From NCBI GenBank assembly GCA_947462875.1, contig CANHQJ010000003.1:62001-126000 (forward strand): a DNA stretch of 64,000 nt. Direction: 5' to 3'. A program made the translations under genes and the position numbers. The notes below the pieces were generated by a model. The model worked only from the letters and a program-made list of their open reading frames with translations, made no database searches and had not been told where the DNA came from. Of the stretch, positions 1 to 64,000 are shown piece after piece (within the stretch, counting starts at the first letter, position 1; every line of letters starts with the position of its first letter). This DNA comes from Verrucomicrobiia bacterium. GTDB taxonomy: Bacteria > Verrucomicrobiota > Verrucomicrobiia > Verrucomicrobiales > Akkermansiaceae.

Positions 1-613
1 CCTCTTTCATGAGGCGCACGGTTTCGCCGAGCAGGATGATTTGCTCTTCCTCGTTGAACTGATCAAAGAGCCCGAGCTGGCTGGCGGCGGTCTCTATGCT
101 GTCGGTCTGCTTTTCTGCCTCCTCGGCACTTTTCCACAGGGTCGCATCCATGGATTCCTCGCCGGCAAGCTGTGCCTTCAGCATGGGCAGGCTGACGGCC
201 ATGACCCAGGTTTTCATGGGCTGAAAAGGAGTGATGTCGAGCGCGGGATTGATGGCCTGGAGTTCGGTTTCCACTTGGTTTTTCAATTTCTCGCCGATCG
301 ACTGCACCAGGGTCTTGTTGTCCTTGCGCACGAGCTGCTGGGTGATAGCCAGTTGGGTTTTTTCATCACTGGGGATCTCAGTGTAAAGGACATCGCATTC
401 CTGAAACGCCTTTTCCGCTGTGGGATGGAGTTTTCCCAGCGGACCGCTGCCGAGATGAATGGTGCCGAAAAGATAGCTCGGCTTGGTCAGCCCCTTGCCC
501 TCGATTTTCCAGAGCATGGGCTTGAGCGGATGGGCGGGCTCCTCCGCAGCGTTGGCGGAAAGGAACGGCAGTAGAAAAACCGAGGCACAGAGGGAACGGA
601 AAAGAAGTTTCAT
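1..613 (-). CDS. TraB/GumN family protein, 3' end cut by the window
   Basis: Reading leftward from the ATG at 613, the frame is open to base 1, so the C-terminus lies outside the window. The protein begins with a classic signal peptide (MKLLFRSLC.. ending near ANA), so export is likely. After it comes PMLWKIEGKGLTKPSYLFGTIHLG. The GTIHLG motif followed by a conserved Glu region (CDVLYTEI) is the hallmark of TraB/GumN (PF01963), a family related to TIKI metalloproteases and the erythromycin-esterase/ChaN fold. Its bacterial role is not settled. About 204 residues are visible of the roughly 280-300 usual for the family. No operon partner is visible on this side. Confidence 0.8.
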   Translation of the reverse strand, partial: MKLLFRSLCASVFLLPFLSANAAEEPAHPLKPMLWKIEGKGLTKPSYLFGTIHLGSGPLGKLHPTAEKAFQECDVLYTEIPSDEKTQLAITQQLVRKDNKTLVQSIGEKLKNQVETELQAINPALDITPFQPMKTWVMAVSLPMLKAQLAGEESMDATLWKSAEEAEKQTDSIETAASQLGLFDQFNEEEQIILLGETVRLMKE

Positions 614-741
614 GCGGCACAAACGATGGCGCATGACGGCGATCTGTCGAGTGGAAAAGCCGATACCGCTCGCGATAGGGGAGATTTTCCTCTGCCGAGC
701 CCGGCTCTCCGGCATCTCTAGGCATCGGATACAGTTTAAGC

Positions 742-769
742 TTGCTAAGCACCCATATTCCTGTATTGT
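742..769 (+). promoter_or_regulatory. Predicted sigma70-type promoter of the VapBC-like pair
   Basis: TTGCTA at 742-747 and TATTGT at 764-769 are separated by 16 bp. The expected start site (about 776) lies only a few bases before the ATG at 780, so the transcript would have almost no leader. Called by eye from hexamer similarity and spacing. Confidence 0.4.
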
Positions 770-779
770 CACCTTGTTT

Positions 780-1064
780 ATGAAAACGACACTGGATTTG
801 CCCGATGATTTGCTCGCAGAAGCAAAGGTGGTGGCGGCGCGCCGTCGCATCACGCTCAAGGCCATGGTCGAGCACGCGCTGCGCCGGGAAATCGCCCCTC
901 CCCTCGTGTTGCCAGCAGATAGCCCGCTGGAAATGAATGAACTGGGGATGCTGGTGCTTAAGAAGAGAGGGGGCAAGGGCGTCACGATGGAACAATTGGA
1001 TGCGATTCAGGAAGAAATCGACCGCGAAGACGCCGAGCGCGCCATGGGACCTTGGACAAAATGA
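780..1064 (+). CDS. VapB-like antitoxin (ribbon-helix-helix type)
   Basis: A 94-residue protein starting MKTTLDLPDDLLAEAKVVAARRR. The first 40 residues have the short beta-strand followed by two helices typical of ribbon-helix-helix antitoxins that bind their own operator (family knowledge). The C-terminal half is charged (GVTMEQLDAIQEEID..), as expected for the disordered toxin-wrapping tail. Its stop codon overlaps the next start (ATGA at 1061-1064), which implies translational coupling to the PIN-domain gene. The start at 780 is chosen because it gives the canonical N-terminus and lies just after a plausible promoter. Confidence 0.8.
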   Translation: MKTTLDLPDDLLAEAKVVAARRRITLKAMVEHALRREIAPPLVLPADSPLEMNELGMLVLKKRGGKGVTMEQLDAIQEEIDREDAERAMGPWTK

Positions 1065-1489
1065 TTATCTTACCCGACGTCAACGTTCTTATCTTTATGG
1101 CGGATCCTCAAAGTCCGTTTCATGAGGCGGCGAAATCATTTTTCCAAAAATATGCGGTAAAAGGCTGGGCTACCTGCCCCATCACAGAAAATGGCTTCAT
1201 GCGTATCATCGGACACCCGTCGTTCCCTAATTGTCCCGGCAGCGCGCAGATCGCTCGTGAAACCTTGCGACAATGGCAATCCACCCCCGGCCACCAATTC
1301 TGGACGGATGATGTCTCCCTCTGCGATACCAAGCTTTTCCCCACTCTCCCACCCGCCAAGCACCTCACCGACTGCTACTTGCTGGCACTCGCCGTGAAAC
1401 GGGGCGGAAAATTGGCCACCTTCGATCAACGCATCGATCCCGCCTGGGTGCGCGGCGGCCATCACGCGCTGTTGCTGGTGGAGGCGTAG
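1061..1489 (+). CDS. VapC-like PIN-domain toxin ribonuclease
   Basis: A 142-residue protein, MIILPDVNVLIFMAD.., with the PIN-domain acidic residues visible: the Asp of LPDVNVL near the N-terminus, a Glu in ITENGFMRI, an Asp in LTDCYLLALA and an Asp in TFDQRI. These would coordinate Mg or Mn for RNA cleavage; VapC enzymes usually cut tRNA or rRNA (family knowledge). It overlaps the antitoxin gene by 4 bp. A TTG at 1052 would add three residues, but the ATG at 1061 is preferred because of the ATGA coupling. The pair forms a compact type II toxin-antitoxin locus. The target RNA cannot be predicted. Confidence 0.85.
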   Translation: MIILPDVNVLIFMADPQSPFHEAAKSFFQKYAVKGWATCPITENGFMRIIGHPSFPNCPGSAQIARETLRQWQSTPGHQFWTDDVSLCDTKLFPTLPPAKHLTDCYLLALAVKRGGKLATFDQRIDPAWVRGGHHALLLVEA

Positions 1490-1544
1490 CACTTGCCCGC
1501 CGGCAAACTTGACTCTGTCCTCTGGATCGCTAACCATCCATCAT

Positions 1545-2105
1545 ATGAGCAACCTCAAACGCGCTACGCCGTGGATGATCACCATCTCTTTTTTGTTGGT
1601 GTGTTATATCGCGGCGTATTACTGGCTCTACAAGGCGCGCTATAGGTATCACGGGATCGGATCGGGAGGCGTAGTTCATGTGGTGTTCCGACCACTGGCG
1701 CATTGGGACCATTCGCGCATGGTCAAAAAACGACAACGCGAGGCGCGCGATTTTTGCCAGGGAAAATGGCAAGGTAAAGGAACCTTTCGCGATGCGGATC
1801 TCAAACATCACAAAGTCACTTTTGAAGTCACCATAGACGGCGACAATCTCACTATCACCTCAGCCGATCACGATACGGTGTTGGTGGGGAAAACGTGGAA
1901 AATCCAGTCTTTCGATCACTCCTCAAAAATGCAAAAAGATGACTACGCTCCCCGAAAAACTCCGGAACTCAAAGCATTCAGCGCGCCCGCCCTGATGCCT
2001 TCGCCGGGTCACATGACTTTGCCGTGGTTTCCTTTTCATGATTGTGTTCCCCCGGGGACCTACATCACTGGGAAACATGTTTATTTGCATCGAGTGGTGC
2101 CCTAA
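1545..2105 (+). CDS. Hypothetical single-span membrane protein
   Basis: About 186 residues from the ATG at 1545. An N-terminal hydrophobic segment (about residues 11-27, ITISFLLVCYIAAYYWLY) would anchor a mostly soluble C-terminal part. That part has an alternating pattern suggesting a small beta-rich domain: KWQGKGTFRDADLKHHKVTFEVTIDGDNLTITSADH. No family is recognised. An upstream in-frame start at 1509 exists but would add residues before the membrane segment without obvious reason. The gene follows the toxin gene by 55 bp and may be part of the same variable patch. Confidence 0.6.
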   Translation: MSNLKRATPWMITISFLLVCYIAAYYWLYKARYRYHGIGSGGVVHVVFRPLAHWDHSRMVKKRQREARDFCQGKWQGKGTFRDADLKHHKVTFEVTIDGDNLTITSADHDTVLVGKTWKIQSFDHSSKMQKDDYAPRKTPELKAFSAPALMPSPGHMTLPWFPFHDCVPPGTYITGKHVYLHRVVP

Positions 2106-2325
2106 ATGGCCCACAAAACGGCATTTCCCCACAAATTCCGAGCAATCCCGCCGTTTTTCCACCGATTTTGCTTGTCAACGGGCCCGCAGCCCTTAGTTTC
2201 GCCCTCCGTTTTCCTTTCGAAAACCCGTTGCGCGGTCGGAGCCCTGGTGCGCAGCGGTTATAAATTCCAGGGCAATGCAGTCAGGAAAACGAACCAACAA
2301 CCAAACCATTAACCACAACCAAACT

Positions 2326-4035
2326 ATGAGCTCTGCTCTCGAAGAACCCGTCAATCAGGAGCTGATTGACCTGATCGATTCCAAATTCCGCGAATTCCGC
2401 GAAGGATCGATCCTCAAAGGAACCATCCTGGAAATCCGTCCCCAGGTCGTAATCGTCGATATCGGTTACAAATCCGAAGGCGCCATCGCCTCGAACGAAT
2501 TTGAAGACGACGACATCGAAGTCGGTGACGAAGTCGAAGTCCTGCTCGAAAAACTCGAAAACGATGAAGGCATGGTCGTGCTCTCGAAAGAGAAAGCCGC
2601 CCACAAACAAAACTGGGACAAGATCGTCAAAGTATTCCAGGACGGCGGCCTCGTTCGCGGCAAGGTCAAGGCAGCGGTCAAAGGCGGTCTTACCGTCAAC
2701 GTCGGCGTGGAAGCCTTCCTTCCCGGTTCGCAAGTGGACATCATCCCACCGAAAGATCTCAACGAATACATCGGCAAGGTGTATGAGTTCAAGATCGTCA
2801 AGGTCAACGACGAGCGCAAGAACGTCGTGCTCTCCCGCCGCGAGGTCATCGAGGCCGAGCGCAGCGAGCAACGCCAGCGTTTCCTCGGCACGGTTTCCGC
2901 CAACGACAAGGTCATCGGCACCGTCAAGAACATCACCGACTTCGGCGCATTCGTCGATCTCGAAGGCATGGACGGCCTGCTTCACATCACCGACATGTCC
3001 TGGGGCCGCATCAACCACCCCAGCGAAATGCTGCATATCGGCCAATCGCTGGAAGTGCTCATCCTGGAAGTCGATCGCGACAAGGAGCGCGTTTCCCTCG
3101 GCCTCAAGCAGATGTCGGAAAATCCCTGGGCCGATATCGAAGCCCGTTTCCCCATCGGCACCCGCGTCAAAGGCAAAATCACCAAGCTTCTGCCCTACGG
3201 TGCGTTCTGCGAAATCGAAAAAGGCGTGGAAGGCCTCATCCACGTTTCCGAGCTCAGCTGGGTCAAGCGCATCACTCGCCCGAGCGATGTCCTCTCCCTC
3301 GGTCAGGAAATCGAAGCCGTCGTTCTCGGCATCAGCATCGATGAACAGAAAATCTCCCTCGGCGTGCGTCAGCTCGATGCGAACCCATGGGACGAAATCG
3401 AAAGCCGTTTCCCGATCGGCGCGACCGTCAAGGGTCCCGTGCGCAACCTCACCGCATACGGTGCGTTTGTGGAGCTGGAAGAAGGCATCGATGGCATGAT
3501 CCACGTGTCCGACATGTCCTGGACCCGCAAGATCAACCATCCGTCCGAAGTGCTCAAAAAAGGCGACGAGATCGAAGCCATCGTGCTCTCCATCGACAAA
3601 GCCAATCAGCGCGTTTCGCTCGGCGTCAAGCAGCTCGAAGACGATCCATGGAGCCTCATCGACAAGCGCTTCAAAGTGGGCGACATCGTCAAAGGCAAAG
3701 TGGCCAAGATCGCCAGCTTCGGCGCGTTTGTCAGCCTGGAAGGCGACATCGACGGCCTCATCCACATCTCGCAACTCAGCGAAGACCACGTGGAGAAAGT
3801 CAAAGACGTCATCAAAGTGGGCGACGACGTGGAAGCACGCGTCATCAAGGTGGACAAAGTCGAGCGCCGCATCGGCCTCTCGATCAAGGCCCTCAGCTAC
3901 AGCGAGGATCAGCTCAAGAAAGAAAGCGCCAGCTTCGAAAGCCTGCGTCCGTCCAGCGAGATGGTCGGCCTCGAGCACGCCTTCAACCTTGCATCCTCCG
4001 CCGTCGAAGAGTGGAGCCCCAGCGAGGAGAACTAA
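2326..4035 (+). CDS. rpsA: 30S ribosomal protein S1
   Basis: A 569-residue protein with six consecutive S1/OB-fold repeats. The first two are divergent (GSILKGTILEIRPQVVIVDIG and GGLVRGKVKAAVKGGLTVNVG); the last four are canonical (for example IGTVKNITDFGAFVDLEGMDG). S1 binds mRNA on the 30S subunit and promotes initiation on messages with weak or absent Shine-Dalgarno sequences, which suits this genome. The start at 2326 (MSSALEEPVNQ) matches the family; an upstream in-frame codon at 2275 would add a poorly conserved tail. There is no Shine-Dalgarno sequence (AACCACAACCAAACT-ATG). The 220-bp leader contains a weak promoter candidate (TTGTCA 2172, TAGTTT 2194). A strong terminator follows. 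Confidence 0.97.
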   Translation: MSSALEEPVNQELIDLIDSKFREFREGSILKGTILEIRPQVVIVDIGYKSEGAIASNEFEDDDIEVGDEVEVLLEKLENDEGMVVLSKEKAAHKQNWDKIVKVFQDGGLVRGKVKAAVKGGLTVNVGVEAFLPGSQVDIIPPKDLNEYIGKVYEFKIVKVNDERKNVVLSRREVIEAERSEQRQRFLGTVSANDKVIGTVKNITDFGAFVDLEGMDGLLHITDMSWGRINHPSEMLHIGQSLEVLILEVDRDKERVSLGLKQMSENPWADIEARFPIGTRVKGKITKLLPYGAFCEIEKGVEGLIHVSELSWVKRITRPSDVLSLGQEIEAVVLGISIDEQKISLGVRQLDANPWDEIESRFPIGATVKGPVRNLTAYGAFVELEEGIDGMIHVSDMSWTRKINHPSEVLKKGDEIEAIVLSIDKANQRVSLGVKQLEDDPWSLIDKRFKVGDIVKGKVAKIASFGAFVSLEGDIDGLIHISQLSEDHVEKVKDVIKVGDDVEARVIKVDKVERRIGLSIKALSYSEDQLKKESASFESLRPSSEMVGLEHAFNLASSAVEEWSPSEEN

Positions 4036-4061
4036 TTCCTACGAACATCGTATTTCAAAAA

Positions 4062-4090
4062 GGCCGGAGAGAAATCTCCGGTCTTTTTTT
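4062..4090 (+). terminator. Intrinsic terminator of rpsA
   Basis: A 9-bp stem (GGCCGGAGA 4062-4070, TCTCCGGTC 4075-4083, one G-T wobble) with a GAAA tetraloop is followed by seven T residues at 4084-4090. It lies 27 bp after the rpsA stop. Confidence 0.92.
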
Positions 4091-4211
4091 GTGCTCTGAT
4101 CCATTTCCCTCTGCCCAGCCAACAGGAGCGGAAGCCGGGCCTTTGTGAAAACGATCCGATTTTCCGCGACTTCTCCGGCCCTGCCGTGTTATATCCCTGA
4201 TCCATCAGCGT

Positions 4212-6344
4212 ATGAAACCCACACTCTCTCACATCGGTATGGCCCTCGGCTGCCTCACCATGGTTGTTTTTGCCGCACCGGTGGGCAAAGCCAAAGGGAA
4301 AGGGCGTGCCAAGAACGGCGGCTCGGCAGAAGTGGCGCTGCCTCCGGATTCGGTGGCGGTCGATCCCGCCTCCTGGCATGTCTGGACGGCCTCCAGCGGA
4401 GAAAAACTGGAGGCCCAGTTCAAGGCGCTGCAAAATGGCATCGTCACGGTGGAGAAGAAGGACCAACGCACGGTGCGGTTCGCGCTGTCGCGTCTCAGCG
4501 CGGCGGACCAGCGGTTTGCCGAAGCCTGCCAAAAGTCCCAACCCCGTCCGCCCATGGACCAGCGGGTGATCGACAACGCCGCCTCGCGCCTCGATCAGAC
4601 CATCCATACGGCATTGCAAGCCAACCAACTCAGCCCCAATCCGGCCTCGCCCGACACGTTGTTTCTGCGCCGCATTTATCTGGATACCATCGGGCGCATC
4701 CCCACACAGGAGGAGGCGGAAGCATTTCTCGCGGATCGCTCTCCCGACAAGCGCTCGAAGCTGATCAATCAGCTGCTGAATTCTCCGGGCTACACCATGC
4801 ACATGTACAACTGGCTCGCCGATATGCTGCGGGTCAAGGATGACTACGGCAAGGGGGCGAAGTCCTACTTGTATGAGGATTGGCTCAAGAATCAGATCGC
4901 CATGAACGTCTCGTGGGATCACATGGTCCGCCAGATGCTGACCGCCGATGGCAAGCTCAATCAAAATGGCGCGGCCGGGTTCCTCCTGCGCGATGCGCAA
5001 ATGCCGCTCGATGGCGTATCCAACCTGCTCACCACTTTCCTCGGCGCCAATGTTTCCTGCGCCCAGTGCCACGATCACCCCTTCGCTGAGTGGTCGCAGC
5101 ATGACTTTTACAGCATGGCGGCCTTTTTCGGTGCCACCGATGGTTTTCATGAAGAGGTATACCGTGACACGCGCCGCTTGTTGAAGTCCGCGGAAATGGA
5201 GAATCTCAACCGCGGCATGGTCAATCAGATTTTGGCATCGAACCCCTACAATCTGGTCGATCTCACCAAGAACAAGCTGAAATTTCCCGTCGATTACAAA
5301 TACAAAGACGCCTCGCCCGGGCAGCTCGCCACGCCGGGCTTGATCCGCTGGAGCGATACATCGAAGGACAATGCCGCCTATCAATTCAATACCTCCAGCG
5401 CACAGCAACTGCGCAATCAATTCGCCGACTGGATGGTGCATCCGGAAAATCCGCGCTTTGCCACGGCCATCGCCAATCGCTTGTGGAAAAAAGTCTTCGG
5501 CATCGCCGTGCAGGAACCGGTATCGGACATCGATGATCCCAAGGAAGCCAGCAATCCCGAGCTCCTCGCCCAGCTCACGACCTACATGAAACAGGCGAAG
5601 TTCGATCTGCGCGAATTCCAGCGCATCCTCTTTCACACCGCCGCCTACCAACGTCTGGCCAGCAAGCCGCCGGAGGACCCGAAAACCTATCGTTTCCCGG
5701 GTCCCGTGATACGTCGCATGAGCGCCGAGCAGGTCTGGGATTCCCTCATCGCGCTCACCACCGGCAGCGAGGCCGATCAAGTCCTGTTGCGCCGCGGCGA
5801 TGATCTGCAGAAAACCGACATCCCCAACAACCAAATCTCGGTCGAGGCCGTGCGCGCCGTCATTGATGAAATGAAAGAAAGTCGCACCATGACCAAAGGC
5901 GGCGGCAAGAAAAATGGCGGCAATGGCCGGGGAATCGCGGCACTCTACGAAGGCGGCACGCCCTCCTTCCGCAATGGATTGCTGCTGGCCCGCGCCAGTG
6001 AGATCCAGCAACCGGCACCGGAAAATCACCTGCTGCGATTGTTCGGACAAAGCGATCGTCTGGTGTCCGATTCGAACACCGTGGACGGCAGCGTACCGCA
6101 ATTGTTGCAACTCATGAACGGCCCCGTGCAGGAGATGATCACCCAGAATTCCCTGGCGATCACCCAAGCCAAAAAAGCCGCTCAGGAAAGCGACCAGATC
6201 CACTCGCTCTATCTCAGCTTCCTCAGCAGACCTCCCACTTCGGGCGAGATGAAAAAATCTCTCGATGCCATGAAGGACGGCCTCGCGGTACCGGACATCT
6301 CATGGGTTTTGCTGAACTCGCGGGAATTTCTTTTCATCCCCTGA
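4212..6344 (+). CDS. DUF1549/DUF1553 (PSCyt2/PSD1) exported protein with SHD1-like domain
   Basis: A 710-residue protein with an N-terminal signal sequence. An SHD1-like segment (about 56-105, WTASSGEKLEAQFKALQNG.) is followed by a DUF1549 region (about 120-330) containing the cytochrome-like motif CAQCH at 283-287 (CAQCHDHPFAEW), then DUF1553 (about 400-660, NRLWKKVFGIAVQEPVSDID). This architecture is characteristic of Planctomycetes and Verrucomicrobia and is nearly always followed by a DUF1501 gene, as here (28 bp downstream). The biochemical role is unknown; covalent haem attachment at CAQCH is possible but unproven. It is likely co-transcribed with the DUF1501 gene. Confidence 0.88.
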   Translation: MKPTLSHIGMALGCLTMVVFAAPVGKAKGKGRAKNGGSAEVALPPDSVAVDPASWHVWTASSGEKLEAQFKALQNGIVTVEKKDQRTVRFALSRLSAADQRFAEACQKSQPRPPMDQRVIDNAASRLDQTIHTALQANQLSPNPASPDTLFLRRIYLDTIGRIPTQEEAEAFLADRSPDKRSKLINQLLNSPGYTMHMYNWLADMLRVKDDYGKGAKSYLYEDWLKNQIAMNVSWDHMVRQMLTADGKLNQNGAAGFLLRDAQMPLDGVSNLLTTFLGANVSCAQCHDHPFAEWSQHDFYSMAAFFGATDGFHEEVYRDTRRLLKSAEMENLNRGMVNQILASNPYNLVDLTKNKLKFPVDYKYKDASPGQLATPGLIRWSDTSKDNAAYQFNTSSAQQLRNQFADWMVHPENPRFATAIANRLWKKVFGIAVQEPVSDIDDPKEASNPELLAQLTTYMKQAKFDLREFQRILFHTAAYQRLASKPPEDPKTYRFPGPVIRRMSAEQVWDSLIALTTGSEADQVLLRRGDDLQKTDIPNNQISVEAVRAVIDEMKESRTMTKGGGKKNGGNGRGIAALYEGGTPSFRNGLLLARASEIQQPAPENHLLRLFGQSDRLVSDSNTVDGSVPQLLQLMNGPVQEMITQNSLAITQAKKAAQESDQIHSLYLSFLSRPPTSGEMKKSLDAMKDGLAVPDISWVLLNSREFLFIP

Positions 6345-6372
6345 TCCACCCCTTTTGTTAGAAAAAATCATC

Positions 6373-7668
6373 ATGAAATCCGATCACGTAAAATCGAGTG
6401 AAGTCACCCGCCGGATCTTTGTCGAACGCATGGCGAAGTCCGCGTTTGGCGTCAGCCTGCTGCCATTCGTCCCCGGCCGACCGCTCGCAGCCGCCGAAAC
6501 CGTGCGGCCGCCCATGCATGCCGCCTTGCCCGGATTCGGCAAAGCCAAGGCTGTCATCATGCTGCAATTGTCCGGCGGACTGAGCCAGATCGATAGCTTC
6601 GATCCCAAGACCGGCGCCTCCAAAGGTCCCGGCTCGGCGGTCGGCACCAAGGCCGGCTTCCAGCTTTCCTCCTTTCTTCCCGAGACCGCGAAAGTCGCCG
6701 ATAAAATCACGGTCATCCGCAGCATGACGGCCAAAGTCGGCGTGCACGAGCAGGCCCGCTACCTGATGCGCACGGGATTTGAAAAACGCGGCACGATTGT
6801 CCATCCCACGCTCGGTGCCTGGGCGCACAAGTACCTGGGCCCCTGTCACGACACCCTGCCGAGCAGCGTTTGCATCAACCGCCCCTCCAGCAATGGCAAC
6901 GGATTTTTGCCGGCAACGATGAGCCCCTTGCCCATACTCGATCCGGAAGAAGGCTTGAAAAACGCCATCAGCAAGGAGGACTCCACCGTGATGCAAAAAC
7001 GCCTCGCCATGCTGCGCGACATCGATGGGAAATTTACGGAAACCGTGAACGATCCCAGCATCATCGCCTACAATGATTTTTATGAAAGCACCCTGCGCCT
7101 GATGAAGGGCAAGGACCTGAAGTGCTTTGACCTGAATGAAGAACCCGCCGAACTGCGCGCACGCTATGGAAAAAACCGTTTCGGCCAGGGCTGCCTGCTG
7201 GCGCGGCGCTTGGTCGAAGGTGGCGTGCGCTACATCGAGGTGGAGAGCGGCGGCTGGGACATGCACAAGGACATCGAGGGCGGCATGCAGGATCGCGGCG
7301 CGGAATTCGATGCCGCCTTCGCAGCGCTGATCAGCGATCTTCACTCCCGCGGCTTGCTCGAAAGTACTATGGTAGTAGTAGCCACGGAATTCGGCCGCAA
7401 GCCCACCTTCGACGGCAGCGGTCGCGGACACCATCCGCTGGTGTTCTCCACCGTCATTGCAGGCGGTGGTGCGAAGGGGGGCTTCGTCTATGGCGCGAGT
7501 GATGCCGCTGGCGGCCAGGTCGCCGAGAATCCGGTGACCGTCGGTGACCTTCACGCCACGGTGGCCCATGCCTGCGGCATTCCCATCGAAAAAGCCGTGG
7601 TCAGCCCCAGCGGCCGACCATTCAACATCGGCAACAAGGGCAAACCGGTCACGGACGTTTTCGCGTAA
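6373..7668 (+). CDS. DUF1501 domain protein, Tat-exported
   Basis: A 431-residue protein. The N-terminus VTRRIFVERMAKSAFG is a good twin-arginine signal (T-R-R-x-F-V), implying folded export. The body carries the DUF1501 (PF07394) pattern, related to the sulfatase/alkaline-phosphatase fold: MLQLSGGLSQIDSFDPK near the start, GGVRYIEVESGGWDMHKD in the middle, and ATEFGRKPTFDGSGRGHHP near the end. It pairs with the preceding DUF1549/1553 gene. The ATG at 6373 is chosen because it places the twin arginines correctly; a TTG at 6355 would add six residues. Codons at 7363-7379 are unusual (AGT ACT ATG GTA GTA GTA) and form part of a dyad described separately. Confidence 0.88.
   Translation: MKSDHVKSSEVTRRIFVERMAKSAFGVSLLPFVPGRPLAAAETVRPPMHAALPGFGKAKAVIMLQLSGGLSQIDSFDPKTGASKGPGSAVGTKAGFQLSSFLPETAKVADKITVIRSMTAKVGVHEQARYLMRTGFEKRGTIVHPTLGAWAHKYLGPCHDTLPSSVCINRPSSNGNGFLPATMSPLPILDPEEGLKNAISKEDSTVMQKRLAMLRDIDGKFTETVNDPSIIAYNDFYESTLRLMKGKDLKCFDLNEEPAELRARYGKNRFGQGCLLARRLVEGGVRYIEVESGGWDMHKDIEGGMQDRGAEFDAAFAALISDLHSRGLLESTMVVVATEFGRKPTFDGSGRGHHPLVFSTVIAGGGAKGGFVYGASDAAGGQVAENPVTVGDLHATVAHACGIPIEKAVVSPSGRPFNIGNKGKPVTDVFA
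7363..7379. repeat. 17-bp dyad ACTAS-N7-STAGT, copy 1 (one mismatch)
   Basis: AGTACTATGGTAGTAGT inside the DUF1501 gene. It contains the exact inverted repeat TACTA-N3-TAGTA (7365-7377) and forces three consecutive GTA valine codons. One of five related sites in the window. Confidence 0.4.
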
Positions 7669-7768
7669 GCGGTTTTTCCGGAGAGCGGAGCGTGGCTGAA
7701 GATCCCTTTTGTGCTTGCAAAAACAGGGAAATCATGCTTCTTTGGGAAGCTATCCATCGACATTGTTT

Positions 7769-9262
7769 ATGACTTCCTCGCTTCGCAGATTTCTATCGCT
7801 TTTGTTGGTAGGCGTCACCGCTTATGCTTTGGTGTCAGCCTTGCGCTCGTGGCGCAGCGGTCGTCCGATCACGGATGCTCTCACGGGTGATGAACAGTTC
7901 CGCCCGGAAAAATTCACCCTATCGGAAAAGGCACCGCTGGATCTCGGCGATATGGACATTCTCTCGCGCCTGAATGACGAGTACGCCACACTCACGCAGG
8001 CCGTGGTGCCATCGGTGGTGAGCATCGATACCGCCGGTGTGCGTGAGCAACTGCTGCGCGATCCCTGGGGGCGCGCGCACATGCAGCGCGAAATGACACA
8101 GGGACAGGGCTCCGGTGTCATCGTCACGGAGGAAGGTCACGTCGTGACCAACCAGCACGTGATTTCCGGCCAGAACCAGATCCAGGTCACCCTGCACGGC
8201 GGCAAGTCCTATCCCGCCGTGCTCATTGGCGAGGACCGCCTGCTCGACATCGCCGTGCTGAAAATCAACGCGCCGGGGCCATTCGCGCCACTGAAGCTTG
8301 GCGACTCCTCGCAAGTGAAGGTCGGCCAGATCGTTTTCGCCGTAGGCAATCCCTTCGGGCTCAGCGAGACGGTCACCCAAGGCATCATCTCCGCCAAGGA
8401 ACGCTCGATCTCCGACCAGCAGCGCGATCTGTTCCAAACCGATGCCGCCATCAATCCCGGCAATTCCGGCGGGCCGCTGGTGAATTTGCAGGGGGAAATC
8501 GTCGGCATCAACGTCGCCATTTATTCGCCGGACAAAGCCAACCCGGGCTTTCAAGGCGTGGGCTTTTCCATTCCCTCGAATGAGGTCCGGGAGTCACTGC
8601 GGCAGATTTTGGAAAAAGGACGGCGCGTCCATGGTTTCCTCGGCGTGAAACTCTATCCCATCAACGAGCGGGTGAAGCAGTCGATCGGGTTCGATCAGGA
8701 CCAGGGCGGCTTGGTGATCGAGGTGGTGGAAGGCTCCCCTGCGGCGCAGGCCGGTTTGAAGCAGGGCGACGTCATCCTGGAGTTCAACAACAAAGCCGTG
8801 CAGTCGCCGATCCAGATGATCAACATGGTGCAGCGCACTCCCGTCGGCAATGAAGTGCCGCTGAAAGTCTGGCGCGACGGCCAAATCCTCACTCTCTCGA
8901 CCAGCGTGGTGGAAAACCTCTCCTCACAGTCGCAAAACCCCGCGCAGGGCAGCACGACGGCGCAATTGATCCGGAAATACGGCATCGCGGTGCGTTCGTT
9001 CACGGACATGGAGGCCTCCCGCGGTCTCAGCGGAGTGGTGGTCACCGATGTCGATCCCCGCGGACTGGCGGCGGAAGTGATTCAGGAAAACGACGTCATT
9101 CTGGCGGTCAACCAGCAGCAAGTCGGCAACGCCGAGGATTTCTATCAGCAGTTCATCAACTCCGTCGCCCGACAGGCCACACAGCTCACTCTCATCCGCG
9201 AACGCCGCGCGATTGTCGTGACGCTGGAGCCGAGTCAACAACACGCCCCGCCGGAAAAATAA
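7769..9262 (+). CDS. HtrA/DegP-family periplasmic serine protease with two PDZ domains
   Basis: A 497-residue protein with an N-terminal membrane anchor or signal (about 7-24). The trypsin-like triad is His130 (VVTNQHVISG), Asp160 (DRLLDIAVLKIN) and Ser233 (NPGNSGGPLVN). Two PDZ domains follow (about 285-370 and 415-490), the usual HtrA/DegP/DegQ architecture. The enzyme degrades or refolds damaged envelope proteins (family knowledge). The next gene encodes an RseP-type intramembrane protease, so this stretch looks like an envelope protein quality-control block. The start at 7769 (MTSSLRRFLSLLLVG) gives a compact signal; an upstream codon at 7709 would give an unlikely N-terminus. Confidence 0.94.
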   Translation: MTSSLRRFLSLLLVGVTAYALVSALRSWRSGRPITDALTGDEQFRPEKFTLSEKAPLDLGDMDILSRLNDEYATLTQAVVPSVVSIDTAGVREQLLRDPWGRAHMQREMTQGQGSGVIVTEEGHVVTNQHVISGQNQIQVTLHGGKSYPAVLIGEDRLLDIAVLKINAPGPFAPLKLGDSSQVKVGQIVFAVGNPFGLSETVTQGIISAKERSISDQQRDLFQTDAAINPGNSGGPLVNLQGEIVGINVAIYSPDKANPGFQGVGFSIPSNEVRESLRQILEKGRRVHGFLGVKLYPINERVKQSIGFDQDQGGLVIEVVEGSPAAQAGLKQGDVILEFNNKAVQSPIQMINMVQRTPVGNEVPLKVWRDGQILTLSTSVVENLSSQSQNPAQGSTTAQLIRKYGIAVRSFTDMEASRGLSGVVVTDVDPRGLAAEVIQENDVILAVNQQQVGNAEDFYQQFINSVARQATQLTLIRERRAIVVTLEPSQQHAPPEK

Positions 9263-9290
9263 CACGTCACCGGAACAGTCATGTTCCTTC

Positions 9291-9318
9291 TTGCGCAACA
9301 GTCGTTTGCCAGTATGGT
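9291..9318 (+). promoter_or_regulatory. Predicted promoter of the rseP-like gene
   Basis: TTGCGC (9291-9296) and TATGGT (9313-9318) with 16-bp spacing. The expected start site is about 8-9 bp before the ATG at 9333. It sits in the 70-bp gap after the htrA-like gene. Confidence 0.4.
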
Positions 9319-9332
9319 GACACCCGCACCTC

Positions 9333-10733
9333 ATGGAAACTTTCAAGAACATCCTGCTCATCCTTGCTGTCATTCTGAGCTTCAACGTGATGATTTTCGT
9401 TCACGAGCTCGGGCACTTTTTGGCCGCACGCTGGCGGGGCTTGAAGATCGACAAGTTCCAGGTCTGGTTCGGCAAACCGATCTGGTCCAAGACCATCAAC
9501 GGCGTGCAATACGGGCTCGGCTGGATTCCGGCCGGTGGTTTTGTCGCCCTGCCGCAGCTCGCGCCGATGGAAACCATCGAGGGCAAAAGCGAGTATGAGG
9601 AACCGTTGCCGCCGATTTCGCCGTGGGACAAAATCATCGTCGCGGTCGCGGGACCGATTTTTTCGTTAGGCCTGGCGCTCGCCATCGGCCTCGCCGTGTG
9701 GAATCTCGGCAAACCGCAGGACCTCATTCATCCTACGCAAATCGGCTACATCAAAAAAGACAGCCCCGCGGAAAAAGCCGGGCTACAACTCGGCGATGAC
9801 ATTCTCTCGATCAATGACAAGCCGGTGATCGGCTTCATGGGGAATCTCGATTGCATCACCGAGAGCATCGTGCTCAGTGACGGACCACAAATCAAATTCA
9901 GCGTTCGCCGCGAGGGCGAGCCGGAACCACGTGTGATCTACTCGTCTTTCGAAACGCAACCGACAAAGTGGTGGCAGCGCCGTGCCTTGCGCCAGGTCGG
10001 CATTTCTTTTGCAATGCCTGCAATTGTGGACATGATTCTGCCACACAGCCCGGCGGCCAAGGCAGGATTGCTGAAGGGAGATCAAATCATCGCCATCGAT
10101 GGCACTAAGGTCTGGAGCGATCAGCATGTCGCACAGTTGTTGGAGACGAAAAACTACCAAGCCATCACCGCCTCGATCAAGCGCGGTGAAACCACGCTCG
10201 AGTTGCCCATGCAACCCATCGCACCGCTGACCCCGAAAGATAAAAAACCCATGCTCGGCATTGGTTGGAGCGGGGAAGGCATCGTGGATACCCATATCGT
10301 CCACCCCGATCCCATTCGGCAATGCAAGGACAGCGTGCGCATGATGGTCGCCACGATCAAGGCCTTGGTTTCCCCAAAATCGAGCGTGGGAATCGATCAA
10401 CTGAGCGGCCCTATCAGCATCGCCAAAGCGAAGTTTGACCTCCTCAACACGGACGTTAATGGCTGGCGGCGCTTGCTCGCCTTTCTCGTGCTGATCAATG
10501 TCAACCTTGCCATCTTCAATATGCTGCCCTTCCCTGTGCTCGATGGCGGCCATACCACACTCGCGCTGATGGAAATCATCGCCCGCCGCCCGGTGAAAGC
10601 ACGCATCCTCGAATACGTGCAGTCCGGCTGCGCCTTGCTGCTCATCAGTCTCTTTCTCTACATCACCTCGAAGGACATCGGCGGATTTTTCGGGCCGAAA
10701 GAAAAAAACGAAAAAGTCACCTTTGCACCCTGA
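9333..10733 (+). CDS. rseP: RseP-type site-2 intramembrane zinc metalloprotease
   Basis: A 466-residue membrane protein. The HExxH zinc motif lies in the first membrane segment (VHELGH, His24-Glu25-His28). One or two PDZ-like regions occupy the middle (KDSPAEKAGLQLGDDILSIND; HSPAAKAGLLKGDQIIAIDG). The second metal motif NMLPFPVLDGGH is in a late membrane segment. In E. coli RseP cuts anti-sigma factor RseA and clears signal peptides; the substrate here is unknown. The HtrA-like gene precedes it, and a PhoD-like phosphatase gene follows after 8 bp and is probably co-transcribed. Length matches the family (about 450). Confidence 0.95.
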   Translation: METFKNILLILAVILSFNVMIFVHELGHFLAARWRGLKIDKFQVWFGKPIWSKTINGVQYGLGWIPAGGFVALPQLAPMETIEGKSEYEEPLPPISPWDKIIVAVAGPIFSLGLALAIGLAVWNLGKPQDLIHPTQIGYIKKDSPAEKAGLQLGDDILSINDKPVIGFMGNLDCITESIVLSDGPQIKFSVRREGEPEPRVIYSSFETQPTKWWQRRALRQVGISFAMPAIVDMILPHSPAAKAGLLKGDQIIAIDGTKVWSDQHVAQLLETKNYQAITASIKRGETTLELPMQPIAPLTPKDKKPMLGIGWSGEGIVDTHIVHPDPIRQCKDSVRMMVATIKALVSPKSSVGIDQLSGPISIAKAKFDLLNTDVNGWRRLLAFLVLINVNLAIFNMLPFPVLDGGHTTLALMEIIARRPVKARILEYVQSGCALLLISLFLYITSKDIGGFFGPKEKNEKVTFAP

Positions 10734-10741
10734 TTCCCATC

Positions 10742-11740
10742 ATGCGTCATTTGCTTCTCTCCGCCCTCGCGCTCGCCACACTTCCCCTCGCCGCCCAGCC
10801 TGCCGCCACCGCGCCGCCGCTCTCGCGCATCGTGTTCGCGTCCTGCTGTCACGAATCAAAGCCCGCGCCAATTTTCCAATCCATCCTCGCCTACAAGCCG
10901 CAGTTGTTCGTGTGGATGGGCGATAACATTTACGGCGATTCTCCGAACACGGCCGTACTTCGGGAAAAATACAACTTGCAGCAATTCCGTCCCTCGTATC
11001 GCGAGATCTGCGACCTGTGCCCCGTCATCGGCACCTGGGACGATCACGACTTCGGTGCCAACGATGCGGGGAAAAACTACCCGAACCGAGTCGAGTCCCA
11101 GCAAGCGTTTCTCGATTTCCTGCGCGAGCCGGCGAACTCGAAACGCCGCACACAAGAAGGCGTCTACACCACTTATCTCTACGGTCCCGAGGCACAAAAA
11201 ATCCGCTTCATCCTGCTGGACACCCGCTATTTCCGCGACGACATCGGCACCAATGGCGACATCCTCGGCGAAGCGCAATGGGCCTGGCTCGAAAAAACGC
11301 TCAAATCCAGCAAGGCGGAAATCAACGTGGTGGTTTCCAGCTTTCAGGTGATTCCCGAGGATCATCGCTTCGAAAAATGGGCGAACTTCGCGCAGGCACG
11401 CAAAAGGCTTTTCGCGTTGCTGGCAAAACCCGACATGCCGCCGATAATTCTCCTGAGCGGTGACAGACATTTGGCCGAAATCTCGCAACTGCCCCCAGAG
11501 GTAGCCGGCTACCCACTGACGGAAATTACCTCGAGTGCGCTCACCCAGTCCGGTGGCGGCGTCAACAACGAAGTGAACCGCCATCGTTTGGGAGAAAACT
11601 ACAGCTACAACAATTTCGGTTCTCTCAATATCGACTGGAGCCGCACCCCGCCTGTCATCACGGCAGCGATTCACAACACCGAGGGAGCGCCGGTTCGCGC
11701 GGTGACGTTCAGTGCACCTGTGCGTCCGACGCCTCCATGA
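10742..11740 (+). CDS. PhoD-like secreted phosphatase
   Basis: A 332-residue protein with a signal peptide (MRHLLLSALALATLPLAAQPA). It shows the metallophosphatase motifs of PhoD-like enzymes (PF09423): FASCC near the N-terminus, WMGDNIYGD (metal-binding Asp/Asn), GTWDDHDFGANDAGK, and LLSGDRHLAE near the C-terminus. PhoD enzymes hydrolyse phosphomono- and diesters at the cell surface, often under phosphate limitation; no Pho box was looked for computationally. It starts 8 bp after the rseP stop, so it is probably in the same transcript. The C-terminus is shorter than Bacillus PhoD and resembles the compact subgroup. Confidence 0.88.
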   Translation: MRHLLLSALALATLPLAAQPAATAPPLSRIVFASCCHESKPAPIFQSILAYKPQLFVWMGDNIYGDSPNTAVLREKYNLQQFRPSYREICDLCPVIGTWDDHDFGANDAGKNYPNRVESQQAFLDFLREPANSKRRTQEGVYTTYLYGPEAQKIRFILLDTRYFRDDIGTNGDILGEAQWAWLEKTLKSSKAEINVVVSSFQVIPEDHRFEKWANFAQARKRLFALLAKPDMPPIILLSGDRHLAEISQLPPEVAGYPLTEITSSALTQSGGGVNNEVNRHRLGENYSYNNFGSLNIDWSRTPPVITAAIHNTEGAPVRAVTFSAPVRPTPP

Positions 11741-11765
11741 TCAATAAGGTATTACTACCGACGTC

Positions 11766-12500
11766 ATGCGCTCCCTTTGCACCATGGCCGCATGCGGAAT
11801 CGCATCCTTGGTTCTCTTCCAATGCGCGCCTCAAGGACCGGCAACCGCTCCAAACCATGGGGCGATAGCCGCCGACCAACTGGACATCGGGGGCAATGCA
11901 TGTGGACCCACAGCCTTGTTGAATGCGTGGCGCTTCGGATCAACAGCCTGCCAGAACATCGCCGGAACGCTTCCGGGTACTGACGACCGCGCGCAGTTAC
12001 GGCACTTGATCGTGCATCACGGTGGTCAGCGATCGACGAACATGCCACATCGAAATCGCTGGTCTCGACGCGGGATCAATAGCGCCGATCTAACGGATCT
12101 AGCCAACCAACTGATGAATCGGCATGACGTGCGATCCGTCACGTTAATCGTGCCTCAGGGAAAAAACTCCCTGCGCACCACACACCATCAATTGGCCCGT
12201 TCTCTGCGCAGGGGGTTCCCTCCTGTTGTCAGCTTGCGGCGCTATGAGGGAACCAAAGTCATCGACTCGCACTTTGTCACTGTGCTGAGAGTGCCAGATC
12301 ATCTCGATAAAAACGCATCGTTTTTCACGATGGAATATCTCGATCCGATCGGTGGCAAAAAATGCCATGGTCGTGTGACCGCCCGGGAGATCATATCTCA
12401 CACCCAACTCCTGGCTGACACACCTTCCACGCCTGTGGGTCGATCGCAAGCCAAGACAGATTCATGTCTTCTCATGGACTCGCTGATCGTGATGCCTTAG
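11766..12500 (+). CDS. C39-like cysteine peptidase-fold protein, putative lipoprotein
   Basis: A 244-residue protein. The N-terminus ends in LVLFQC at Cys20, which resembles a lipobox, although Gln at -1 is atypical. GNACGPTALLNAW places a candidate nucleophile at Cys46. IDSHFVTVLRV supplies His169 and MEYLDPIGGK supplies Asp193. The order Cys, His-[FW]-V-x-V, DP is that of C39-like/papain-fold peptidases (family knowledge). Substrate and proteolytic activity are inferred, not shown. The gene begins an AT-richer block ending near 15960; its codon use (many CGA, ATA, TCA) differs from its neighbours, which suggests horizontal acquisition. Confidence 0.6.
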   Translation: MRSLCTMAACGIASLVLFQCAPQGPATAPNHGAIAADQLDIGGNACGPTALLNAWRFGSTACQNIAGTLPGTDDRAQLRHLIVHHGGQRSTNMPHRNRWSRRGINSADLTDLANQLMNRHDVRSVTLIVPQGKNSLRTTHHQLARSLRRGFPPVVSLRRYEGTKVIDSHFVTVLRVPDHLDKNASFFTMEYLDPIGGKKCHGRVTAREIISHTQLLADTPSTPVGRSQAKTDSCLLMDSLIVMP

Positions 12501-12790
12501 GGTCTTTCAAACAAATCTATGTGTACAATCAGCAAACCAATGAGCAGCGGCTTTTTGACTGACTTGTGAACGTGCACCGCCGATGACGACTTGTCTGATA
12601 GTACTTTTTCGACAACGAATCAGTAAAATCCAAGGAAGCGGAAAACGAGAAAAGACTTTGAGTTATTAACGAATATTTCACATTTTTTTTGCAGAGAATT
12701 AACGAACTACGTTCCATCCTGCATGCGTCACGGAATTTATCGGTAATGTGTTTGATGAAATCTACCGTGAGAACTAGTATCAAAAAGAAT
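12501..12790. other. AT-rich 290-bp intergenic region before the outer-membrane barrel gene
   Basis: No gene is supported here. It includes a T-rich stretch (about 12676-12690) and the sequence GAACTAGTAT near 12770 that distantly resembles the dyad family described elsewhere. No convincing -10/-35 pair was found, although a promoter for the downstream barrel gene must lie in or near this stretch. Confidence 0.4.
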
Positions 12791-13516
12791 ATGAAAATGA
12801 AATCAGATACGGCAGTTGCTGCCACTCGTTGTGTTGTCAGAAAAGGTCTTAGCCTGTCCGCTCGTCGGACAGCGTTACTTTTTTCTCTACCTGTGATTCA
12901 AATGGCATCTGCGGACGTCCCTTCCTGGATCGATGGTTTGTATGTGAAGGGCTTCGGCGGACTTAACTTTCTCCAAGGGGGAGATCTATCACGAGGCGCT
13001 GCAGCAGGTGATGGCTCATACGATGTGGGGGAACTTATCGGCGCCGCGATAGGCAAGGAGCTCACGCCAAACTGGGCGCTTGAGCTTGAGTTCTCTTACC
13101 GCTCAGCCGATATTGATTCCATTTCTGCTGGTGGTCCATTTGAAGGTAATCTTGACGGTGATTTCGCATCGACAAATCTGATACTGAATGGAATCTACAC
13201 CTTCACCAAACCAGACGGCACGGCGCTCTGGGGCAGGCTCACACCTTATGCTGGAGTCGGGATCGGATTTCTCCAAGAAGCTGATATCGATGTGACCATC
13301 GGCGGAGTGGAGCAAGAGTTTGATGACAACTACCTTTTTGCCGCGCAAGCTTTGGTTGGCGTTTCTTATGAATTATCCTCCTCGTGGTCGATCTTTGCAG
13401 AAACTCGTTACAACTATGCTGGATCGATAGAATTGGAACCGACCGCGGGAGGAACCTCGGTGGAGGCTGACTATAATGGATTTTCGTGTCTTGCGGGTCT
13501 TCGCTATCAGTTTTGA
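12791..13516 (+). CDS. Outer-membrane beta-barrel protein (OmpA/OmpW-like fold)
   Basis: About 241 residues. A long basic N-region is followed by a hydrophobic signal core (TALLFSLPVIQMASA), with cleavage probably before DVPSW. The mature part alternates polar and hydrophobic residues, has repeated aromatic girdles, and ends in YNGFSCLAGLRYQF. A terminal Phe preceded by alternating hydrophobics is the classic barrel-assembly signal. Central strands (YAGVGIGFLQEADIDV; FAAQALVGVSYELSSSWSIFAETRYNY) fit the 8-stranded small-barrel family. The start is uncertain: ATGs at 12746, 12755, 12791 and 12797 are in frame. The gene sits just upstream of a two-component system that may control it. Confidence 0.75.
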   Translation: MKMKSDTAVAATRCVVRKGLSLSARRTALLFSLPVIQMASADVPSWIDGLYVKGFGGLNFLQGGDLSRGAAAGDGSYDVGELIGAAIGKELTPNWALELEFSYRSADIDSISAGGPFEGNLDGDFASTNLILNGIYTFTKPDGTALWGRLTPYAGVGIGFLQEADIDVTIGGVEQEFDDNYLFAAQALVGVSYELSSSWSIFAETRYNYAGSIELEPTAGGTSVEADYNGFSCLAGLRYQF

Positions 13517-13533
13517 TGGCCGAGTGTAGAATC

Positions 13534-13589
13534 GCTCATCATCGCGCAAACCAAAGTCGTCACTGACGTTGCGAAGCGCGACGATGAGC
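13534..13589 (+). repeat. Inverted repeat, possible terminator or regulator-binding site
   Basis: GCTCATCATCGCGC (13534-13547) and GCGCGACGATGAGC (13576-13589) pair over 14 positions with one mismatch, around a 28-nt loop. It lies 17 bp after the barrel gene and 24 bp before the promoter of the response-regulator gene. No T-run follows directly, so it is either a weak or factor-dependent terminator or a protein-binding dyad. Confidence 0.45.
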
Positions 13590-13612
13590 CATTAAAAATC
13601 GAATTCCTGATT

Positions 13613-13641
13613 TTGATAAAAAATAATTTTTACTCTATAGT
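13613..13641 (+). promoter_or_regulatory. Strong predicted sigma70 promoter of the two-component system
   Basis: TTGATA (13613-13618), a 17-bp AT-rich spacer, then TATAGT (13636-13641). Each hexamer has one or two differences from consensus and the spacing is ideal. Predicted start near 13648, about 9 nt before the ATG at 13657. Confidence 0.6.
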
Positions 13642-13656
13642 CCGCAAGATTCTTGT

Positions 13657-14370
13657 ATGGATACATCGCCATTATCACCCATTTTACTTGTAGAAGATGA
13701 CTTGGATCTTGCGGGCAACATTCAAGATTACTTGGAACATCGGGGTTGGTCCGTGGATTATTCTCCGAATGGTGCTCTGGCACTTCATCAAATCTTATCG
13801 AAAGAGTATTCGGCAGTTATTTTGGATCTGCGACTGCCCGGCCTGGGCGGCATGGAGCTCTGTCGGCGATTACGTTCTGAAGCTGGCTCATCCTTACCCA
13901 TACTGATACTGTCAGCGGCGGATCGACTGGAGGATCGCTTGGCGGGTTTTGAGGCGGGTGCCGACGATTATCTGGTAAAACCATTCGCTTTGCCTGAACT
14001 GCTTGCGCGCCTTCAAGCATTGATCCGCCGCTCCCAGACCTTTTGTCCCAGTGTGTCCCGAATCCTCCGCTATGCGGATCTCGAAGTTGATCGCGATTTG
14101 CGAACGGTGCGGCGCGCTGGCCAGCTTCTCACAATCACTAAGATGGGGTATGAGTTGTTAGAAATTCTCATCCTGCGTGCTCCGACTGTAGTGCCGCGGA
14201 TGGACATAGAGCACCACTTATGGCAAGGAGAGCCGCCCGGGAGTGATGCGCTCCGCACTCATCTGGCAGCCTTGCGCGCGGTAGTCGATCGACCGCCATG
14301 GCCTGCGCTACTACACACGCATCGCGGAATTGGTTATCAACTGATGCTCGGAAAAGGCGAAGATGGCTGA
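13657..14370 (+). CDS. OmpR-family response regulator
   Basis: A 237-residue protein. The receiver domain (1-120) has the acidic pair VEDD near residues 13-15, phospho-acceptor Asp57 (VILDLRLPG) and Lys108 (YLVKPF). The C-terminal winged-helix DNA-binding domain (about 140-232) ends in THRGIGYQL, the conserved trans_reg_C signature. Its stop overlaps the kinase start by 8 bp (ATGGCTGA, 14363-14370), so the two are translationally coupled. Target genes are unknown; the barrel gene immediately upstream and the dyad at 13534-13589 are the nearest candidates. Codon usage is AT-richer than the surrounding core genes. Confidence 0.93.
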   Translation: MDTSPLSPILLVEDDLDLAGNIQDYLEHRGWSVDYSPNGALALHQILSKEYSAVILDLRLPGLGGMELCRRLRSEAGSSLPILILSAADRLEDRLAGFEAGADDYLVKPFALPELLARLQALIRRSQTFCPSVSRILRYADLEVDRDLRTVRRAGQLLTITKMGYELLEILILRAPTVVPRMDIEHHLWQGEPPGSDALRTHLAALRAVVDRPPWPALLHTHRGIGYQLMLGKGEDG

Positions 14371-15736
14371 TACTACTGATATACCTCAGTCCCGCTTGGC
14401 ATCGCGCATCCGCTGGCTGCTCGTGGTGCTGGCATGCGCTGTGATGGGGATTTTTAGTCTGGGTGGTTGGATTTTATTGATCGACGCCGAAGACGCTATC
14501 CAGAATAACTATCTCGCGCCGTTGATGAGGCAGCTTGCCTTAGCACCAAAGGATGCCTCCATGCCCAGAGGAATCACTCGCTACTGGAGTGCTCGGGAGA
14601 TTTCTGTCACTCATGACTTAGAAGAGGTTCCTGCAACGAATGAATTGCATGAATTTTTTACCGACGAAGCCGGAAGGAACGCAACGATGCCAAAAAACAT
14701 CAGCGAACGAATGAACATGTGGTTAGGGAAAGACCGAGAAAGGGAGTTTCGGTTGTGGTTCGAGCCAGCAAACTCACAACATGAGGCCGTGTGGGTTCTG
14801 ATGGATCTGGGCGATCATGAGTTTTCCGATGCAAACCTAGGCACTGTGCAAGGCAGGCTTGTTTTACTTGCGTTCGTTCTTTTTGTGGTTGCGATTGTCA
14901 CGAGCAAGGTCATCGCGAATTGGGCACTGCGGCCGATTCTTCAGCTTGCGGGTCGAGTGCGCGACCGTGAATCCGAGAGATCGGCAGGTCGCTTTGCTGA
15001 AACTCCATTGGCGTCTGGACTTCCTGCGGATGAGTTCGGTTATTTGGCTAGGGTTCTCGACGAGTACCATGAAAATCTGCGACTGACGCTCGATCGCGAA
15101 CGTCGTTTCATTGCCGATTGCAGCCACGAATTGCGAACTCCAGTCACTACTCTCAATGGTGCCGTTGCCCTATTACGCGATCTTCCTGCGGATGCGGAGA
15201 ACCACCAGAGAGTGCTTGCCCGAATGGAACGCGCTGGCCGGAGAATGGAGCGATTGATTCAAACATTTCTCATGATTGCCCGCGAAAACCGACTGCCTGA
15301 GCCAACGGGCGAAATCGCGGTGGAGGAGCTTGTGCAGGAAGTGGTGGATGAATGGCGGTCACTGCATCGCACTCACCCGCTTGTGGTGCATTTTCAACCA
15401 TCGGAAGTCGTGCGACTGCGTTGCGACCGTGAGGGTCTTGCGACGCTGATTCACAATCTAGTTGGCAATGCATTCAGTCACCTTCGTCATGGACGTCTTG
15501 AAATCTCATGGCGCCATAATGAGCAAGGTGCGCGTATTATACGATTTGAAGATAACGGGCCCGGTCTGCCTGAGTTTGCCGAGGCAGCCATAGACTCTAA
15601 CAAAAACATCTCCACCGCAGGTTACGGACTAGGCTTATCATTAGTAGAGCGGCTCTGCATCGTCCAAGGATGGCAAATAGAGAAACGGCCTGGAAATACG
15701 GGAGGCACCATTATTGAAATCACGCTGGCAGAGTGA
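14363..15736 (+). CDS. Membrane sensor histidine kinase
   Basis: A 457-residue protein with two membrane segments (about 18-40 and 165-187) bracketing an extracytoplasmic sensor region of about 125 residues. A HAMP-like linker follows (ALRPILQLAGRVRDRE). The dimerisation domain carries phospho-His255 (CSHELRTP). The ATPase domain shows the N box (NLVGNAFSH), G1 (EDNGPGLP) and G2 (GYGLGLSLV) motifs. It should phosphorylate the regulator encoded just upstream. The sensor region matches nothing I recognise, so the signal is unknown. The gene uses TTA, ATA and AGA codons freely, in line with horizontal origin of the block. Confidence 0.93.
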   Translation: MADTTDIPQSRLASRIRWLLVVLACAVMGIFSLGGWILLIDAEDAIQNNYLAPLMRQLALAPKDASMPRGITRYWSAREISVTHDLEEVPATNELHEFFTDEAGRNATMPKNISERMNMWLGKDREREFRLWFEPANSQHEAVWVLMDLGDHEFSDANLGTVQGRLVLLAFVLFVVAIVTSKVIANWALRPILQLAGRVRDRESERSAGRFAETPLASGLPADEFGYLARVLDEYHENLRLTLDRERRFIADCSHELRTPVTTLNGAVALLRDLPADAENHQRVLARMERAGRRMERLIQTFLMIARENRLPEPTGEIAVEELVQEVVDEWRSLHRTHPLVVHFQPSEVVRLRCDREGLATLIHNLVGNAFSHLRHGRLEISWRHNEQGARIIRFEDNGPGLPEFAEAAIDSNKNISTAGYGLGLSLVERLCIVQGWQIEKRPGNTGGTIIEITLAE

Positions 15737-15964
15737 TCGCTCGATATCATGCGCGATACGGCATTTTCTGATTGAATCCGATGCCAGATTCTTATGTGAC
15801 GTCTTTTTCTTAGCATCATTCGTAATATCAGAAAATCAAATGAAACCTTATGCTTTTTTGAGTAAAATAAAACAAATGATCAATGCTTCGTAGTTTATGA
15901 ATCATATTTTACGATGCATAAAGGTAATAAGACATCTTGCGGATGAAAGACGAAACGATGATTC
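15737..15964. other. AT-rich convergent intergenic region
   Basis: It separates the rightward kinase gene from the leftward suf operon. It contains a 10-bp inverted repeat with a long spacer (ATTTTCTGAT 15763-15772, ATCAGAAAAT 15827-15836) and scattered T-runs, but no textbook terminator. No gene is supported. It probably marks the right edge of the AT-rich block. Confidence 0.4.
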
Positions 15965-17275
15965 TCAACGCACGTCGCGCATCCGCAGGGTAGCGAATTT
16001 TTGATCGAGAAAATTCAAGACATAGGCCTCTGTCGCATCGTGATTGAGGCGGGAGATGACCTCGATGGAAAATCCGCGGGCGATCAATTGGCGGGCGGTA
16101 TCGGAGTCGATGCCGCGGGCGCGCAGATAGAAAATTTCCTCATCGCTGATCTGCGCGCTGGTGCTGCCGTGACTGCATTTCACGTCGTCCGCATTGATCT
16201 CCAGGCCAGGCATGGAGTTTGCCTCGCAGGTATTGGACATCAGCAGATTGCGGCAGGTCTGGTAGGCATCGGTGCGGTGCGCGCCCTCATCCACGAAGAT
16301 CAGCCCGGAGAAAATCGTGCGCGACTCATCATAGAGCGAGTTTTTATACAACAGATCCGAGTAGGCGCCGGGCGAAATGTGGTGCTGGAACGTGCGTTGA
16401 TCATACTCCTGATCATGGCTGGGCACGGACACAGCCAGCATATAGGAACGCGCTTCCTCACCAGTGAGGCGGGAGATCGATTCGCTGCGCGCCCAGGCCG
16501 CGCCTGTGCTGAGCAGGAAGCTCGTGGAGGTCGCCGCCTTGGCCACATCGCTGGCATTGATGGAAATGATTTTGCTGTTCTGATTCAGCGCCTGCACCAC
16601 GACGTAATCGAGTGTGGAGTTTTTTTCCGCAATCAGATCGTTCACGGCAATCGTCAGCGTGGCCGCGCGATCATCCGTCGATTGAAACGTCTCGATCACG
16701 CGCACGGAAGCGCCCTCGCCCGTGACCAGCAGCGTATGCGGCAGAATCGTGCTCGAATCGCCATCGGCCCAATGGAAAATCTGCACAGGATCCTGCACCA
16801 CGACACCCGCAGGCACGTAGAGAAAGACCCCATTGCTGACATGAGCGGCATGAAGCGCACTGAACTTCGCCGATCCCAGGGTGGTGGGATGGCGCATGAA
16901 GTATTGCTGCACCAGATCCGGTTGCTGGATCAGCGCTTCCGCCAAGGGCAGACAAATCACGCCATCGGGCAAGCGGCTCTGCGAGTGCACCAGCGTGTCA
17001 TTGACAAAAACCAAGGTCGCCGCCGCATCGGCCACGCCAGTGGAGCGGGCGATCCATTCGCTGGCCTCACCACGAAACTCCGCACGCGTGAACGAGGAAA
17101 AATCCAGTGCGGAAATCGTCGAAAAACGCCACGCCTCATCGCCACGTCGCGGCGCGGGAAGCGATTGGAAGGAGGCCCAGGCATCCGCTTGAGCCGTGGC
17201 AAACCACTGCGGAAACATTGCGGAGGTGGTTGCCGGTTGATCGAGAAGGGAAGGTCGGGAAATGGCGGTAGGCAT
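15965..17275 (-). CDS. sufD: Fe-S cluster assembly protein SufD
   Basis: A 436-residue protein of the SufB/SufD beta-helix family. The C-terminal region shows the conserved SufD pattern: SNTCEANSMPGLEINADDVKCSHGSTSAQISDEEIFYLRARGID. SufD forms the SufBC2D scaffold with SufB and SufC on which iron-sulfur clusters are built; the Cys-Ser-His (KCSHGST) near the C-terminus matches the functional His of SufD. It is the last gene of the leftward fur-sufC-sufB-sufD operon, 45 bp after sufB. No sufS or sufE is in the window. Start at 17275 (MPTAISRPSLLDQ). Confidence 0.95.
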   Translation of the reverse strand: MPTAISRPSLLDQPATTSAMFPQWFATAQADAWASFQSLPAPRRGDEAWRFSTISALDFSSFTRAEFRGEASEWIARSTGVADAAATLVFVNDTLVHSQSRLPDGVICLPLAEALIQQPDLVQQYFMRHPTTLGSAKFSALHAAHVSNGVFLYVPAGVVVQDPVQIFHWADGDSSTILPHTLLVTGEGASVRVIETFQSTDDRAATLTIAVNDLIAEKNSTLDYVVVQALNQNSKIISINASDVAKAATSTSFLLSTGAAWARSESISRLTGEEARSYMLAVSVPSHDQEYDQRTFQHHISPGAYSDLLYKNSLYDESRTIFSGLIFVDEGAHRTDAYQTCRNLLMSNTCEANSMPGLEINADDVKCSHGSTSAQISDEEIFYLRARGIDSDTARQLIARGFSIEVISRLNHDATEAYVLNFLDQKFATLRMRDVR

Positions 17276-17320
17276 GGTAGGAGAAAAGTCAATAAATTGC
17301 GAATGGCGGGATCGGCGGGT

Positions 17321-18760
17321 TTACCCCACACTGCCTTCCATCTCGAGGTCGATCAGGCGTTTCAGCTCGACGCTGTATTCCATCGGGAACTCGCGGACGA
17401 GGTCGTTGATGAAACCGTTCACCGCCAGCGACATCGCCGCACCTTCGCTGATGCCGCGCTGCATCATGTAGAACAGCATTTCCTGGGAAACCTGGCTCAC
17501 GCTCGCCTCGTGCTGGGTGGCGTGCTGGTTGCCCTTCACGGTGATGGCCGGATAGGTGTCGGTGCGCGATTTGGCATTGATCAGCAGCGCATCGCACTCG
17601 GTGTTGTTCTTGCAGCCCTTGAGATGCTTGGGGATGTGGACCTGGCCGCGGTAGGTCGAGCGACCGGTGCCGACGGAGATGGATTTTGATACTACGTTAC
17701 TAGTAGTTTCATCAGCGGCGTGGATCATCTTGGCACCGGTGTCTTGGTGCTGGCCGGTGTTGGCAAGCGCGATGGAAATGACCTCACCACGGGCGCGGCG
17801 TCCTTTCATGACCACGCCGGGGTATTTCATCGTCAGGCGCGAGCCGATGTTGCAATCGATCCAGCGCACTTCGGCGTCCTCCATCGCGAGACCGCGTTTG
17901 GTGACGAGGTTGAAAACGTTCGACGACCAGTTTTGCACGGTCACATACTGGATTTTCGCGCCCTTGAGCGCGACCAATTCGACCACGGCCGAGTGAAGGG
18001 TGGCGGTCTCGAACTTCGGCGCGGTGCAGCCTTCCATGTACATCACCTCGGCTCCTTCATCGGCGATGATGAGCGTGCGCTCGAACTGGCCGAAGGACTC
18101 GGAGTTGATGCGGAAATACGCTTGCAGCGGCTGCTTCAGTTTCACGCCCTTGGGAATGTAGATGAACGAGCCACCGGAAAACACCGCCGAGTTCAGGGCG
18201 GAAAATTTGTTATCGCCTGTCGGAATGACTTTGCCGAACCAAGGGCGGAAAATTTCCTCGTGCTCCTTGAGACCCTCGGTGGAGTTCACGAAGATCACTC
18301 CCTGTTTGGTGAGCTCTTCCTTGACGTTGGAGTAGGCGGCTTCGGAGTCGAACTGCGCCTCCACACCGGCGAGGAAAGCACGCTCTTGCTGGGGAATGCC
18401 GAGACGCTCGAAAGTCTCTAACACATCTGCCGGCACATCGTCCCAGGAACGCTTCGGCTTCTCGCCATCGGAGAGATAGTAGCGTATCTCATCAAAGTTG
18501 ATGTTGTTCAGATCCTCGGTGGCCCAGTTCGTGGGCATGGGCTTGTCGCGGAAGACTTTCAGCGCGCGATGACGGAATTCGCGCACCCATTGCGGGTCGT
18601 TTTTCACGTCACAGATGTAATCCACGGTCTTTTCCGTGAGTCCGCGCCCGGCATCGAACTTGTTGCGTTCGGGAAAGGTGAAGTCGCCGATCGAGCGATC
18701 GATATTGACGGCTTCGGCGGTTTCTTGGTCGAGAGTTTCGGGAAGAAGATCGAGGGACAT
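17321..18760 (-). CDS. sufB: Fe-S cluster assembly protein SufB
   Basis: A 479-residue SufB. Conserved regions are visible: [63 protein letters not shown] (conserved Cys) and the C-terminal [29 protein letters not shown] end. SufB is the cluster-bearing scaffold subunit of SufBC2D. It follows sufC by 29 bp on the same strand. The codons for Thr-Thr-Ser-Asn-Val-Val (17690-17707) are unusual and form one of the dyads listed separately. Confidence 0.97.
17691..17707. repeat. 17-bp dyad ACTAS-N7-STAGT, copy 2 (exact match)
   Basis: ACTACGTTACTAGTAGT on the plus strand within sufB. Perfect 5-bp arms ACTAC/GTAGT flank 7 bp; on the coding strand it reads through ACT AGT AAC GTA GTA, all uncommon codons here. 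Confidence 0.45.
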
Positions 18761-18789
18761 GGCGATAGGGAGTTGCGATGGGTATCAGT

Positions 18790-19542
18790 TCAGGCAGGTG
18801 CCAGTTCTTTGAGGAAGTCGTAGCCGTTTTGCTCCAGCTCCAGGGCGAGCTCGGGGCCGCCGGAGCGCACGATCTGACCGCCGGCCATGACGTGGACGTA
18901 ATCGGGCGCGATGTAATCGAGCAAACGCTGGTAGTGGGTGATGAGCAGGAATCCGCGGTCGGGAGAACGCATGGCGTTGACGCCCTTGGCCACGATTTTC
19001 AGGGCATCGATGTCGAGGCCGGAGTCGGTCTCATCGAGAATGGAATACTTCGGCTCCAGCATCATGAGCTGCAGGATTTCGTTGCGCTTCTTCTCGCCAC
19101 CGGAGAAGCCTTCGTTCACCGAGCGGGCGGTGAATTTGCGATCCATCTCCAGCAAATCCATTTTACTGTAGAGATTTTTGTAGTAGGCCACGGCATCGAT
19201 GTCCTGGCCCTTGGGCAAGCGGGCTTGCAGCGCGGCGCGGATGAAATTGGCATTCGATACTCCGGGCACCTCGGCAGGATACTGGAAGGCGAGGAAAACT
19301 CCGGCACGTGAGCGCTGATCGATGTCCATTTCCAACAGATCGACGCCATCGAGCGTGACGGACCCGGCGGTGACCACGTAGCTTTCGTGACCGGAGATTA
19401 CTTTGGAGAGGGTCGATTTGCCCGAGCCGTTCGGGCCCATGATGGCATGGACTTCGCCGGCGGGGATTTCCAGATTGACTCCATTGAGGATGGGCGTGCC
19501 GTCTTCAAGGGTAGCGTGCAGATTTTCGATGAGTAGGGACAT
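18790..19542 (-). CDS. sufC: Fe-S cluster assembly ATPase SufC
   Basis: A 250-residue ABC-type ATPase. Walker A is GPNGSGKST (about 36-44), the signature motif is [10 protein letters not shown] and Walker B is [15 protein letters not shown], which is the SufC version of the motif. It powers the SufBC2D scaffold. It is the first suf gene, 24 bp downstream of the Fur-family regulator gene and probably co-transcribed with it. The C-terminal [23 protein letters not shown] matches SufC. Confidence 0.97.
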
Positions 19543-19566
19543 GGTCGGAAGGGTGGATGGTGGAGA

Positions 19567-19995
19567 TTAGTGAGTGACGATGGTGCCGCGCAGGGTGAAT
19601 TCGATGTTGGAAACGGTGGTGCCGGGAGGGAGGTCGAGGAAGTCTTCCAACCGGATGCCGGGCTTGAAGGCAACGTCGAGGATTTTTCCTGTCGATTGAT
19701 CATGGAAGTGACCGTGCTCGTGAAGATTCGGGCAGTAGCGGCAGGACTCGCGATCAAAGTGGACCTGGCGGATGATGCCGTGCTGGGTGAGCGCTTCGAG
19801 ACAGTTATAGACTGTCGCCAGCGAAATCTGTGGCAGTTTGTCTTTCACGTCGAGAAACACATCCTGCGCCGTGGGGTGAACGCGCTTCGCCATCAGCGAG
19901 CGATACACTTCCCGGCGCTGGCGGGTCATGCGCAGGCCGTTGATTTCCTGAGGAAAATCCTCCTGTTCGTTCGAGTTGTCAGAGTTGCTAACCAT
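19567..19995 (-). CDS. Fur-family transcriptional regulator heading the suf operon
   Basis: A 142-residue Fur-superfamily regulator. The winged-helix recognition region is ISLATVYNCLEAL (57-69). Metal-site residues include His40 and a His-rich cluster HEHGHFHD (His92, 94, 96, 98). Unlike classic Fur, PerR and Zur it lacks the two C-terminal CxxC pairs that hold structural zinc; only Cys85 and Cys88 (CRYC) are present. Irr-type members of the family also lack CxxC and use His-rich sites (family knowledge), so an iron, haem or redox role is plausible. A palindromic operator candidate lies 40 bp upstream, suggesting autoregulation together with sufCBD. Confidence 0.9.
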   Translation of the reverse strand: MVSNSDNSNEQEDFPQEINGLRMTRQRREVYRSLMAKRVHPTAQDVFLDVKDKLPQISLATVYNCLEALTQHGIIRQVHFDRESCRYCPNLHEHGHFHDQSTGKILDVAFKPGIRLEDFLDLPPGTTVSNIEFTLRGTIVTH

Positions 19996-20034
19996 GGTGG
20001 GCGGCGAGAAACTAGCCCAACATTTTCAGAAATC

Positions 20035-20047
20035 AAGAATGATTCTT
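20035..20047 (-). promoter_or_regulatory. Palindromic operator candidate (Fur/PerR-like box)
   Basis: AAGAATGATTCTT is a 6-1-6 perfect dyad (AAGAAT-N-ATTCTT). It resembles the 7-1-7 boxes of the Fur/PerR superfamily and lies 40 bp upstream of the regulator's ATG. The surrounding bases are AT-rich, unlike nearby genes. Most likely the operator of the fur-sufCBD operon. Confidence 0.6.
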
Positions 20048-20061
20048 ATTTTTATTCCAAA

Positions 20062-20670
20062 TTAGTAACCCCGCCAAAAACTGAGCGCGCAGACCACCAC
20101 CGCCACGCCATAAAGCAGCCCCGCGCCGCAGCATCCTTTCCAGCGCGCGGGTGTGGCTGATACCCACGTCACCGCATCGCGGAACAGATAGGGCATGCCA
20201 ACAGAAAACAAAGAGACTGTGATGAGCGCATACGTCCACAACGGAATCAGCAACCGGCTGCTCGGATCGCGCAGGAAGGCGGCATCGAGCAGCGGCTGCG
20301 CCACGAGCAGACCCAGCAAGCCGAAGGCGCGCACAGAAAGGAACTCGGTGATGGACATCGCCACCAGCACGAACAAAATCGGCATCAGGAAACGCAGCAT
20401 GGGCTTGGCCGCGTTGAATTCCGTCATATCCATCGCCAGAAAACTGATGAAGCCTTTGTTTTGCGGCGCGATCAGCAACCAAAACCACAGCATGCCTATG
20501 CCTAACAACAATTGCCCCAGCTTTTGATTGCGCGGAAATTTCCGTAAAAAATTCTGGCTCGCTTCTGATTTGAGAAGCAGGAATGCGTGCAGCACGATCA
20601 GAAACACACCCAGCACCATCCCTGTGGGAAACAGTTGCAAGCGTTCATAGAGATGCATCGAAGTGCTCAT
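20062..20670 (-). CDS. Hypothetical multi-span membrane protein
   Basis: About 202 residues, highly hydrophobic, with five to six predicted membrane segments (for example MVLGVFLIVLHAFLLL, LLLGIGMLWFWLLIA, FLMPILFVLVAMSI, LIPLWTYALITVSLFSVG and GLLYGVAVVVCALSFW). No family is recognised. The start at 20670 (MSTSMHLYERLQLFPTG) is preferred; an upstream frame extends to 20763 but would overlap the preceding gene by 25 bp. It follows the ACT-domain gene on the same strand and may be co-transcribed. Nothing in the sequence suggests a transported substrate. Confidence 0.65.
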   Translation of the reverse strand: MSTSMHLYERLQLFPTGMVLGVFLIVLHAFLLLKSEASQNFLRKFPRNQKLGQLLLGIGMLWFWLLIAPQNKGFISFLAMDMTEFNAAKPMLRFLMPILFVLVAMSITEFLSVRAFGLLGLLVAQPLLDAAFLRDPSSRLLIPLWTYALITVSLFSVGMPYLFRDAVTWVSATPARWKGCCGAGLLYGVAVVVCALSFWRGY

Positions 20671-20738
20671 GTGCGGCTGTTCATAGGGAAGCCCCCCTCC
20701 CAGCGCAAGCCAAATCAGAACCCCACCGGACGATCTGC

Positions 20739-21194
20739 TCAGCGGCTCAATGAATCCTGCCAAACCAGCGTGAATCCCGCGGAGTTCAGAATGGAGGCGG
20801 CGAATTCCAGGTCATCCACGTGCATCGCCAGCAAGGAGTAGCCTTGATAGACCGATAGCAGCGGGTAGCAAAAATCGATGTTGGTTTCCGCCACCATCAG
20901 GTGATCGAGGCATTGCAGCAGGTTCGGCCCGGCTTCTTTCAGCTCCACCACCAGCAATTCACACACGGTATGAGGAATGCCTTTTTCCAAAAACAACTGC
21001 TCTGTCGTCTCCGGATCACTCACCACGATGCGGGCGATCGTGGCATCGCGCGCGTCCTGCACGCTCAGGCCCAGAACCTCGATCGCGGTGCTGCGCAGCA
21101 TTTTCACCAAGGCCGCCAAGGCACCCACGCGGTTCTGCAGCATCACGGAGAATTGGATCACCGGAGGTCCGTGATGGATGGTTTGCGCTGCCAT
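20739..21194 (-). CDS. ACT-domain protein
   Basis: A 151-residue protein with an N-terminal ACT-type fold: VIQFSVMLQNRVGALAALVKMLRSTAIEVLGLSVQDARDATIARIVVSD. The pattern of a strand, Asn-Arg-x-Gly-x-Leu turn and helix is the ligand-binding signature seen in IlvH and other amino-acid-binding regulators. The C-terminal half (LLQCLDHLMVAETNIDFCYPLLSVYQGYSLLAMHVDDLEFAASIL) looks like a second ACT repeat. It could be a small amino-acid sensor; no catalytic domain is attached. The gene is leftward and followed by a membrane-protein gene. Confidence 0.75.
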   Translation of the reverse strand: MAAQTIHHGPPVIQFSVMLQNRVGALAALVKMLRSTAIEVLGLSVQDARDATIARIVVSDPETTEQLFLEKGIPHTVCELLVVELKEAGPNLLQCLDHLMVAETNIDFCYPLLSVYQGYSLLAMHVDDLEFAASILNSAGFTLVWQDSLSR

Positions 21195-21248
21195 GACGCG
21201 AGGATGCTACCATTTTCCGCGTATCATGGGAAGAGCGATTGTCGCAAC

Positions 21249-22109
21249 TCAGCGATTCGCCGCCAACAACAGCGCACCGATGATGCCCGCCTGCTGCCCG
21301 AGCGCGGGAGCCACGAGGCGGGCGCCTATCTCTTCGACATACCCGGCGCTGCAGGCATCGAGCAGGGCCGAGACTTTCGCATGCAGGCCCGCCGCCTGCG
21401 AGACGCCACCTCCCAGAATCAAGCACTGCGGAGAAACCATCGTGCAGGCCGCATACAGCCCCTGCGCCAAGTACCACGCCTGCATGTCCCATGCCGCATG
21501 ATCAGCAGCCAATAAATGCGCTGGCTTACCCCAGCGTTTCTCGATCGCCGGACCACTCGCCAGACCTTCCCAGCAATCGCCATGATAGGGACAAACCCCG
21601 GCGAAATCATCGTGCGGATGACGCCGCACCAGCAAATGCCCCATTTCCGGATGCAAGGTGCCGTGCACCAAATTCCCGCCACAGCACACCCCGGCACCGA
21701 TGCCTGTGCCCACTGTTACATAGAAGGCATCGCTCATCCCCCGCGCGGCTCCACGATCCATTTCCGCCAGCAAGGCCGCCTGCACATCCGTATCCAACAC
21801 AATCGACACCCCGGGCAACCGGTCTTGAAAAAACCGCACCAGGGAAAACTGTTGCCATGCCAATTTCGGAGTCGTGAGAAAGGTGCCGAAATCTTCGCGC
21901 GTACGATCCAACCGAATTGGCCCGAAACTGGCGATGCCCACTTTCTGAAATGCCGCCCGCTCGCGCCACCACTCCAGCGCCACGCCCAGAGTTTCCTCGG
22001 GAGTCGTCGTCGGAAAACGATGTTCCTCGAGAACCGCCCCACTGGCATCGCCCAGCGCCACCACTGTCTTGGTGCCGCCCAGCTCCATCGCTGCGAACAC
22101 TTCACTCAT
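21249..22109 (-). CDS. ROK-family sugar kinase (fructokinase-like)
   Basis: A 286-residue ROK kinase. The ATP phosphate-binding motif is MELGGTKTVVALGD near the N-terminus. The second phosphate motif is VTVGTGIGAGVCCGGNLVHG. The ROK sugar/zinc signature is HPEMGHLLVRRHPHDDFAGVCPYHGDCWEGLASGPAIE, with the His and Cys residues that bind structural zinc and the EMGH catalytic region. The overall form most resembles bacterial fructokinases (ScrK/GmuE type), but sugar specificity is inferred. It overlaps the DUF4126 gene by 4 bp (ATGA at 22106-22109), so the two form an operon. Confidence 0.88.
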   Translation of the reverse strand: MSEVFAAMELGGTKTVVALGDASGAVLEEHRFPTTTPEETLGVALEWWRERAAFQKVGIASFGPIRLDRTREDFGTFLTTPKLAWQQFSLVRFFQDRLPGVSIVLDTDVQAALLAEMDRGAARGMSDAFYVTVGTGIGAGVCCGGNLVHGTLHPEMGHLLVRRHPHDDFAGVCPYHGDCWEGLASGPAIEKRWGKPAHLLAADHAAWDMQAWYLAQGLYAACTMVSPQCLILGGGVSQAAGLHAKVSALLDACSAGYVEEIGARLVAPALGQQAGIIGALLLAANR

Positions 22110-22720
22110 GCACCGGCAACAATCGCGCTACGTTTGCGGCGCAGACCCGCCACTTTTTTCCACAGCCAGCGGGTGAGCACAATGCAACAAATCACCACCA
22201 CCACAAACACCACCAAGGCCACCGCCGGTGCCACCGCCATCAGCCCCAGGCCGCCCAGAACCAGCCCATCCTCCGCCACGCTCGCCACACTGTTCGATAC
22301 CGGTTCCGGCGAGGCATTCAGGACCAAGCGCGCGCTCGCCTTCGTGCTATGCGTGGCCAAAGCCGCGCTCCCGGCACACAAGGCCGCGATCACCATCAAC
22401 ACCGGATCCAGATCGCCCATCGCCGTCAGCGCCAGGAAAATCGCACCCGCCGGACGGATCAAGGTATGCACCGCATCCCACGTGCTATCCACCCACGGCA
22501 CCTTGTCCGCGAAAAATTCGATCGCAAACAACGCAAACGCCACGCCCAAGACCCACGGATTTCCCAGCACCGCCAGATGTTCGTAAGGCCCCGCCAACTC
22601 GATCCAGTGAAAACGCAGGGCCATCCCCACGACAAATACCGTGAGATACAGATTCAGCCCCGCCAAGGTGGCCAAACCGAACGCAATGCCAAGCTGATCC
22701 ATGAGTTGCATGCCCTTCAT
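22106..22720 (-). CDS. DUF4126-family membrane protein
   Basis: About 204 residues with several membrane segments. The sequence LATLAGLNLYLTVFVVGMALRF, FAIEFFADKVPWVDSTWDAVHTLIRPAGAIFLALTAMGD and the C-terminal hydrophobic stretch match DUF4126 proteins, a family of unknown function. The start at 22720 (MKGMQLMDQLG) is chosen because longer versions run into the control region of the divergent isomerase gene. Its stop overlaps the ROK kinase start. Whether it relates to sugar uptake is unknown. Confidence 0.78.
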   Translation of the reverse strand: MKGMQLMDQLGIAFGLATLAGLNLYLTVFVVGMALRFHWIELAGPYEHLAVLGNPWVLGVAFALFAIEFFADKVPWVDSTWDAVHTLIRPAGAIFLALTAMGDLDPVLMVIAALCAGSAALATHSTKASARLVLNASPEPVSNSVASVAEDGLVLGGLGLMAVAPAVALVVFVVVVICCIVLTRWLWKKVAGLRRKRSAIVAGA

Positions 22721-22815
22721 GATACCACAGGCGGAGGGAAAGTCGATGACAATGCGCAGGGCGCACTTTTTTCTCGCAGTCCCCACCGCTTGTGGCATCT
22801 TACCCACACAACGTT

Positions 22816-23673
22816 ATGAACCGCCGTCACCTTCTCGCGCTCCTTCCCGCCGCCGCTGCCGCCACCGCCACCCGCTCCTGGGGCAAAGCACTCGATGCCG
22901 CCATCGTCACCGAAGCCGGCTTCACCATCTCCGTGCAGTGCTGGTCGCTGAAAAAATTCAGCCTGTTCGAAGCCATCGAAAAATCCGCGCAAGCCGGTGC
23001 CCAGGGCGTCGAAATTTTCGCCGGTCAAGTCCTCAGCCCCGAGCACAAAAACATCAAGGTCGGCGCCGACATGCCTGCCGAAATGATCAGCGCCATGCAG
23101 GAGCACGCGAAAAAACACAAGATCGCAATCGTCAACCACGGTGTGGTGGCCATTCCTAACAACGAGGAACAGGCACGCAAGATCTTTGAATTCGCCAAAA
23201 CCCTGGGTCTCTACGGCGTCACCACCGAATCCATCGGCTCCATCGATGTCTTGGAAAAACTCGCCAAGGAATACGACATCAAGGTCTGCTTCCACAACCA
23301 CCCGAAACCCACCGCGCTCTGGAATCCGGACACCATCCTGAAAGCCATCGAAGGCCGCCATGCCAACCTCGGCTTCTGCGCGGACCTCGGCCACTGGGCC
23401 TCCTCGGGCCTCAATCCGCTCGATGTGATCAAAAAAATCGCCCCGCACGTGCATGCCTTCCACATGAAGGACCGCGCCAGCATCACCGGTCCCACGCACG
23501 ATGAGATTTTCGGCAAAGGCATCATCGACCTCGGCGCCATCCTCGATGAAGTGCGCAAGCACGGCTTCAAGGGCAACGTCACCATCGAGTATGAACACAA
23601 CTGGGACAACAACGTCCCCGACATCACCGGCTGCGTGAACTACCTCCGCGACTACGCGAAGAAAAAAGCGTGA
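22816..23673 (+). CDS. Sugar-phosphate isomerase/epimerase (hydroxypyruvate isomerase-like), exported
   Basis: About 285 residues. A Tat-like N-terminus (NRRHLLALLPAAAAA) precedes an AP-endonuclease-2-type TIM barrel. Metal-binding residues of the family are visible: Glu in QGVEIFAG, Glu in VTTESIGS, His in VCFHNHP, Asp in GFCADLGHW, His in HAFHMKD and Glu in VTIEYEHNW. This superfamily includes hydroxypyruvate isomerase, inosose dehydratase and D-tagatose epimerase; the substrate cannot be assigned. The start at 22816 gives the twin-arginine motif; a GTG at 22792 is less likely. recO follows 18 bp later. Confidence 0.85.
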   Translation: MNRRHLLALLPAAAAATATRSWGKALDAAIVTEAGFTISVQCWSLKKFSLFEAIEKSAQAGAQGVEIFAGQVLSPEHKNIKVGADMPAEMISAMQEHAKKHKIAIVNHGVVAIPNNEEQARKIFEFAKTLGLYGVTTESIGSIDVLEKLAKEYDIKVCFHNHPKPTALWNPDTILKAIEGRHANLGFCADLGHWASSGLNPLDVIKKIAPHVHAFHMKDRASITGPTHDEIFGKGIIDLGAILDEVRKHGFKGNVTIEYEHNWDNNVPDITGCVNYLRDYAKKKA

Positions 23674-23691
23674 TCAGCGCATCGAGCAAAC

Positions 23692-24225
23692 GTGGCAGAT
23701 ACGGCACAGGGCATCATTTTGCGGCTCACGAAACTCACGGAGACGAGCCTCATCGTGCGCTGGTCCACCATGGAATTCGGCATCATCGACACGGTGGCGA
23801 AAGGCGCGCGGAATCCCAAAAGTTCGTTTGCCGGTAAGCTCGATCTGTTTTTCGCCGCTGAGTTTTCCTGGCAGGCGGCGAAGCGCGGGAAATTGCATCA
23901 CTTGCGCGAGTGCCATGTGTTAGACTACCGCGAGGGCCTGCGCCGCGATTACCACACCATGATGCTGGCGGGCTACTGTTGCGGACTCATCGAGCAAGTG
24001 TGCGAACCGGAACACCCGCACGGGGAAATGCACGATCTGCTCGGTCGCGCCCTGCGTCACCTGAGCGAAGAAGGCGCAAGCCTCAGGGCCTTGCGCCACT
24101 TCGAACGCGAACTCGCTCGCATCGAAGGTGTCGGCCGCGATCGCGGCGAAGCCTTCGTGGAGCTGGCACAAATCGGCGCCAGCCTCCCCCAACTTCGCAG
24201 CGACCTGATCCAGCGCCTGCGCTAA
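23692..24225 (+). CDS. recO: DNA repair protein RecO, short form
   Basis: A 177-residue protein starting at a GTG. The N-terminal OB-fold (GIILRLTKLTETSLIVRWSTMEFGIIDTVAKGARNPKSSFAGKLDLFFAAEF) is clearly RecO, followed by the helical segment (MMLAGYCCGLIEQVCEPEHPHGEMHDLLGRALRHL). RecO anneals ssDNA and loads RecA with RecR (family knowledge). The usual length is about 240 residues. Here the C-terminal region that normally carries the cysteine zinc-binding module is absent, and the protein ends soon after FERELARIEGV. Downstream frames do not continue it, so it looks naturally short. Confidence 0.88.
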   Translation: MADTAQGIILRLTKLTETSLIVRWSTMEFGIIDTVAKGARNPKSSFAGKLDLFFAAEFSWQAAKRGKLHHLRECHVLDYREGLRRDYHTMMLAGYCCGLIEQVCEPEHPHGEMHDLLGRALRHLSEEGASLRALRHFERELARIEGVGRDRGEAFVELAQIGASLPQLRSDLIQRLR

Positions 24226-24236
24226 CGGAGCGCGTG

Positions 24237-26855
24237 TTATTCTTCGTCGCTCGTGCTGGTTTCTTCGTTCGGAAGCTCCTCCTCTGACGGCGCTTGTTCG
24301 GCGGCATCGCTGCTGCTGTCCTCACCATCGGGGATGACTTTGGCAATGTCCTGCAGGGTTTCGCCTTCTTTCATGGTCAGCAGTTTCACGCCCTGGGCAT
24401 TTCTTCCGGTTTCGCGGATGGTGTTGACCTTGATGCGGATGCTGAGACCGGAGTTGGTCATCAGCATGAGTTCATCTTGCTCTTCGACTGTCACCGCGCC
24501 GACGACGTTGCCGGTTTTTTCGGTGACTTTCATCGTGATGATGCCTTTGCCGCCGCGCGATTGCAGGCGGTATTCTTCGAAGGCGGTGCGTTTGCCGAGG
24601 CCGTTTTCGGCAGCCACCAACAAGGTGCTGCCGGGTGTGACGAGCGCGAGGCTGACGACGTGGTCGCCTTCTTCCGGACGGATGCCCCAGACGCCGGTGG
24701 CGGTGCGGCCCATGCTGCGGGCTTGTTCTTCGTGGAAGCGGATGCTGATGCCGTGGCGGGTGACGAGGATGACTTCGTCGTTGCCGTTGGTGAGGCGCAC
24801 GCCGATGAGTTCATCGCCTTCTTCGAGGTTGATCGCGTTGAGACCGGCTTTGCGGTAGTTGCGGTAATCGTTCAGCGGCGTTTTTTTCACCAGACCGACT
24901 TTCGTCGCAAACAAGATGAAGCCGGCTTCGTCGCGAAAGGTGATGTCGTTGTTGTTTTCATCAGTCACGCGTTCGAGACGCAGCAGCGCGGTGATTTTTT
25001 CCTCGGGCTGGAGGTTGAGCACGTTGCGGATGCCGCGGCCTTTCGCGGCGCGCGAGCCTTCGGGGATGTCATAGACGCGCTCGACGTACACGCGACCGGT
25101 GTTGGTGAAGAACATCAGGTAGTCGTGCGCCTGGGTGGAAAACAGATGCTCGATGAAATCGTCCTCCTGATCGCCGGAGGTGCGGGTTTCCATGCCGCGC
25201 AGGCCCTTGCCGCCGCGCGCCTGGACGCGAAACTCGCTGGCAGGGGTGCGCTTGATGTAGCCGCGGTGGGTGAGCGTGACGATCATCGAGTCATTCGCGA
25301 TGAGGTCCTCGATGGCGATCTCGCCTTCGTCGGGAAGGATGGGGCAGCGGCGGGGTGTGCCGTATTTTTCGCCGATGGCGCGGAGTTCGTCCTTGATGAT
25401 GGTGAGCACGCGGACCTCGCGGGCGATGATGTCCATGAAGTCGATGATCTCGGCGAGCACGTTATCGTATTCGCCTTTGATCTTGTCGCGCTCCATGCCG
25501 GTGAGTTGATAGAGGCGGAGTTCGAGGATGGCATTGACCTGACGCTCGGAGAAAACGTAGGTGTCGCCCTGCACCGAGGGTTGCGAGCGGATGAGAATGC
25601 CAAGGCTTTCCGCGGTCTTGACGGGGAAGGTGTAGGAGGCGAGGCGTTCGCGGGCTTCGTCGCGGTTTTTCGACGAGCGGATGATGTGGATGAAGTCATC
25701 GAGGTGGCCCAGCGCGAGCAGGTAGGCCTCGAGGTTTTCCGCGCGGTCTTCGGCCTTGCGCAACAGATATTTCGTGCGGCGCACGACAACCTCGCGGCGA
25801 TGCTCGATGTAGCAATCGATGGCATCTTTCAGAGTGAGCATCTTCGGACGCTTCTCGTGAATCGCCAGCATGTTGATACTGTAGGAGGTATCCATGCTGG
25901 TGAGCTTGAAAATCTGATTGGCCACGACCTGCGGGCGGGCATCGCGTTTCAGCTCGATCTCGATGCGCGTTTCCTCATCCGAGAGGTCGCGCATGCCGGA
26001 GATGCCGGTAAGAATTTTTTCATTCACCAGCTCGGCAATGCGCTCCTGCAAGGTAGCGCGGTTGACGCCGTGCGGCACTTCGCGAATCGTGAGGATGCTC
26101 TTGCCGCCTTCTTGTTCATCGATCTCGATGCGACCGCGCAAACGCACGGAGCCACGGCCGGTGCGGAAATATTCTTCGATGCCCTTGAGGCCACGGATCT
26201 CGCATTTGCCGGCAAAGTCGGGGCCTTTGACGTGTTGCATCAATTCCGGCAAGGTGATGGCGGGATTATCGATCTGCGCGCAGATGGCACTGACGATTTC
26301 GCGAAGGTTGTGCGGTGCGAGGTTGGTCGCCATACCGACGGCGATGCCGGTGCCGCCATTGACCAACAGATTCGGGAAAGCGGCGGGAAGCACCGTTGGC
26401 TCGGTGAGTCGTTCGTCGTAGTTCGGGACAAAATCGACGGTTTCCTTTTCCAGGTCCTCCATCATCGCCATGCCCAGATGGGTGAGGCGCGCTTCCGTAT
26501 AACGCATCGCTGCGGGTGGGTCGCCCTCCACCGATCCGAAGTTGCCTTGGCCATCAATGAGCGTTTCGCGCATCGTCCAGTGCTGGCCCATGTTGACGAG
26601 CGTGGGATAAATAACCGCCTCACCGTGCGGGTGGTAGTTACCCGAAGTATCACCGCAAATTTTCGCGCACTTGATGTGCTGCTTGCCCGGTGCCAAATTC
26701 AGCTCGCGCATCGCAAACAGAATGCGGCGCTGCGAGGGCTTCAATCCATCACGCACGTCGGGAAGTGCGCGGGAAATGATGACAGACATCGAGTAGTCGA
26801 GGAAGGAGGTCGAGAGTTCCTCGGCGACGGAGATTGGTTTGATGTGGTCGGACAT
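24237..26855 (-). CDS. gyrA: DNA gyrase subunit A
   Basis: An 872-residue GyrA. The catalytic Tyr is Tyr119 (AMRYTEARLT). The GyrA box is QARGGKG, and the beta-pinwheel C-terminal domain is present, ending in a long acidic tail (DGEDSSSDAAEQAPSEEELPNEETS). In the quinolone-resistance region the sequence is GNYHPHGEAVIYPTL: the positions equivalent to E. coli Ser83 and Asp87 are Ala80 and Pro84. It is transcribed with gyrB, whose stop is 58 bp upstream. The start has no Shine-Dalgarno sequence (ACTTATCTCATCT-ATG). Confidence 0.98.
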   Translation of the reverse strand: MSDHIKPISVAEELSTSFLDYSMSVIISRALPDVRDGLKPSQRRILFAMRELNLAPGKQHIKCAKICGDTSGNYHPHGEAVIYPTLVNMGQHWTMRETLIDGQGNFGSVEGDPPAAMRYTEARLTHLGMAMMEDLEKETVDFVPNYDERLTEPTVLPAAFPNLLVNGGTGIAVGMATNLAPHNLREIVSAICAQIDNPAITLPELMQHVKGPDFAGKCEIRGLKGIEEYFRTGRGSVRLRGRIEIDEQEGGKSILTIREVPHGVNRATLQERIAELVNEKILTGISGMRDLSDEETRIEIELKRDARPQVVANQIFKLTSMDTSYSINMLAIHEKRPKMLTLKDAIDCYIEHRREVVVRRTKYLLRKAEDRAENLEAYLLALGHLDDFIHIIRSSKNRDEARERLASYTFPVKTAESLGILIRSQPSVQGDTYVFSERQVNAILELRLYQLTGMERDKIKGEYDNVLAEIIDFMDIIAREVRVLTIIKDELRAIGEKYGTPRRCPILPDEGEIAIEDLIANDSMIVTLTHRGYIKRTPASEFRVQARGGKGLRGMETRTSGDQEDDFIEHLFSTQAHDYLMFFTNTGRVYVERVYDIPEGSRAAKGRGIRNVLNLQPEEKITALLRLERVTDENNNDITFRDEAGFILFATKVGLVKKTPLNDYRNYRKAGLNAINLEEGDELIGVRLTNGNDEVILVTRHGISIRFHEEQARSMGRTATGVWGIRPEEGDHVVSLALVTPGSTLLVAAENGLGKRTAFEEYRLQSRGGKGIITMKVTEKTGNVVGAVTVEEQDELMLMTNSGLSIRIKVNTIRETGRNAQGVKLLTMKEGETLQDIAKVIPDGEDSSSDAAEQAPSEEELPNEETSTSDEE

Positions 26856-26913
26856 AGATGAGATAAGTAAAACGGATGGGTCGGATATGACGGATCAGAC
26901 TGATTGGTAAAAA

Positions 26914-29976
<3,063 letters not shown>

Positions 29977-30004
29977 TTATGCTGCGGGGGGGTCATACAT
30001 CAGA

Positions 30005-31069
30005 TCAGAGTTGCAATTGTTCGATTTGCCAGCGCAACAGGCAATCGGATATCTCGATCTCACCCGCAGCGATCGACTCAGCCGCACTGCGGGCGATCAA
30101 GAGGGAAGGATCAATGTCGAGCGCGGCAGCGGCGGCGTCCCGCTTTTGGATGATGGCATCCACCGCGCGTTCAAAGGCGGCGTCTTTTTTGCGGCGGGGT
30201 GGTCGGATTTTTTCCGGCAGTTCCTCATCGGCGAGAGCGGCGGCGGAGGCGATGGCTTTTTCGTAGCGGCGGAGACGCTCGGGGCGCTGAAGATGGCGAG
30301 GCAGGGCGATGCTTTGCTCATGTGACAGCTGATCCGCCCACTCGATCATCTGCTTGTTGTTCACCACCATGAAGGACGGCTTGTCCCAAGAGGCCGCTTC
30401 CGCATCGCGCCACTGCCACAGCGCGCGCAGGTAGGCTAGGCCACGCGGGCTTAATCTACCAGAACCATTGATGCGCCAGAGTTCCTCACGGTTTTCATCG
30501 CGTTCGAGAATTTTTTTACGCGCGGCCTCACAACTTTGCACAAACCAATCGTAGCGGCCCTTGTCGATGAGCTCCTCGACGATGCACTCGCCCATGGGCA
30601 GAAGATAAACGACGTCGTTGATGGCGTATTCCAGCATCGTTGGCGTCATCGGACGCTTTCCCCAATCGGCTTTTTGTGACGTTTTCAGCAAGGTCACACC
30701 GAACCAATGTTCGACCAGATCGGAAAGCCCGAATTTGCGCAGGCCTAACAAGCGTGCTCCGATCTGCGTGTCCCAGACCACGGGCGGCAGTTTGCCATAC
30801 TCGCGGCGTATCATCGTCATGTCATAATCCGCGCCATGCATCCACACTTCACAGGAGCAAAGATATTCGGCGAAGGGATTCATGTCATCGATCGCAAGTG
30901 GATCAATGAGCACATTTTCCCCGCCGGCGGAAAGCTGAATCAAGCAGAGCGACTCCTTGTAGCGGTGCAAACTGTCGGCCTCCGTGTCGATGGCACACAC
31001 AGGTGCGACTGGCGCGATGCGGCTGACGAGATCGTTTAGGCTGGGAGTATCTTGAATGAGTATCGGCAT
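30005..31069 (-). CDS. rnd: Ribonuclease D-type 3'-5' exonuclease
   Basis: A 354-residue protein. The DEDDy exonuclease motifs are in order: Asp28/Glu30 (AIDTEADS), Asp83 (HGADYDMTMI) and Tyr148/Asp152 (YAINDVVYL). An HRDC-like helical domain follows (RGLAYLRALWQWRDAEAAS..), as in RNase D, which trims tRNA and other small RNA 3' ends (family knowledge). The start at 31069 (MPILIQDTPSLNDL) is chosen; an earlier in-frame start at 31090 adds seven residues. It probably opens a leftward transcript through the zinc-ribbon gene toward gyrB. Confidence 0.9.
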   Translation of the reverse strand: MPILIQDTPSLNDLVSRIAPVAPVCAIDTEADSLHRYKESLCLIQLSAGGENVLIDPLAIDDMNPFAEYLCSCEVWMHGADYDMTMIRREYGKLPPVVWDTQIGARLLGLRKFGLSDLVEHWFGVTLLKTSQKADWGKRPMTPTMLEYAINDVVYLLPMGECIVEELIDKGRYDWFVQSCEAARKKILERDENREELWRINGSGRLSPRGLAYLRALWQWRDAEAASWDKPSFMVVNNKQMIEWADQLSHEQSIALPRHLQRPERLRRYEKAIASAAALADEELPEKIRPPRRKKDAAFERAVDAIIQKRDAAAAALDIDPSLLIARSAAESIAAGEIEISDCLLRWQIEQLQL

Positions 31070-31097
31070 GAAATGAGGCAGTAGCGGCAATCACAAA

Positions 31098-31125
31098 CCG
31101 CGCAACCCCCGTGAGGGATGCGCGG
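31098..31125 (-). terminator. Strong hairpin between the secreted-protein gene and rnd
   Basis: CCGCGCA (31098-31104) pairs with TGCGCGG (31119-31125), and CCC/GGG extends the stem inside, giving a very stable GC-rich hairpin downstream of the leftward gene ending at 31163. There is no clear T-run on the minus strand, so termination may be factor-dependent. Confidence 0.4.
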
Positions 31126-31162
31126 CCTTGCGAAGTCGATCAGCGCGAATGCATGATCGGAA

Positions 31163-32794
31163 TCAATAACCTTTCGTCACAGCGGCGGAAGAGCGAATGC
31201 GCACGGTGGCGGGAAGAGCGGTCGAAGCCTGGATGCTGGTGGCACCTGTGGTGATCGGAGCGGGGGCCACGGTGTCGAAGGTATCGATGATGGTCCAGGT
31301 GAAGAGAGGATCGCCACTGATTTGTGCCGCTTTTTTGTCCCGGATCACCAGCGTTTCGCCAGGCTTGGGAGCGCCGAGTCTGACCCACCTCGATTTTGGA
31401 TCGGCGGTGTTGTAATTGATCTCATAGCCATAGGTGATGGCGGAACCGACATTTCTGCGCTTGGATGTCACCAACGGTGTGTTGGGAATACCTGCGCCAA
31501 GAGTGTCAAGAAAGGCAGGAGCGGCATTGGCAGGAGCGGTCAGACCCAGCGTTGCAAGCACAAGCGGTGTAGGCTGGCTGGCCGGCGTATTGTGGTAGCT
31601 GGTCCATTCAAGGGTGGTGTTGATATCATCACCATCATCCTGGGTGTAGGCGAATTCCATGACATTGGAGAGGCCATCCCCGTCATAGTCGGCATTCGGA
31701 GCACGCAACTCTGATGGATTGCCCGATACTTTGATGCCCGGAATGGCCGCCTCATTGGCCAAGCGGTATTCGTAAAGATCATGACCTTTGTATGTGTCGA
31801 TGAAGCGATTGCTCCAAGCCCAACTGCGGGTGGAAGTGTCTCTGGCAATAACGCTGGTGCTGAGATTGCGGGAGAAAGTCATTTGCGAAAAGCCCACATC
31901 GCCCTTGTTGAATACATAGGGAAGAATATTCAGTTTGGTCAGATACGGAGTATCCAGGCGGTATGGGGTGTCAGGCACGGGATAGACAATGTCACCATCG
32001 GAGTTGCGCATCGCAAATTCCACCACGTCCGAGGCGATCGTGTTGGAAATCGTATTGCCCGTCCATTGAAGGGTGGAGATGAGACGAGGGTCCAGCTCAT
32101 ACGCGTTGTTTGCCCAGTTGATGCCGGTCAGCCCGAATCCCCGCAGGCCCTTGCGATAGCCGTTGGCTTCGACCATCGATGTGATGGTCATGCGCAGTGC
32201 TGCAAACTTGCCAACTTGTCCCTTGATCGGCACGGAATACACATAGACGCCGGGAACCCATTGCTCGGCATGCAACTGGTATGCATTGCTAAGCAAATTG
32301 ATGTCATATTGGCGATTGTAGCGATAGGAGGAAATTTCGTAGAGGTTGATGCTGCCGCCGAGGATGTTGTAAAACACACCCAGCGAGTTATCAAGGAAGT
32401 CGCCCAAAGGGCGGGCCAGCTTGGACGGCGGAGCGGCCGACAAGGTCACGCCGATGGGGTAATACGGCTCGATGATCGTGCCTTTCTGAACCGAAGCAAC
32501 CGACCAATAGGACCGATCATCCACAACGCCATCACCGTCCACGTCACCGGCCTGGATGAAGGCGGTAGTGCCCAAGGGGCAGCCGAGTGGATTGGGTGGA
32601 ATGACAAACGGTGAAGGATGAAAACAGGGTGACAGCGAGATCGATCCATCAATGATCGTCACATTTGTGGTGCCGGTGAGATACGTGCTGGCGGTGGGAG
32701 AAGTTAACGCGAACGTGCGGTTCACATTCGTTGTGATCGTCACAGCTGACAGCGAGCCGGTCAACATCGCGGTGAGAAGAAGAGTTTTTTTCAT
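31163..32794 (-). CDS. Large secreted protein with calcium-loop-like motifs
   Basis: A 543-residue protein with a clear signal peptide (MKKTLLLTAMLTGSLSA). It is rich in Asn, Thr and aromatic residues. Two segments resemble EF-hand or dockerin-type calcium loops: DVDGDGVVDD near residue 90 and DYDGDGLSNVMEFAYT in the second half. The latter is common in Verrucomicrobial secreted proteins (family knowledge). No catalytic motif is recognised and no sorting tail is obvious; the C-terminus ends in a normal-looking strand (TVRIRSSAAVTKGY). It may be a surface or extracellular matrix protein. It stands alone between the coaE-rho fusion and rnd. Confidence 0.7.
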   Translation of the reverse strand: MKKTLLLTAMLTGSLSAVTITTNVNRTFALTSPTASTYLTGTTNVTIIDGSISLSPCFHPSPFVIPPNPLGCPLGTTAFIQAGDVDGDGVVDDRSYWSVASVQKGTIIEPYYPIGVTLSAAPPSKLARPLGDFLDNSLGVFYNILGGSINLYEISSYRYNRQYDINLLSNAYQLHAEQWVPGVYVYSVPIKGQVGKFAALRMTITSMVEANGYRKGLRGFGLTGINWANNAYELDPRLISTLQWTGNTISNTIASDVVEFAMRNSDGDIVYPVPDTPYRLDTPYLTKLNILPYVFNKGDVGFSQMTFSRNLSTSVIARDTSTRSWAWSNRFIDTYKGHDLYEYRLANEAAIPGIKVSGNPSELRAPNADYDGDGLSNVMEFAYTQDDGDDINTTLEWTSYHNTPASQPTPLVLATLGLTAPANAAPAFLDTLGAGIPNTPLVTSKRRNVGSAITYGYEINYNTADPKSRWVRLGAPKPGETLVIRDKKAAQISGDPLFTWTIIDTFDTVAPAPITTGATSIQASTALPATVRIRSSAAVTKGY

Positions 32795-32867
32795 GACAAA
32801 AGAGTAGGTGAGGGACGGAGTTAGTCAATACGATGTATGTCGGAATGCAATCTTTTTTTTAAAATTT

Positions 32868-34769
32868 TTAGCGGATCCCTCGCAACAGCAATTCGGCGTT
32901 GTTCTGGGTGGCTTTGAGGTTTTTCATCAGCGTTTCTATGGCTTCACCGTAGGGCAATTGCGCGAGCTGGCGGCGGATGTCCAGGACTTTGGCAAATTCA
33001 TCCGGATGATACAAGCGGTCGTCATTGCGTGTACCGGATTGGGGAATATGGATCGCGGGATAGATGCGGCGCTCCGCCAACTCGCGGTCGAGACGGATTT
33101 CCATGTTGCCGGTGCCTTTGAATTCCTCGAAAATCACATCGTCCATGCGCGATTCGGTCTCAATGAGCGCCGTGGCGAGGATGGTGAGCGAACCCCCTTC
33201 CTCCACGTTGCGAGCCGCACCAAAGAACTTGCGCGATTTCTGCAAGGCGATGGGCGAGACGCCGCCGGAACCGATCGGTCCGGACTGATTGGCGGCATTG
33301 TGCCCGCGCGCCAAGCGTGTCAACGAATCCAGCAGCAAAATCACGTCTTTCCCCTGTTCCACCAGACGCTTGGCCCGGTCCAGCACGATGTCCGCCACCT
33401 GCGCATGGCGTTTGGGCGACTCGTCGAAAGTCGACGCATACACGGTGCAGCCCACCGTTTCCTCGAAATCGGTGACCTCCTCCGGCCGTTCATCGAGCAG
33501 GAGCACAATGAGTTCCGCTGAGGGATGGTTGGTTTTGATCGCTTTGGCGATTTGTTTCAACAGGATCGTTTTGCCTCCACGGGGAGGCGCGACAATCAAG
33601 GCCCGCTGGCCGAGTCCGAGAGGCGCGATCAGATCAACCAGGCGCACGCTGAGGAAATCAGCACCCGGACCTTCGAGGTAGACACGGCGATCCGGAAACA
33701 ATGGAGTCAATTTGTCAAAATCGGTGGGCGGCTGCCATGCGGACAAATCCTTGCCCTCGATTTCCAAAATGGCTGCTGTCGTGAGGAATTTGTCCTTTTC
33801 CTTAGGCTGGCGCACACGGAGTTTCACCAGTTGTCCGGCCTGCATCCCGAATTCACGGATAAAATTGATGGGAACATGGATGTCATCCTGGCAGCTGCGG
33901 AAGCTGCGCGCGGGATCGCGCAACATCGCGTAGTTCTCCTTGCCAATTTCCAGCACGCCCTCACAGATAAGCTCCACTCCCTCTGTGACATAAAACTGTA
34001 GCAGTTCGTAGACCAACTGGCTCTTCGTCGCGTGGGCGACCTGAAGGCCCGGAATGGCATCGGCCATATCATGCAGCTCGGCGAGCGGCTTTTGGCGGAA
34101 CTGGTTCACATTGATGGACACAGGGAGAACCACAGGCATGGCGTGGATCGCCGCATGGTCCGCCGTGGTGATTTCCTGCGACTCCAAAAATCGCGCGATT
34201 TGCGTGCGCAAACTCGTCAGCGGTCCCTCGTTCCAGAAAACCACATCCGCCCGCAGCATTTTTTCCGCCACGGGCATCTGTGCGGCGATGATGGAATGGA
34301 TCATCTCGTCATCAAGGCGGGTGCGATTGCGCAAACGGCGCACTTGCGTCTCGAAGCTCGATGCCACGAGCAAGGATTTTTCCTGACCGAAATCAAAGCC
34401 GTTTTCAAACAACAAGGGCACGTCCGCGATGAACACCGGAGAGGTGGCCGACTGCCGCGCGTGCTCCAAGGCCTCATGGCATTCCTTGCGGATCAGGGGA
34501 TGAATGATCGCTTCCAATTGGGCGCGTGCGGCATCATCGGCGAATACTTTTTTCCGCAAAAAATCACGATCGAGACAGTTTTTCGGAGCGAAAATGGCTT
34601 CCTCACCAAAAACGGCACGACATTCCTCCACCACAGCGGGATCGCTGTGAAGTCTTCGGGTGGCCGCATCGCAGTCAAAGATGGTAACGGTCGGGCATAA
34701 TTCGCGCAGCAATCGACAAACCGTGGATTTCCCGCTGGCGATGCCGCCGGTAAGGGCGAAAATTCGCAT
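32868..34769 (-). CDS. Fusion of dephospho-CoA kinase (CoaE) and transcription terminator Rho
   Basis: A single uninterrupted 633-codon frame encodes two complete enzymes. Residues 1-205 are CoaE: P-loop GGIASGKST (8-16), [14 protein letters not shown] and [11 protein letters not shown]; it catalyses the last step of CoA synthesis. Residues from about 212 are Rho: cold-shock-type RNA-binding domain ([23 protein letters not shown]), Walker A APPRGGKT (394-401), Walker [13 protein letters not shown] and the Q/R-loop region, ending LLLRGIR. An internal Met211 (34139) coincides with a normal Rho N-terminus and would give a 423-residue Rho if used. Start at 34769 (MRIFALTGG); the upstream open frame is not conserved. 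Confidence 0.93.
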
Positions 34770-34849
34770 GCGGCGATCTTGCCGCCTTCCTCCGGCGCTG
34801 GCAAGCCGTAAGATCAAAGAAAACCAGAAATTTTTCTCCATGGGAAAAC

Positions 34850-34879
34850 TTGACGCCTGCCAGCGGAGCGGTTTAGACT
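34850..34879 (+). promoter_or_regulatory. Predicted promoter of the SH3 lipoprotein gene (leaderless)
   Basis: TTGACG (34850-34855) and TAGACT (34874-34879) with 18-bp spacing. The start codon is at 34888, so transcription would begin at or just before the ATG. Confidence 0.45.
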
Positions 34880-34887
34880 TTGCTGTC

Positions 34888-35463
34888 ATGAAACTTTCTT
34901 TGGTTGCCTCCGCATTGGGCAGTTGCCTGCTCCTGATTAGTTGTGAAGACTTCAACGGTCCGCTCGGCAGCAGCGATTTCAATCCCTTGTTGGCCCCGGG
35001 TTCGCAACAGCGCGATGCCGGAGCCGCTGCGGGAAATTACCATTTCACTGCCGGCCAATATGTCACCGCAGCTTCAAATTCCACCGCGTTTTTCAGCCGC
35101 AAACCCACAGGCAATGCTGATGCGGATGAGCTTTTGGCCGCCGGCACTTCCATGCGTGTCATCAAGTCCGAGGGATCCTTTGTGAAAGTGGAACTCGACA
35201 ACGGCAAGGTCGGCTATGTCGCCGCCGCCCTTCTGCTTGAATCACAACAAGGAGCCGCCCAGGTTTATCCGCCCGTCAATACGGAAGCCGCCACTCCCCT
35301 GCCCGCGGGTTTGCAAACGGATGTGCCGCCCACCGATCTTGGTACCGGCGCACCGCTCCCACCCATTGCTCCACCTACCGTGAATGAACTCCCTCCCTCC
35401 TCACTGGAAACCAAAAAACCAGAAGCTCCTCCCTTGCCTGAACCGGCAGCCGGAGGTCAGTAA
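34888..35463 (+). CDS. SH3-domain lipoprotein
   Basis: A 191-residue protein. The N-terminus MKLSLVASALGSCLLLISC gives a lipidation Cys at 19. A bacterial SH3-like domain occupies about 45-125: YVTAASNSTAFFSRKPTGNADADELLAAGTSMRVIKSEGSFVKVELDNGKVGYVAAALL. The C-terminal 70 residues are a Pro-rich tail (PLPPIAPPTVNELPPSS). SH3b domains usually bind cell-wall peptides (family knowledge). It heads a rightward group with two paralogous membrane proteins. No Shine-Dalgarno sequence precedes it and the promoter is placed almost on the start codon. Confidence 0.8.
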   Translation: MKLSLVASALGSCLLLISCEDFNGPLGSSDFNPLLAPGSQQRDAGAAAGNYHFTAGQYVTAASNSTAFFSRKPTGNADADELLAAGTSMRVIKSEGSFVKVELDNGKVGYVAAALLLESQQGAAQVYPPVNTEAATPLPAGLQTDVPPTDLGTGAPLPPIAPPTVNELPPSSLETKKPEAPPLPEPAAGGQ

Positions 35464-35547
35464 TCTGCGGCTATCGCCTCAGCGCGCGCAAGTCTCGCTT
35501 TTCGCTTGCACGCCAGGGCTTCCCGAGCATCTTTCGCAAGAAGTCCC

Positions 35548-36627
35548 ATGATCAAAAAAGGAGCATCTCGCAAAGGACAGCGACGCCGGCAGGCCATCGC
35601 CGCGGCTGGTGCGCGCGATGAAGAGGAAATCCACCCGCACCGTCCAAAGTCCGATGAACCCGTCAGGCTGGACCTCGCCAGCGTCGGCATTGTCAAACAA
35701 ATCGCCCGCATTGAGGCGAAGCCCGAGGCACTGCAGGAGTTTCGTTTGCCAAAACATGGGGAACAGGTCTGGGGCCGACAGCAGACCAGGCGCGAATACC
35801 GCTGGGTCTGGCTATTTTCCGCGCTGGCCATCGTCTTGATGTTCACCGCCATCGCCATGGTGAATCGCCGCTCCGACCAAGACACGGGCACCCCCCCCGC
35901 CGCCTTGCCCGGCATTGTCCTATTGTCTGAAGACCTCGATGAGCAATCGCCCTTGTACGCGTTCCAACAAAATCCCTACCAGATGCGACTGGATGCCATC
36001 AAGGTCCTGCGCCAAGTCGCCGCTGCCACGAAAGCGGAGCAAATCCGTGCGCTCATCCGCAAATCCCCGGATACCGAAACGTTGCTGGCAAAGCATTGGA
36101 AACCATGGCCATCCCCACCACTGCTCGATGATCCCGATCAATTGCAAAGCGACTTCGACCAAACATCCGGCACGGCGTTCCTGTGGCTGCAGGGCACCCA
36201 GCAGGACGGCGGCACCTTTCTCGCATTTTTTGTAAGGGAAGGCGACACGCTGCTGCTCGATTGGGAAGCCACCATGGAACTTGGCGAAGCGCGCCTGAGC
36301 TCCTTGGCCAAGCTCCCCACCACCCATCCCGTTGCCATGCGGGTCATTCTCTCGCCCTCCCCCTACTACTTGCCGACGCTGCCGGAGAGCGACTATGAAT
36401 CGTACAAAATCACCAACCTTGCTGAGGAGACCATTGTCTGGGGCTACGTCCGTCGTGGCACTCCCGAGCACCAACAGATCAACGGCTTGCTGCAGCATGA
36501 TTCCCCGCTGCTCGATGCCATCTCCTCCGTCCGTGTGAGAGTCAAACTGCGCAGGACCGACGACGTGAACTCACAAAATCGCTTTTTCATCACAGAGATG
36601 CTTCACAAGGACTGGGTTATGCCCTAG
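35548..36627 (+). CDS. One-span membrane protein, tandem paralogue A
   Basis: A 359-residue protein. A basic N-terminal tail (MIKKGASRKGQRRRQ) and a Pro/charged region precede one membrane segment (about 90-110, WVWLFSALAIVLMFTAIAMV). The C-terminal 230 residues form an extracytoplasmic domain with LLLDWEATMELG and VRVRVKLRRTD near the end. The same landmarks (DWE..., VCVKIRR..., a terminal Phe-x-x-x-Glu segment) occur in order in the next protein, so the two are diverged duplicates. No known family is recognised. Confidence 0.7.
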   Translation: MIKKGASRKGQRRRQAIAAAGARDEEEIHPHRPKSDEPVRLDLASVGIVKQIARIEAKPEALQEFRLPKHGEQVWGRQQTRREYRWVWLFSALAIVLMFTAIAMVNRRSDQDTGTPPAALPGIVLLSEDLDEQSPLYAFQQNPYQMRLDAIKVLRQVAAATKAEQIRALIRKSPDTETLLAKHWKPWPSPPLLDDPDQLQSDFDQTSGTAFLWLQGTQQDGGTFLAFFVREGDTLLLDWEATMELGEARLSSLAKLPTTHPVAMRVILSPSPYYLPTLPESDYESYKITNLAEETIVWGYVRRGTPEHQQINGLLQHDSPLLDAISSVRVRVKLRRTDDVNSQNRFFITEMLHKDWVMP

Positions 36628-36637
36628 GCTGCGCGCG

Positions 36638-37828
36638 GTGAGTCAAGAAAATACAAGCTGGCATCATTGCGGCAAATGCGGAGAGGTTTACAAAGCCGCA
36701 AAGGGTTCACTGTGTCCCGCCTGTGAGCGCACCCCCCTTCCCTCCCGGAAAAAACTCAGCGTCCATACCGTGGAAGGCTCCTCCACCCAGGTGCGCAAGG
36801 AATTCAGTCCCAACCTCACCTCAGATGTTCCCGCTCCGGGGAACCTCATACGCATCGGCAACCATAGCGAGTTCGTGGATTCCGCCGCCGCCCCCTCACG
36901 CCAGAGCACCGAGCGCAAGCGCAAAAAAACTTATCCTTTGCTCAAGTTCATGATCGGCTGGTGTGTCGCAATCATCCTGTTAGCGGTGCTGATCAAGTGG
37001 AAATTCAGCGCTCCCGCGCCTACCGTAGCCACGGCACCTCCGGAAAGCACCGATTCCGCGCTCACGGAAGCGCGCACGCAGGCCAGTGAGAACATCGATC
37101 TTTTCAATCAGGCCTACAAGTCCATGCAAGAGACCACCGCCTTGTTGTTTGAGACAAGCGCTCCGGAAACCCTTGCCCAATACTGCCGCCAGCGCCCCCG
37201 CATCGCCTCGATCATTTTCAATGACGGCCCCAAGGCCTCCCTGTTCAAGCCGGAATCCATCCAACTCGCCGATCACAATGTCATCCGCCCGGGCGGTCTG
37301 CCCATGATCGAAACCATTTGGAAAGATGACCGCGGCCGCATGCTGGAAATCGTGTTCGCCAAGGAGGATGACCGTTGGGTCGTGGATTGGGAAAGCTACG
37401 CCAAAAGCTCGACTTTGCCCTGGTCCGTGTTCCAAGGCGCGGAGGGAGAAGAGGATGGAATCTTCCGTATGTTGGTTCGCGAAAGACTCGTGGACCAGAC
37501 ATACTCGGATCTGCAAATGAGCGTCGTTTTTTACGAACCTTCCTTTTTACGCGGCGGCCCATTGGGACTGCAGACGACCGACTTTTTGGTCGATCGCAAA
37601 AGCCGCGACGGACGCCTGCTTACCGCGGCACTGGAAGCCCGTAAAAACGACAAGCCACTCATGGGTTCGATCTTTCCCCAGGCGGATCCACCCAACACCG
37701 CGCGTGTGTGCGTGAAAATCCGCCGCTCCATCAAGAACGAGCAAAAAGTCTTCACGCTCGTGGAAGTGCTCGCCTGCCACTGGCTGGGCGTTGATGACCC
37801 CGGCGTGACGCTAACTGACACTCCGTAA
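36638..37828 (+). CDS. Zinc-ribbon membrane protein, tandem paralogue B
   Basis: A 396-residue protein from a GTG start, 10 bp after paralogue A. The N-terminus CGKCGEVYKAAKGSLCPAC is a zinc ribbon. A membrane segment lies near 105-123 (FMIGWCVAIILLAVLIKW). The C-terminal domain parallels paralogue A (VVDWESYAKSS; RVCVKIRRSIKNEQKVFTLVEVL). Ribbon inside, large domain outside suggests a sensor or envelope-anchored complex component, but this is inference. Its last 18 bp overlap the convergent aroE gene. Confidence 0.7.
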   Translation: MSQENTSWHHCGKCGEVYKAAKGSLCPACERTPLPSRKKLSVHTVEGSSTQVRKEFSPNLTSDVPAPGNLIRIGNHSEFVDSAAAPSRQSTERKRKKTYPLLKFMIGWCVAIILLAVLIKWKFSAPAPTVATAPPESTDSALTEARTQASENIDLFNQAYKSMQETTALLFETSAPETLAQYCRQRPRIASIIFNDGPKASLFKPESIQLADHNVIRPGGLPMIETIWKDDRGRMLEIVFAKEDDRWVVDWESYAKSSTLPWSVFQGAEGEEDGIFRMLVRERLVDQTYSDLQMSVVFYEPSFLRGGPLGLQTTDFLVDRKSRDGRLLTAALEARKNDKPLMGSIFPQADPPNTARVCVKIRRSIKNEQKVFTLVEVLACHWLGVDDPGVTLTDTP

Positions 37829-38719
37829 CCCCGCCCGCATGATCTCCAGGGGAGCTCGTCCCGGATACCAGATGTCATACGCCAGCACACCCTGGTGCAG
37901 CAACATCGAGAATCCATTGGCCACCGTCGCCCCCTGCTTCACGGCATCGCGCAGAAATTGCGTCAAGGGCGGTTTGTAAATCGTATCATACACCCAGTGA
38001 TGGGAAGAAAAACACGATGCATCCACGGGTGAAGGATCATCGGGACGCAGTCCCACGGAGCTCGTGTTCACCAGCAACTGGCATTGCCGCGCCACCCCGC
38101 AAAGCTGCGGATCGTCCAGCGCGATACAATGAAACTGCGTGGACGGAAAACGCCGCTCGAGCACCATCGCCAGCGACTGGATTTTTTCCAACGTCCGGTT
38201 CACCAAAATCACCCGCTGCGCACCATCGATCGCACACTGCGTGGCGATCGCCTGCCCGGCTCCACCGCCCGCACCCACGATCATCACCCGCATCCCGGCC
38301 AGACCTGCGGAAAATTCTTCCTCAATCGCCCGCGCGAACCCCGGACCATCGGTATTCCATCCGTGAATCTCGCCCTCCACAAAACGGATCGTGTTCACCG
38401 CACCAATCTGCCGCGCCGCTTCATCCACCTTGTGACACGCATCCAGCGCGGCGAATTTGTGCGGCACCGTCACATTCGCGCCGACAAATCCCAGCTCATT
38501 CAAGTGCTGCAAAGCCTCCATCACCCGCCCCACCGGCACTTCCAATTTGATATACCGCCCCTCAATCCCACAGGCATCCAGCGCCGGTTGGTGCATCGCC
38601 GGCGAGGCCGAGTGCGCCACGGGGCAGCCGATCACCGCGAGGATCGCCGGCTTGTCGTGAAACGCATCCAGCACATCGCGCGCCACCAGGTCTTTCATCT
38701 GATAGACTTCCGCATTCAT
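37811..38719 (-). CDS. aroE: Shikimate dehydrogenase
   Basis: A 302-residue AroE. The substrate-binding motif is GCPVAHSASPAMHQ. The catalytic Lys is in NVTVPHK, the paired Asp in WNTDGPGF, and the NADP-binding glycine-rich loop is VGAGGGAGQA with NRT downstream. It reduces 3-dehydroshikimate to shikimate in aromatic amino-acid synthesis. Its start overlaps the gltX stop (ATGA at 38716-38719), so the two are translationally coupled. The 3' end overlaps the convergent membrane-protein gene by 18 bp, leaving no room for a separate terminator. Confidence 0.95.
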   Translation of the reverse strand: MNAEVYQMKDLVARDVLDAFHDKPAILAVIGCPVAHSASPAMHQPALDACGIEGRYIKLEVPVGRVMEALQHLNELGFVGANVTVPHKFAALDACHKVDEAARQIGAVNTIRFVEGEIHGWNTDGPGFARAIEEEFSAGLAGMRVMIVGAGGGAGQAIATQCAIDGAQRVILVNRTLEKIQSLAMVLERRFPSTQFHCIALDDPQLCGVARQCQLLVNTSSVGLRPDDPSPVDASCFSSHHWVYDTIYKPPLTQFLRDAVKQGATVANGFSMLLHQGVLAYDIWYPGRAPLEIMRAGLRSVS

Positions 38720-40035
38720 GACAAGCGCTGCCGCAATTGTTCGATCCGTTGCAAACTGCGATCACGCCCCAGAAGCGTGAGTATCACCCCGAGATCCGGA
38801 CCGCCTGCCTTGCCCGAGAGGGACACGCGCAGCGGAAACATCATCTGCCCCGCCTTCACACCCAGCGCGCCGGCCGCAGTAGCGATCGCCGCCTTCGCGC
38901 TCTCCGCCGTCCATTCCCCCACCTGCGCCAGCGCCTCATGCAAGGCACCCATCACCGCCGCGCCATTGCCACCGGCCTTGACCTTTTCCAGAGCCGCCTC
39001 ATCCATGGGGAAAGCATCTTCTAACAAAAACCGCACCGCCTCCGGCACTTCCGTGAGAAGCCGCACCTTCTCCTGCACCGCTGCCGCCACCGCGACAAAT
39101 TGCGGCCCGGGATCCAACGATTCCTTCTCCACATACGGCCGCGCCGCCGCGGCGAAATCCTCCGCGCTCATGCGTAGCAAGTGCTGCTGATTCACCCACG
39201 CGCATTTCTCCGCATCGAATCGTGCCGGCGAGCGATTCACGGCTTCCAGACTGAAACGCTGCGTCAGCTCATCTAACGAAAAAATCTCTTCCTCGGTCTT
39301 CGGCGACCACCCCAGCAACGCGAGAAAATTCACCAAGGCCGGAGCCACAAATCCCTGCCGCGGATAATCGCCCACCGCCGCGCCCTGATCGCGCTTCGAC
39401 ATCTTCGATCCGTTCGGATTCTGGATCAAAGGAATGTGCGCATACGCCGGAGCCACGCCACCCAGCGCCTCGATCAGCTGCAAATGCTTCGGCGTGTTCA
39501 TCAAATGGTCCTCGCCACGAATCACGTGCGTGATCCGCATTTCCAGATCATCCACCACATTCACGAAATGAAACACATACGAACCGTCGGATCGTTTCAC
39601 CACCATGTCCGGCGTGTTCGATTCATCGCGATAATCGATCGTCACCTCACCGCAGACCAGATCGTGCATCGTCACCGGCTTGCGCTCGAAGCGGAAACGC
39701 CACGCGCCCTCGCTTTCATACACACGATCCGCCGCCACCAGCTTCTCAAAGTAGCGGTCATACACGGCATTGCGCTGGCTCTGATAATACGGACCACAAG
39801 GCCCGCCCACATCCGGACCTTCATCCCAGTCCAGCCCCAGCCAATTCATCCCATCAAAAATCGCCTGCCGCGCCGCCTCCGTGTTCCGCGCCTCATCCGT
39901 ATCCTCGATCCGCAAAATGAACTGCCCGCCATGCTTGCGCGCATACAACCAGCAAAACAGCGCCGTACGCGCTCCTCCCACATGCAAGTACCCCGTCGGT
40001 GATGGGGCAAACCTCGTTCTGACAATATCCGCCAT
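38716..40035 (-). CDS. gltX: Glutamyl-tRNA synthetase
   Basis: A 439-residue class I synthetase. The HIGH-type motif is PSPTGYLHVGGARTAL and the KMSKS-type motif is GSKMSKRDQG. It is a little shorter than E. coli GltX (471). It charges tRNA-Glu and, depending on the organism, tRNA-Gln. It lies between menA (37 bp upstream) and aroE (4-bp overlap), all leftward. Two of its leucines use TTA inside the pentamer GTTAG. Confidence 0.96.
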   Translation of the reverse strand: MADIVRTRFAPSPTGYLHVGGARTALFCWLYARKHGGQFILRIEDTDEARNTEAARQAIFDGMNWLGLDWDEGPDVGGPCGPYYQSQRNAVYDRYFEKLVAADRVYESEGAWRFRFERKPVTMHDLVCGEVTIDYRDESNTPDMVVKRSDGSYVFHFVNVVDDLEMRITHVIRGEDHLMNTPKHLQLIEALGGVAPAYAHIPLIQNPNGSKMSKRDQGAAVGDYPRQGFVAPALVNFLALLGWSPKTEEEIFSLDELTQRFSLEAVNRSPARFDAEKCAWVNQQHLLRMSAEDFAAAARPYVEKESLDPGPQFVAVAAAVQEKVRLLTEVPEAVRFLLEDAFPMDEAALEKVKAGGNGAAVMGALHEALAQVGEWTAESAKAAIATAAGALGVKAGQMMFPLRVSLSGKAGGPDLGVILTLLGRDRSLQRIEQLRQRLS

Positions 40036-40072
40036 GCCCCAAGCTTGCGGAAAACCGATGCATCAGACAAGC

Positions 40073-40948
40073 TCATAAAAACACCACTGCCGCCACGTGA
40101 AAACAAAGGGCGAACAGGACCAGCATCAGACCGCCGAGCGCCAGCAGGCGGTTCATACGGCGATCGGCGGGGAAGGTGAAGACGCAGAAGGACAAATACA
40201 TGCCCAGCGTCCACAACGGAATCGTCGCCAGGCCCAGCCAAGGAAGCTGGTGCTTCAGCCAGATCAGTCCGCAAAAGGCCGCGACCTTGATCTCCAACCA
40301 TATCAGAAAACGCGCGCCTCGGTCGCCCAGGCGCACGGCCATCGTGTTTTTCCCCGTCGTGGCATCCTCCGCCCGATCGCGCAGGTTGTTGATGGAAATC
40401 AGCACCGCGGAGAGCAGGCCGATCTGAAAGCCTAACAGCATCGCCTCGTCACGCCATTGCCCGGTCTGGATCAACACGGTGCCGCCCACCGCGATGATGC
40501 CGAAAAACGCGACCACAAACAGTTCCCCCATACCGCGATAGGCTAACGGAAACGGCCCGCCGGTGTAGCCGTAGGCAAGGTAGAGCGAGGGAATGCCGAT
40601 GGCGATGATGGGCCAGCCCACCGCCTGGTACAGCACCACGCCGCAGGCCAGCGCAAGTACTAGGAATATCGTAGCAGCCGTGAACACTGCGCGGCGCGAA
40701 ATCAATCCGGATGCCGTCACACGCGTCGGCCCCTGGCGTTTCGCGGTATCGGCCCCCTTGACGGCATCGATGGCGTCATTGAAAAAATTCGTCGCGATCT
40801 GGATGCAGATCGCGCCCATCACCGTGCAGAACGCCAGCCAGGGATTCCACGAGCCTTGCAGCTTCCACGCCAGCACGCACCCCGCCCACACCGGCACAAT
40901 GGCGGCAGGGAGGGTCTTGGGACGGGCGGCAAGGATCCAGGAGGACAT
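40073..40948 (-). CDS. menA: 1,4-dihydroxy-2-naphthoate polyprenyltransferase (UbiA family)
   Basis: A 291-residue integral membrane protein with about nine hydrophobic segments. The first Asp-rich prenyl-diphosphate motif is NFFNDAIDAVKGADT and the second is INNLRDRAEDATTGKNT. It attaches the polyprenyl tail in menaquinone synthesis. The start at 40948 (MSSWILAARPKTLPA) matches MenA; a longer frame to 41011 adds a Ser/Val-rich stretch without homology. menB lies 109 bp upstream. Codons around 40659-40675 are unusual (GCT ACG ATA TTC CTA GTA) and form one of the dyads. Confidence 0.94.
   Translation of the reverse strand: MSSWILAARPKTLPAAIVPVWAGCVLAWKLQGSWNPWLAFCTVMGAICIQIATNFFNDAIDAVKGADTAKRQGPTRVTASGLISRRAVFTAATIFLVLALACGVVLYQAVGWPIIAIGIPSLYLAYGYTGGPFPLAYRGMGELFVVAFFGIIAVGGTVLIQTGQWRDEAMLLGFQIGLLSAVLISINNLRDRAEDATTGKNTMAVRLGDRGARFLIWLEIKVAAFCGLIWLKHQLPWLGLATIPLWTLGMYLSFCVFTFPADRRMNRLLALGGLMLVLFALCFHVAAVVFL
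40659..40675. repeat. 17-bp dyad ACTAS-N7-STAGT, copy 3 (one mismatch)
   Basis: ACTAGGAATATCGTAGC inside menA. It matches the alaS copy (ACTAGGTTCATCGTAGT) at 13 of 17 positions and carries the rare tetranucleotide CTAG. Confidence 0.4.
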
Positions 40949-41057
40949 TTGGGGAAAAGCTGAAACGCTGAAAGTTTGAGTGACAGGCACGGACGATCGA
41001 TACCGCCTCAACTCAAGTCTTGTGTCTTATGTCTGAAAGCGCAGCGATCTAACATCT

Positions 41058-41873
41058 TCAAGGCACCCTCGGAAACTTGCTGAAGTCCGGCTTGCGTTTC
41101 TCCAGGAACGCCTGCTTGCCCTCCTTGCCTTCCTCGCTCATGTAGTAGAGCAAGGTCGCATTGCCGGCGAGGTCGAGCAGGCCCATCTGACCATCGCAAT
41201 CGGCATTGAGCGCGGACTTGAGGCAGCGCAGCGCGAGTGGCGAGTGCACGAGCATTTCCCGGCACCATTGCAGCGTTTCTTTTTCGAGATCCGCGAGCGG
41301 CACCACGGTATTGACCAGACCCATTTCGAGCGCTTGCCGGGCATCATACTGGCGGCACAGATACCAGATTTCCCGCGCCTTTTTCTGACCGACGATGCGG
41401 GCGAGGTAGCTGGAGCCGAGCCCGCCATCGAAGGAGCCGACCTTCGGTCCCGTCTGACCGAAACGCGCATTCTCGGCGGCAATCGTCAGATCACACACCA
41501 CATGCAACACATGGCCGCCACCGATCGCATAGCCGGCCACCATCGCGACAACGGGCTTGGGCAGCGAGCGGATTTTTTTCTGCAAATCGAGCACATTGAG
41601 ACGCGGCACACCGTCATCTCCCACATAGCCCGCGTGACCGCGGACTTTCTGATCGCCGCCGGAGCAAAACGCCAGATCGCCTTCACCGGTAAGGATGATC
41701 ACCCCCACCTGCGGGTCCTGATGCGCGAGTTCAAAAGCTTGCAGCAGTTCCATCACCGTCTTCGGACGAAACGCATTGCGCACCTCGGGGCGGTTGATCG
41801 TGATTTTGGCGATTTGTCCCCCATCGGTCGTCTCATAACGAATGTCTTCAAATTCAGCGGCTGTGGTCCACAT
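41058..41873 (-). CDS. menB: 1,4-dihydroxy-2-naphthoyl-CoA synthase
   Basis: A 271-residue crotonase-fold enzyme. Characteristic MenB segments are visible: [47 protein letters not shown] and [21 protein letters not shown]. It closes the second ring in menaquinone synthesis. The start at 41873 ([14 protein letters not shown]) is supported by the family N-terminus; the frame extends upstream to 41966 without similarity. menA follows 109 bp downstream. The rest of the men pathway is not in the window. Confidence 0.95.
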
Positions 41874-41944
41874 GGCACGGGAACTTGCACCAAGCCAACC
41901 GGTTTGGCAACCTTGGTTTTTTTGAGATGGATGAGAATTGGCTG

Positions 41945-41973
41945 TTGCAAAATCCGATGCTGGCATTTACAAT
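41945..41973 (+). promoter_or_regulatory. Near-consensus promoter of the glycine-zipper lipoprotein gene
   Basis: TTGCAA (41945-41950), 17-bp spacer, TACAAT (41968-41973). The predicted start is about 20 bp before the ATG at 42000. It is among the best promoter matches seen in the window. Confidence 0.6.
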
Positions 41974-41999
41974 GTATGCGCAACATCGCAAACAACACT

Positions 42000-42239
42000 A
42001 TGAAAATGAAAGTAACAACTATTTCGGGCTTGATTCTGGCAGGTTTCGCACTTCTGACCAGCTCATGCAGCAGCGGCTCCAATGCCAGAACAGGAACAGC
42101 CGTGGGGGCGCTCGGTGGCGCGGCGGCAGGAGGCATCATCGGTCACCAGAGCGGTCACGCCGCAGAAGGCGCATTGATCGGCGCCGGCGTCGGCGCGGTG
42201 ACGGGCAACGTCATCGGCGGCAAAAAAGACAACCGCTGA
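42000..42239 (+). CDS. Small glycine-zipper lipoprotein
   Basis: A 79-residue protein. Signal with lipobox LLTSSC (Cys23), then a short Ser/Arg linker and a glycine-zipper pair: TAVGALGGAAAGGIIGHQSG and GALIGAGVGAVTGNVIGGKK. Such proteins (osmotically inducible OsmB-like or 17-kDa antigen-like) sit in or under the outer membrane. It is a single-gene unit with its own promoter and a strong terminator. Confidence 0.85.
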   Translation: MKMKVTTISGLILAGFALLTSSCSSGSNARTGTAVGALGGAAAGGIIGHQSGHAAEGALIGAGVGAVTGNVIGGKKDNR

Positions 42240-42294
42240 ATTCCCTTCACGGTCGACAGGGTCCTGGCTACCGCTACCTGACGACAACTCTAAC

Positions 42295-42329
42295 GGCAGC
42301 GGCACAATCGGTGCCGCTGCCATTTTTTT
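42295..42329 (+). terminator. Strong intrinsic terminator after the glycine-zipper gene
   Basis: A perfect 11-bp stem, GGCAGCGGCAC (42295-42305) and GTGCCGCTGCC (42311-42321), with a 5-nt loop, is followed by A and seven T residues (42323-42329). Confidence 0.93.
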
Positions 42330-42334
42330 GCCGC

Positions 42335-43015
42335 TCAGCGGCGACCGAATACGGCGGATCCGATGCGCACATGGGTGGCCCCCTCTTCGATCGCCACCTC
42401 ATAGTCCCCGCTCATGCCCATGCTCAGGTAGGGCAGCGGCGTGTTGGTTTGATGCGCCAAATCATCGCGCAACGCGCGCAAGGCGGCAAACCAGGGGCGG
42501 GAATTTTCGGCATCATCCACGGCAGGCGGCACGGTCATAAGGCCGACGATTTCCAGCCGATCCAACGAGAGCAATGACTCCCACGAGGCGCGCAGTTCCT
42601 CTATGGAAAAACCGGCTTTGCTCTCTTCTCCCGCGAGATTGATCTGCAAAAACACTCGCGGAAACAGCCCTAGCTCACGCGCCACCTCATTGGTGTATTG
42701 GGCGAGGCGCAGTGAGTCGATGCTATGGATCATCGCAAACAAGGGCAGCACCTTGCGCACCTTGTTGCGCTGCAATTGGCCGATGTAGTGCCAGCGCAGT
42801 GCTGCGGGCAACAGAGGGATTTTCGACTCCGCCTCCTGCAAGCGGTTTTCTCCCACATCGCGCTGCCCGGCATCAAAGGCCTCGCGCACGCGATCGGCGG
42901 GAAATGTCTTGGTGACGGCGATCAGTGTCACCTCGCTCTCCTGCCGCCCCACCCGGTGACAAGCGGCACCGATCTGTTCGTGGATGTAGGCGAGATTCGC
43001 AGCGACGTCGTTCAT
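42335..43015 (-). CDS. YggS/PLPBP-family pyridoxal-phosphate homeostasis protein
   Basis: A 226-residue alanine-racemase-like barrel. The PLP-binding Lys is in VTLIAVTKTFP; GENRLQEAESKIP, WHYIGQLQRNKVRKV, LQINLAGEESKAGF and LSMGMSGDYEVAIEEGATHVRIGSAVFG complete the family signature. These proteins buffer PLP and have no known enzyme activity. The start at 43015 shares one base with the stop of the upstream protease gene (TAATG), implying coupling. Confidence 0.93.
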   Translation of the reverse strand: MNDVAANLAYIHEQIGAACHRVGRQESEVTLIAVTKTFPADRVREAFDAGQRDVGENRLQEAESKIPLLPAALRWHYIGQLQRNKVRKVLPLFAMIHSIDSLRLAQYTNEVARELGLFPRVFLQINLAGEESKAGFSIEELRASWESLLSLDRLEIVGLMTVPPAVDDAENSRPWFAALRALRDDLAHQTNTPLPYLSMGMSGDYEVAIEEGATHVRIGSAVFGRR

Positions 43016-45264
43016 TAGCGCTCCGCCGTTTTTTTCAACACACCGGCAGCTTTTGCCGATTCGGTCATGAGAGTGAGGTCCGTGAGGATGGCCAAGCCTT
43101 CGCGCTTGATCACATCCATGCCGCTGGGCCACTTGGGAGTGTCATCAAGATCCGCCGTCTCGTCCTTGGCCTTGCGCATGTATTTTTCATCCTCCACCGA
43201 GGGATCATAGGCCACAAGCGGCTTCTTCTCGGTCACATCGGTGAGCGACAATTTGTAAAACTTCATCGTTTCCTTGTCCTGCTTCGAAATTGCGGCGAAA
43301 CGCTCCAGACGCTCTTTGTTGCGCGCATGACGTTTCACATCCGCATCGGCGATTTCCTTATCGCGCACCGCTTTGTTCAAGCTGTCTTTGTTTTCCTCCA
43401 TGCGCTTTTTCATCTCGGCGATATCCTCCTGCGTGTAAGACATGTCCTTGTTGTCCTTGATGCGCGCGGCGCTCAGTTCCTGCAAGCGAGGCAGGAACAG
43501 GTCCTTACGGTCCAATGGCTCGAAATCAACGGCCTGACGGATCTTGTCAAACTCCAGCTTGTTTTCCAAAAAGGCTTCGCCGATTTCCAACCCATCGAGC
43601 AGGCTGGGCAGCACGATGTCCGACTTCACGCCTTGCAGTTGTGTCGAATCACCCGAGGGACGATAGAATTTCTGCAGCGTCACTTTCACCGTGCCGGCGC
43701 GATCGCGGCGGGCGAAAAACGGCATCATGCGGCCCACGTCCATGAGCTGCTGCACGGTGCCTTTGCCGAAGCTGGAAGAGTCACCCACGACGACGGCACG
43801 ATTGTGATCCTGCAGCGCACCGGCGAGAATCTCGCTGGCGGAGGCGCTGGTTTTATCAATCATCACCACCAGCGGGCCTTGGTAAATGGGCTCGCGCGCC
43901 TCGGAGTCTTTGACCTCGATTTTGCCGAGCTCATCCTTCACCTGCACCACGGGTCCACGTTTGATGAAAAAGCCCGTCATCTTGCGCACCTCTTCCAACG
44001 AACCACCGCCATTGCCGCGCAGGTCGATGACAAGTCCGTCGATTTTTTCCTCCATGAGCCGACGCAGCAATTTCTCCACATCGTTCGCGCAGCTTGCCTC
44101 GTTGTTGTCGAAATCCATGTAGAACGAAGGCAGCGTGATCCAGCCCAACTTGCGCAAAACACCTTTTTCATCCTTTTTCTCGATGATCTCCGCGCTGGCC
44201 TGCTCGTCTTTCATTTCCACTTTGCCACGGGTGATGACGATGAATTTCGTCTCGCCGGGAGTGCCGCCCGCGGGTTCCACTTTGAGGCGCACCTCGGTAT
44301 CTTCCTTGCCGCGAATCAGATCCACGACCTTATCGATCTTCATGAACATGATGTCCACCACATCACCGGTATTCAGGCTATCGACACCGACGATGCGGTC
44401 GTTGAGCTTCAGTTCGCCGTGTTTGTCAGCGGGACCACCCACCACGATGCCCTTGATCACCGTGGCACCGTCTTCCTCGGCCTGAAGCTGGGCCCCGATG
44501 CCGACGAGTTGGTTTTTCATGCTGTCCTTGAAGCGGGCGATTTCGCGGTAGCCCATGTATTCCGTATGCGGGTCGAAGGTCTTGGTAACGGCGACGAGGA
44601 AGTAGTTGGCCATGTCATCGCTATCCGCTTCCGTGACGCTGTGCAGCAGGCGCTCGTAGCGCAAGCGCACTTTTTCGACAGGGCTCTTCTCCTTCGCCAA
44701 GGGATCATTTTTTCCCTGTTCTTTGGCGAGGCGGGCGACCGTCTCACGGCGCAAAGTCTCACTCAGTACCGCCTCTTTCACCGACGCACGCCACAGGCCC
44801 TGCCATTCCGCGCGGTCTTTCGGCCACGGCGAATTCTTGCGACTGCGCTCGATCGATTCATCCTTGGTGAAGTCAAAAGTCTCCTTGAGAACCTCGTTGA
44901 TGAAGGTGGATGATTCCTTGGCACGGGTGACGTAGGTTTTGTAAATGTCTTCCGCCGCTACGGTCGAGTTCTTGCGCAGCAACATCTCATGTAGCTTATC
45001 GCCGTATTCTGTCTGGAAACGTTCGATGTCCGATTGGAGGAAATACATGCGCCGCGGATCGAGGTCGCGCAAATAGGTATCGAGAAATTTCGCGCTCAGT
45101 TCCTTGTTCCACTTGGCACGGGAGAAATGGGTGTTTTGCAGCAGGATGGAAACCTGCTTGCCGACCTCATTGTAATCCGTGGGCTGCTCCGCGAGCAGAG
45201 AACAACTGGATGCCAGCGCGATGGAGACCGAGGCGATGAACTTGCGAATGATGGGAGAACTCAT
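43015..45264 (-). CDS. prc: Tail-specific (Prc-type) periplasmic protease, S41 family
   Basis: A 749-residue protein with a signal peptide (FIASVSIALASSCSLLA). The N-terminal Prc-type helical region (about 30-240) precedes a PDZ domain (LVGIGAQLQAEEDGATVIKGIVVGGPADKHGELKLNDRIVGVDS) and the S41 catalytic domain. Catalytic Ser is in DKTSASASEILAGAL and the general-base Lys in SSFGKGTVQQ. A long charged C-terminal domain (DUF3340-like) follows. It trims C-termini of periplasmic proteins such as penicillin-binding proteins (family knowledge). YggS follows with 1-bp overlap. Confidence 0.93.
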   Translation of the reverse strand: MSSPIIRKFIASVSIALASSCSLLAEQPTDYNEVGKQVSILLQNTHFSRAKWNKELSAKFLDTYLRDLDPRRMYFLQSDIERFQTEYGDKLHEMLLRKNSTVAAEDIYKTYVTRAKESSTFINEVLKETFDFTKDESIERSRKNSPWPKDRAEWQGLWRASVKEAVLSETLRRETVARLAKEQGKNDPLAKEKSPVEKVRLRYERLLHSVTEADSDDMANYFLVAVTKTFDPHTEYMGYREIARFKDSMKNQLVGIGAQLQAEEDGATVIKGIVVGGPADKHGELKLNDRIVGVDSLNTGDVVDIMFMKIDKVVDLIRGKEDTEVRLKVEPAGGTPGETKFIVITRGKVEMKDEQASAEIIEKKDEKGVLRKLGWITLPSFYMDFDNNEASCANDVEKLLRRLMEEKIDGLVIDLRGNGGGSLEEVRKMTGFFIKRGPVVQVKDELGKIEVKDSEAREPIYQGPLVVMIDKTSASASEILAGALQDHNRAVVVGDSSSFGKGTVQQLMDVGRMMPFFARRDRAGTVKVTLQKFYRPSGDSTQLQGVKSDIVLPSLLDGLEIGEAFLENKLEFDKIRQAVDFEPLDRKDLFLPRLQELSAARIKDNKDMSYTQEDIAEMKKRMEENKDSLNKAVRDKEIADADVKRHARNKERLERFAAISKQDKETMKFYKLSLTDVTEKKPLVAYDPSVEDEKYMRKAKDETADLDDTPKWPSGMDVIKREGLAILTDLTLMTESAKAAGVLKKTAER

Positions 45265-45365
45265 GATGATGAAGAGAGCGATGAAACACTTACGAGCGAC
45301 ACTGTGACACTTTTCCAGAAATTGTCCACGAAACTTAGCACCGTGACGCAGGCGCTTTGTCTAAT

Positions 45366-46133
45366 TTATTTCGGTGGTTGCGCCTGCAACTGCCGCTCCA
45401 GCCACTCGGCAAAGTAGGCACCGCTGTTTTTTTCCTCATCGACCATCTTTTGCAACTCCTTGTCATCCACCTTGATCCCGCCGTTCGGTAGAATTTGCAT
45501 GGGCATTTGTTCGATATTGCTGGGGCGGCGCGTGAGAAGCACCTCGATGGTGCTGAATTTCCCTTTACGCCAGATGCCGAAATTCGCTTTTCTGCCCGCG
45601 CCGATGGCCCGGATCTTCGCCGAGAGTCCCTGGTTCAGATCCAGGATGGATTCCGAGTCGCGCCACTTGAAATCATTCACCGAGACGATCACGTCTTCCG
45701 GCTGAATGGCAAATTTTTCCGCAGGGGAACCCTTGGAGACCGAATTGATGCTCATCCCGTAACAGGGCTTGTCATCACCGGGCAGCTGAACCATGAGAGC
45801 GGAGCCCATGGAGATTCCCATGTAGCCCTCGCCGAAAAGTCCGTATTCAAGAGCGGCGATCGGTTTCAGCAATTGAAGGCAGCGCTCGCGGATTTCCGGC
45901 TCTTTGGATTCCTGCATCCACTGGAGAAACAGCGCCTTCGCCTGATCCGGTTCCTTTTCCGCCCAGGCAGAAAGTTCCTCACATGCTTTTTTGCGCAACT
46001 CCTTCTGTGGCGATAGCAATTGCTCCGAGCGCTGCTGCGCATCGGTCGCCGAAAAAGGGGCGGGCTGTGGGTCAGCGATCGCAAAACCAGCACAGCCCCA
46101 CCACAAGCCGACCCATGTCAGGGTACGGATCAT
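45366..46133 (-). CDS. Exported PDZ-domain protein
   Basis: A 255-residue protein with a signal peptide (LTWVGLWWGCAGFAIA). Residues 30-90 are helical and charged (LLSPQKELRKKACEELSAWAEKEPDQAKALFLQWMQ), resembling a HEAT-like repeat. A PDZ domain follows at about 100-195 (GYMGISMGSALMVQL... GSPAEKFAIQPEDVIVSVNDFKWRD). No protease motif is present, so it is probably an adaptor or chaperone. It lies between the Wza-like gene (4 bp upstream) and the Prc-type protease gene (101 bp downstream), all leftward. Confidence 0.8.
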   Translation of the reverse strand: MIRTLTWVGLWWGCAGFAIADPQPAPFSATDAQQRSEQLLSPQKELRKKACEELSAWAEKEPDQAKALFLQWMQESKEPEIRERCLQLLKPIAALEYGLFGEGYMGISMGSALMVQLPGDDKPCYGMSINSVSKGSPAEKFAIQPEDVIVSVNDFKWRDSESILDLNQGLSAKIRAIGAGRKANFGIWRKGKFSTIEVLLTRRPSNIEQMPMQILPNGGIKVDDKELQKMVDEEKNSGAYFAEWLERQLQAQPPK

Positions 46134-46137
46134 TGTC

Positions 46138-46731
46138 TTATCTTTTCTTAAAAGGATTCCAGGACTTCTCCTTCACTTCGATCGTGTCATCCGGCTGGAG
46201 CGGCACGCTGCGATCCTGAAAGTTTTCCAAATCGTAGACGCGGACGTTTTTCCCGCGCATGAGCAGCACATTTCTCATGTTGCCGAAAGGATTCGGACCG
46301 CCTGCCGCAGACACCGCTTGAAAGAGAGTCATGCCCGGGGTGAAGGGCTTAGGTCCCGGTCCGGCCACATAGCCGCTGATGGTGACCATTTCCTGGCGCA
46401 CTGCGGCTCCCACGGCTGTGTCGTTGATCTGGAAAGTAGGGCTGGTATAAATGCCCGCATTTTTATAAAGAGCTTCCAGCTTCGCCGCAGCAGCATTCGT
46501 GCTCATGCCTGCCAGACTTACCTCGGCACCTGAGCCATTGGGCCCGATCAACGGCATGCGAACGGTACCCGAACCGGAAACCGCATAGAGACCATCGATA
46601 CGCCCTTTTTCATCCGGGGGCACCCCTTGGATACGGATTTCAATACTGCGCCCTGACAAAATCTCGGCAACAGCGGGGCAAAACCAAGCCAATGACAGCA
46701 TGGTCAACAGGATTGCAATGTGATGTTTCAT
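46138..46731 (-). CDS. Wza-like polysaccharide export protein
   Basis: A 197-residue protein with a signal peptide (HIAILLTMLSLAWFCPAVA). It contains the Poly_export pattern (YAVSGSGTVRMPLIGPNGSGAEVSLAGMSTNAAAAKLEALYKNAG.) followed by one SLBB-like segment (EMVTISGYVAGPGPKPFTPGMTLFQAVSAAGGPNPFGNMRNVLLMRG). It is much smaller than E. coli Wza (379), and the usual lipidation Cys is absent. It should form the periplasmic and outer-membrane conduit for a polysaccharide together with the tyrosine kinase encoded 30 bp upstream. Confidence 0.82.
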   Translation of the reverse strand: MKHHIAILLTMLSLAWFCPAVAEILSGRSIEIRIQGVPPDEKGRIDGLYAVSGSGTVRMPLIGPNGSGAEVSLAGMSTNAAAAKLEALYKNAGIYTSPTFQINDTAVGAAVRQEMVTISGYVAGPGPKPFTPGMTLFQAVSAAGGPNPFGNMRNVLLMRGKNVRVYDLENFQDRSVPLQPDDTIEVKEKSWNPFKKR

Positions 46732-46760
46732 AACAGGTGTTTTGTGTTTTTGTTTTTCGA

Positions 46761-48917
46761 TTAATACAGGGTGTCATCCTTCGATGACGGGGAGACAGAA
46801 GCAGGCTGGGAAGAACGCTGGGCCGCGGGCGCACCTTTTTGCTGCGCAATCTGCGTCTCAGCAGGAGCGTAGTAGGTATAGTAGCTGGTGTAGTATTGAT
46901 ACTGGCTGTCGCTGCGCACATCGACGTTGTTCAGCACCACGCCAATGACGTGACCGCCCACGTTTTCCACCGATTGCTTCACGCGCAGCAGCATGTTGCG
47001 CGGGAGCTTGCGGTGCTGCACCACGATGATGGTGAGGTCCACCTCGCTGGCGAGAACCGAGGCATCGCTCACGCCCAGGATCGGCGGAGAGTCCACCAGG
47101 ATCAGGTCGAAGCGCTGCTTCACGTCCTGAATCAGCTCGGACATGCGGCGCGAGTTCAGAATGCCCGCCGCATCGGAGGGAAGGATGCCGGAGGGCATGA
47201 AGAACAGGTTGTCCACCGGAGTCTGCAAGATCACGTCTTCCAGCATCAGCTCGGTCGTGAGGTAGTTGGTCAGACCCACCGAGTTGTTGATGTCAAAGAA
47301 GGTGTGCAAACGCGGACGGCGCAAGTCGGCATCGATCATCAGCGTCGTGTAGCCGCCCTGGGCGCAGATATAAGCGAGGTTGACCAGAGTGGTCGACTTA
47401 CCTTCACCAGCACCACCGGAAACCACGGTGAGCGCGTTGTCCTCGGGGTTCTTGCGGTTGAACTCGATGTTCGTTCGCAGAATCCGGTAGGCTTCCGCAT
47501 CCGGGCTCATGCCGCTTTGCTTGTGCAGCACGCCCACTTCCTTCGGAATCACGGCCAGCACAGGCACTTGCAAGTAGCGCTCCACATCTTCCAGCGTCTT
47601 CACCGAGGTATCGAGATACTCGAGGAAGAAGGCGATGCCGATGCCGAAAATCAGACCCACCACGGCACCGAGAATCAAATTCAGCGTCACGTTAGGGCTG
47701 GAAGGAAACTGGGCCACCAGCGGCTCTTCATGCAACTCGATGATGTTTTGCGGTTGCTTGAGATTGATGCGGTCGGTTGAAAGTCTTTCCTTCATGCGAT
47801 CCAACATTTCCTGTTGGGTTTTGAATTCATCTGCTACTCCCTGAATGTGGGTCATAGTGACCACATCGTTCACTGCCACCTCTTTGATCTCAGCCAAACG
47901 TTTATTAAGATCCGCCATTTCCCCGACTTTGGTTTCGCGCTTCAGCTTCAGCGAGTCCTTGAACGAGACCACGCTTGCCTGAAGTTGCTTGTAAAGGCTT
48001 TGCACCGTGCCACGCTGTGACTGCACCGTAGGGTGATTGGGGCCCAGTCCCTGGGTTTGCATTCCGGTGAGAATCCGGTCTTGTGCTTGGTATTCCGGGT
48101 AGAGTGATTTGAGATCCGAACCTGCGGACTCGAGGTTGGCAGCATAACGAATCACTTCATCCGCATTGAGGCTATCAATCGTTTTAATCGTGCTATCGAG
48201 CTCCGACAACACAGTCTTGGCAGCTTCCACCTGCGACTCCAGCGTCGATTGCATCCCTTGGATCCCCTGCGCACCGTTGGCACCCGTGATGGAATCTTGA
48301 ATCATCCGCGGCGCACGGCGCAGCAGGTTGTCCCGCTGTTTTTTCTTTTCTTCCACGACGTCCGATTGGTCGAGCACGGCTTTTTCCAGTTCCTTCATGC
48401 CCTCCTCGGCAATCAGGCGCTCTTTTTCCTCACGGCGTTTTTTGTAGGCTTCATAGACCTCCTTGGCCACGTCGCGCGCATCCTCGGCACCGGTGTGCTT
48501 GACAGAGATTTGAATCAAGTCCGTGCCGCGGATGTTCTGCGCGTCAACGATACCACGAAGTGTGCCGAGAGCTTCCTCCTCCGTCATGTTCCAGCGTGTC
48601 ATCAGACCAAGACGCTGCACCACAAACTTGAGAGTGAGTTGCGAACGGATGACCTCGAATTCGGTGGCGAAAAACTGAGGCGTCATCGGCTGGTTCATCG
48701 TATTTCCGTCGCCAAAAACAGTGCCAACCCGGCTCGAAGGCTTCACCTGCACCACCGCATTGCTTTGGAATTTTTTCGGCATCACGTAAGTGATCACGGC
48801 AGCTGTCATGAATACCAGAAGCAGCGTCATCAAAATCACACCATAGCGGTTTTTGATCACCTGCCAGTAATCGACGGCATGCAGTGCGGCTTCGCTGTTG
48901 GAGGGTTGTGGTTGCAT
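46761..48917 (-). CDS. Wzc-like chain-length regulator and tyrosine autokinase
   Basis: A 718-residue inner-membrane protein. The N-terminal Wzz domain is flanked by membrane segments (about 36-58 and 430-450); a long coiled-coil region lies between (QTLESQVEAAKTVLSELDSTIK..). The BY-kinase domain has Walker A SGGAGEGKST (from about 500), Walker A' LMIDADLRRPR and Walker B LILVDSPPI. The C-terminal Tyr cluster YQYYTSYYTYY (about 673-683) is the expected autophosphorylation tail. It controls polymer length and export. The start at 48917 (MQPQPSNSEAAL) is chosen; an upstream frame to 49007 is unlikely. No glycosyltransferases are nearby. Confidence 0.93.
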   Translation of the reverse strand: MQPQPSNSEAALHAVDYWQVIKNRYGVILMTLLLVFMTAAVITYVMPKKFQSNAVVQVKPSSRVGTVFGDGNTMNQPMTPQFFATEFEVIRSQLTLKFVVQRLGLMTRWNMTEEEALGTLRGIVDAQNIRGTDLIQISVKHTGAEDARDVAKEVYEAYKKRREEKERLIAEEGMKELEKAVLDQSDVVEEKKKQRDNLLRRAPRMIQDSITGANGAQGIQGMQSTLESQVEAAKTVLSELDSTIKTIDSLNADEVIRYAANLESAGSDLKSLYPEYQAQDRILTGMQTQGLGPNHPTVQSQRGTVQSLYKQLQASVVSFKDSLKLKRETKVGEMADLNKRLAEIKEVAVNDVVTMTHIQGVADEFKTQQEMLDRMKERLSTDRINLKQPQNIIELHEEPLVAQFPSSPNVTLNLILGAVVGLIFGIGIAFFLEYLDTSVKTLEDVERYLQVPVLAVIPKEVGVLHKQSGMSPDAEAYRILRTNIEFNRKNPEDNALTVVSGGAGEGKSTTLVNLAYICAQGGYTTLMIDADLRRPRLHTFFDINNSVGLTNYLTTELMLEDVILQTPVDNLFFMPSGILPSDAAGILNSRRMSELIQDVKQRFDLILVDSPPILGVSDASVLASEVDLTIIVVQHRKLPRNMLLRVKQSVENVGGHVIGVVLNNVDVRSDSQYQYYTSYYTYYAPAETQIAQQKGAPAAQRSSQPASVSPSSKDDTLY

Positions 48918-48978
48918 GATAAAGAAAAAAAATTGGTGGTGGTAGAAAGGACAACGCGTATCGCGACTTTGCTTTGAT

Positions 48979-49007
48979 AGTCTAATCACGATGGGGATTT
49001 CCCGCAA
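48979..49007 (-). promoter_or_regulatory. Possible promoter of the wzc-wza transcript
   Basis: On the minus strand TTGCGG (49007-49002) and TAGACT (48984-48979) are spaced by 17 bp, about 62 bp upstream of the ATG at 48917. The -10 has the same sequence as that proposed at 34874. Confidence 0.35.
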
Positions 49008-49131
49008 TCAAAAACTCTGTTGTAAATGGATTATTCTCGTGACAAATATGATAGGAAAACCATCCTGGCGATAGGATTCAGGAGCCCTGGCATCGTGGCA
49101 AAACCGGGACCCCGTTTCCTTTTCGGCAGTG

Positions 49132-49166
49132 AAAAAAACTCCCGCAATGCATCACACTGCGGGAGT
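49132..49166 (-). terminator. Intrinsic terminator of the outer-membrane barrel gene
   Basis: A perfect 9-bp stem, ACTCCCGCA (49138-49146) and TGCGGGAGT (49158-49166), with an 11-nt loop. On the minus strand it is followed by a run of T (A-run 49132-49138 on plus), just after the leftward gene ending at 49205. Confidence 0.9.
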
Positions 49167-49204
49167 AAACATACTGTGCCGAGAGAATGTCCCGGCAGGT
49201 AAAA

Positions 49205-50428
49205 TCAGAACGTGTAACTGGCACCCAGGCTCAAGCGGAGACGGTCATAGTTGTTGTTCTCGAAGTCGGAGCTGGAGTCAGTGTAGTTGATCGAGGCATC
49301 CACGGACAGAGCGTCGTTGATTTTCGTGCGCAGACCAATATACATGTTGAGCAGATCTTCCGAGCGGCCTTCGTCCGTTCCGGGACCACCAAGCTGATTG
49401 CCGCCGTCATACGCCGTGTGGACGAGGTCGAATCCGCCAAAACCAGTGAAACGGGGTGTCAACTGGTACTGGCCGGTCAAGCCGAAACGAAACACCTGTT
49501 GATCACTGTATTCGAAAGCGTTGAGACCGATGAATTGCACGGTATCAAAGTCTTCCATGCCGTAGCGGGCGAATCCATTCACGGAGAATTTGCTGTTGAT
49601 TTGCGAGCTGACCGAAGCTTGCAGGAAAGGGGAAGAGCTGTCCTCAAAACCATCAACGCTGCGCAACTGGACACCGGCGCTACCCACGAAGACCGAATTC
49701 TGGGAGAGGCGATATTCCACACCACCGGTAATGAAATGGTTCTGGCTGTCGCTGGCATCACCTGTCCACTGAGAATAACGATACTCTCCGGTCAGCACGG
49801 TGCGCTGATTCCACTGATAGCGCATCTGGTGGTAAACGTTCCAGGATTTGCGATCGGCGAAGTCCACATCGGCAAGGAGATAGCCGGTGAAACCAAAACC
49901 GGTGTAGGAACCCAAGCGCTCCGTCCAGCGGTACCCCACGGAGTTATCCGTGCTGTAGAAGAAATACGGATCAACGGTACGGTCGTTGGAAAAACCTACG
50001 GCAAACTCGGGCTCCATCTCATAGGAGAGGAAGTTGCGGCTGCTGAAGCGAAGGCGCTCGTTAACGCTGTGGTTGATGTCAAAACCAACGCGGACATTCG
50101 GCGTGACTTCATTGGCACCAGCGGCCTCCATTTCATCGAGGTAGAAATTGGCACCCAGACGGGCGTAGAAATTCAGCGTCGTTTGCGGGTCCACCGTGGT
50201 GAAGTTCGCCTGCACGTAAGGGTTGATGCTCCAGGCCTCGTCCTCATGGCCCAGCTGACCTTCGGGAATGAGGGGAGTGACATTGTTGTCCCAGATCACA
50301 TTCGCACCCACCACCCAGGTAAGCGGAATGCTTTCCTCCGCTTCTTGTCCGACATAGTAGAGGCTTTGCGCGGAGAGCGATGAGAGCGCGGCAAAGCCGG
50401 AAAGGATGAATGTTGTTGTTTTTTTCAT
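49205..50428 (-). CDS. Outer-membrane beta-barrel protein of the polysaccharide cluster
   Basis: A 407-residue protein with a signal peptide (FILSGFAALSSLSA). The mature protein is a repeat of amphipathic strands with aromatic girdles (TTLNFYARLGANFYLDEM; VYHQMRYQWNQRTVLTGEYRYSQW) and ends LRLSLGASYTF, a barrel-assembly C-terminus. About 16-18 strands can be drawn. Position beside Wzc and Wza homologues suggests an outer-membrane channel or secretin-like partner of the polysaccharide system, as in EpsL/PEP-CTERM clusters; this is inference. It follows the small secreted-protein gene by 43 bp and ends at a terminator. Confidence 0.8.
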   Translation of the reverse strand: MKKTTTFILSGFAALSSLSAQSLYYVGQEAEESIPLTWVVGANVIWDNNVTPLIPEGQLGHEDEAWSINPYVQANFTTVDPQTTLNFYARLGANFYLDEMEAAGANEVTPNVRVGFDINHSVNERLRFSSRNFLSYEMEPEFAVGFSNDRTVDPYFFYSTDNSVGYRWTERLGSYTGFGFTGYLLADVDFADRKSWNVYHQMRYQWNQRTVLTGEYRYSQWTGDASDSQNHFITGGVEYRLSQNSVFVGSAGVQLRSVDGFEDSSSPFLQASVSSQINSKFSVNGFARYGMEDFDTVQFIGLNAFEYSDQQVFRFGLTGQYQLTPRFTGFGGFDLVHTAYDGGNQLGGPGTDEGRSEDLLNMYIGLRTKINDALSVDASINYTDSSSDFENNNYDRLRLSLGASYTF

Positions 50429-50471
50429 AAATGAATTGGTTGAGCGAAAGCGAAAGAAGTGTGATCAGTGG

Positions 50472-51059
50472 TTAGTTGGACTGAGTGCGATTCGGGCTGG
50501 CAGGCGGTGGCGAGATATAAACGATCTGGGAACCATAGAACAAAGGATTGTTCCAGAGACTGGGAGGCGGCGAATGGGGGTTGAAGTTGACACCTTCGGG
50601 ATCAACGGGGAAATCGAGCGGATTCGGCAATTTTTCAGCGATTGGCTCTTTGTCCGTGCCACCTTTGGCGGATTCTGTCGCACCATTACCCGTGGCGGGA
50701 TCCAGTTTGGCGAGAACGGCTTGCACATCCTGCAGGGCGTCCGGAGCCATGGCCACGGCACACTGGGCGGCAAGGCGCATTTGCTCGGGAACGACGGTGG
50801 CGACAACTTCCACGATGGAAGCGATCAGCTTGTGGTCGGCATCGCTTGCCGCGATGGAAGCTTTGACGATTTCGCAGGCGCAGGAAGGATTCTCACGAAC
50901 GGCGCGGTCAACGATCTGAAGCACCAAGGATTGGTTATCAGCGACTTCCGTTTTGATGGACAGGGAAAGTTTTACGCAATCAACCGTCGCAGGCTTTTCT
51001 GCGAAGCTGACGCCAGCGCCGAGCAAGGCCAGCATGGCAAATGTGAGGGATGTTTTCAT
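50472..51059 (-). CDS. Hypothetical exported protein
   Basis: A 195-residue protein with a signal peptide (MKTSLTFAMLALLGAGVSFA). The middle is helical with several Cys (DCVKLSLSI, ENPSCACEIVKASI, LAAQCAVAMAP), suggesting disulfides. The C-terminal 60 residues are Pro/Asn-rich (DPEGVNFNPHSPPPSLWNNP). No family is recognised. It begins the leftward unit containing the outer-membrane barrel gene, and tRNA-Gly lies 49 bp upstream on the same strand, so read-through from the tRNA promoter is possible. Confidence 0.65.
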   Translation of the reverse strand: MKTSLTFAMLALLGAGVSFAEKPATVDCVKLSLSIKTEVADNQSLVLQIVDRAVRENPSCACEIVKASIAASDADHKLIASIVEVVATVVPEQMRLAAQCAVAMAPDALQDVQAVLAKLDPATGNGATESAKGGTDKEPIAEKLPNPLDFPVDPEGVNFNPHSPPPSLWNNPLFYGSQIVYISPPPASPNRTQSN

Positions 51060-51108
51060 GTTTTTGTTTATTGTGAGAGGGAGAATTTATTAGGTATATA
51101 AAGGAAAA

Positions 51109-51182
51109 TGGAGCGGGCAGCGGGAATCGAACCCGCATGTCTAACTTGGAAGGATAGCGCTTTACCACTAAGCTATGCCCGC
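51109..51182 (-). tRNA. tRNA-Gly (anticodon UCC)
   Basis: The minus strand folds into a complete cloverleaf: acceptor stem GCGGGCA/TGCCCGC, D arm GCTT-AGTGGTAA-AGC, anticodon arm CTATC-CTTCCAA-GTTAG with anticodon TCC, and T arm CGGGT-TCGAATC-CCGCT (TTCGAAT loop). The discriminator U is followed by an encoded CCA (51109-51111 on plus read TGG). Length is about 74 nt with CCA. Confidence 0.96.
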
Positions 51183-51195
51183 GCTGACAGGAACA

Positions 51196-51224
51196 CAATT
51201 ACGTTATTTTGCTAGCAATGACAA
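51196..51224 (-). promoter_or_regulatory. Promoter candidate of tRNA-Gly
   Basis: On the minus strand TTGTCA (51224-51219) and TAATTG (51201-51196) are separated by 17 bp, about 14 bp from the mature tRNA 5' end. The region is clearly AT-richer than its surroundings. Confidence 0.45.
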
Positions 51225-51297
51225 GAACTTTTTTGAAAAAATCTCGGTGATTGTGACAAAATTTTCTCATCATCGGGGTGTTTGCGCTCGCCTATCC

Positions 51298-52083
51298 TCA
51301 AAGACCGGTGGGATGATCGAGAAATGATGTCTCGATGCCGAAAGATGCCGCCAGCACTTCGCCGAGCTGGCGGACGCCGAATGTCTCGGTGGCGTAGTGT
51401 CCGGCGAGGTAGAGGTTGAGGCCCATTTCCTCGGCCAGCGGGTAGCTCCAGTGCGGGCCTTCGCCGGAAATGAAGGCGTCGAGACCACGGGCAGCGGCGA
51501 CTTCACTGCCCGCGCCGCCGGTGCAGAGGCCGACGGTTTGGATGAACTCGGGGCCGGCGGGGCAGAGCAACACGGGGCCGCCAACGGCGGTTTCGAGGCG
51601 TTGGCGGAGTTCGTCGCGATGGAGGGGGGCTGGGGTTGAGGGGGCGGACTGAAGTCCGCGCTCCATTTCACCGGTGACGCCGACATTTTGGCCCTTGTAG
51701 GGGAGAAAGGTGCCGGTGACGGTCATACCTATGGCCTTGGCGAGGAGAGCGTTGTTGCCCCACTGCGGATGGACATCGAGCGGAAGGTGGACGCTGTAGA
51801 TCGCGAGGTTCGCCTGCATCGCCTCGCGGATTTTTTGATAAAACGCGCCGGTCAAGGGCTGCGCGCCCTGCCAGAACATGCCGTGATGCACGACCAGCAG
51901 GTCCGCTCCTGCCGCGATGGCCTTGCGGATCACCGGCAGGGAGGCATCCACGGCGGATGCCACGCGGGTGACGGTGCCATCGTTCTGCAACTGCAAGCCG
52001 TTCATCGCGCCGCTGTAGTCGGGGATCTCGGCGATGCGCAGTTCGGCATCGAGGAAACGGACAATCTCAGCGAGCGCGGCCAT
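51298..52083 (-). CDS. Nif3/DUF34-family dinuclear-metal protein (GTP cyclohydrolase I type 2-like)
   Basis: A 261-residue protein. The metal-site pattern is VVHHGMFWQGAQ, SVHLPLDVHPQWGNNALLA and the C-terminal AGHYATETFGVRQL; SGEGPHWSYPLAEE completes the signature. Nif3 proteins form toroidal hexamers with two metals per subunit; their role is uncertain and may concern damaged metabolites or metal cofactors. It starts 4 bp after the alaS stop and is clearly co-transcribed with alaS. Confidence 0.9.
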   Translation of the reverse strand: MAALAEIVRFLDAELRIAEIPDYSGAMNGLQLQNDGTVTRVASAVDASLPVIRKAIAAGADLLVVHHGMFWQGAQPLTGAFYQKIREAMQANLAIYSVHLPLDVHPQWGNNALLAKAIGMTVTGTFLPYKGQNVGVTGEMERGLQSAPSTPAPLHRDELRQRLETAVGGPVLLCPAGPEFIQTVGLCTGGAGSEVAAARGLDAFISGEGPHWSYPLAEEMGLNLYLAGHYATETFGVRQLGEVLAASFGIETSFLDHPTGL

Positions 52084-52087
52084 GGTG

Positions 52088-54916
52088 TCAGGAAATTACT
52101 AGGTTCATCGTAGTTTCGATCTCGCCGCGTTTGCCGCGATCGCCTACCGCCCCGCGGGCCATATCGGCATTGCCTCCGCCTTTGCCGGCACCGATGGCAG
52201 TGAGTTGTTGGAGCAGCACGCCTGCGGCCTTGCCAGCCGCTTTGGCATTCGCGCCGCAATAGGTGGCGAGGTGGAGTTTTTCTCCGTCATCGACGAGCAA
52301 GGCCGCCGCTTCGGCGAACTGGCGTTTTTTCAGGCCATTGAGAAGTTCCTGCAAGAGCGAGGCATCGGACTCGAAGGAAACGGCGATGGGGCCACCGGCG
52401 GCGATGCGCTCGGCGAGGGCTTCATCGGCAAGCTTCGCGGCTTGCGAGGATTGGATTTTTTTGACGCGTTTTTCGGCTTCGATGGCACCCTGTTGCGTTT
52501 CCTCGAGCGTGCGCTGGGCGTGGGCGAAGGTGGCGTTGATCTGGGCGATGTCGGCGCGCTCCACGAGCATCGCGCCCATGATGTGCGGGAAGTCGTTGAC
52601 CTCCACGGCGGCTTCACCGAGGGCGGTGAGTTTTTCATTGGCGGCGTGGAGTTTGGCGCGGGCGGCTTTGAGCTCGTGATCCCATTTTTCGACGGATTCG
52701 GTGAGGTAGGCCCACGCGGCATCGCCGCAGACGGCTTCGATGCGGCGGACACCGGAGGCGATGGCTCCTTCCGATTTGATTTTGAAAAGCCCGAGCTCGC
52801 TGGTGCGGCGGACGTGGGTGCCGCCGCAGAGTTCTTGCGAATAGCCGTTGAGTTGGTTCGATTCGCCTCCGATCTGCACGACGCGGACGATGTCGCCGTA
52901 CTTGTCGCCGAAAAATTGCATGATGTCGGCGCGGCCTTTGATGTCGGCGTGTTTCACCTCGGTCCAGGAAACGCTGTCGTCGGCCTTGATCGCGGCGTTG
53001 ACCTTTTCTTCCATCGCGGCGAGTTGCTCGGGCGTGACGGCGGCGCTGTTGAAGTCGAAACGCAGGCGGTTTTCATCGACGGAGGAACCCTGTTGCGCGG
53101 CGTCTTTCGAAACGACTTCGTGCAAGGCCCAGTGAAGAAGGTGCGTGGCCGTGTGGTGCGCCTCGATGGGGCGGCGGCGGGCGCTGTCGAGCTGGAGGGT
53201 GACGTTGGCTCCGGGTTCGATTGACGATTGCTGATTGTTGATTTCTGATTGTGGAATGATCAGGGCGCGGGCTTTGCCGATTTGTTGCACGCCGGTGAGG
53301 GGGATGCCGTTGATCGTGCCGGTGTCGCCGGATTGGCCGCCCATTTCGGCGTAGAAAACGGTTTTGTCGGTGATGACGAAGAGCGTGTCCTCCTGCGGGT
53401 GGATTTCGAGAATCGTGGCCTCGCAGGAATCCTGCTCAAAACCGACGAACTCGGTGACGGCATCGGTGGAGATGTCCAGCGCGCGGACCACGGTGGATTT
53501 CTGTGCGGCGCGGGAGCGCTCCTGTTGTTCAACCATGAGCGCCTCGAAGCGCGGCATGTCCACTTGCAATCCGCGTTCCGAGCAAAGCAGTTCCGTTAGA
53601 TCGATAGGGAAGCCGAAGGTGTCGTAAAGCTCAAAGGCGATGTCACCGGAGAATTGTTGATTCGCGATGGTGGCGACTGCTTCTTCAAAGCGCTTGAGAC
53701 CCCGATCGAGCGTCTGGTTGAAACTCGCTTCTTCCTGTTCGAGCGTCTGGCGCACGACCTCCTGACGATTTTTCAGTTCGGGGAAAACGCCGCCCATTTC
53801 GGCGACGAGCGTTTCCACCAGCGCGCCGAAAAACGGTTTGTCGCCAGAAAAACCGAGCTGGCGACCGTAGCGCACGGCCCGTCGTAAAATACGGCGCAAG
53901 ACATAATTCCGTCCATTGTTCCCGGGCATGATGCCATCGGCGATGGAGAAACTCAGCGTGCGCAGGTGGTCGGCGATCACACGAAACGCGATCGAGGTTT
54001 TCATTTCCTCGGTAAAGGCCGAGCGGTCGGCGCCGAGGGCGGGGTAGATGTTGACGTAGGTTTTTCCGCTGAGTTCTTCGAGTTTGCGGAAGATCGGCGT
54101 GAAGACATCCGTGGCGTAGTTGCTGGGTTTTTGCGAGAAATCCGTGAAGCCCTTGGTGCCCTGGATGATCGAGCAGGCGCGCTCGAAGCCCATGCCGGTG
54201 TCGATGTGTTTCGCCGGCAGCTCGCGGAAGCTGCCATCGGCCTCGGCGTTGTATTGGATGAACACGAGGTTCCAGATCTCGATGCAGAGGTCGGAGTCGT
54301 TGTTGACCAACTCGCGTCCGGTTTTCGGATCGCCCTCGGGCGTGAGGTTGACGTGGAGTTCCGAGCAAGGGCCGCAGGGGCCCGTCTCGCCCATCATCCA
54401 GAAGTTGTCCTTGACGTTGCCATTGACGATCTGCACGGCGGGGTCGCAGCCTTTCGAGAGGAAAAGCGCGGCCCAGATGTCATAGGCTTCTTGGTCGAAC
54501 GAACCGGGATCACCCGGTTTCGGCGCATAGACCGAAGCATGCAAGCGGTGGGCGGGCAGGCCCCAGCGCTCGACGACGAGTTCCCATGCCCACTGGATCG
54601 CTTCTTTTTTGAAATAATTGCCAAACGACCAGTTGCCGAGCATTTCAAAAAACGTGTGGTGATAGGTATCGTAGCCCACATCCTCGAGATCGTTGTGCTT
54701 GCCACCGGCGCGGATGCATTTTTGCGTATCGGCGGCGCGTGGCGGATCGTAGGGGGCTTTTTCCACACCGAGGAAATACGGCACAAACGGGTTCATGCCC
54801 GCGTTGGTGAACAGCAATCCCGGCGACTGCGGCAGCAGCGAGGCAGAAGGGACGATGGTGTGCTGTTTCTCGCGAAAGAAATCAAGGAAGCTCTGGCGGA
54901 TCTCGGCGGCGTTCAT
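52088..54916 (-). CDS. alaS: Alanyl-tRNA synthetase
   Basis: A 942-residue class II synthetase. Catalytic domain motifs are present (PSASLLPQSPGLLFTNAGMNPF; DTGMGFERACSIIQG). The editing domain shows EAHHTATHLLHWAL (HxxxH) and LCGGTHVRRT (zinc Cys/His). The C-terminal C-Ala domain is present (GGGNADMARGAVGD). The start at 54916 (MNAAEIRQSFLDFF) is chosen; an upstream frame to 55012 is not conserved. The last codons (ACT ACG ATG AAC CTA GTA) are unusual and hold a dyad. nif3 follows at once. Confidence 0.97.
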   Translation of the reverse strand: MNAAEIRQSFLDFFREKQHTIVPSASLLPQSPGLLFTNAGMNPFVPYFLGVEKAPYDPPRAADTQKCIRAGGKHNDLEDVGYDTYHHTFFEMLGNWSFGNYFKKEAIQWAWELVVERWGLPAHRLHASVYAPKPGDPGSFDQEAYDIWAALFLSKGCDPAVQIVNGNVKDNFWMMGETGPCGPCSELHVNLTPEGDPKTGRELVNNDSDLCIEIWNLVFIQYNAEADGSFRELPAKHIDTGMGFERACSIIQGTKGFTDFSQKPSNYATDVFTPIFRKLEELSGKTYVNIYPALGADRSAFTEEMKTSIAFRVIADHLRTLSFSIADGIMPGNNGRNYVLRRILRRAVRYGRQLGFSGDKPFFGALVETLVAEMGGVFPELKNRQEVVRQTLEQEEASFNQTLDRGLKRFEEAVATIANQQFSGDIAFELYDTFGFPIDLTELLCSERGLQVDMPRFEALMVEQQERSRAAQKSTVVRALDISTDAVTEFVGFEQDSCEATILEIHPQEDTLFVITDKTVFYAEMGGQSGDTGTINGIPLTGVQQIGKARALIIPQSEINNQQSSIEPGANVTLQLDSARRRPIEAHHTATHLLHWALHEVVSKDAAQQGSSVDENRLRFDFNSAAVTPEQLAAMEEKVNAAIKADDSVSWTEVKHADIKGRADIMQFFGDKYGDIVRVVQIGGESNQLNGYSQELCGGTHVRRTSELGLFKIKSEGAIASGVRRIEAVCGDAAWAYLTESVEKWDHELKAARAKLHAANEKLTALGEAAVEVNDFPHIMGAMLVERADIAQINATFAHAQRTLEETQQGAIEAEKRVKKIQSSQAAKLADEALAERIAAGGPIAVSFESDASLLQELLNGLKKRQFAEAAALLVDDGEKLHLATYCGANAKAAGKAAGVLLQQLTAIGAGKGGGNADMARGAVGDRGKRGEIETTMNLVIS
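52098..52114. repeat. 17-bp dyad ACTAS-N7-STAGT, copy 4 (exact match)
   Basis: ACTAGGTTCATCGTAGT at the very 3' end of alaS. Outer arms ACTA/TAGT pair perfectly, and the next bases (G G / C G) continue the dyad as ACTASG..CSTAGT. Confidence 0.45.
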
Positions 54917-54992
54917 AAATGCGGCACGGAAACAATCACGATTCGCGCGGAATGGCAAGGGACTTCGTGCGAGCGGATGGCGCGCGGAGAGC

Positions 54993-55021
54993 TTGACCTC
55001 GGAAAAAGACAAAGGTATCTT
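54993..55021 (+). promoter_or_regulatory. Predicted promoter of the tspO gene (leaderless)
   Basis: TTGACC (54993-54998), 17-bp spacer, TATCTT (55016-55021). The ATG at 55028 is 6 bp past the -10, so the transcript would begin at the start codon. Confidence 0.5.
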
Positions 55022-55027
55022 GCGCCC

Positions 55028-55531
55028 ATGACATCCCTCCCCTCGCGCGGCAAATCGCCGCTGGCATTGCTGTTGTTTTTCGCCGTGACTTGTTTGGCCG
55101 CATTCATTGGCGTCCTGTCATCGCGTAACGCACCTCTCATTTACGCGAAGATCGTGCAGCCCTCTTGGGCGCCACCCGGCAGCGTGTTCGGACCGGTGTG
55201 GTCGACATTGTACTGCTGCATGGCGATCGCGGCGTGGTTGGTGTGGCGGCAACGGGAGCGCTTGCGCGTGAATGTTTGCCTCTGGGCCTATGGAATCCAC
55301 CTGATTTTCCAGGCCGCGTGGAGCTGGTTGTTTTTCGGACTCGGCCGGGCGGATGCGGCGATGCTCGATATCATGCTGCTGTGGACGATGATTGTCTGGC
55401 TGATGCTGGCGTTTTGGCGCGCGGATCGGCTCGCGGGCATCTTGATGCTGCCGTATTTGTTGTGGGTGAGCTTTGCTTCCGTGCTCAATGCGGCACTGTG
55501 GCTGCTGAATGGCAGTGTTTTGCCGCGATGA
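55028..55531 (+). CDS. tspO: TspO/MBR-family tryptophan-rich sensory protein
   Basis: A 167-residue protein with five membrane helices, as in TspO. Characteristic segments are IVQPSWAPPGSVFGPVWSTLYCCMAIAAWLVW and WAYGIHLIFQAAWSWLFFGLGRADAAMLDI. The family binds porphyrins and cholesterol-like ligands and is linked to stress control and tetrapyrrole metabolism. It is divergent from alaS and convergent with the ABC ATPase gene, apparently a single-gene unit. Confidence 0.93.
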   Translation: MTSLPSRGKSPLALLLFFAVTCLAAFIGVLSSRNAPLIYAKIVQPSWAPPGSVFGPVWSTLYCCMAIAAWLVWRQRERLRVNVCLWAYGIHLIFQAAWSWLFFGLGRADAAMLDIMLLWTMIVWLMLAFWRADRLAGILMLPYLLWVSFASVLNAALWLLNGSVLPR

Positions 55532-55538
55532 GCTCTCT

Positions 55539-56471
55539 TCAGTCCTTGCGGGTCATTTCCACGAAAACATCCTCCAGGGTCGGTTCATCGCGGAAAACGG
55601 TGCGCAGGGGCCAGCCGTACTGCGCGGCCAACAGGGCGATGGCTTCGCGCACATCGCTGCCGGAATCGCTGAGAATGTGAAAGCGGGACCAGCCGTGGTC
55701 GAGCTCCTCGTGGCGCACTTTTTTCACGTGGTCGATGCGTGCGATCGCCGCGGCAGCGCCCAGTGGATCGACTTGCAGCTCAGCGGTCACGCGACCGGCG
55801 GCGCGCATTTGATTGACCAGGTTCGCCGGGGTATCGGAGGCGCGGATTTTTCCGGTATCGATGATGATCACGCGATTGCAAATGATTTCCACCTCGTGCA
55901 AAATGTGAGTGGAAACGAGGATCGTGTGTGTTTCGCCCAGGCGCTTGATCAGTTCGCGGATCTGGCGGATCTGGTTGGGGTCGAGGCCGTTGGTGGGCTC
56001 GTCGAGAATCAGCAACTCGGGGTCGTGCACGAGGGCATCGGCGAGGCCGACACGCTGGCGGTAGCCTTTCGAGAGCGTTTTGATCATTTTTTTCTTCACC
56101 GCCTCCAGCCCGCAGGTATCGAGCACCTCGCTGACGCGTTGGCGCGCGCGGTTGTTGTCCAGGCCCTTGAGGTGGGCGCGGAAGGACAAATACTCCCGCA
56201 CCCGCATGTCGTCATAGAGCGGCACGTTTTCCGGCATGTAGCCGATCTTGCGGCGCGCTTCGAGCGACTGGCGGAAAATATCGAAACCGGCGATGCTGGC
56301 CGTGCCGGAGGTGGGCGGCAGGTAGCCCGTGAGCATGCGCAGGGTGGTCGTTTTGCCCGCGCCATTGGGACCCAGGAAGCCGACAATTTCGCCGCGATCC
56401 ACATGAAAAGAGATGCCCCGGACGGCCTCGTGGCGGGCATAGGACTTGGTGAGTTGACGCACTTCGATCAT
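55539..56471 (-). CDS. ABC transporter ATP-binding protein (GldA-like exporter type)
   Basis: A 310-residue ATPase. Walker A is GPNGAGKTTTLR (about 35-46), the signature is LSKGYRQRVGLADAL, Walker B is LLILDEPTNGLD and the switch His is in VSTHILHEVE. The C-terminal 90 residues form the extra domain seen in ATPases of the ABC-2/GldA type. The matching permease gene is not downstream (tspO is convergent), so its partner is elsewhere or on another locus. It is divergent from sucA. Confidence 0.9.
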   Translation of the reverse strand: MIEVRQLTKSYARHEAVRGISFHVDRGEIVGFLGPNGAGKTTTLRMLTGYLPPTSGTASIAGFDIFRQSLEARRKIGYMPENVPLYDDMRVREYLSFRAHLKGLDNNRARQRVSEVLDTCGLEAVKKKMIKTLSKGYRQRVGLADALVHDPELLILDEPTNGLDPNQIRQIRELIKRLGETHTILVSTHILHEVEIICNRVIIIDTGKIRASDTPANLVNQMRAAGRVTAELQVDPLGAAAAIARIDHVKKVRHEELDHGWSRFHILSDSGSDVREAIALLAAQYGWPLRTVFRDEPTLEDVFVEMTRKD

Positions 56472-56494
56472 GTGATAATTTTCGCTTTGAAATG

Positions 56495-56523
56495 TTGACG
56501 TTCTATTGCGCAGCGACTATGAA
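56495..56523 (+). promoter_or_regulatory. Predicted promoter of the sucAB operon
   Basis: TTGACG (56495-56500), 17-bp spacer, TATGAA (56518-56523), giving a leader of about 57 nt before the ATG at 56587. Confidence 0.5.
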
Positions 56524-56586
56524 CTGCCGCGCGCTGATCGCCAAGTGTGAAATTTTCGCGGTCCTCGCCCTATCCGTTCTGTTATC

Positions 56587-59367
56587 ATGAAACACTCCAT
56601 AAGCGCGCGCTTGAATGCCGATCTGCTCGACGAAATGTATGCCCGTTGGAGCGCCAACCCCGATTCCGTGGATGCCACCTGGGCGGTGTTTTTTGAAGGT
56701 TTTTCGTTAGGAGTGGCGCAACCGCCGAGCCGCGGCGCGCAGGCGAACGCCGCCACCGGCACCCCCGGCACCGACCAATTGGCACCGCAAGGCGAGCCGG
56801 ACTTCCGCGCGAAAGTCACGAGCATCGTGGAAAACTACCGCCGTCTCGGCCACACCCAGGCGCACATCAATCCATTGGCGGACAAGCCGGAAACCAATCC
56901 ACGCCTGACGGCGGCGGCACTCGGATTTTCCGAGGCCGATATGGACAAGGAAGCCGCCTCCGCCTTTTTCCGCAGCGGCGAGCGCATGAAGCTGCGCGAT
57001 TTTTTCCGTGTCATGGAGGAAACGTATGCCGGCTCGATCGGCTTCGAGTTCATGCACATTCACAACACCGCGATCCGACACTGGGTGCGTGAACGCATCG
57101 AAAACCGCCCGCGCCGCGCACCGGAAACCCGCGAGCAGCGCGTGAAGTCGCTGCAATGGCTGATGGAGGCGGAAATTTTCGAAACCTTCCTCGGCAAAAA
57201 ATTCATCGGGGAAAAACGTTTCTCCATGGAAGGTGGCGAAGGGGCGATGATCGTGCTCAACGCCATCCTTGAATCCTCGCTGGCCTCCGGAGTGCAGGAA
57301 ATCGAGATGGGCATGGCACACCGCGGCCGCCTCAATGTGCTGGCGAATTTCGTGCAGAAATCGCTGACCACCATTTTATACGAATTCACGCCGAATTATG
57401 AGCCCGATCTGGTTGCCGGCGATGGCGATGTGAAATACCACCTCGGCTATGAAAGCATGCGCGATGTGAGCGGCGGCCAGGTGCGCGTCAGCCTCGCCGC
57501 GAATCCGAGTCACCTGGAGGCGGTGAATCCCGTCGTCGAGGGCAAGGCCCGCGCCCGCCAGCGCCTGCTCGGCGATGACGGCCACATCACCGACCGCAAG
57601 CGCGTTCTCCCCATCCTGCTGCACGGCGATGCCGCCTTTGCCGGACAAGGCTCCGTCGCGGAGGTCATCAACCTTTCCCAGCTCCCCGGCTACCGCACCG
57701 GCGGCACGATCCATTTGGTGATCAACAACCAGATCGGCTTCACCACCATGCCCGCCGATGCCCGTTCCTCGGCCTACGCCACGGACATTGCCAAGATGAT
57801 CGAGGCTCCCATCCTTCACGTCAACGGCGAGCGCCCCGAGGAACTCTGGTGGGCCGCCCAGTTTGCGCTCGATTTCCGCCAGCAGTTCAGCCGCGATGTG
57901 GTGATCGACATGTACTGCTACCGTCGTCAGGGTCACAATGAGACCGACCAGGCCGCCTTCACCGCGCCGCTCATCGCCAAGTCCATCGCCTCCCGCGAGC
58001 CGATCAACTACCTTTACAAAAAGGAACTCATCGCCAATGGCACCCTCACGCAAGAGGAAGCGGATGCCATCGAAAAAGCCATCTGGGACAAACTGGAAGC
58101 CGGCTACCAGAGAATGGTGGAGCTCCAGGAAAAAGGCGACCGCACCGCCTTCAGCGGCTCAACAGCGATCGAGCAGATCCCCTACCACCATGCGCCAGTC
58201 GCCACCGGCGTGGAAGCCACCACCCTTTCCCACATCGGCCGCGTGCTCACCACCGTGCCGGAAACCTTCCACCTGCATCCTACGCTGGAAAAACGCTTCA
58301 TCCCGCGCCGCAAGGAGGCCATGGAAAAAGGGCAGAACATCGACTGGGCCCTCGCCGAGTCGCTTGCCTGGGGCAGCTTGTTGTTGGAGGGCAATGCCGT
58401 GCGTTTGTCCGGCCAGGACTGCCGCCGCGGCACCTTCAGCCAACGCCATGCCGTTTTCTACGATTACGAAAACCGCGAGCGGTACATCCCGCTGCAAAAT
58501 CTCGGTGAAAACCAAAGCCGCTTCTGCGTTTACAATTCGCTGCTCTCGGAATTCGCCGTGCTCGGCTTCGACTACGGCTACTCGCTCGGCGCACCGAACA
58601 TGCTGACCATGTGGGAAGCCCAGTTCGGCGATTTCTCGAACGGCGCGCAGGTCATCATCGATCAATTCATCGCCTCCGCCGAATCGAAGTGGCAGACCCC
58701 GTCCGACATCGTCCTCCTCCTGCCCCACGGCTACGAAGGCCAGGGCCCCGAGCACTCCAGCGCCCGTCTCGAGCGCTTCTTGCAGCTCTGTGCCGATGAC
58801 AACATGATCGTCGGAAATTTCACCACGCCCGCCCAGTATTTCCACGCGCTGCGCCGTCAGAAGCGCCGTGAGTTCCGCAAGCCGCTCATCCTGATGACGC
58901 CGAAAAGCCTGCTCACCCGCGCGGAGGCCGTCTCGCGCATGGAGGATTTCCTCCCCGGCACCTGCTTCCAGGAAATCCTGCCGGACACGCTAGCCCACCA
59001 GACGCCCGCCGCCATCCAGCGCATCGTTTTCTGCTCCGGCAAGGTGTTTTATGATCTGGAGGCCTATCGCAAGGAGCACAACATCACCGATACGGCATTG
59101 ATCCGCGTGGAGCAGCTCTACCCCTTCCATCACGAGCTCGCCGCCCTGTTTGTCAGCGAGTTCCGCAATGCCCGCACTTTTGTCTGGTGCCAGGAGGAAC
59201 CCGAAAACATGGGTGCCTGGACCTACATCGCACCACGCCTGCGCAAGGTCGTGGGCAAAGATCTCCTCTATGCCGGTCGCGAGGAAGCCGCCAGCCCCGC
59301 CGCGGGCTCCAAGGCCATGCACTACCGCGAAACCAAAGCCTTGCTCAAAGCCGCCTTCTCTCTCTAA
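56587..59367 (+). CDS. sucA: 2-oxoglutarate dehydrogenase E1 component
   Basis: A 926-residue thiamine-diphosphate enzyme. The N-terminus ([31 protein letters not shown]) is the SucA type that contacts E2. The central part shows [31 protein letters not shown] and [15 protein letters not shown]; the pyrimidine-binding domain shows [20 protein letters not shown]. It decarboxylates 2-oxoglutarate in the TCA cycle. No Shine-Dalgarno sequence is visible (GTTCTGTTATC-ATG). The E2 gene follows after 29 bp; the E3 gene is not in the window. Confidence 0.97.
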
Positions 59368-59396
59368 CATCGTACAACCTTTCACCCATCCGTTCC

Positions 59397-60542
59397 ATGT
59401 CCCTCGATATCAAAGTTCCCGCCTTCGGAGAGTCCATCACCTCTGCCAACGTCGCCCGCTGGCACAAAGCCGACGGCAGCACCGTGCGCAAGGGCGAGAC
59501 CATCGTCACCTTCGAGACCGATAAGGTTTCCTCCGAGCTCGAGTCTCCCGCCGATGGCGTGCTGACCATCATCGTCGCCGAGGGCACGGAAGTCGCGATC
59601 GGTGCCGTGATTGCCTCACTCGCAGAAGGCGCCGCCCAACCAGCCGCTCCCGCAGCTGCGCCGGCTCCCGCGCCAGCAGCCGCTCCCGCGCCGGCTCCTG
59701 CTCCCGTTGCGGCGCCCGCTCCCACTCCAGCTGCCGCACCCGCACCGGCACCAGTTGCCGCATTTGCTCCGGTGGCTGCACCTACTACGATCGTAGTAGC
59801 AGCCCCGGCCGCCGAGGCATCGGCCGCCCCCGCCGTCAGCGATGGCCGCACGACCCGCAAGAAAATGTCGATGCTGCGCCGCAAGATCGCCAATCACCTG
59901 GTAAACGCGCAACAAACCGCCGCCATCCTCACCACCTTCAACGAGGTGGACATGACCGCCGTCATGAACCTGCGCAAATCCGTGCAGGACGATTTCTTGA
60001 AAAAACACGGCGTCAAGCTGGGCTTCATGTCCTTCTTCGTCAAAGCCGTCACCCAGGCCCTCAAGGACGTGCCGCAAATCAACGCGATGATCGATGGCAC
60101 TGACATCATCGAAAACCATTTCTACGACATCGGCGTGGCGATCGGCACGGAAAAAGGCCTCATCGTTCCGGTGCTGCGCGATTGCGATCAGAAAAGCTTC
60201 GCCCGCGTGGAGCAGGACATCCTCGATTACGCCGCCAAGGCGCGCGAGGGCAAGATCTCCATGGAAGACCTGCAGGGCGGCGTGTTCACGATCTCGAACG
60301 GCGGCGTTTACGGCTCGCTGCTCAGCACCCCCATCCTCAATCCGCCCCAAAGCGGCATCCTCGGCATGCACACCATCCAACAGCGCCCTGTCGCCGTGGA
60401 TGGCAAAGTGGAGATCCGCCCGATGATGTATCTGGCACTGAGCTACGACCACCGCCTCGTCGATGGCAAAGAAGCCGTGACCTTCCTCATCCGCATCAAG
60501 GACTCCCTGGAGAATCCGACGCGCATGTTGCTGGAAATGTGA
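59397..60542 (+). CDS. sucB: 2-oxoglutarate dehydrogenase E2 (dihydrolipoyl succinyltransferase) lacking the E3-binding domain
   Basis: A 381-residue protein. The lipoyl domain (1-76) carries Lys43 ([12 protein letters not shown]). A long Ala/Pro linker (about 77-150) leads straight into the catalytic domain (about 155-381), with His352 and Asp356 ([12 protein letters not shown]) and [24 protein letters not shown]. The sequence is closely similar to E. coli SucB in both domains, but the peripheral-subunit-binding domain that normally lies between them and holds E3 (pattern SPA-R-L...G-G-GR-T-DV) is missing. The linker encodes a perfect 18-bp DNA palindrome. The start at 59397 is clear. Confidence 0.95.
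59782..59799. repeat. Perfect 18-bp palindrome in sucB (related to the ACTAS-N7-STAGT dyad)
   Basis: CTACTACGATCGTAGTAG is fully self-complementary. It encodes Thr-Thr-Ile-Val-Val in the Pro/Ala linker with codons (ACT, GTA, GTA) unlike the rest of the linker, and shares ATCGTAG with the menA and alaS dyads. Confidence 0.7.
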
Positions 60543-60551
60543 TGCCTGCCT

Positions 60552-60627
60552 ATGGAGCAGGGATTTGCAATCCCTGAATCTTTAAGACTGGGGTTGTGAA
60601 AGGGATTGCAAATCCCTTCCCCATAGA
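60552..60627. repeat. REPIN-like element: two inverted copies of a REP-type hairpin
   Basis: AGGGATTTGCAATCCCT (60559-60575) and its exact reverse complement AGGGATTGCAAATCCCT (60601-60617) face each other 25 bp apart. The flanks also match in inverted order (CTATGG.G.A before the first, its complement after the second). Each unit is itself a small hairpin, GGGATT-TGC-AATCCC. The element starts about 10 bp after the sucB stop, where such repeats often stabilise or end transcripts. Confidence 0.8.
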
Positions 60628-60704
60628 GTGGAAAATGGCAGCGATTTTCCCATTGCGAGAAAATCGTTGGGCGGCATAGTGACACGGTCTAACGCAACCG
60701 TATC

Positions 60705-61637
60705 ATGCATCCACCGAACTCCGAATCTCCCAACGTCGATTCCATTCTTACCATCTGTCTCTTTGCCTCCTTTAGCGATGGCGAAAAATGCGAGCGCGAG
60801 CGCGAGCAAGTGACGCGCATGGCCGAGGAGCTGGGTTCCGCAGACATCGCCGCGCTATCGCGGCAGATCTTGATGGGGAAGCTGTCGCTCTCTGATGCCT
60901 GCGCCGCGCTGCAAACGAAACAGGAAAAAATGCTGGCCTATGAAATGGCGCGGGCGGTGTGTGAAGCGGGAGGATCCATCTCTGCCGATGAGCAGACATT
61001 TCTCACGGAATTGCGCGGGCACTTGGCGCTGGCGGCGGCGGAGGCGAGCTCGATCGATCGTGAGGTGGATAAGATCTCTGCCGCGCCGCTCATTTCCAGC
61101 CTGCCTGAGCTGACTGCGCCCGATAACGGCAGCATGATTTTGAAGTATGCCATTCTCAACGGAGCGCTCGAGCTTCTCCCCCAAACGCTGGCCACCGTGG
61201 CGATCATCCCGTTGCAAATGAAGATGGTCTATCGCATCGGCAAGTCGCACGGCGTGGAGCTGGGCACGAGCAACATCAAGGATTTTCTCGCCACGGCAGG
61301 CATCGGCATCGGCTCGCAGGTGTTGGAGGGATTTGCGCGCAAAATGATGAGCGGGCTCGGGAAAAAATATATCGGCAAAATGGCAGGCCGCATCGCGAAT
61401 CAGGCCACGGGCTCGGCCTTTTCCTTTGCCTCCACGTATGCCATCGGTCAACTGGCGGAACGTTACTACGGCAATGGCGGACGGCTCCCGACTACGGAAG
61501 TGAAAACGCTTGTGACCACGCTCACGGAGGAAGGAAAAAATCTCTACACCCGCTATGCGCCCGAGATCCAGCAACGCGCCAGCACGCTGGATGCGGCATC
61601 GGTGCTCTCGCTCGTGCGCGGGAAGTCAACCGTGTGA
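60705..61637 (+). CDS. TerB-like/DUF697-like membrane-associated protein
   Basis: A 310-residue protein. Residues 15-120 are a helical, charged region resembling TerB/DnaJ-associated domains (LTICLFASFSDGEKCEREREQVTRMAEELG... ISADEQTFLTELRGHLAL). Residues about 145-250 (MILKYAILNGALELLPQTLATVAIIPLQMKMVYRIGKSHGVEL... GRIANQATGSAFSFASTYAIGQLAERYYGNGG) match the Gly/Ala-rich membrane-interacting pattern of DUF697/YcjF proteins. The function is unknown; envelope stress is possible. The gene ends 11 bp from the convergent murG gene. Confidence 0.65.
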   Translation: MHPPNSESPNVDSILTICLFASFSDGEKCEREREQVTRMAEELGSADIAALSRQILMGKLSLSDACAALQTKQEKMLAYEMARAVCEAGGSISADEQTFLTELRGHLALAAAEASSIDREVDKISAAPLISSLPELTAPDNGSMILKYAILNGALELLPQTLATVAIIPLQMKMVYRIGKSHGVELGTSNIKDFLATAGIGIGSQVLEGFARKMMSGLGKKYIGKMAGRIANQATGSAFSFASTYAIGQLAERYYGNGGRLPTTEVKTLVTTLTEEGKNLYTRYAPEIQQRASTLDAASVLSLVRGKSTV

Positions 61638-61648
61638 TCAAGGGATTG

Positions 61649-62746
61649 TTAGAGCGAACCTTCGATCGCGCTCGCGATGCGCGCCGCGGCATCGGGCACG
61701 TCTAACTGGCGTGCCGCTTCTTGCATCGCTTGTTTTTTCGCCGGGTCTTCGAGAATGTCACGCACCAGCGTGGCGAGTTTGGGCCCGTCGAGATCGCGTT
61801 CTTGCACTAACAAGGCGGCACCGGCGTTCGCAAATACCTCGGCATTTTTGGTTTGGTGATCATCGGCGGCGTAGGGGAAAGGAATCAGAATCGAGGGCAA
61901 CGCGGCATGCGCCAGCTCGGTGAGGCTGGAGGCTCCGGAGCGGCACAGCGCCAAATCGGCGATGGCATAGACGGAGGCCATGTCATCGCAGAATCCCAGC
62001 ACGACGTAGCCCGCGCGTCCGTTCGCGGCTTCGCGCACGCGCGCTTCATCGCTGCTGCCCGCGACATGAAGCACCTGGGTGCCTGCGGGAAAATGATCGA
62101 AGGCCTCGGCGACAAGGGCATTGAGACGTCGCGCGCCCTGACTGCCGCCCATGACCACGACGATGGGACGGGCGGGATCGAGCCCGAAACGCCGGGCGGC
62201 CGCCGTGCGCTCTGGCAGCACGTGCATTTCCTTGCGCACAGGCGTGCCGGTGACCACGACGCTGCGTCCGGGGAAATGGGCGATGGCTTCTTTCATGCCG
62301 ACAAAAACCTGATCACACCAGCGCGCGGTGAGTCGGTTGGCTTTGCCCGGCAGGGCATTGGAATCGTGCACGAAGGTTTTCAACCCGAGCTTGCGGCCGG
62401 CATAAACGGGCGGCAGCGAGGTGAAGCCGCCCATGCCGATCACCGCATCCGCCTGGCGCTCGCGCAGGATGGCGCGGCACTGGCGAATGGCCCCCCACAG
62501 CTTCCATAAAAACGGCAGCATCTTCAGAGAAAACGTCGCGGGCTTGGCGATCGCGGGGATGCTGATGAACTCGAGATCACCGTACTTGCGCGAAGCCTCG
62601 CGATCAACGGACTTTTGCGAAATCAGCAGCAAGGGCTGGTGCCCGCAGGCGCGCAACTGCTCCGCCACGGCGATGCCCGGAAACAAATGCCCCCCTGTGC
62701 CGCCGCATGCGATGACAACCTTCCGTGCTTTCCCCGTGCTTTCCAT
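61649..62746 (-). CDS. murG: UDP-GlcNAc:undecaprenyl-PP-MurNAc-pentapeptide GlcNAc transferase
   Basis: A 365-residue GT28 glycosyltransferase. The N-terminal glycine loop is ACGGTGGHLFPGIAVA, followed by GMGGFTSLPPVYAG, VVMGGSQGARRLN and the C-terminal CRSGASSLTELAHAALPSILIPFPYAADDHQTKNA that binds UDP-GlcNAc. It makes lipid II, so the organism synthesises peptidoglycan. No neighbouring dcw-cluster genes are present, so murG is isolated here. It is divergent from the CYTH gene. Confidence 0.97.
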   Translation of the reverse strand: MESTGKARKVVIACGGTGGHLFPGIAVAEQLRACGHQPLLLISQKSVDREASRKYGDLEFISIPAIAKPATFSLKMLPFLWKLWGAIRQCRAILRERQADAVIGMGGFTSLPPVYAGRKLGLKTFVHDSNALPGKANRLTARWCDQVFVGMKEAIAHFPGRSVVVTGTPVRKEMHVLPERTAAARRFGLDPARPIVVVMGGSQGARRLNALVAEAFDHFPAGTQVLHVAGSSDEARVREAANGRAGYVVLGFCDDMASVYAIADLALCRSGASSLTELAHAALPSILIPFPYAADDHQTKNAEVFANAGAALLVQERDLDGPKLATLVRDILEDPAKKQAMQEAARQLDVPDAAARIASAIEGSL

Positions 62747-62885
62747 GACTGTGCGCTTGTTATGCTACGGCACCCCCCCGCCAAGCAATCCTGAAAATGG
62801 GAAAATCGGCAAGGTATCGGGCGACTCTTCGCCAGCTCGCGGATTGCGCCTTGTGTTTTTCCGGCGGCGGCTTACGACTGACGGC

Positions 62886-63392
62886 ATGGCGATCGAGATT
62901 GAGCGGAAGTTTCTGGTGGCATCGGATGGCTGGCGCGCGGGAGCAACGCCGCATGCGATCAAGCAAGGATACCTGGCGCGGGAGCCGCACCGCACCGTGC
63001 GCGTGCGCCTGCGCGATGACGAGGCGTGGATGACGGTCAAGGGCCCCACCACGGGAATCAGCCGGGAGGAGGTGGAGTTTCCGTTGGAAATCGGCATCGC
63101 CCACGAGTTGTTGGATTTATGCCTGGACGGTCTGATCGAAAAAACCCGCCATGAACTCTGGCATGGCGGGATGCTGTGGGAAGTGGATGAATTTCACGGC
63201 AGCAATGCGGGGCTGGTGGTGGCGGAGGTCGAGCTGCCGGATGCCACACACGTGATCGAGTATCCCTCATGGCTCGGTGCGGAAGTTTCCGACGATCTGC
63301 GTTTTTCCAATTCGCAACTGGCGCGGCGGCCGTGGTCGGCGTGGTCGGACGAAGAGCGCGCGGCGGTGAACGCACTCGCGCGGGGTGATTGA
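62886..63392 (+). CDS. CYTH-domain triphosphate tunnel metalloenzyme
   Basis: A 168-residue protein. The CYTH signature EIERKFLV is at the N-terminus, followed by the tunnel strands with alternating Arg, Lys and Glu (RTVRVRLRDDEAWMTVKGP, EEVEFPLEI, KTRHELW, WEVDEFHG, LVVAEVELPD). Members cleave tripolyphosphate or thiamine triphosphate, or make cAMP (family knowledge). A promoter candidate (TTGTGT 62851, TACGAC 62873, 16-bp spacing) lies so close that the message would be leaderless. The stop is 1 bp from the convergent OmpA-family gene. Confidence 0.9.
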   Translation: MAIEIERKFLVASDGWRAGATPHAIKQGYLAREPHRTVRVRLRDDEAWMTVKGPTTGISREEVEFPLEIGIAHELLDLCLDGLIEKTRHELWHGGMLWEVDEFHGSNAGLVVAEVELPDATHVIEYPSWLGAEVSDDLRFSNSQLARRPWSAWSDEERAAVNALARGD

Positions 63393-63393
63393 G

Positions 63394-64000
63394 TTACTCC
63401 TCGATCGGTTGGGCGCGCGGTGGCGCAGGCTCCCTGACCGGCGCGGCGCGTGGCGGCGATTCCTCCTCCACGGGAGCGGCTTTCGGCGGGGCGGGTTCCT
63501 CTACCACGGGCACGGCGACCTTGGGTGGCTCGGGGATTTCCTCTTCCACCGGAAGGGCACGCATCGGCTTCACGCGGACGGGCATGGCTTTCGGCGGCGC
63601 AGGTTCCGGCTCGGGAGGGACGGGTTGCGCACGCGGCGGCACAATCACCGGAGTCGGCGGCGGCGCGATGCCATCCACGGGCGGCGGCGTTTTGCGCATC
63701 TTGATTTCCACCCGGCGATTGATCGATTGTTCCTCCTGTGTGCCTTGCGCGACGATGGGATGATTTTTCCCGAGCCCCCTGGTGCGGATTTTCAGTGGGT
63801 CCATTCCCATGGCGACGAGAAAAGCCTTCACGGATTCGGCACGGCGCAGCGAGAGATCGTAGTTAAAATCATCGCCACCGTACAAGTCCGTGTGTCCCTC
63901 GATCCAGCAATAAAGCTGCGGATTCAGATCCATCACCAAGGCGATTTTCTGCATGCCCACCTTCGAGCTGCTGCGGAGGTCAGCGCTGTTGTATTCAAAT
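63394..64000 (-). CDS. OmpA-family peptidoglycan-associated protein, N-terminus beyond the window
   Basis: The frame enters from the window edge without a start codon, giving about 201 residues. It contains most of an OmpA-like domain (FEYNSADLRSSSK.., YCWIEGHTDLYGGDDFNYDLSLRRAESVKAFL, KNHPIVAQGTQEEQSINRRVEI), with the Asp and Arg that bind diaminopimelate in related proteins. Unusually the OmpA domain is followed by a tail of about 95 Pro/Glu/Ala residues with imperfect repeats (EPAPPKA.PV, EEESPPRAAPV). This would link the cell wall to something else. Confidence 0.85.
   Translation of the reverse strand, partial: FEYNSADLRSSSKVGMQKIALVMDLNPQLYCWIEGHTDLYGGDDFNYDLSLRRAESVKAFLVAMGMDPLKIRTRGLGKNHPIVAQGTQEEQSINRRVEIKMRKTPPPVDGIAPPPTPVIVPPRAQPVPPEPEPAPPKAMPVRVKPMRALPVEEEIPEPPKVAVPVVEEPAPPKAAPVEEESPPRAAPVREPAPPRAQPIEE

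Follow-up and report, generated by a model that had tools for sequence, protein, structure and literature searches.

Absence and recurrent loss of the peripheral subunit-binding domain in 2-oxoglutarate dehydrogenase E2 proteins of Verrucomicrobiia

In a stretch of 64,000 nucleotides from a Verrucomicrobiia genome (the window), the gene for the E2 protein of 2-oxoglutarate dehydrogenase (E2o) raises the question whether a bacterial complex of this type may lack the peripheral subunit-binding domain (PSBD), whether such a lack is confined to one genome, and how dihydrolipoyl dehydrogenase (E3) would then be used. A preliminary description of the locus had proposed a SucB-like protein with intact lipoyl and catalytic domains, in which the PSBD is replaced by an Ala/Pro linker, and had considered an extra domain on E3. 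It had suggested that E3 may make contact elsewhere, may be freely supplied, or may belong to a less tightly built complex in this lineage. In passages of a paper from 2023 (PMC9974300), the PSBD is described as a domain that prokaryotic E2o have preserved and eukaryotic E2o have lost, the latter consisting of a lipoyl domain, an unstructured Pro/Ala linker and the core; MRPS36 is described there as replacing the PSBD in eukaryotes and is proposed as the mitochondrial tether. The E2o layout without PSBD has so far been described as a hallmark of mitochondria.

The gene, sucB, is an open reading frame on the plus strand that begins with ATG at 59397, ends at 60542 and specifies a PSBD-less E2o of 381 amino acids according to ORF, Pfam, NCBIfam, and AlphaFold2 analyses. 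It lies 29 bases downstream of sucA (56587..59367, plus strand), which encodes the E1 component (E1o) of 926 amino acids as judged by Pfam and NCBIfam. In SucB, Pfam detected the lipoyl domain at residues 4-75 (59406..59621, plus strand; 61.5 bits) and the catalytic (2-oxoacid_dh core) domain at residues 151-379 (59847..60533, plus strand; 278 bits). They are separated by the Ala/Pro linker at the usual place of the PSBD, residues 76-150 (59622..59846, plus strand), which is predicted to be unstructured; by our own boundaries this linker has 74 residues, 74% of them Ala or Pro. Lys43 (59523-59525), which occupies the usual lipoylation site, is invariant across 85 aligned E2o without PSBD, the selection of which is described below. 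NCBIfam assigned the protein at equivalog level to SucB (TIGR01347, 497 bits against a cut-off of 378.65), far above its score as E2 of pyruvate dehydrogenase (E2p); the two domains are intact and SucB-like, as originally proposed. Over its full length, the window protein matched E2o chains of the PDB best, including the eukaryotic entries 6h05 and 7uol. By sequence family the protein is SucB, but it is without the PSBD feature. The gene downstream of sucB (60705-61637, 310 amino acids) has no NCBIfam match and shows a weak match to DUF533 below the cut-off.

The absence of the PSBD was examined in several ways. Pfam gave no match to E3_binding (PF02817) in the window SucB at E values up to 10. 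When the source genome (3.95 Mb in 39 contigs, 97.7% complete) was searched in six frames with PF02817, two matches over the cut-off were obtained, both in other E2 genes and none at sucB. A frameshifted PSBD was not detected around sucB either, our own PSBD profile giving 0.1 bits over six frames. AlphaFold2, supplied with the alignment of 85 PSBD-less E2o, predicted neither helix nor strand between residues 78 and 151, with block pLDDT values of 42-64 for residues 81-150. As a control, the PSBD-bearing E2o of a member of the same family, G012, was modeled and yielded helices at residues 123-132 and 150-157 with block pLDDT values of 79-86. As a positive control for Pfam, E3_binding was seen in all of the 40 PSBD-bearing E2o tested, out of 62 available. 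The absence of the PSBD from the window SucB is confirmed by these analyses, and the observation made in the preliminary description is correct; Pfam, the six-frame search and AlphaFold2 agree on it, and the hidden binding-domain fold that had been considered there is not shown by AlphaFold2 in the linker. That the linker conceals a degenerate or refolded PSBD with retained E3 binding is very unlikely for the window, where it lacks a profile signal in any frame and predicted secondary structure and consists largely of Ala and Pro, although PSBD-like remnants recognized by eye in two other families, f21 (a shortened stretch, two sequences) and f12 (the end of the domain, 10 of 11 sequences), would be in keeping with it.

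The DNA of the linker is GC-rich and repetitive, which could favor a sequencing or assembly error deleting the PSBD in a single genome. Such an error is extremely improbable, since the six-frame searches were empty and the related genomes, which are separate assemblies, show the same state. All nine E2o found in the genus of the window are without PSBD (a tenth genome, G007, gave no E2o), which makes misassembly in one genome unlikely. Among 38 genomes comprising the window's own and related ones, E2o were detected at high identity in 34, the exceptions being G007, G011, G027, and G029. The PSBD is missing in 31 of these 34 E2o and present in three (G012, G024, and G036). The alternative that resequencing would restore the missing segment, raised in the preliminary description, is answered by these relatives.

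To cover the class, 188 genomes were drawn, in which 124 places scored above 370 bits with the SucB model; these and the relatives amounted to 150 E2o, a sample skewed towards relatives of the window and taken in many cases from draft genomes of tens to hundreds of contigs. The PSBD profile was built from PSBD-bearing E2o, from which two spurious seeds (G185 and G136) were removed; the two proteins still score as PSBD-bearing. With this profile, 62 of the 150 E2o reached at least 25.7 bits and all others at most 2.2 bits, with nothing in between. The high scores are partly obtained by construction, because the profile was made from PSBD-bearing sequences, and Pfam scans served as the independent check. 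Three E2o without lipoyl domain (G148, G171, and G203), which lack it because they are located at contig ends, were omitted, and the 12 sequences with remnants (both of f21, 10 of 11 of f12) were counted as PSBD-less. Applying these rules, 85 of the 147 complete E2o of the class and the relatives are without PSBD and 62 possess it. The proportion of PSBD-less E2o per family is 35/36 in f1, the family of the window, 1/3 in f2, 2/2 in f3, 5/5 in f4, 3/3 in f6, 1/1 in f8, 11/11 in f12, 3/3 in f19, 2/2 in f21, 4/4 in f23, 7/7 in f31, 1/1 in f33, 3/3 in f41, 4/4 in f45, 1/1 in f51, and 2/2 in f53. For 25 further families, only PSBD-bearing E2o were found.

In the Pfam scans, lipoyl and catalytic domains were present in all 85 PSBD-less E2o. 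E3_binding could match at most two of them at an E value of 10, because it is absent from the 25 commonest families of that scan, the smallest of which has two members. Six-frame scoring of the PSBD-less E2o revealed no frameshifted PSBD, the best value being 6.2 bits versus a minimum of 24.9 bits for PSBD-bearing ones. The median linker comprises 66 residues without and 104 residues with PSBD, a difference of 38 residues that corresponds to about the size of the domain. Loss of the PSBD is recurrent in the class and not a local accident. Two lipoyl domains were noted in 13 PSBD-less E2o of f1 (L023, L024, L025, L026, L027, L028, L030, L035, L040, L042, L121, L128, and L160) and, by the same search, in none of the 62 PSBD-bearing E2o. 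In genus g3 of f1, 8 of 20 genomes have no SucB match at an E value of 1e-80, and the 2-oxoglutarate dehydrogenase complex itself is therefore patchy in this genus.

Phylogenetic analyses of the E2o revealed that the PSBD changed its state several times in the class. A quick tree of the 150 E2o cores, which still included the contig-end sequences G148, G171, and G203 labeled as PSBD-less, required nine changes. In a more careful tree of 55 chosen sequences and outgroups, seven changes were counted (six to nine over the bootstraps), and none of 200 bootstraps yielded a tree with a single change. Support is poor for many of the inner branches, stars being assigned to 19 of 52 in the careful tree, and the starred branches alone force three changes in either tree. 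A single clade of all 28 PSBD-less sequences was rejected (AU test, p 0.0003); upon exclusion of f12, f21, and f41, a choice made after a tree had been seen, rejection was borderline (p 0.0465). The bacterial loss, traced here in trees without eukaryotic E2o, appears to be separate from the eukaryotic one.

By eye, linkers of 10 of the 11 E2o of f12 (L103, L105-L108, L110, L111, L114, L117, and L119) were seen to contain a scrap resembling the end of a PSBD, and a shortened PSBD-like stretch is present in both linkers of f21 (L093 and L098). These linkers look as if the PSBD were being eroded. In the linker of G056 (L102:47-1246, minus strand), the PSBD is replaced by an odd stretch that resembles an inserted repeat.

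Change in the opposite direction is suggested by the E2o of G012 (L043:1498-2751, minus strand), which by profile models and AlphaFold2 is PSBD-bearing inside the otherwise PSBD-less f1. Its PSBD scored 75.8 bits with a model of E2p PSBDs and 46.8 bits with the E2o model. In leave-one-out controls, all 20 E2p PSBDs favored the E2p model by at least 20 bits (the PSBD of the G155 E2p was unreadable and omitted from the model), and 41 of 42 E2o PSBDs favored the E2o model by at least 23 bits, the remaining one, G202, by 3 bits. Among further held-out E2o PSBDs, those of G024 and G036 favored E2p by about 7 bits, those of G049 and G215 favored neither model, and the other six favored E2o by at least 20 bits. 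Judged by these scores and controls, the PSBD of G012 was most likely taken from E2p and probably represents a regain; those of G024 and G036 may have the same source.

How a complex with such an E2o might recruit E3 depends on the other components encoded in the genome. The lpd gene (L164, 5079-6461, minus strand) specifies a standard dihydrolipoyl dehydrogenase of 460 amino acids. An extra domain on E3 is therefore not supported. The interpretation in the preliminary description holds in part, the absence of the PSBD being real. Only one clear lpd was found; a second protein with Pyr_redox_dim, C9, is specified by a frame of 544 amino acids (54 bits). Two other E2 proteins carry a PSBD. One (L165) is of the pyruvate dehydrogenase type, with 424 bits in TIGR01349, just below the cut-off of 445, and the other (L166) adjoins genes for E1 alpha and beta. 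E3 thus still has PSBD partners. A PSBD supplied by a separate protein was rejected as well, both PF02817 proteins over the cut-off being these E2s. With two PSBD-bearing E2s and one clear lpd, the E2o could be part of a mixed assembly, in which the PSBD of E2p brings E3, somewhat like in the hybrid complex of Corynebacterium, for which a passage of PMC8146983 reports that OdhA shares E2p. For the window this appears quite unlikely, because its E2o, unlike OdhA, comes with a lipoyl domain and a core of its own and is accompanied by a separate E1o.

In E1o, Pfam detected an N-terminal segment (PF16078, residues 10-40, 56614..56706, plus strand) that is the counterpart of the proposed dual-binding segment of human E1o. 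Comparison of 21 loci, one of which (G160) gave no E1o, showed that this segment is kept in 20 of 20 E1o, in PSBD-less and PSBD-bearing lineages alike. Being present also in PSBD-bearing lineages, the segment does not indicate a special role for E3 here. Relocation of the PSBD into E1o was considered and rejected, the N-termini being alike in both groups. Loci with lpd close to sucAB (L175, L176, L183, L184, and L187) were encountered, an arrangement not seen in the window; confirmed lpd genes near sucAB belong to PSBD-less (G050 and G089) and PSBD-bearing genomes (G045, G120, and G208), and the position of lpd therefore does not track the state of the PSBD. In G109, a candidate frame near sucAB falls into the same BLAST group as lpd.

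A bacterial adaptor protein could tether E3 to the E2o core in the way proposed for MRPS36/KGD4 in mitochondria, the precedent being provided by parts of PMC9974300. In the source genome, no match to this family (PF10937) exceeded the cut-off, two matches having E values of 1.57 and 2.46, in a search that covered this genome and the controls of the tool and was run without a eukaryotic positive control. Among the 21 loci, no common gene near sucAB tracks the state of the PSBD. A possible docking site would be a KPDLSVV-like motif. When the genus of the window and g3 are set aside, f1-f6 comprise 25 PSBD-less linkers, 10 of which carry the motif (for example L025, L027, and L030), and it occurs in none of the 62 PSBD-bearing linkers. 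The motif is, however, missing from the genus of the window (0/9), g3 (0/12), and the other PSBD-less families (0/39), and as a pattern picked after the data had been seen it is a weak lead. Taken with the KGD4 search, which gave nothing over the cut-off, and the loci, this renders an adaptor rather unlikely, but a far-diverged one encoded elsewhere in the genome is possible.

The reading preferred here, with a probability of roughly 0.6, is that of an intact-looking E2o from which the PSBD was deleted in the lineage, functioning in a mitochondria-like complex with E3 either weakly held by E1o or transient and untethered. Such a complex would operate as its mitochondrial counterpart does, by means of a lipoyl domain, a flexible linker and a core. 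The N-terminal segment of E1o would attach E1o to the E2o core, and E3, common to other complexes, would reoxidize the lipoyl arm; it may be held weakly by the same segment or may act transiently without tether. In the sections of PMC8146983 dealing with the human enzyme, binding of E1o to E2o is strong, binding of E2o to E3 was not detected, and contacts with both E2o and E3 are proposed for the N-terminal segment of E1o, a dual role labeled there as a hypothesis. These human data and the retention of the segment in the E1o of the window favor a complex held together by E1o and E2o. It counts against the reading that the proposed tether of mitochondria is MRPS36 (PMC9974300), for which this genome has no match over the cut-off.

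Compared to known systems, the protein resembles bacterial SucB/OdhB (TIGR01347, NF004309) in its equivalog-level match over the whole protein and in the order sucA-sucB, but differs by the lack of the PSBD. With mitochondrial E2o (DLST) it shares lipoyl domain, linker, core and the missing PSBD, but it is bacterial, and no MRPS36/KGD4 match over the cut-off was found in its genome. OdhA/Kgd of Actinobacteria is likewise a 2-oxoglutarate dehydrogenase with a shared E3, and its own E2 part is reported in PMC8146983 to depend on another E2 for lipoyl groups; there, E1 and E2 are fused, rely on E2p and lack an own lipoyl domain, whereas the window has separate genes and an E2o with its own lipoyl domain. 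E2p, too, consists of lipoyl domain, linker and core, and that of the same genome retains its PSBD.

For a large part of one class, the data contradict the preservation of the PSBD in prokaryotic E2o as stated in the passages of PMC9974300. In the open literature, no prior report of a PSBD-less bacterial E2o was found, although an earlier description is possible. Beyond the preliminary description, the analysis shows that the loss recurs within the class, that some families retain remnants of the domain and that it was probably regained in at least one case. On balance it seems probable that 2-oxoglutarate dehydrogenase complexes in which E3 is used with neither PSBD nor MRPS36 arose repeatedly in bacteria, be it through the N-terminus of E1o, through an adaptor or with no tether, and that the PSBD from pyruvate dehydrogenase was regrafted in at least one relative. 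If this is true, the mitochondrial layout of the complex is not unique. The need for E3 tethering in 2-oxoglutarate dehydrogenase could be examined directly in these bacteria, in a setting where no MRPS36 was found.

The search was extended to named genomes, from which the best 80 E2o loci were evaluated, a selection leaning towards the query. The PSBD profile gave more than 20 bits for 75 of these 80 loci, 10.3 bits for one from Bacteroidales (L279), in which a PSBD is recognizable by eye, and values below zero for four. Among the 75 of the best 80 loci that lie outside Verrucomicrobiota, 73 scored above 20 bits and one is clearly without PSBD. This locus, L244, one of the four below zero, originates from a metagenome-assembled genome of Rhodobacteraceae; no PSBD is visible by eye in its linker, and two lipoyl domains are present. 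The other three belong to Verrucomicrobiota, namely L211 from Roseibacillus, L266 from Chthoniobacter, and L210 from an uncultured member of Verrucomicrobia, the core of which is 90% identical to that of G214 from f1.
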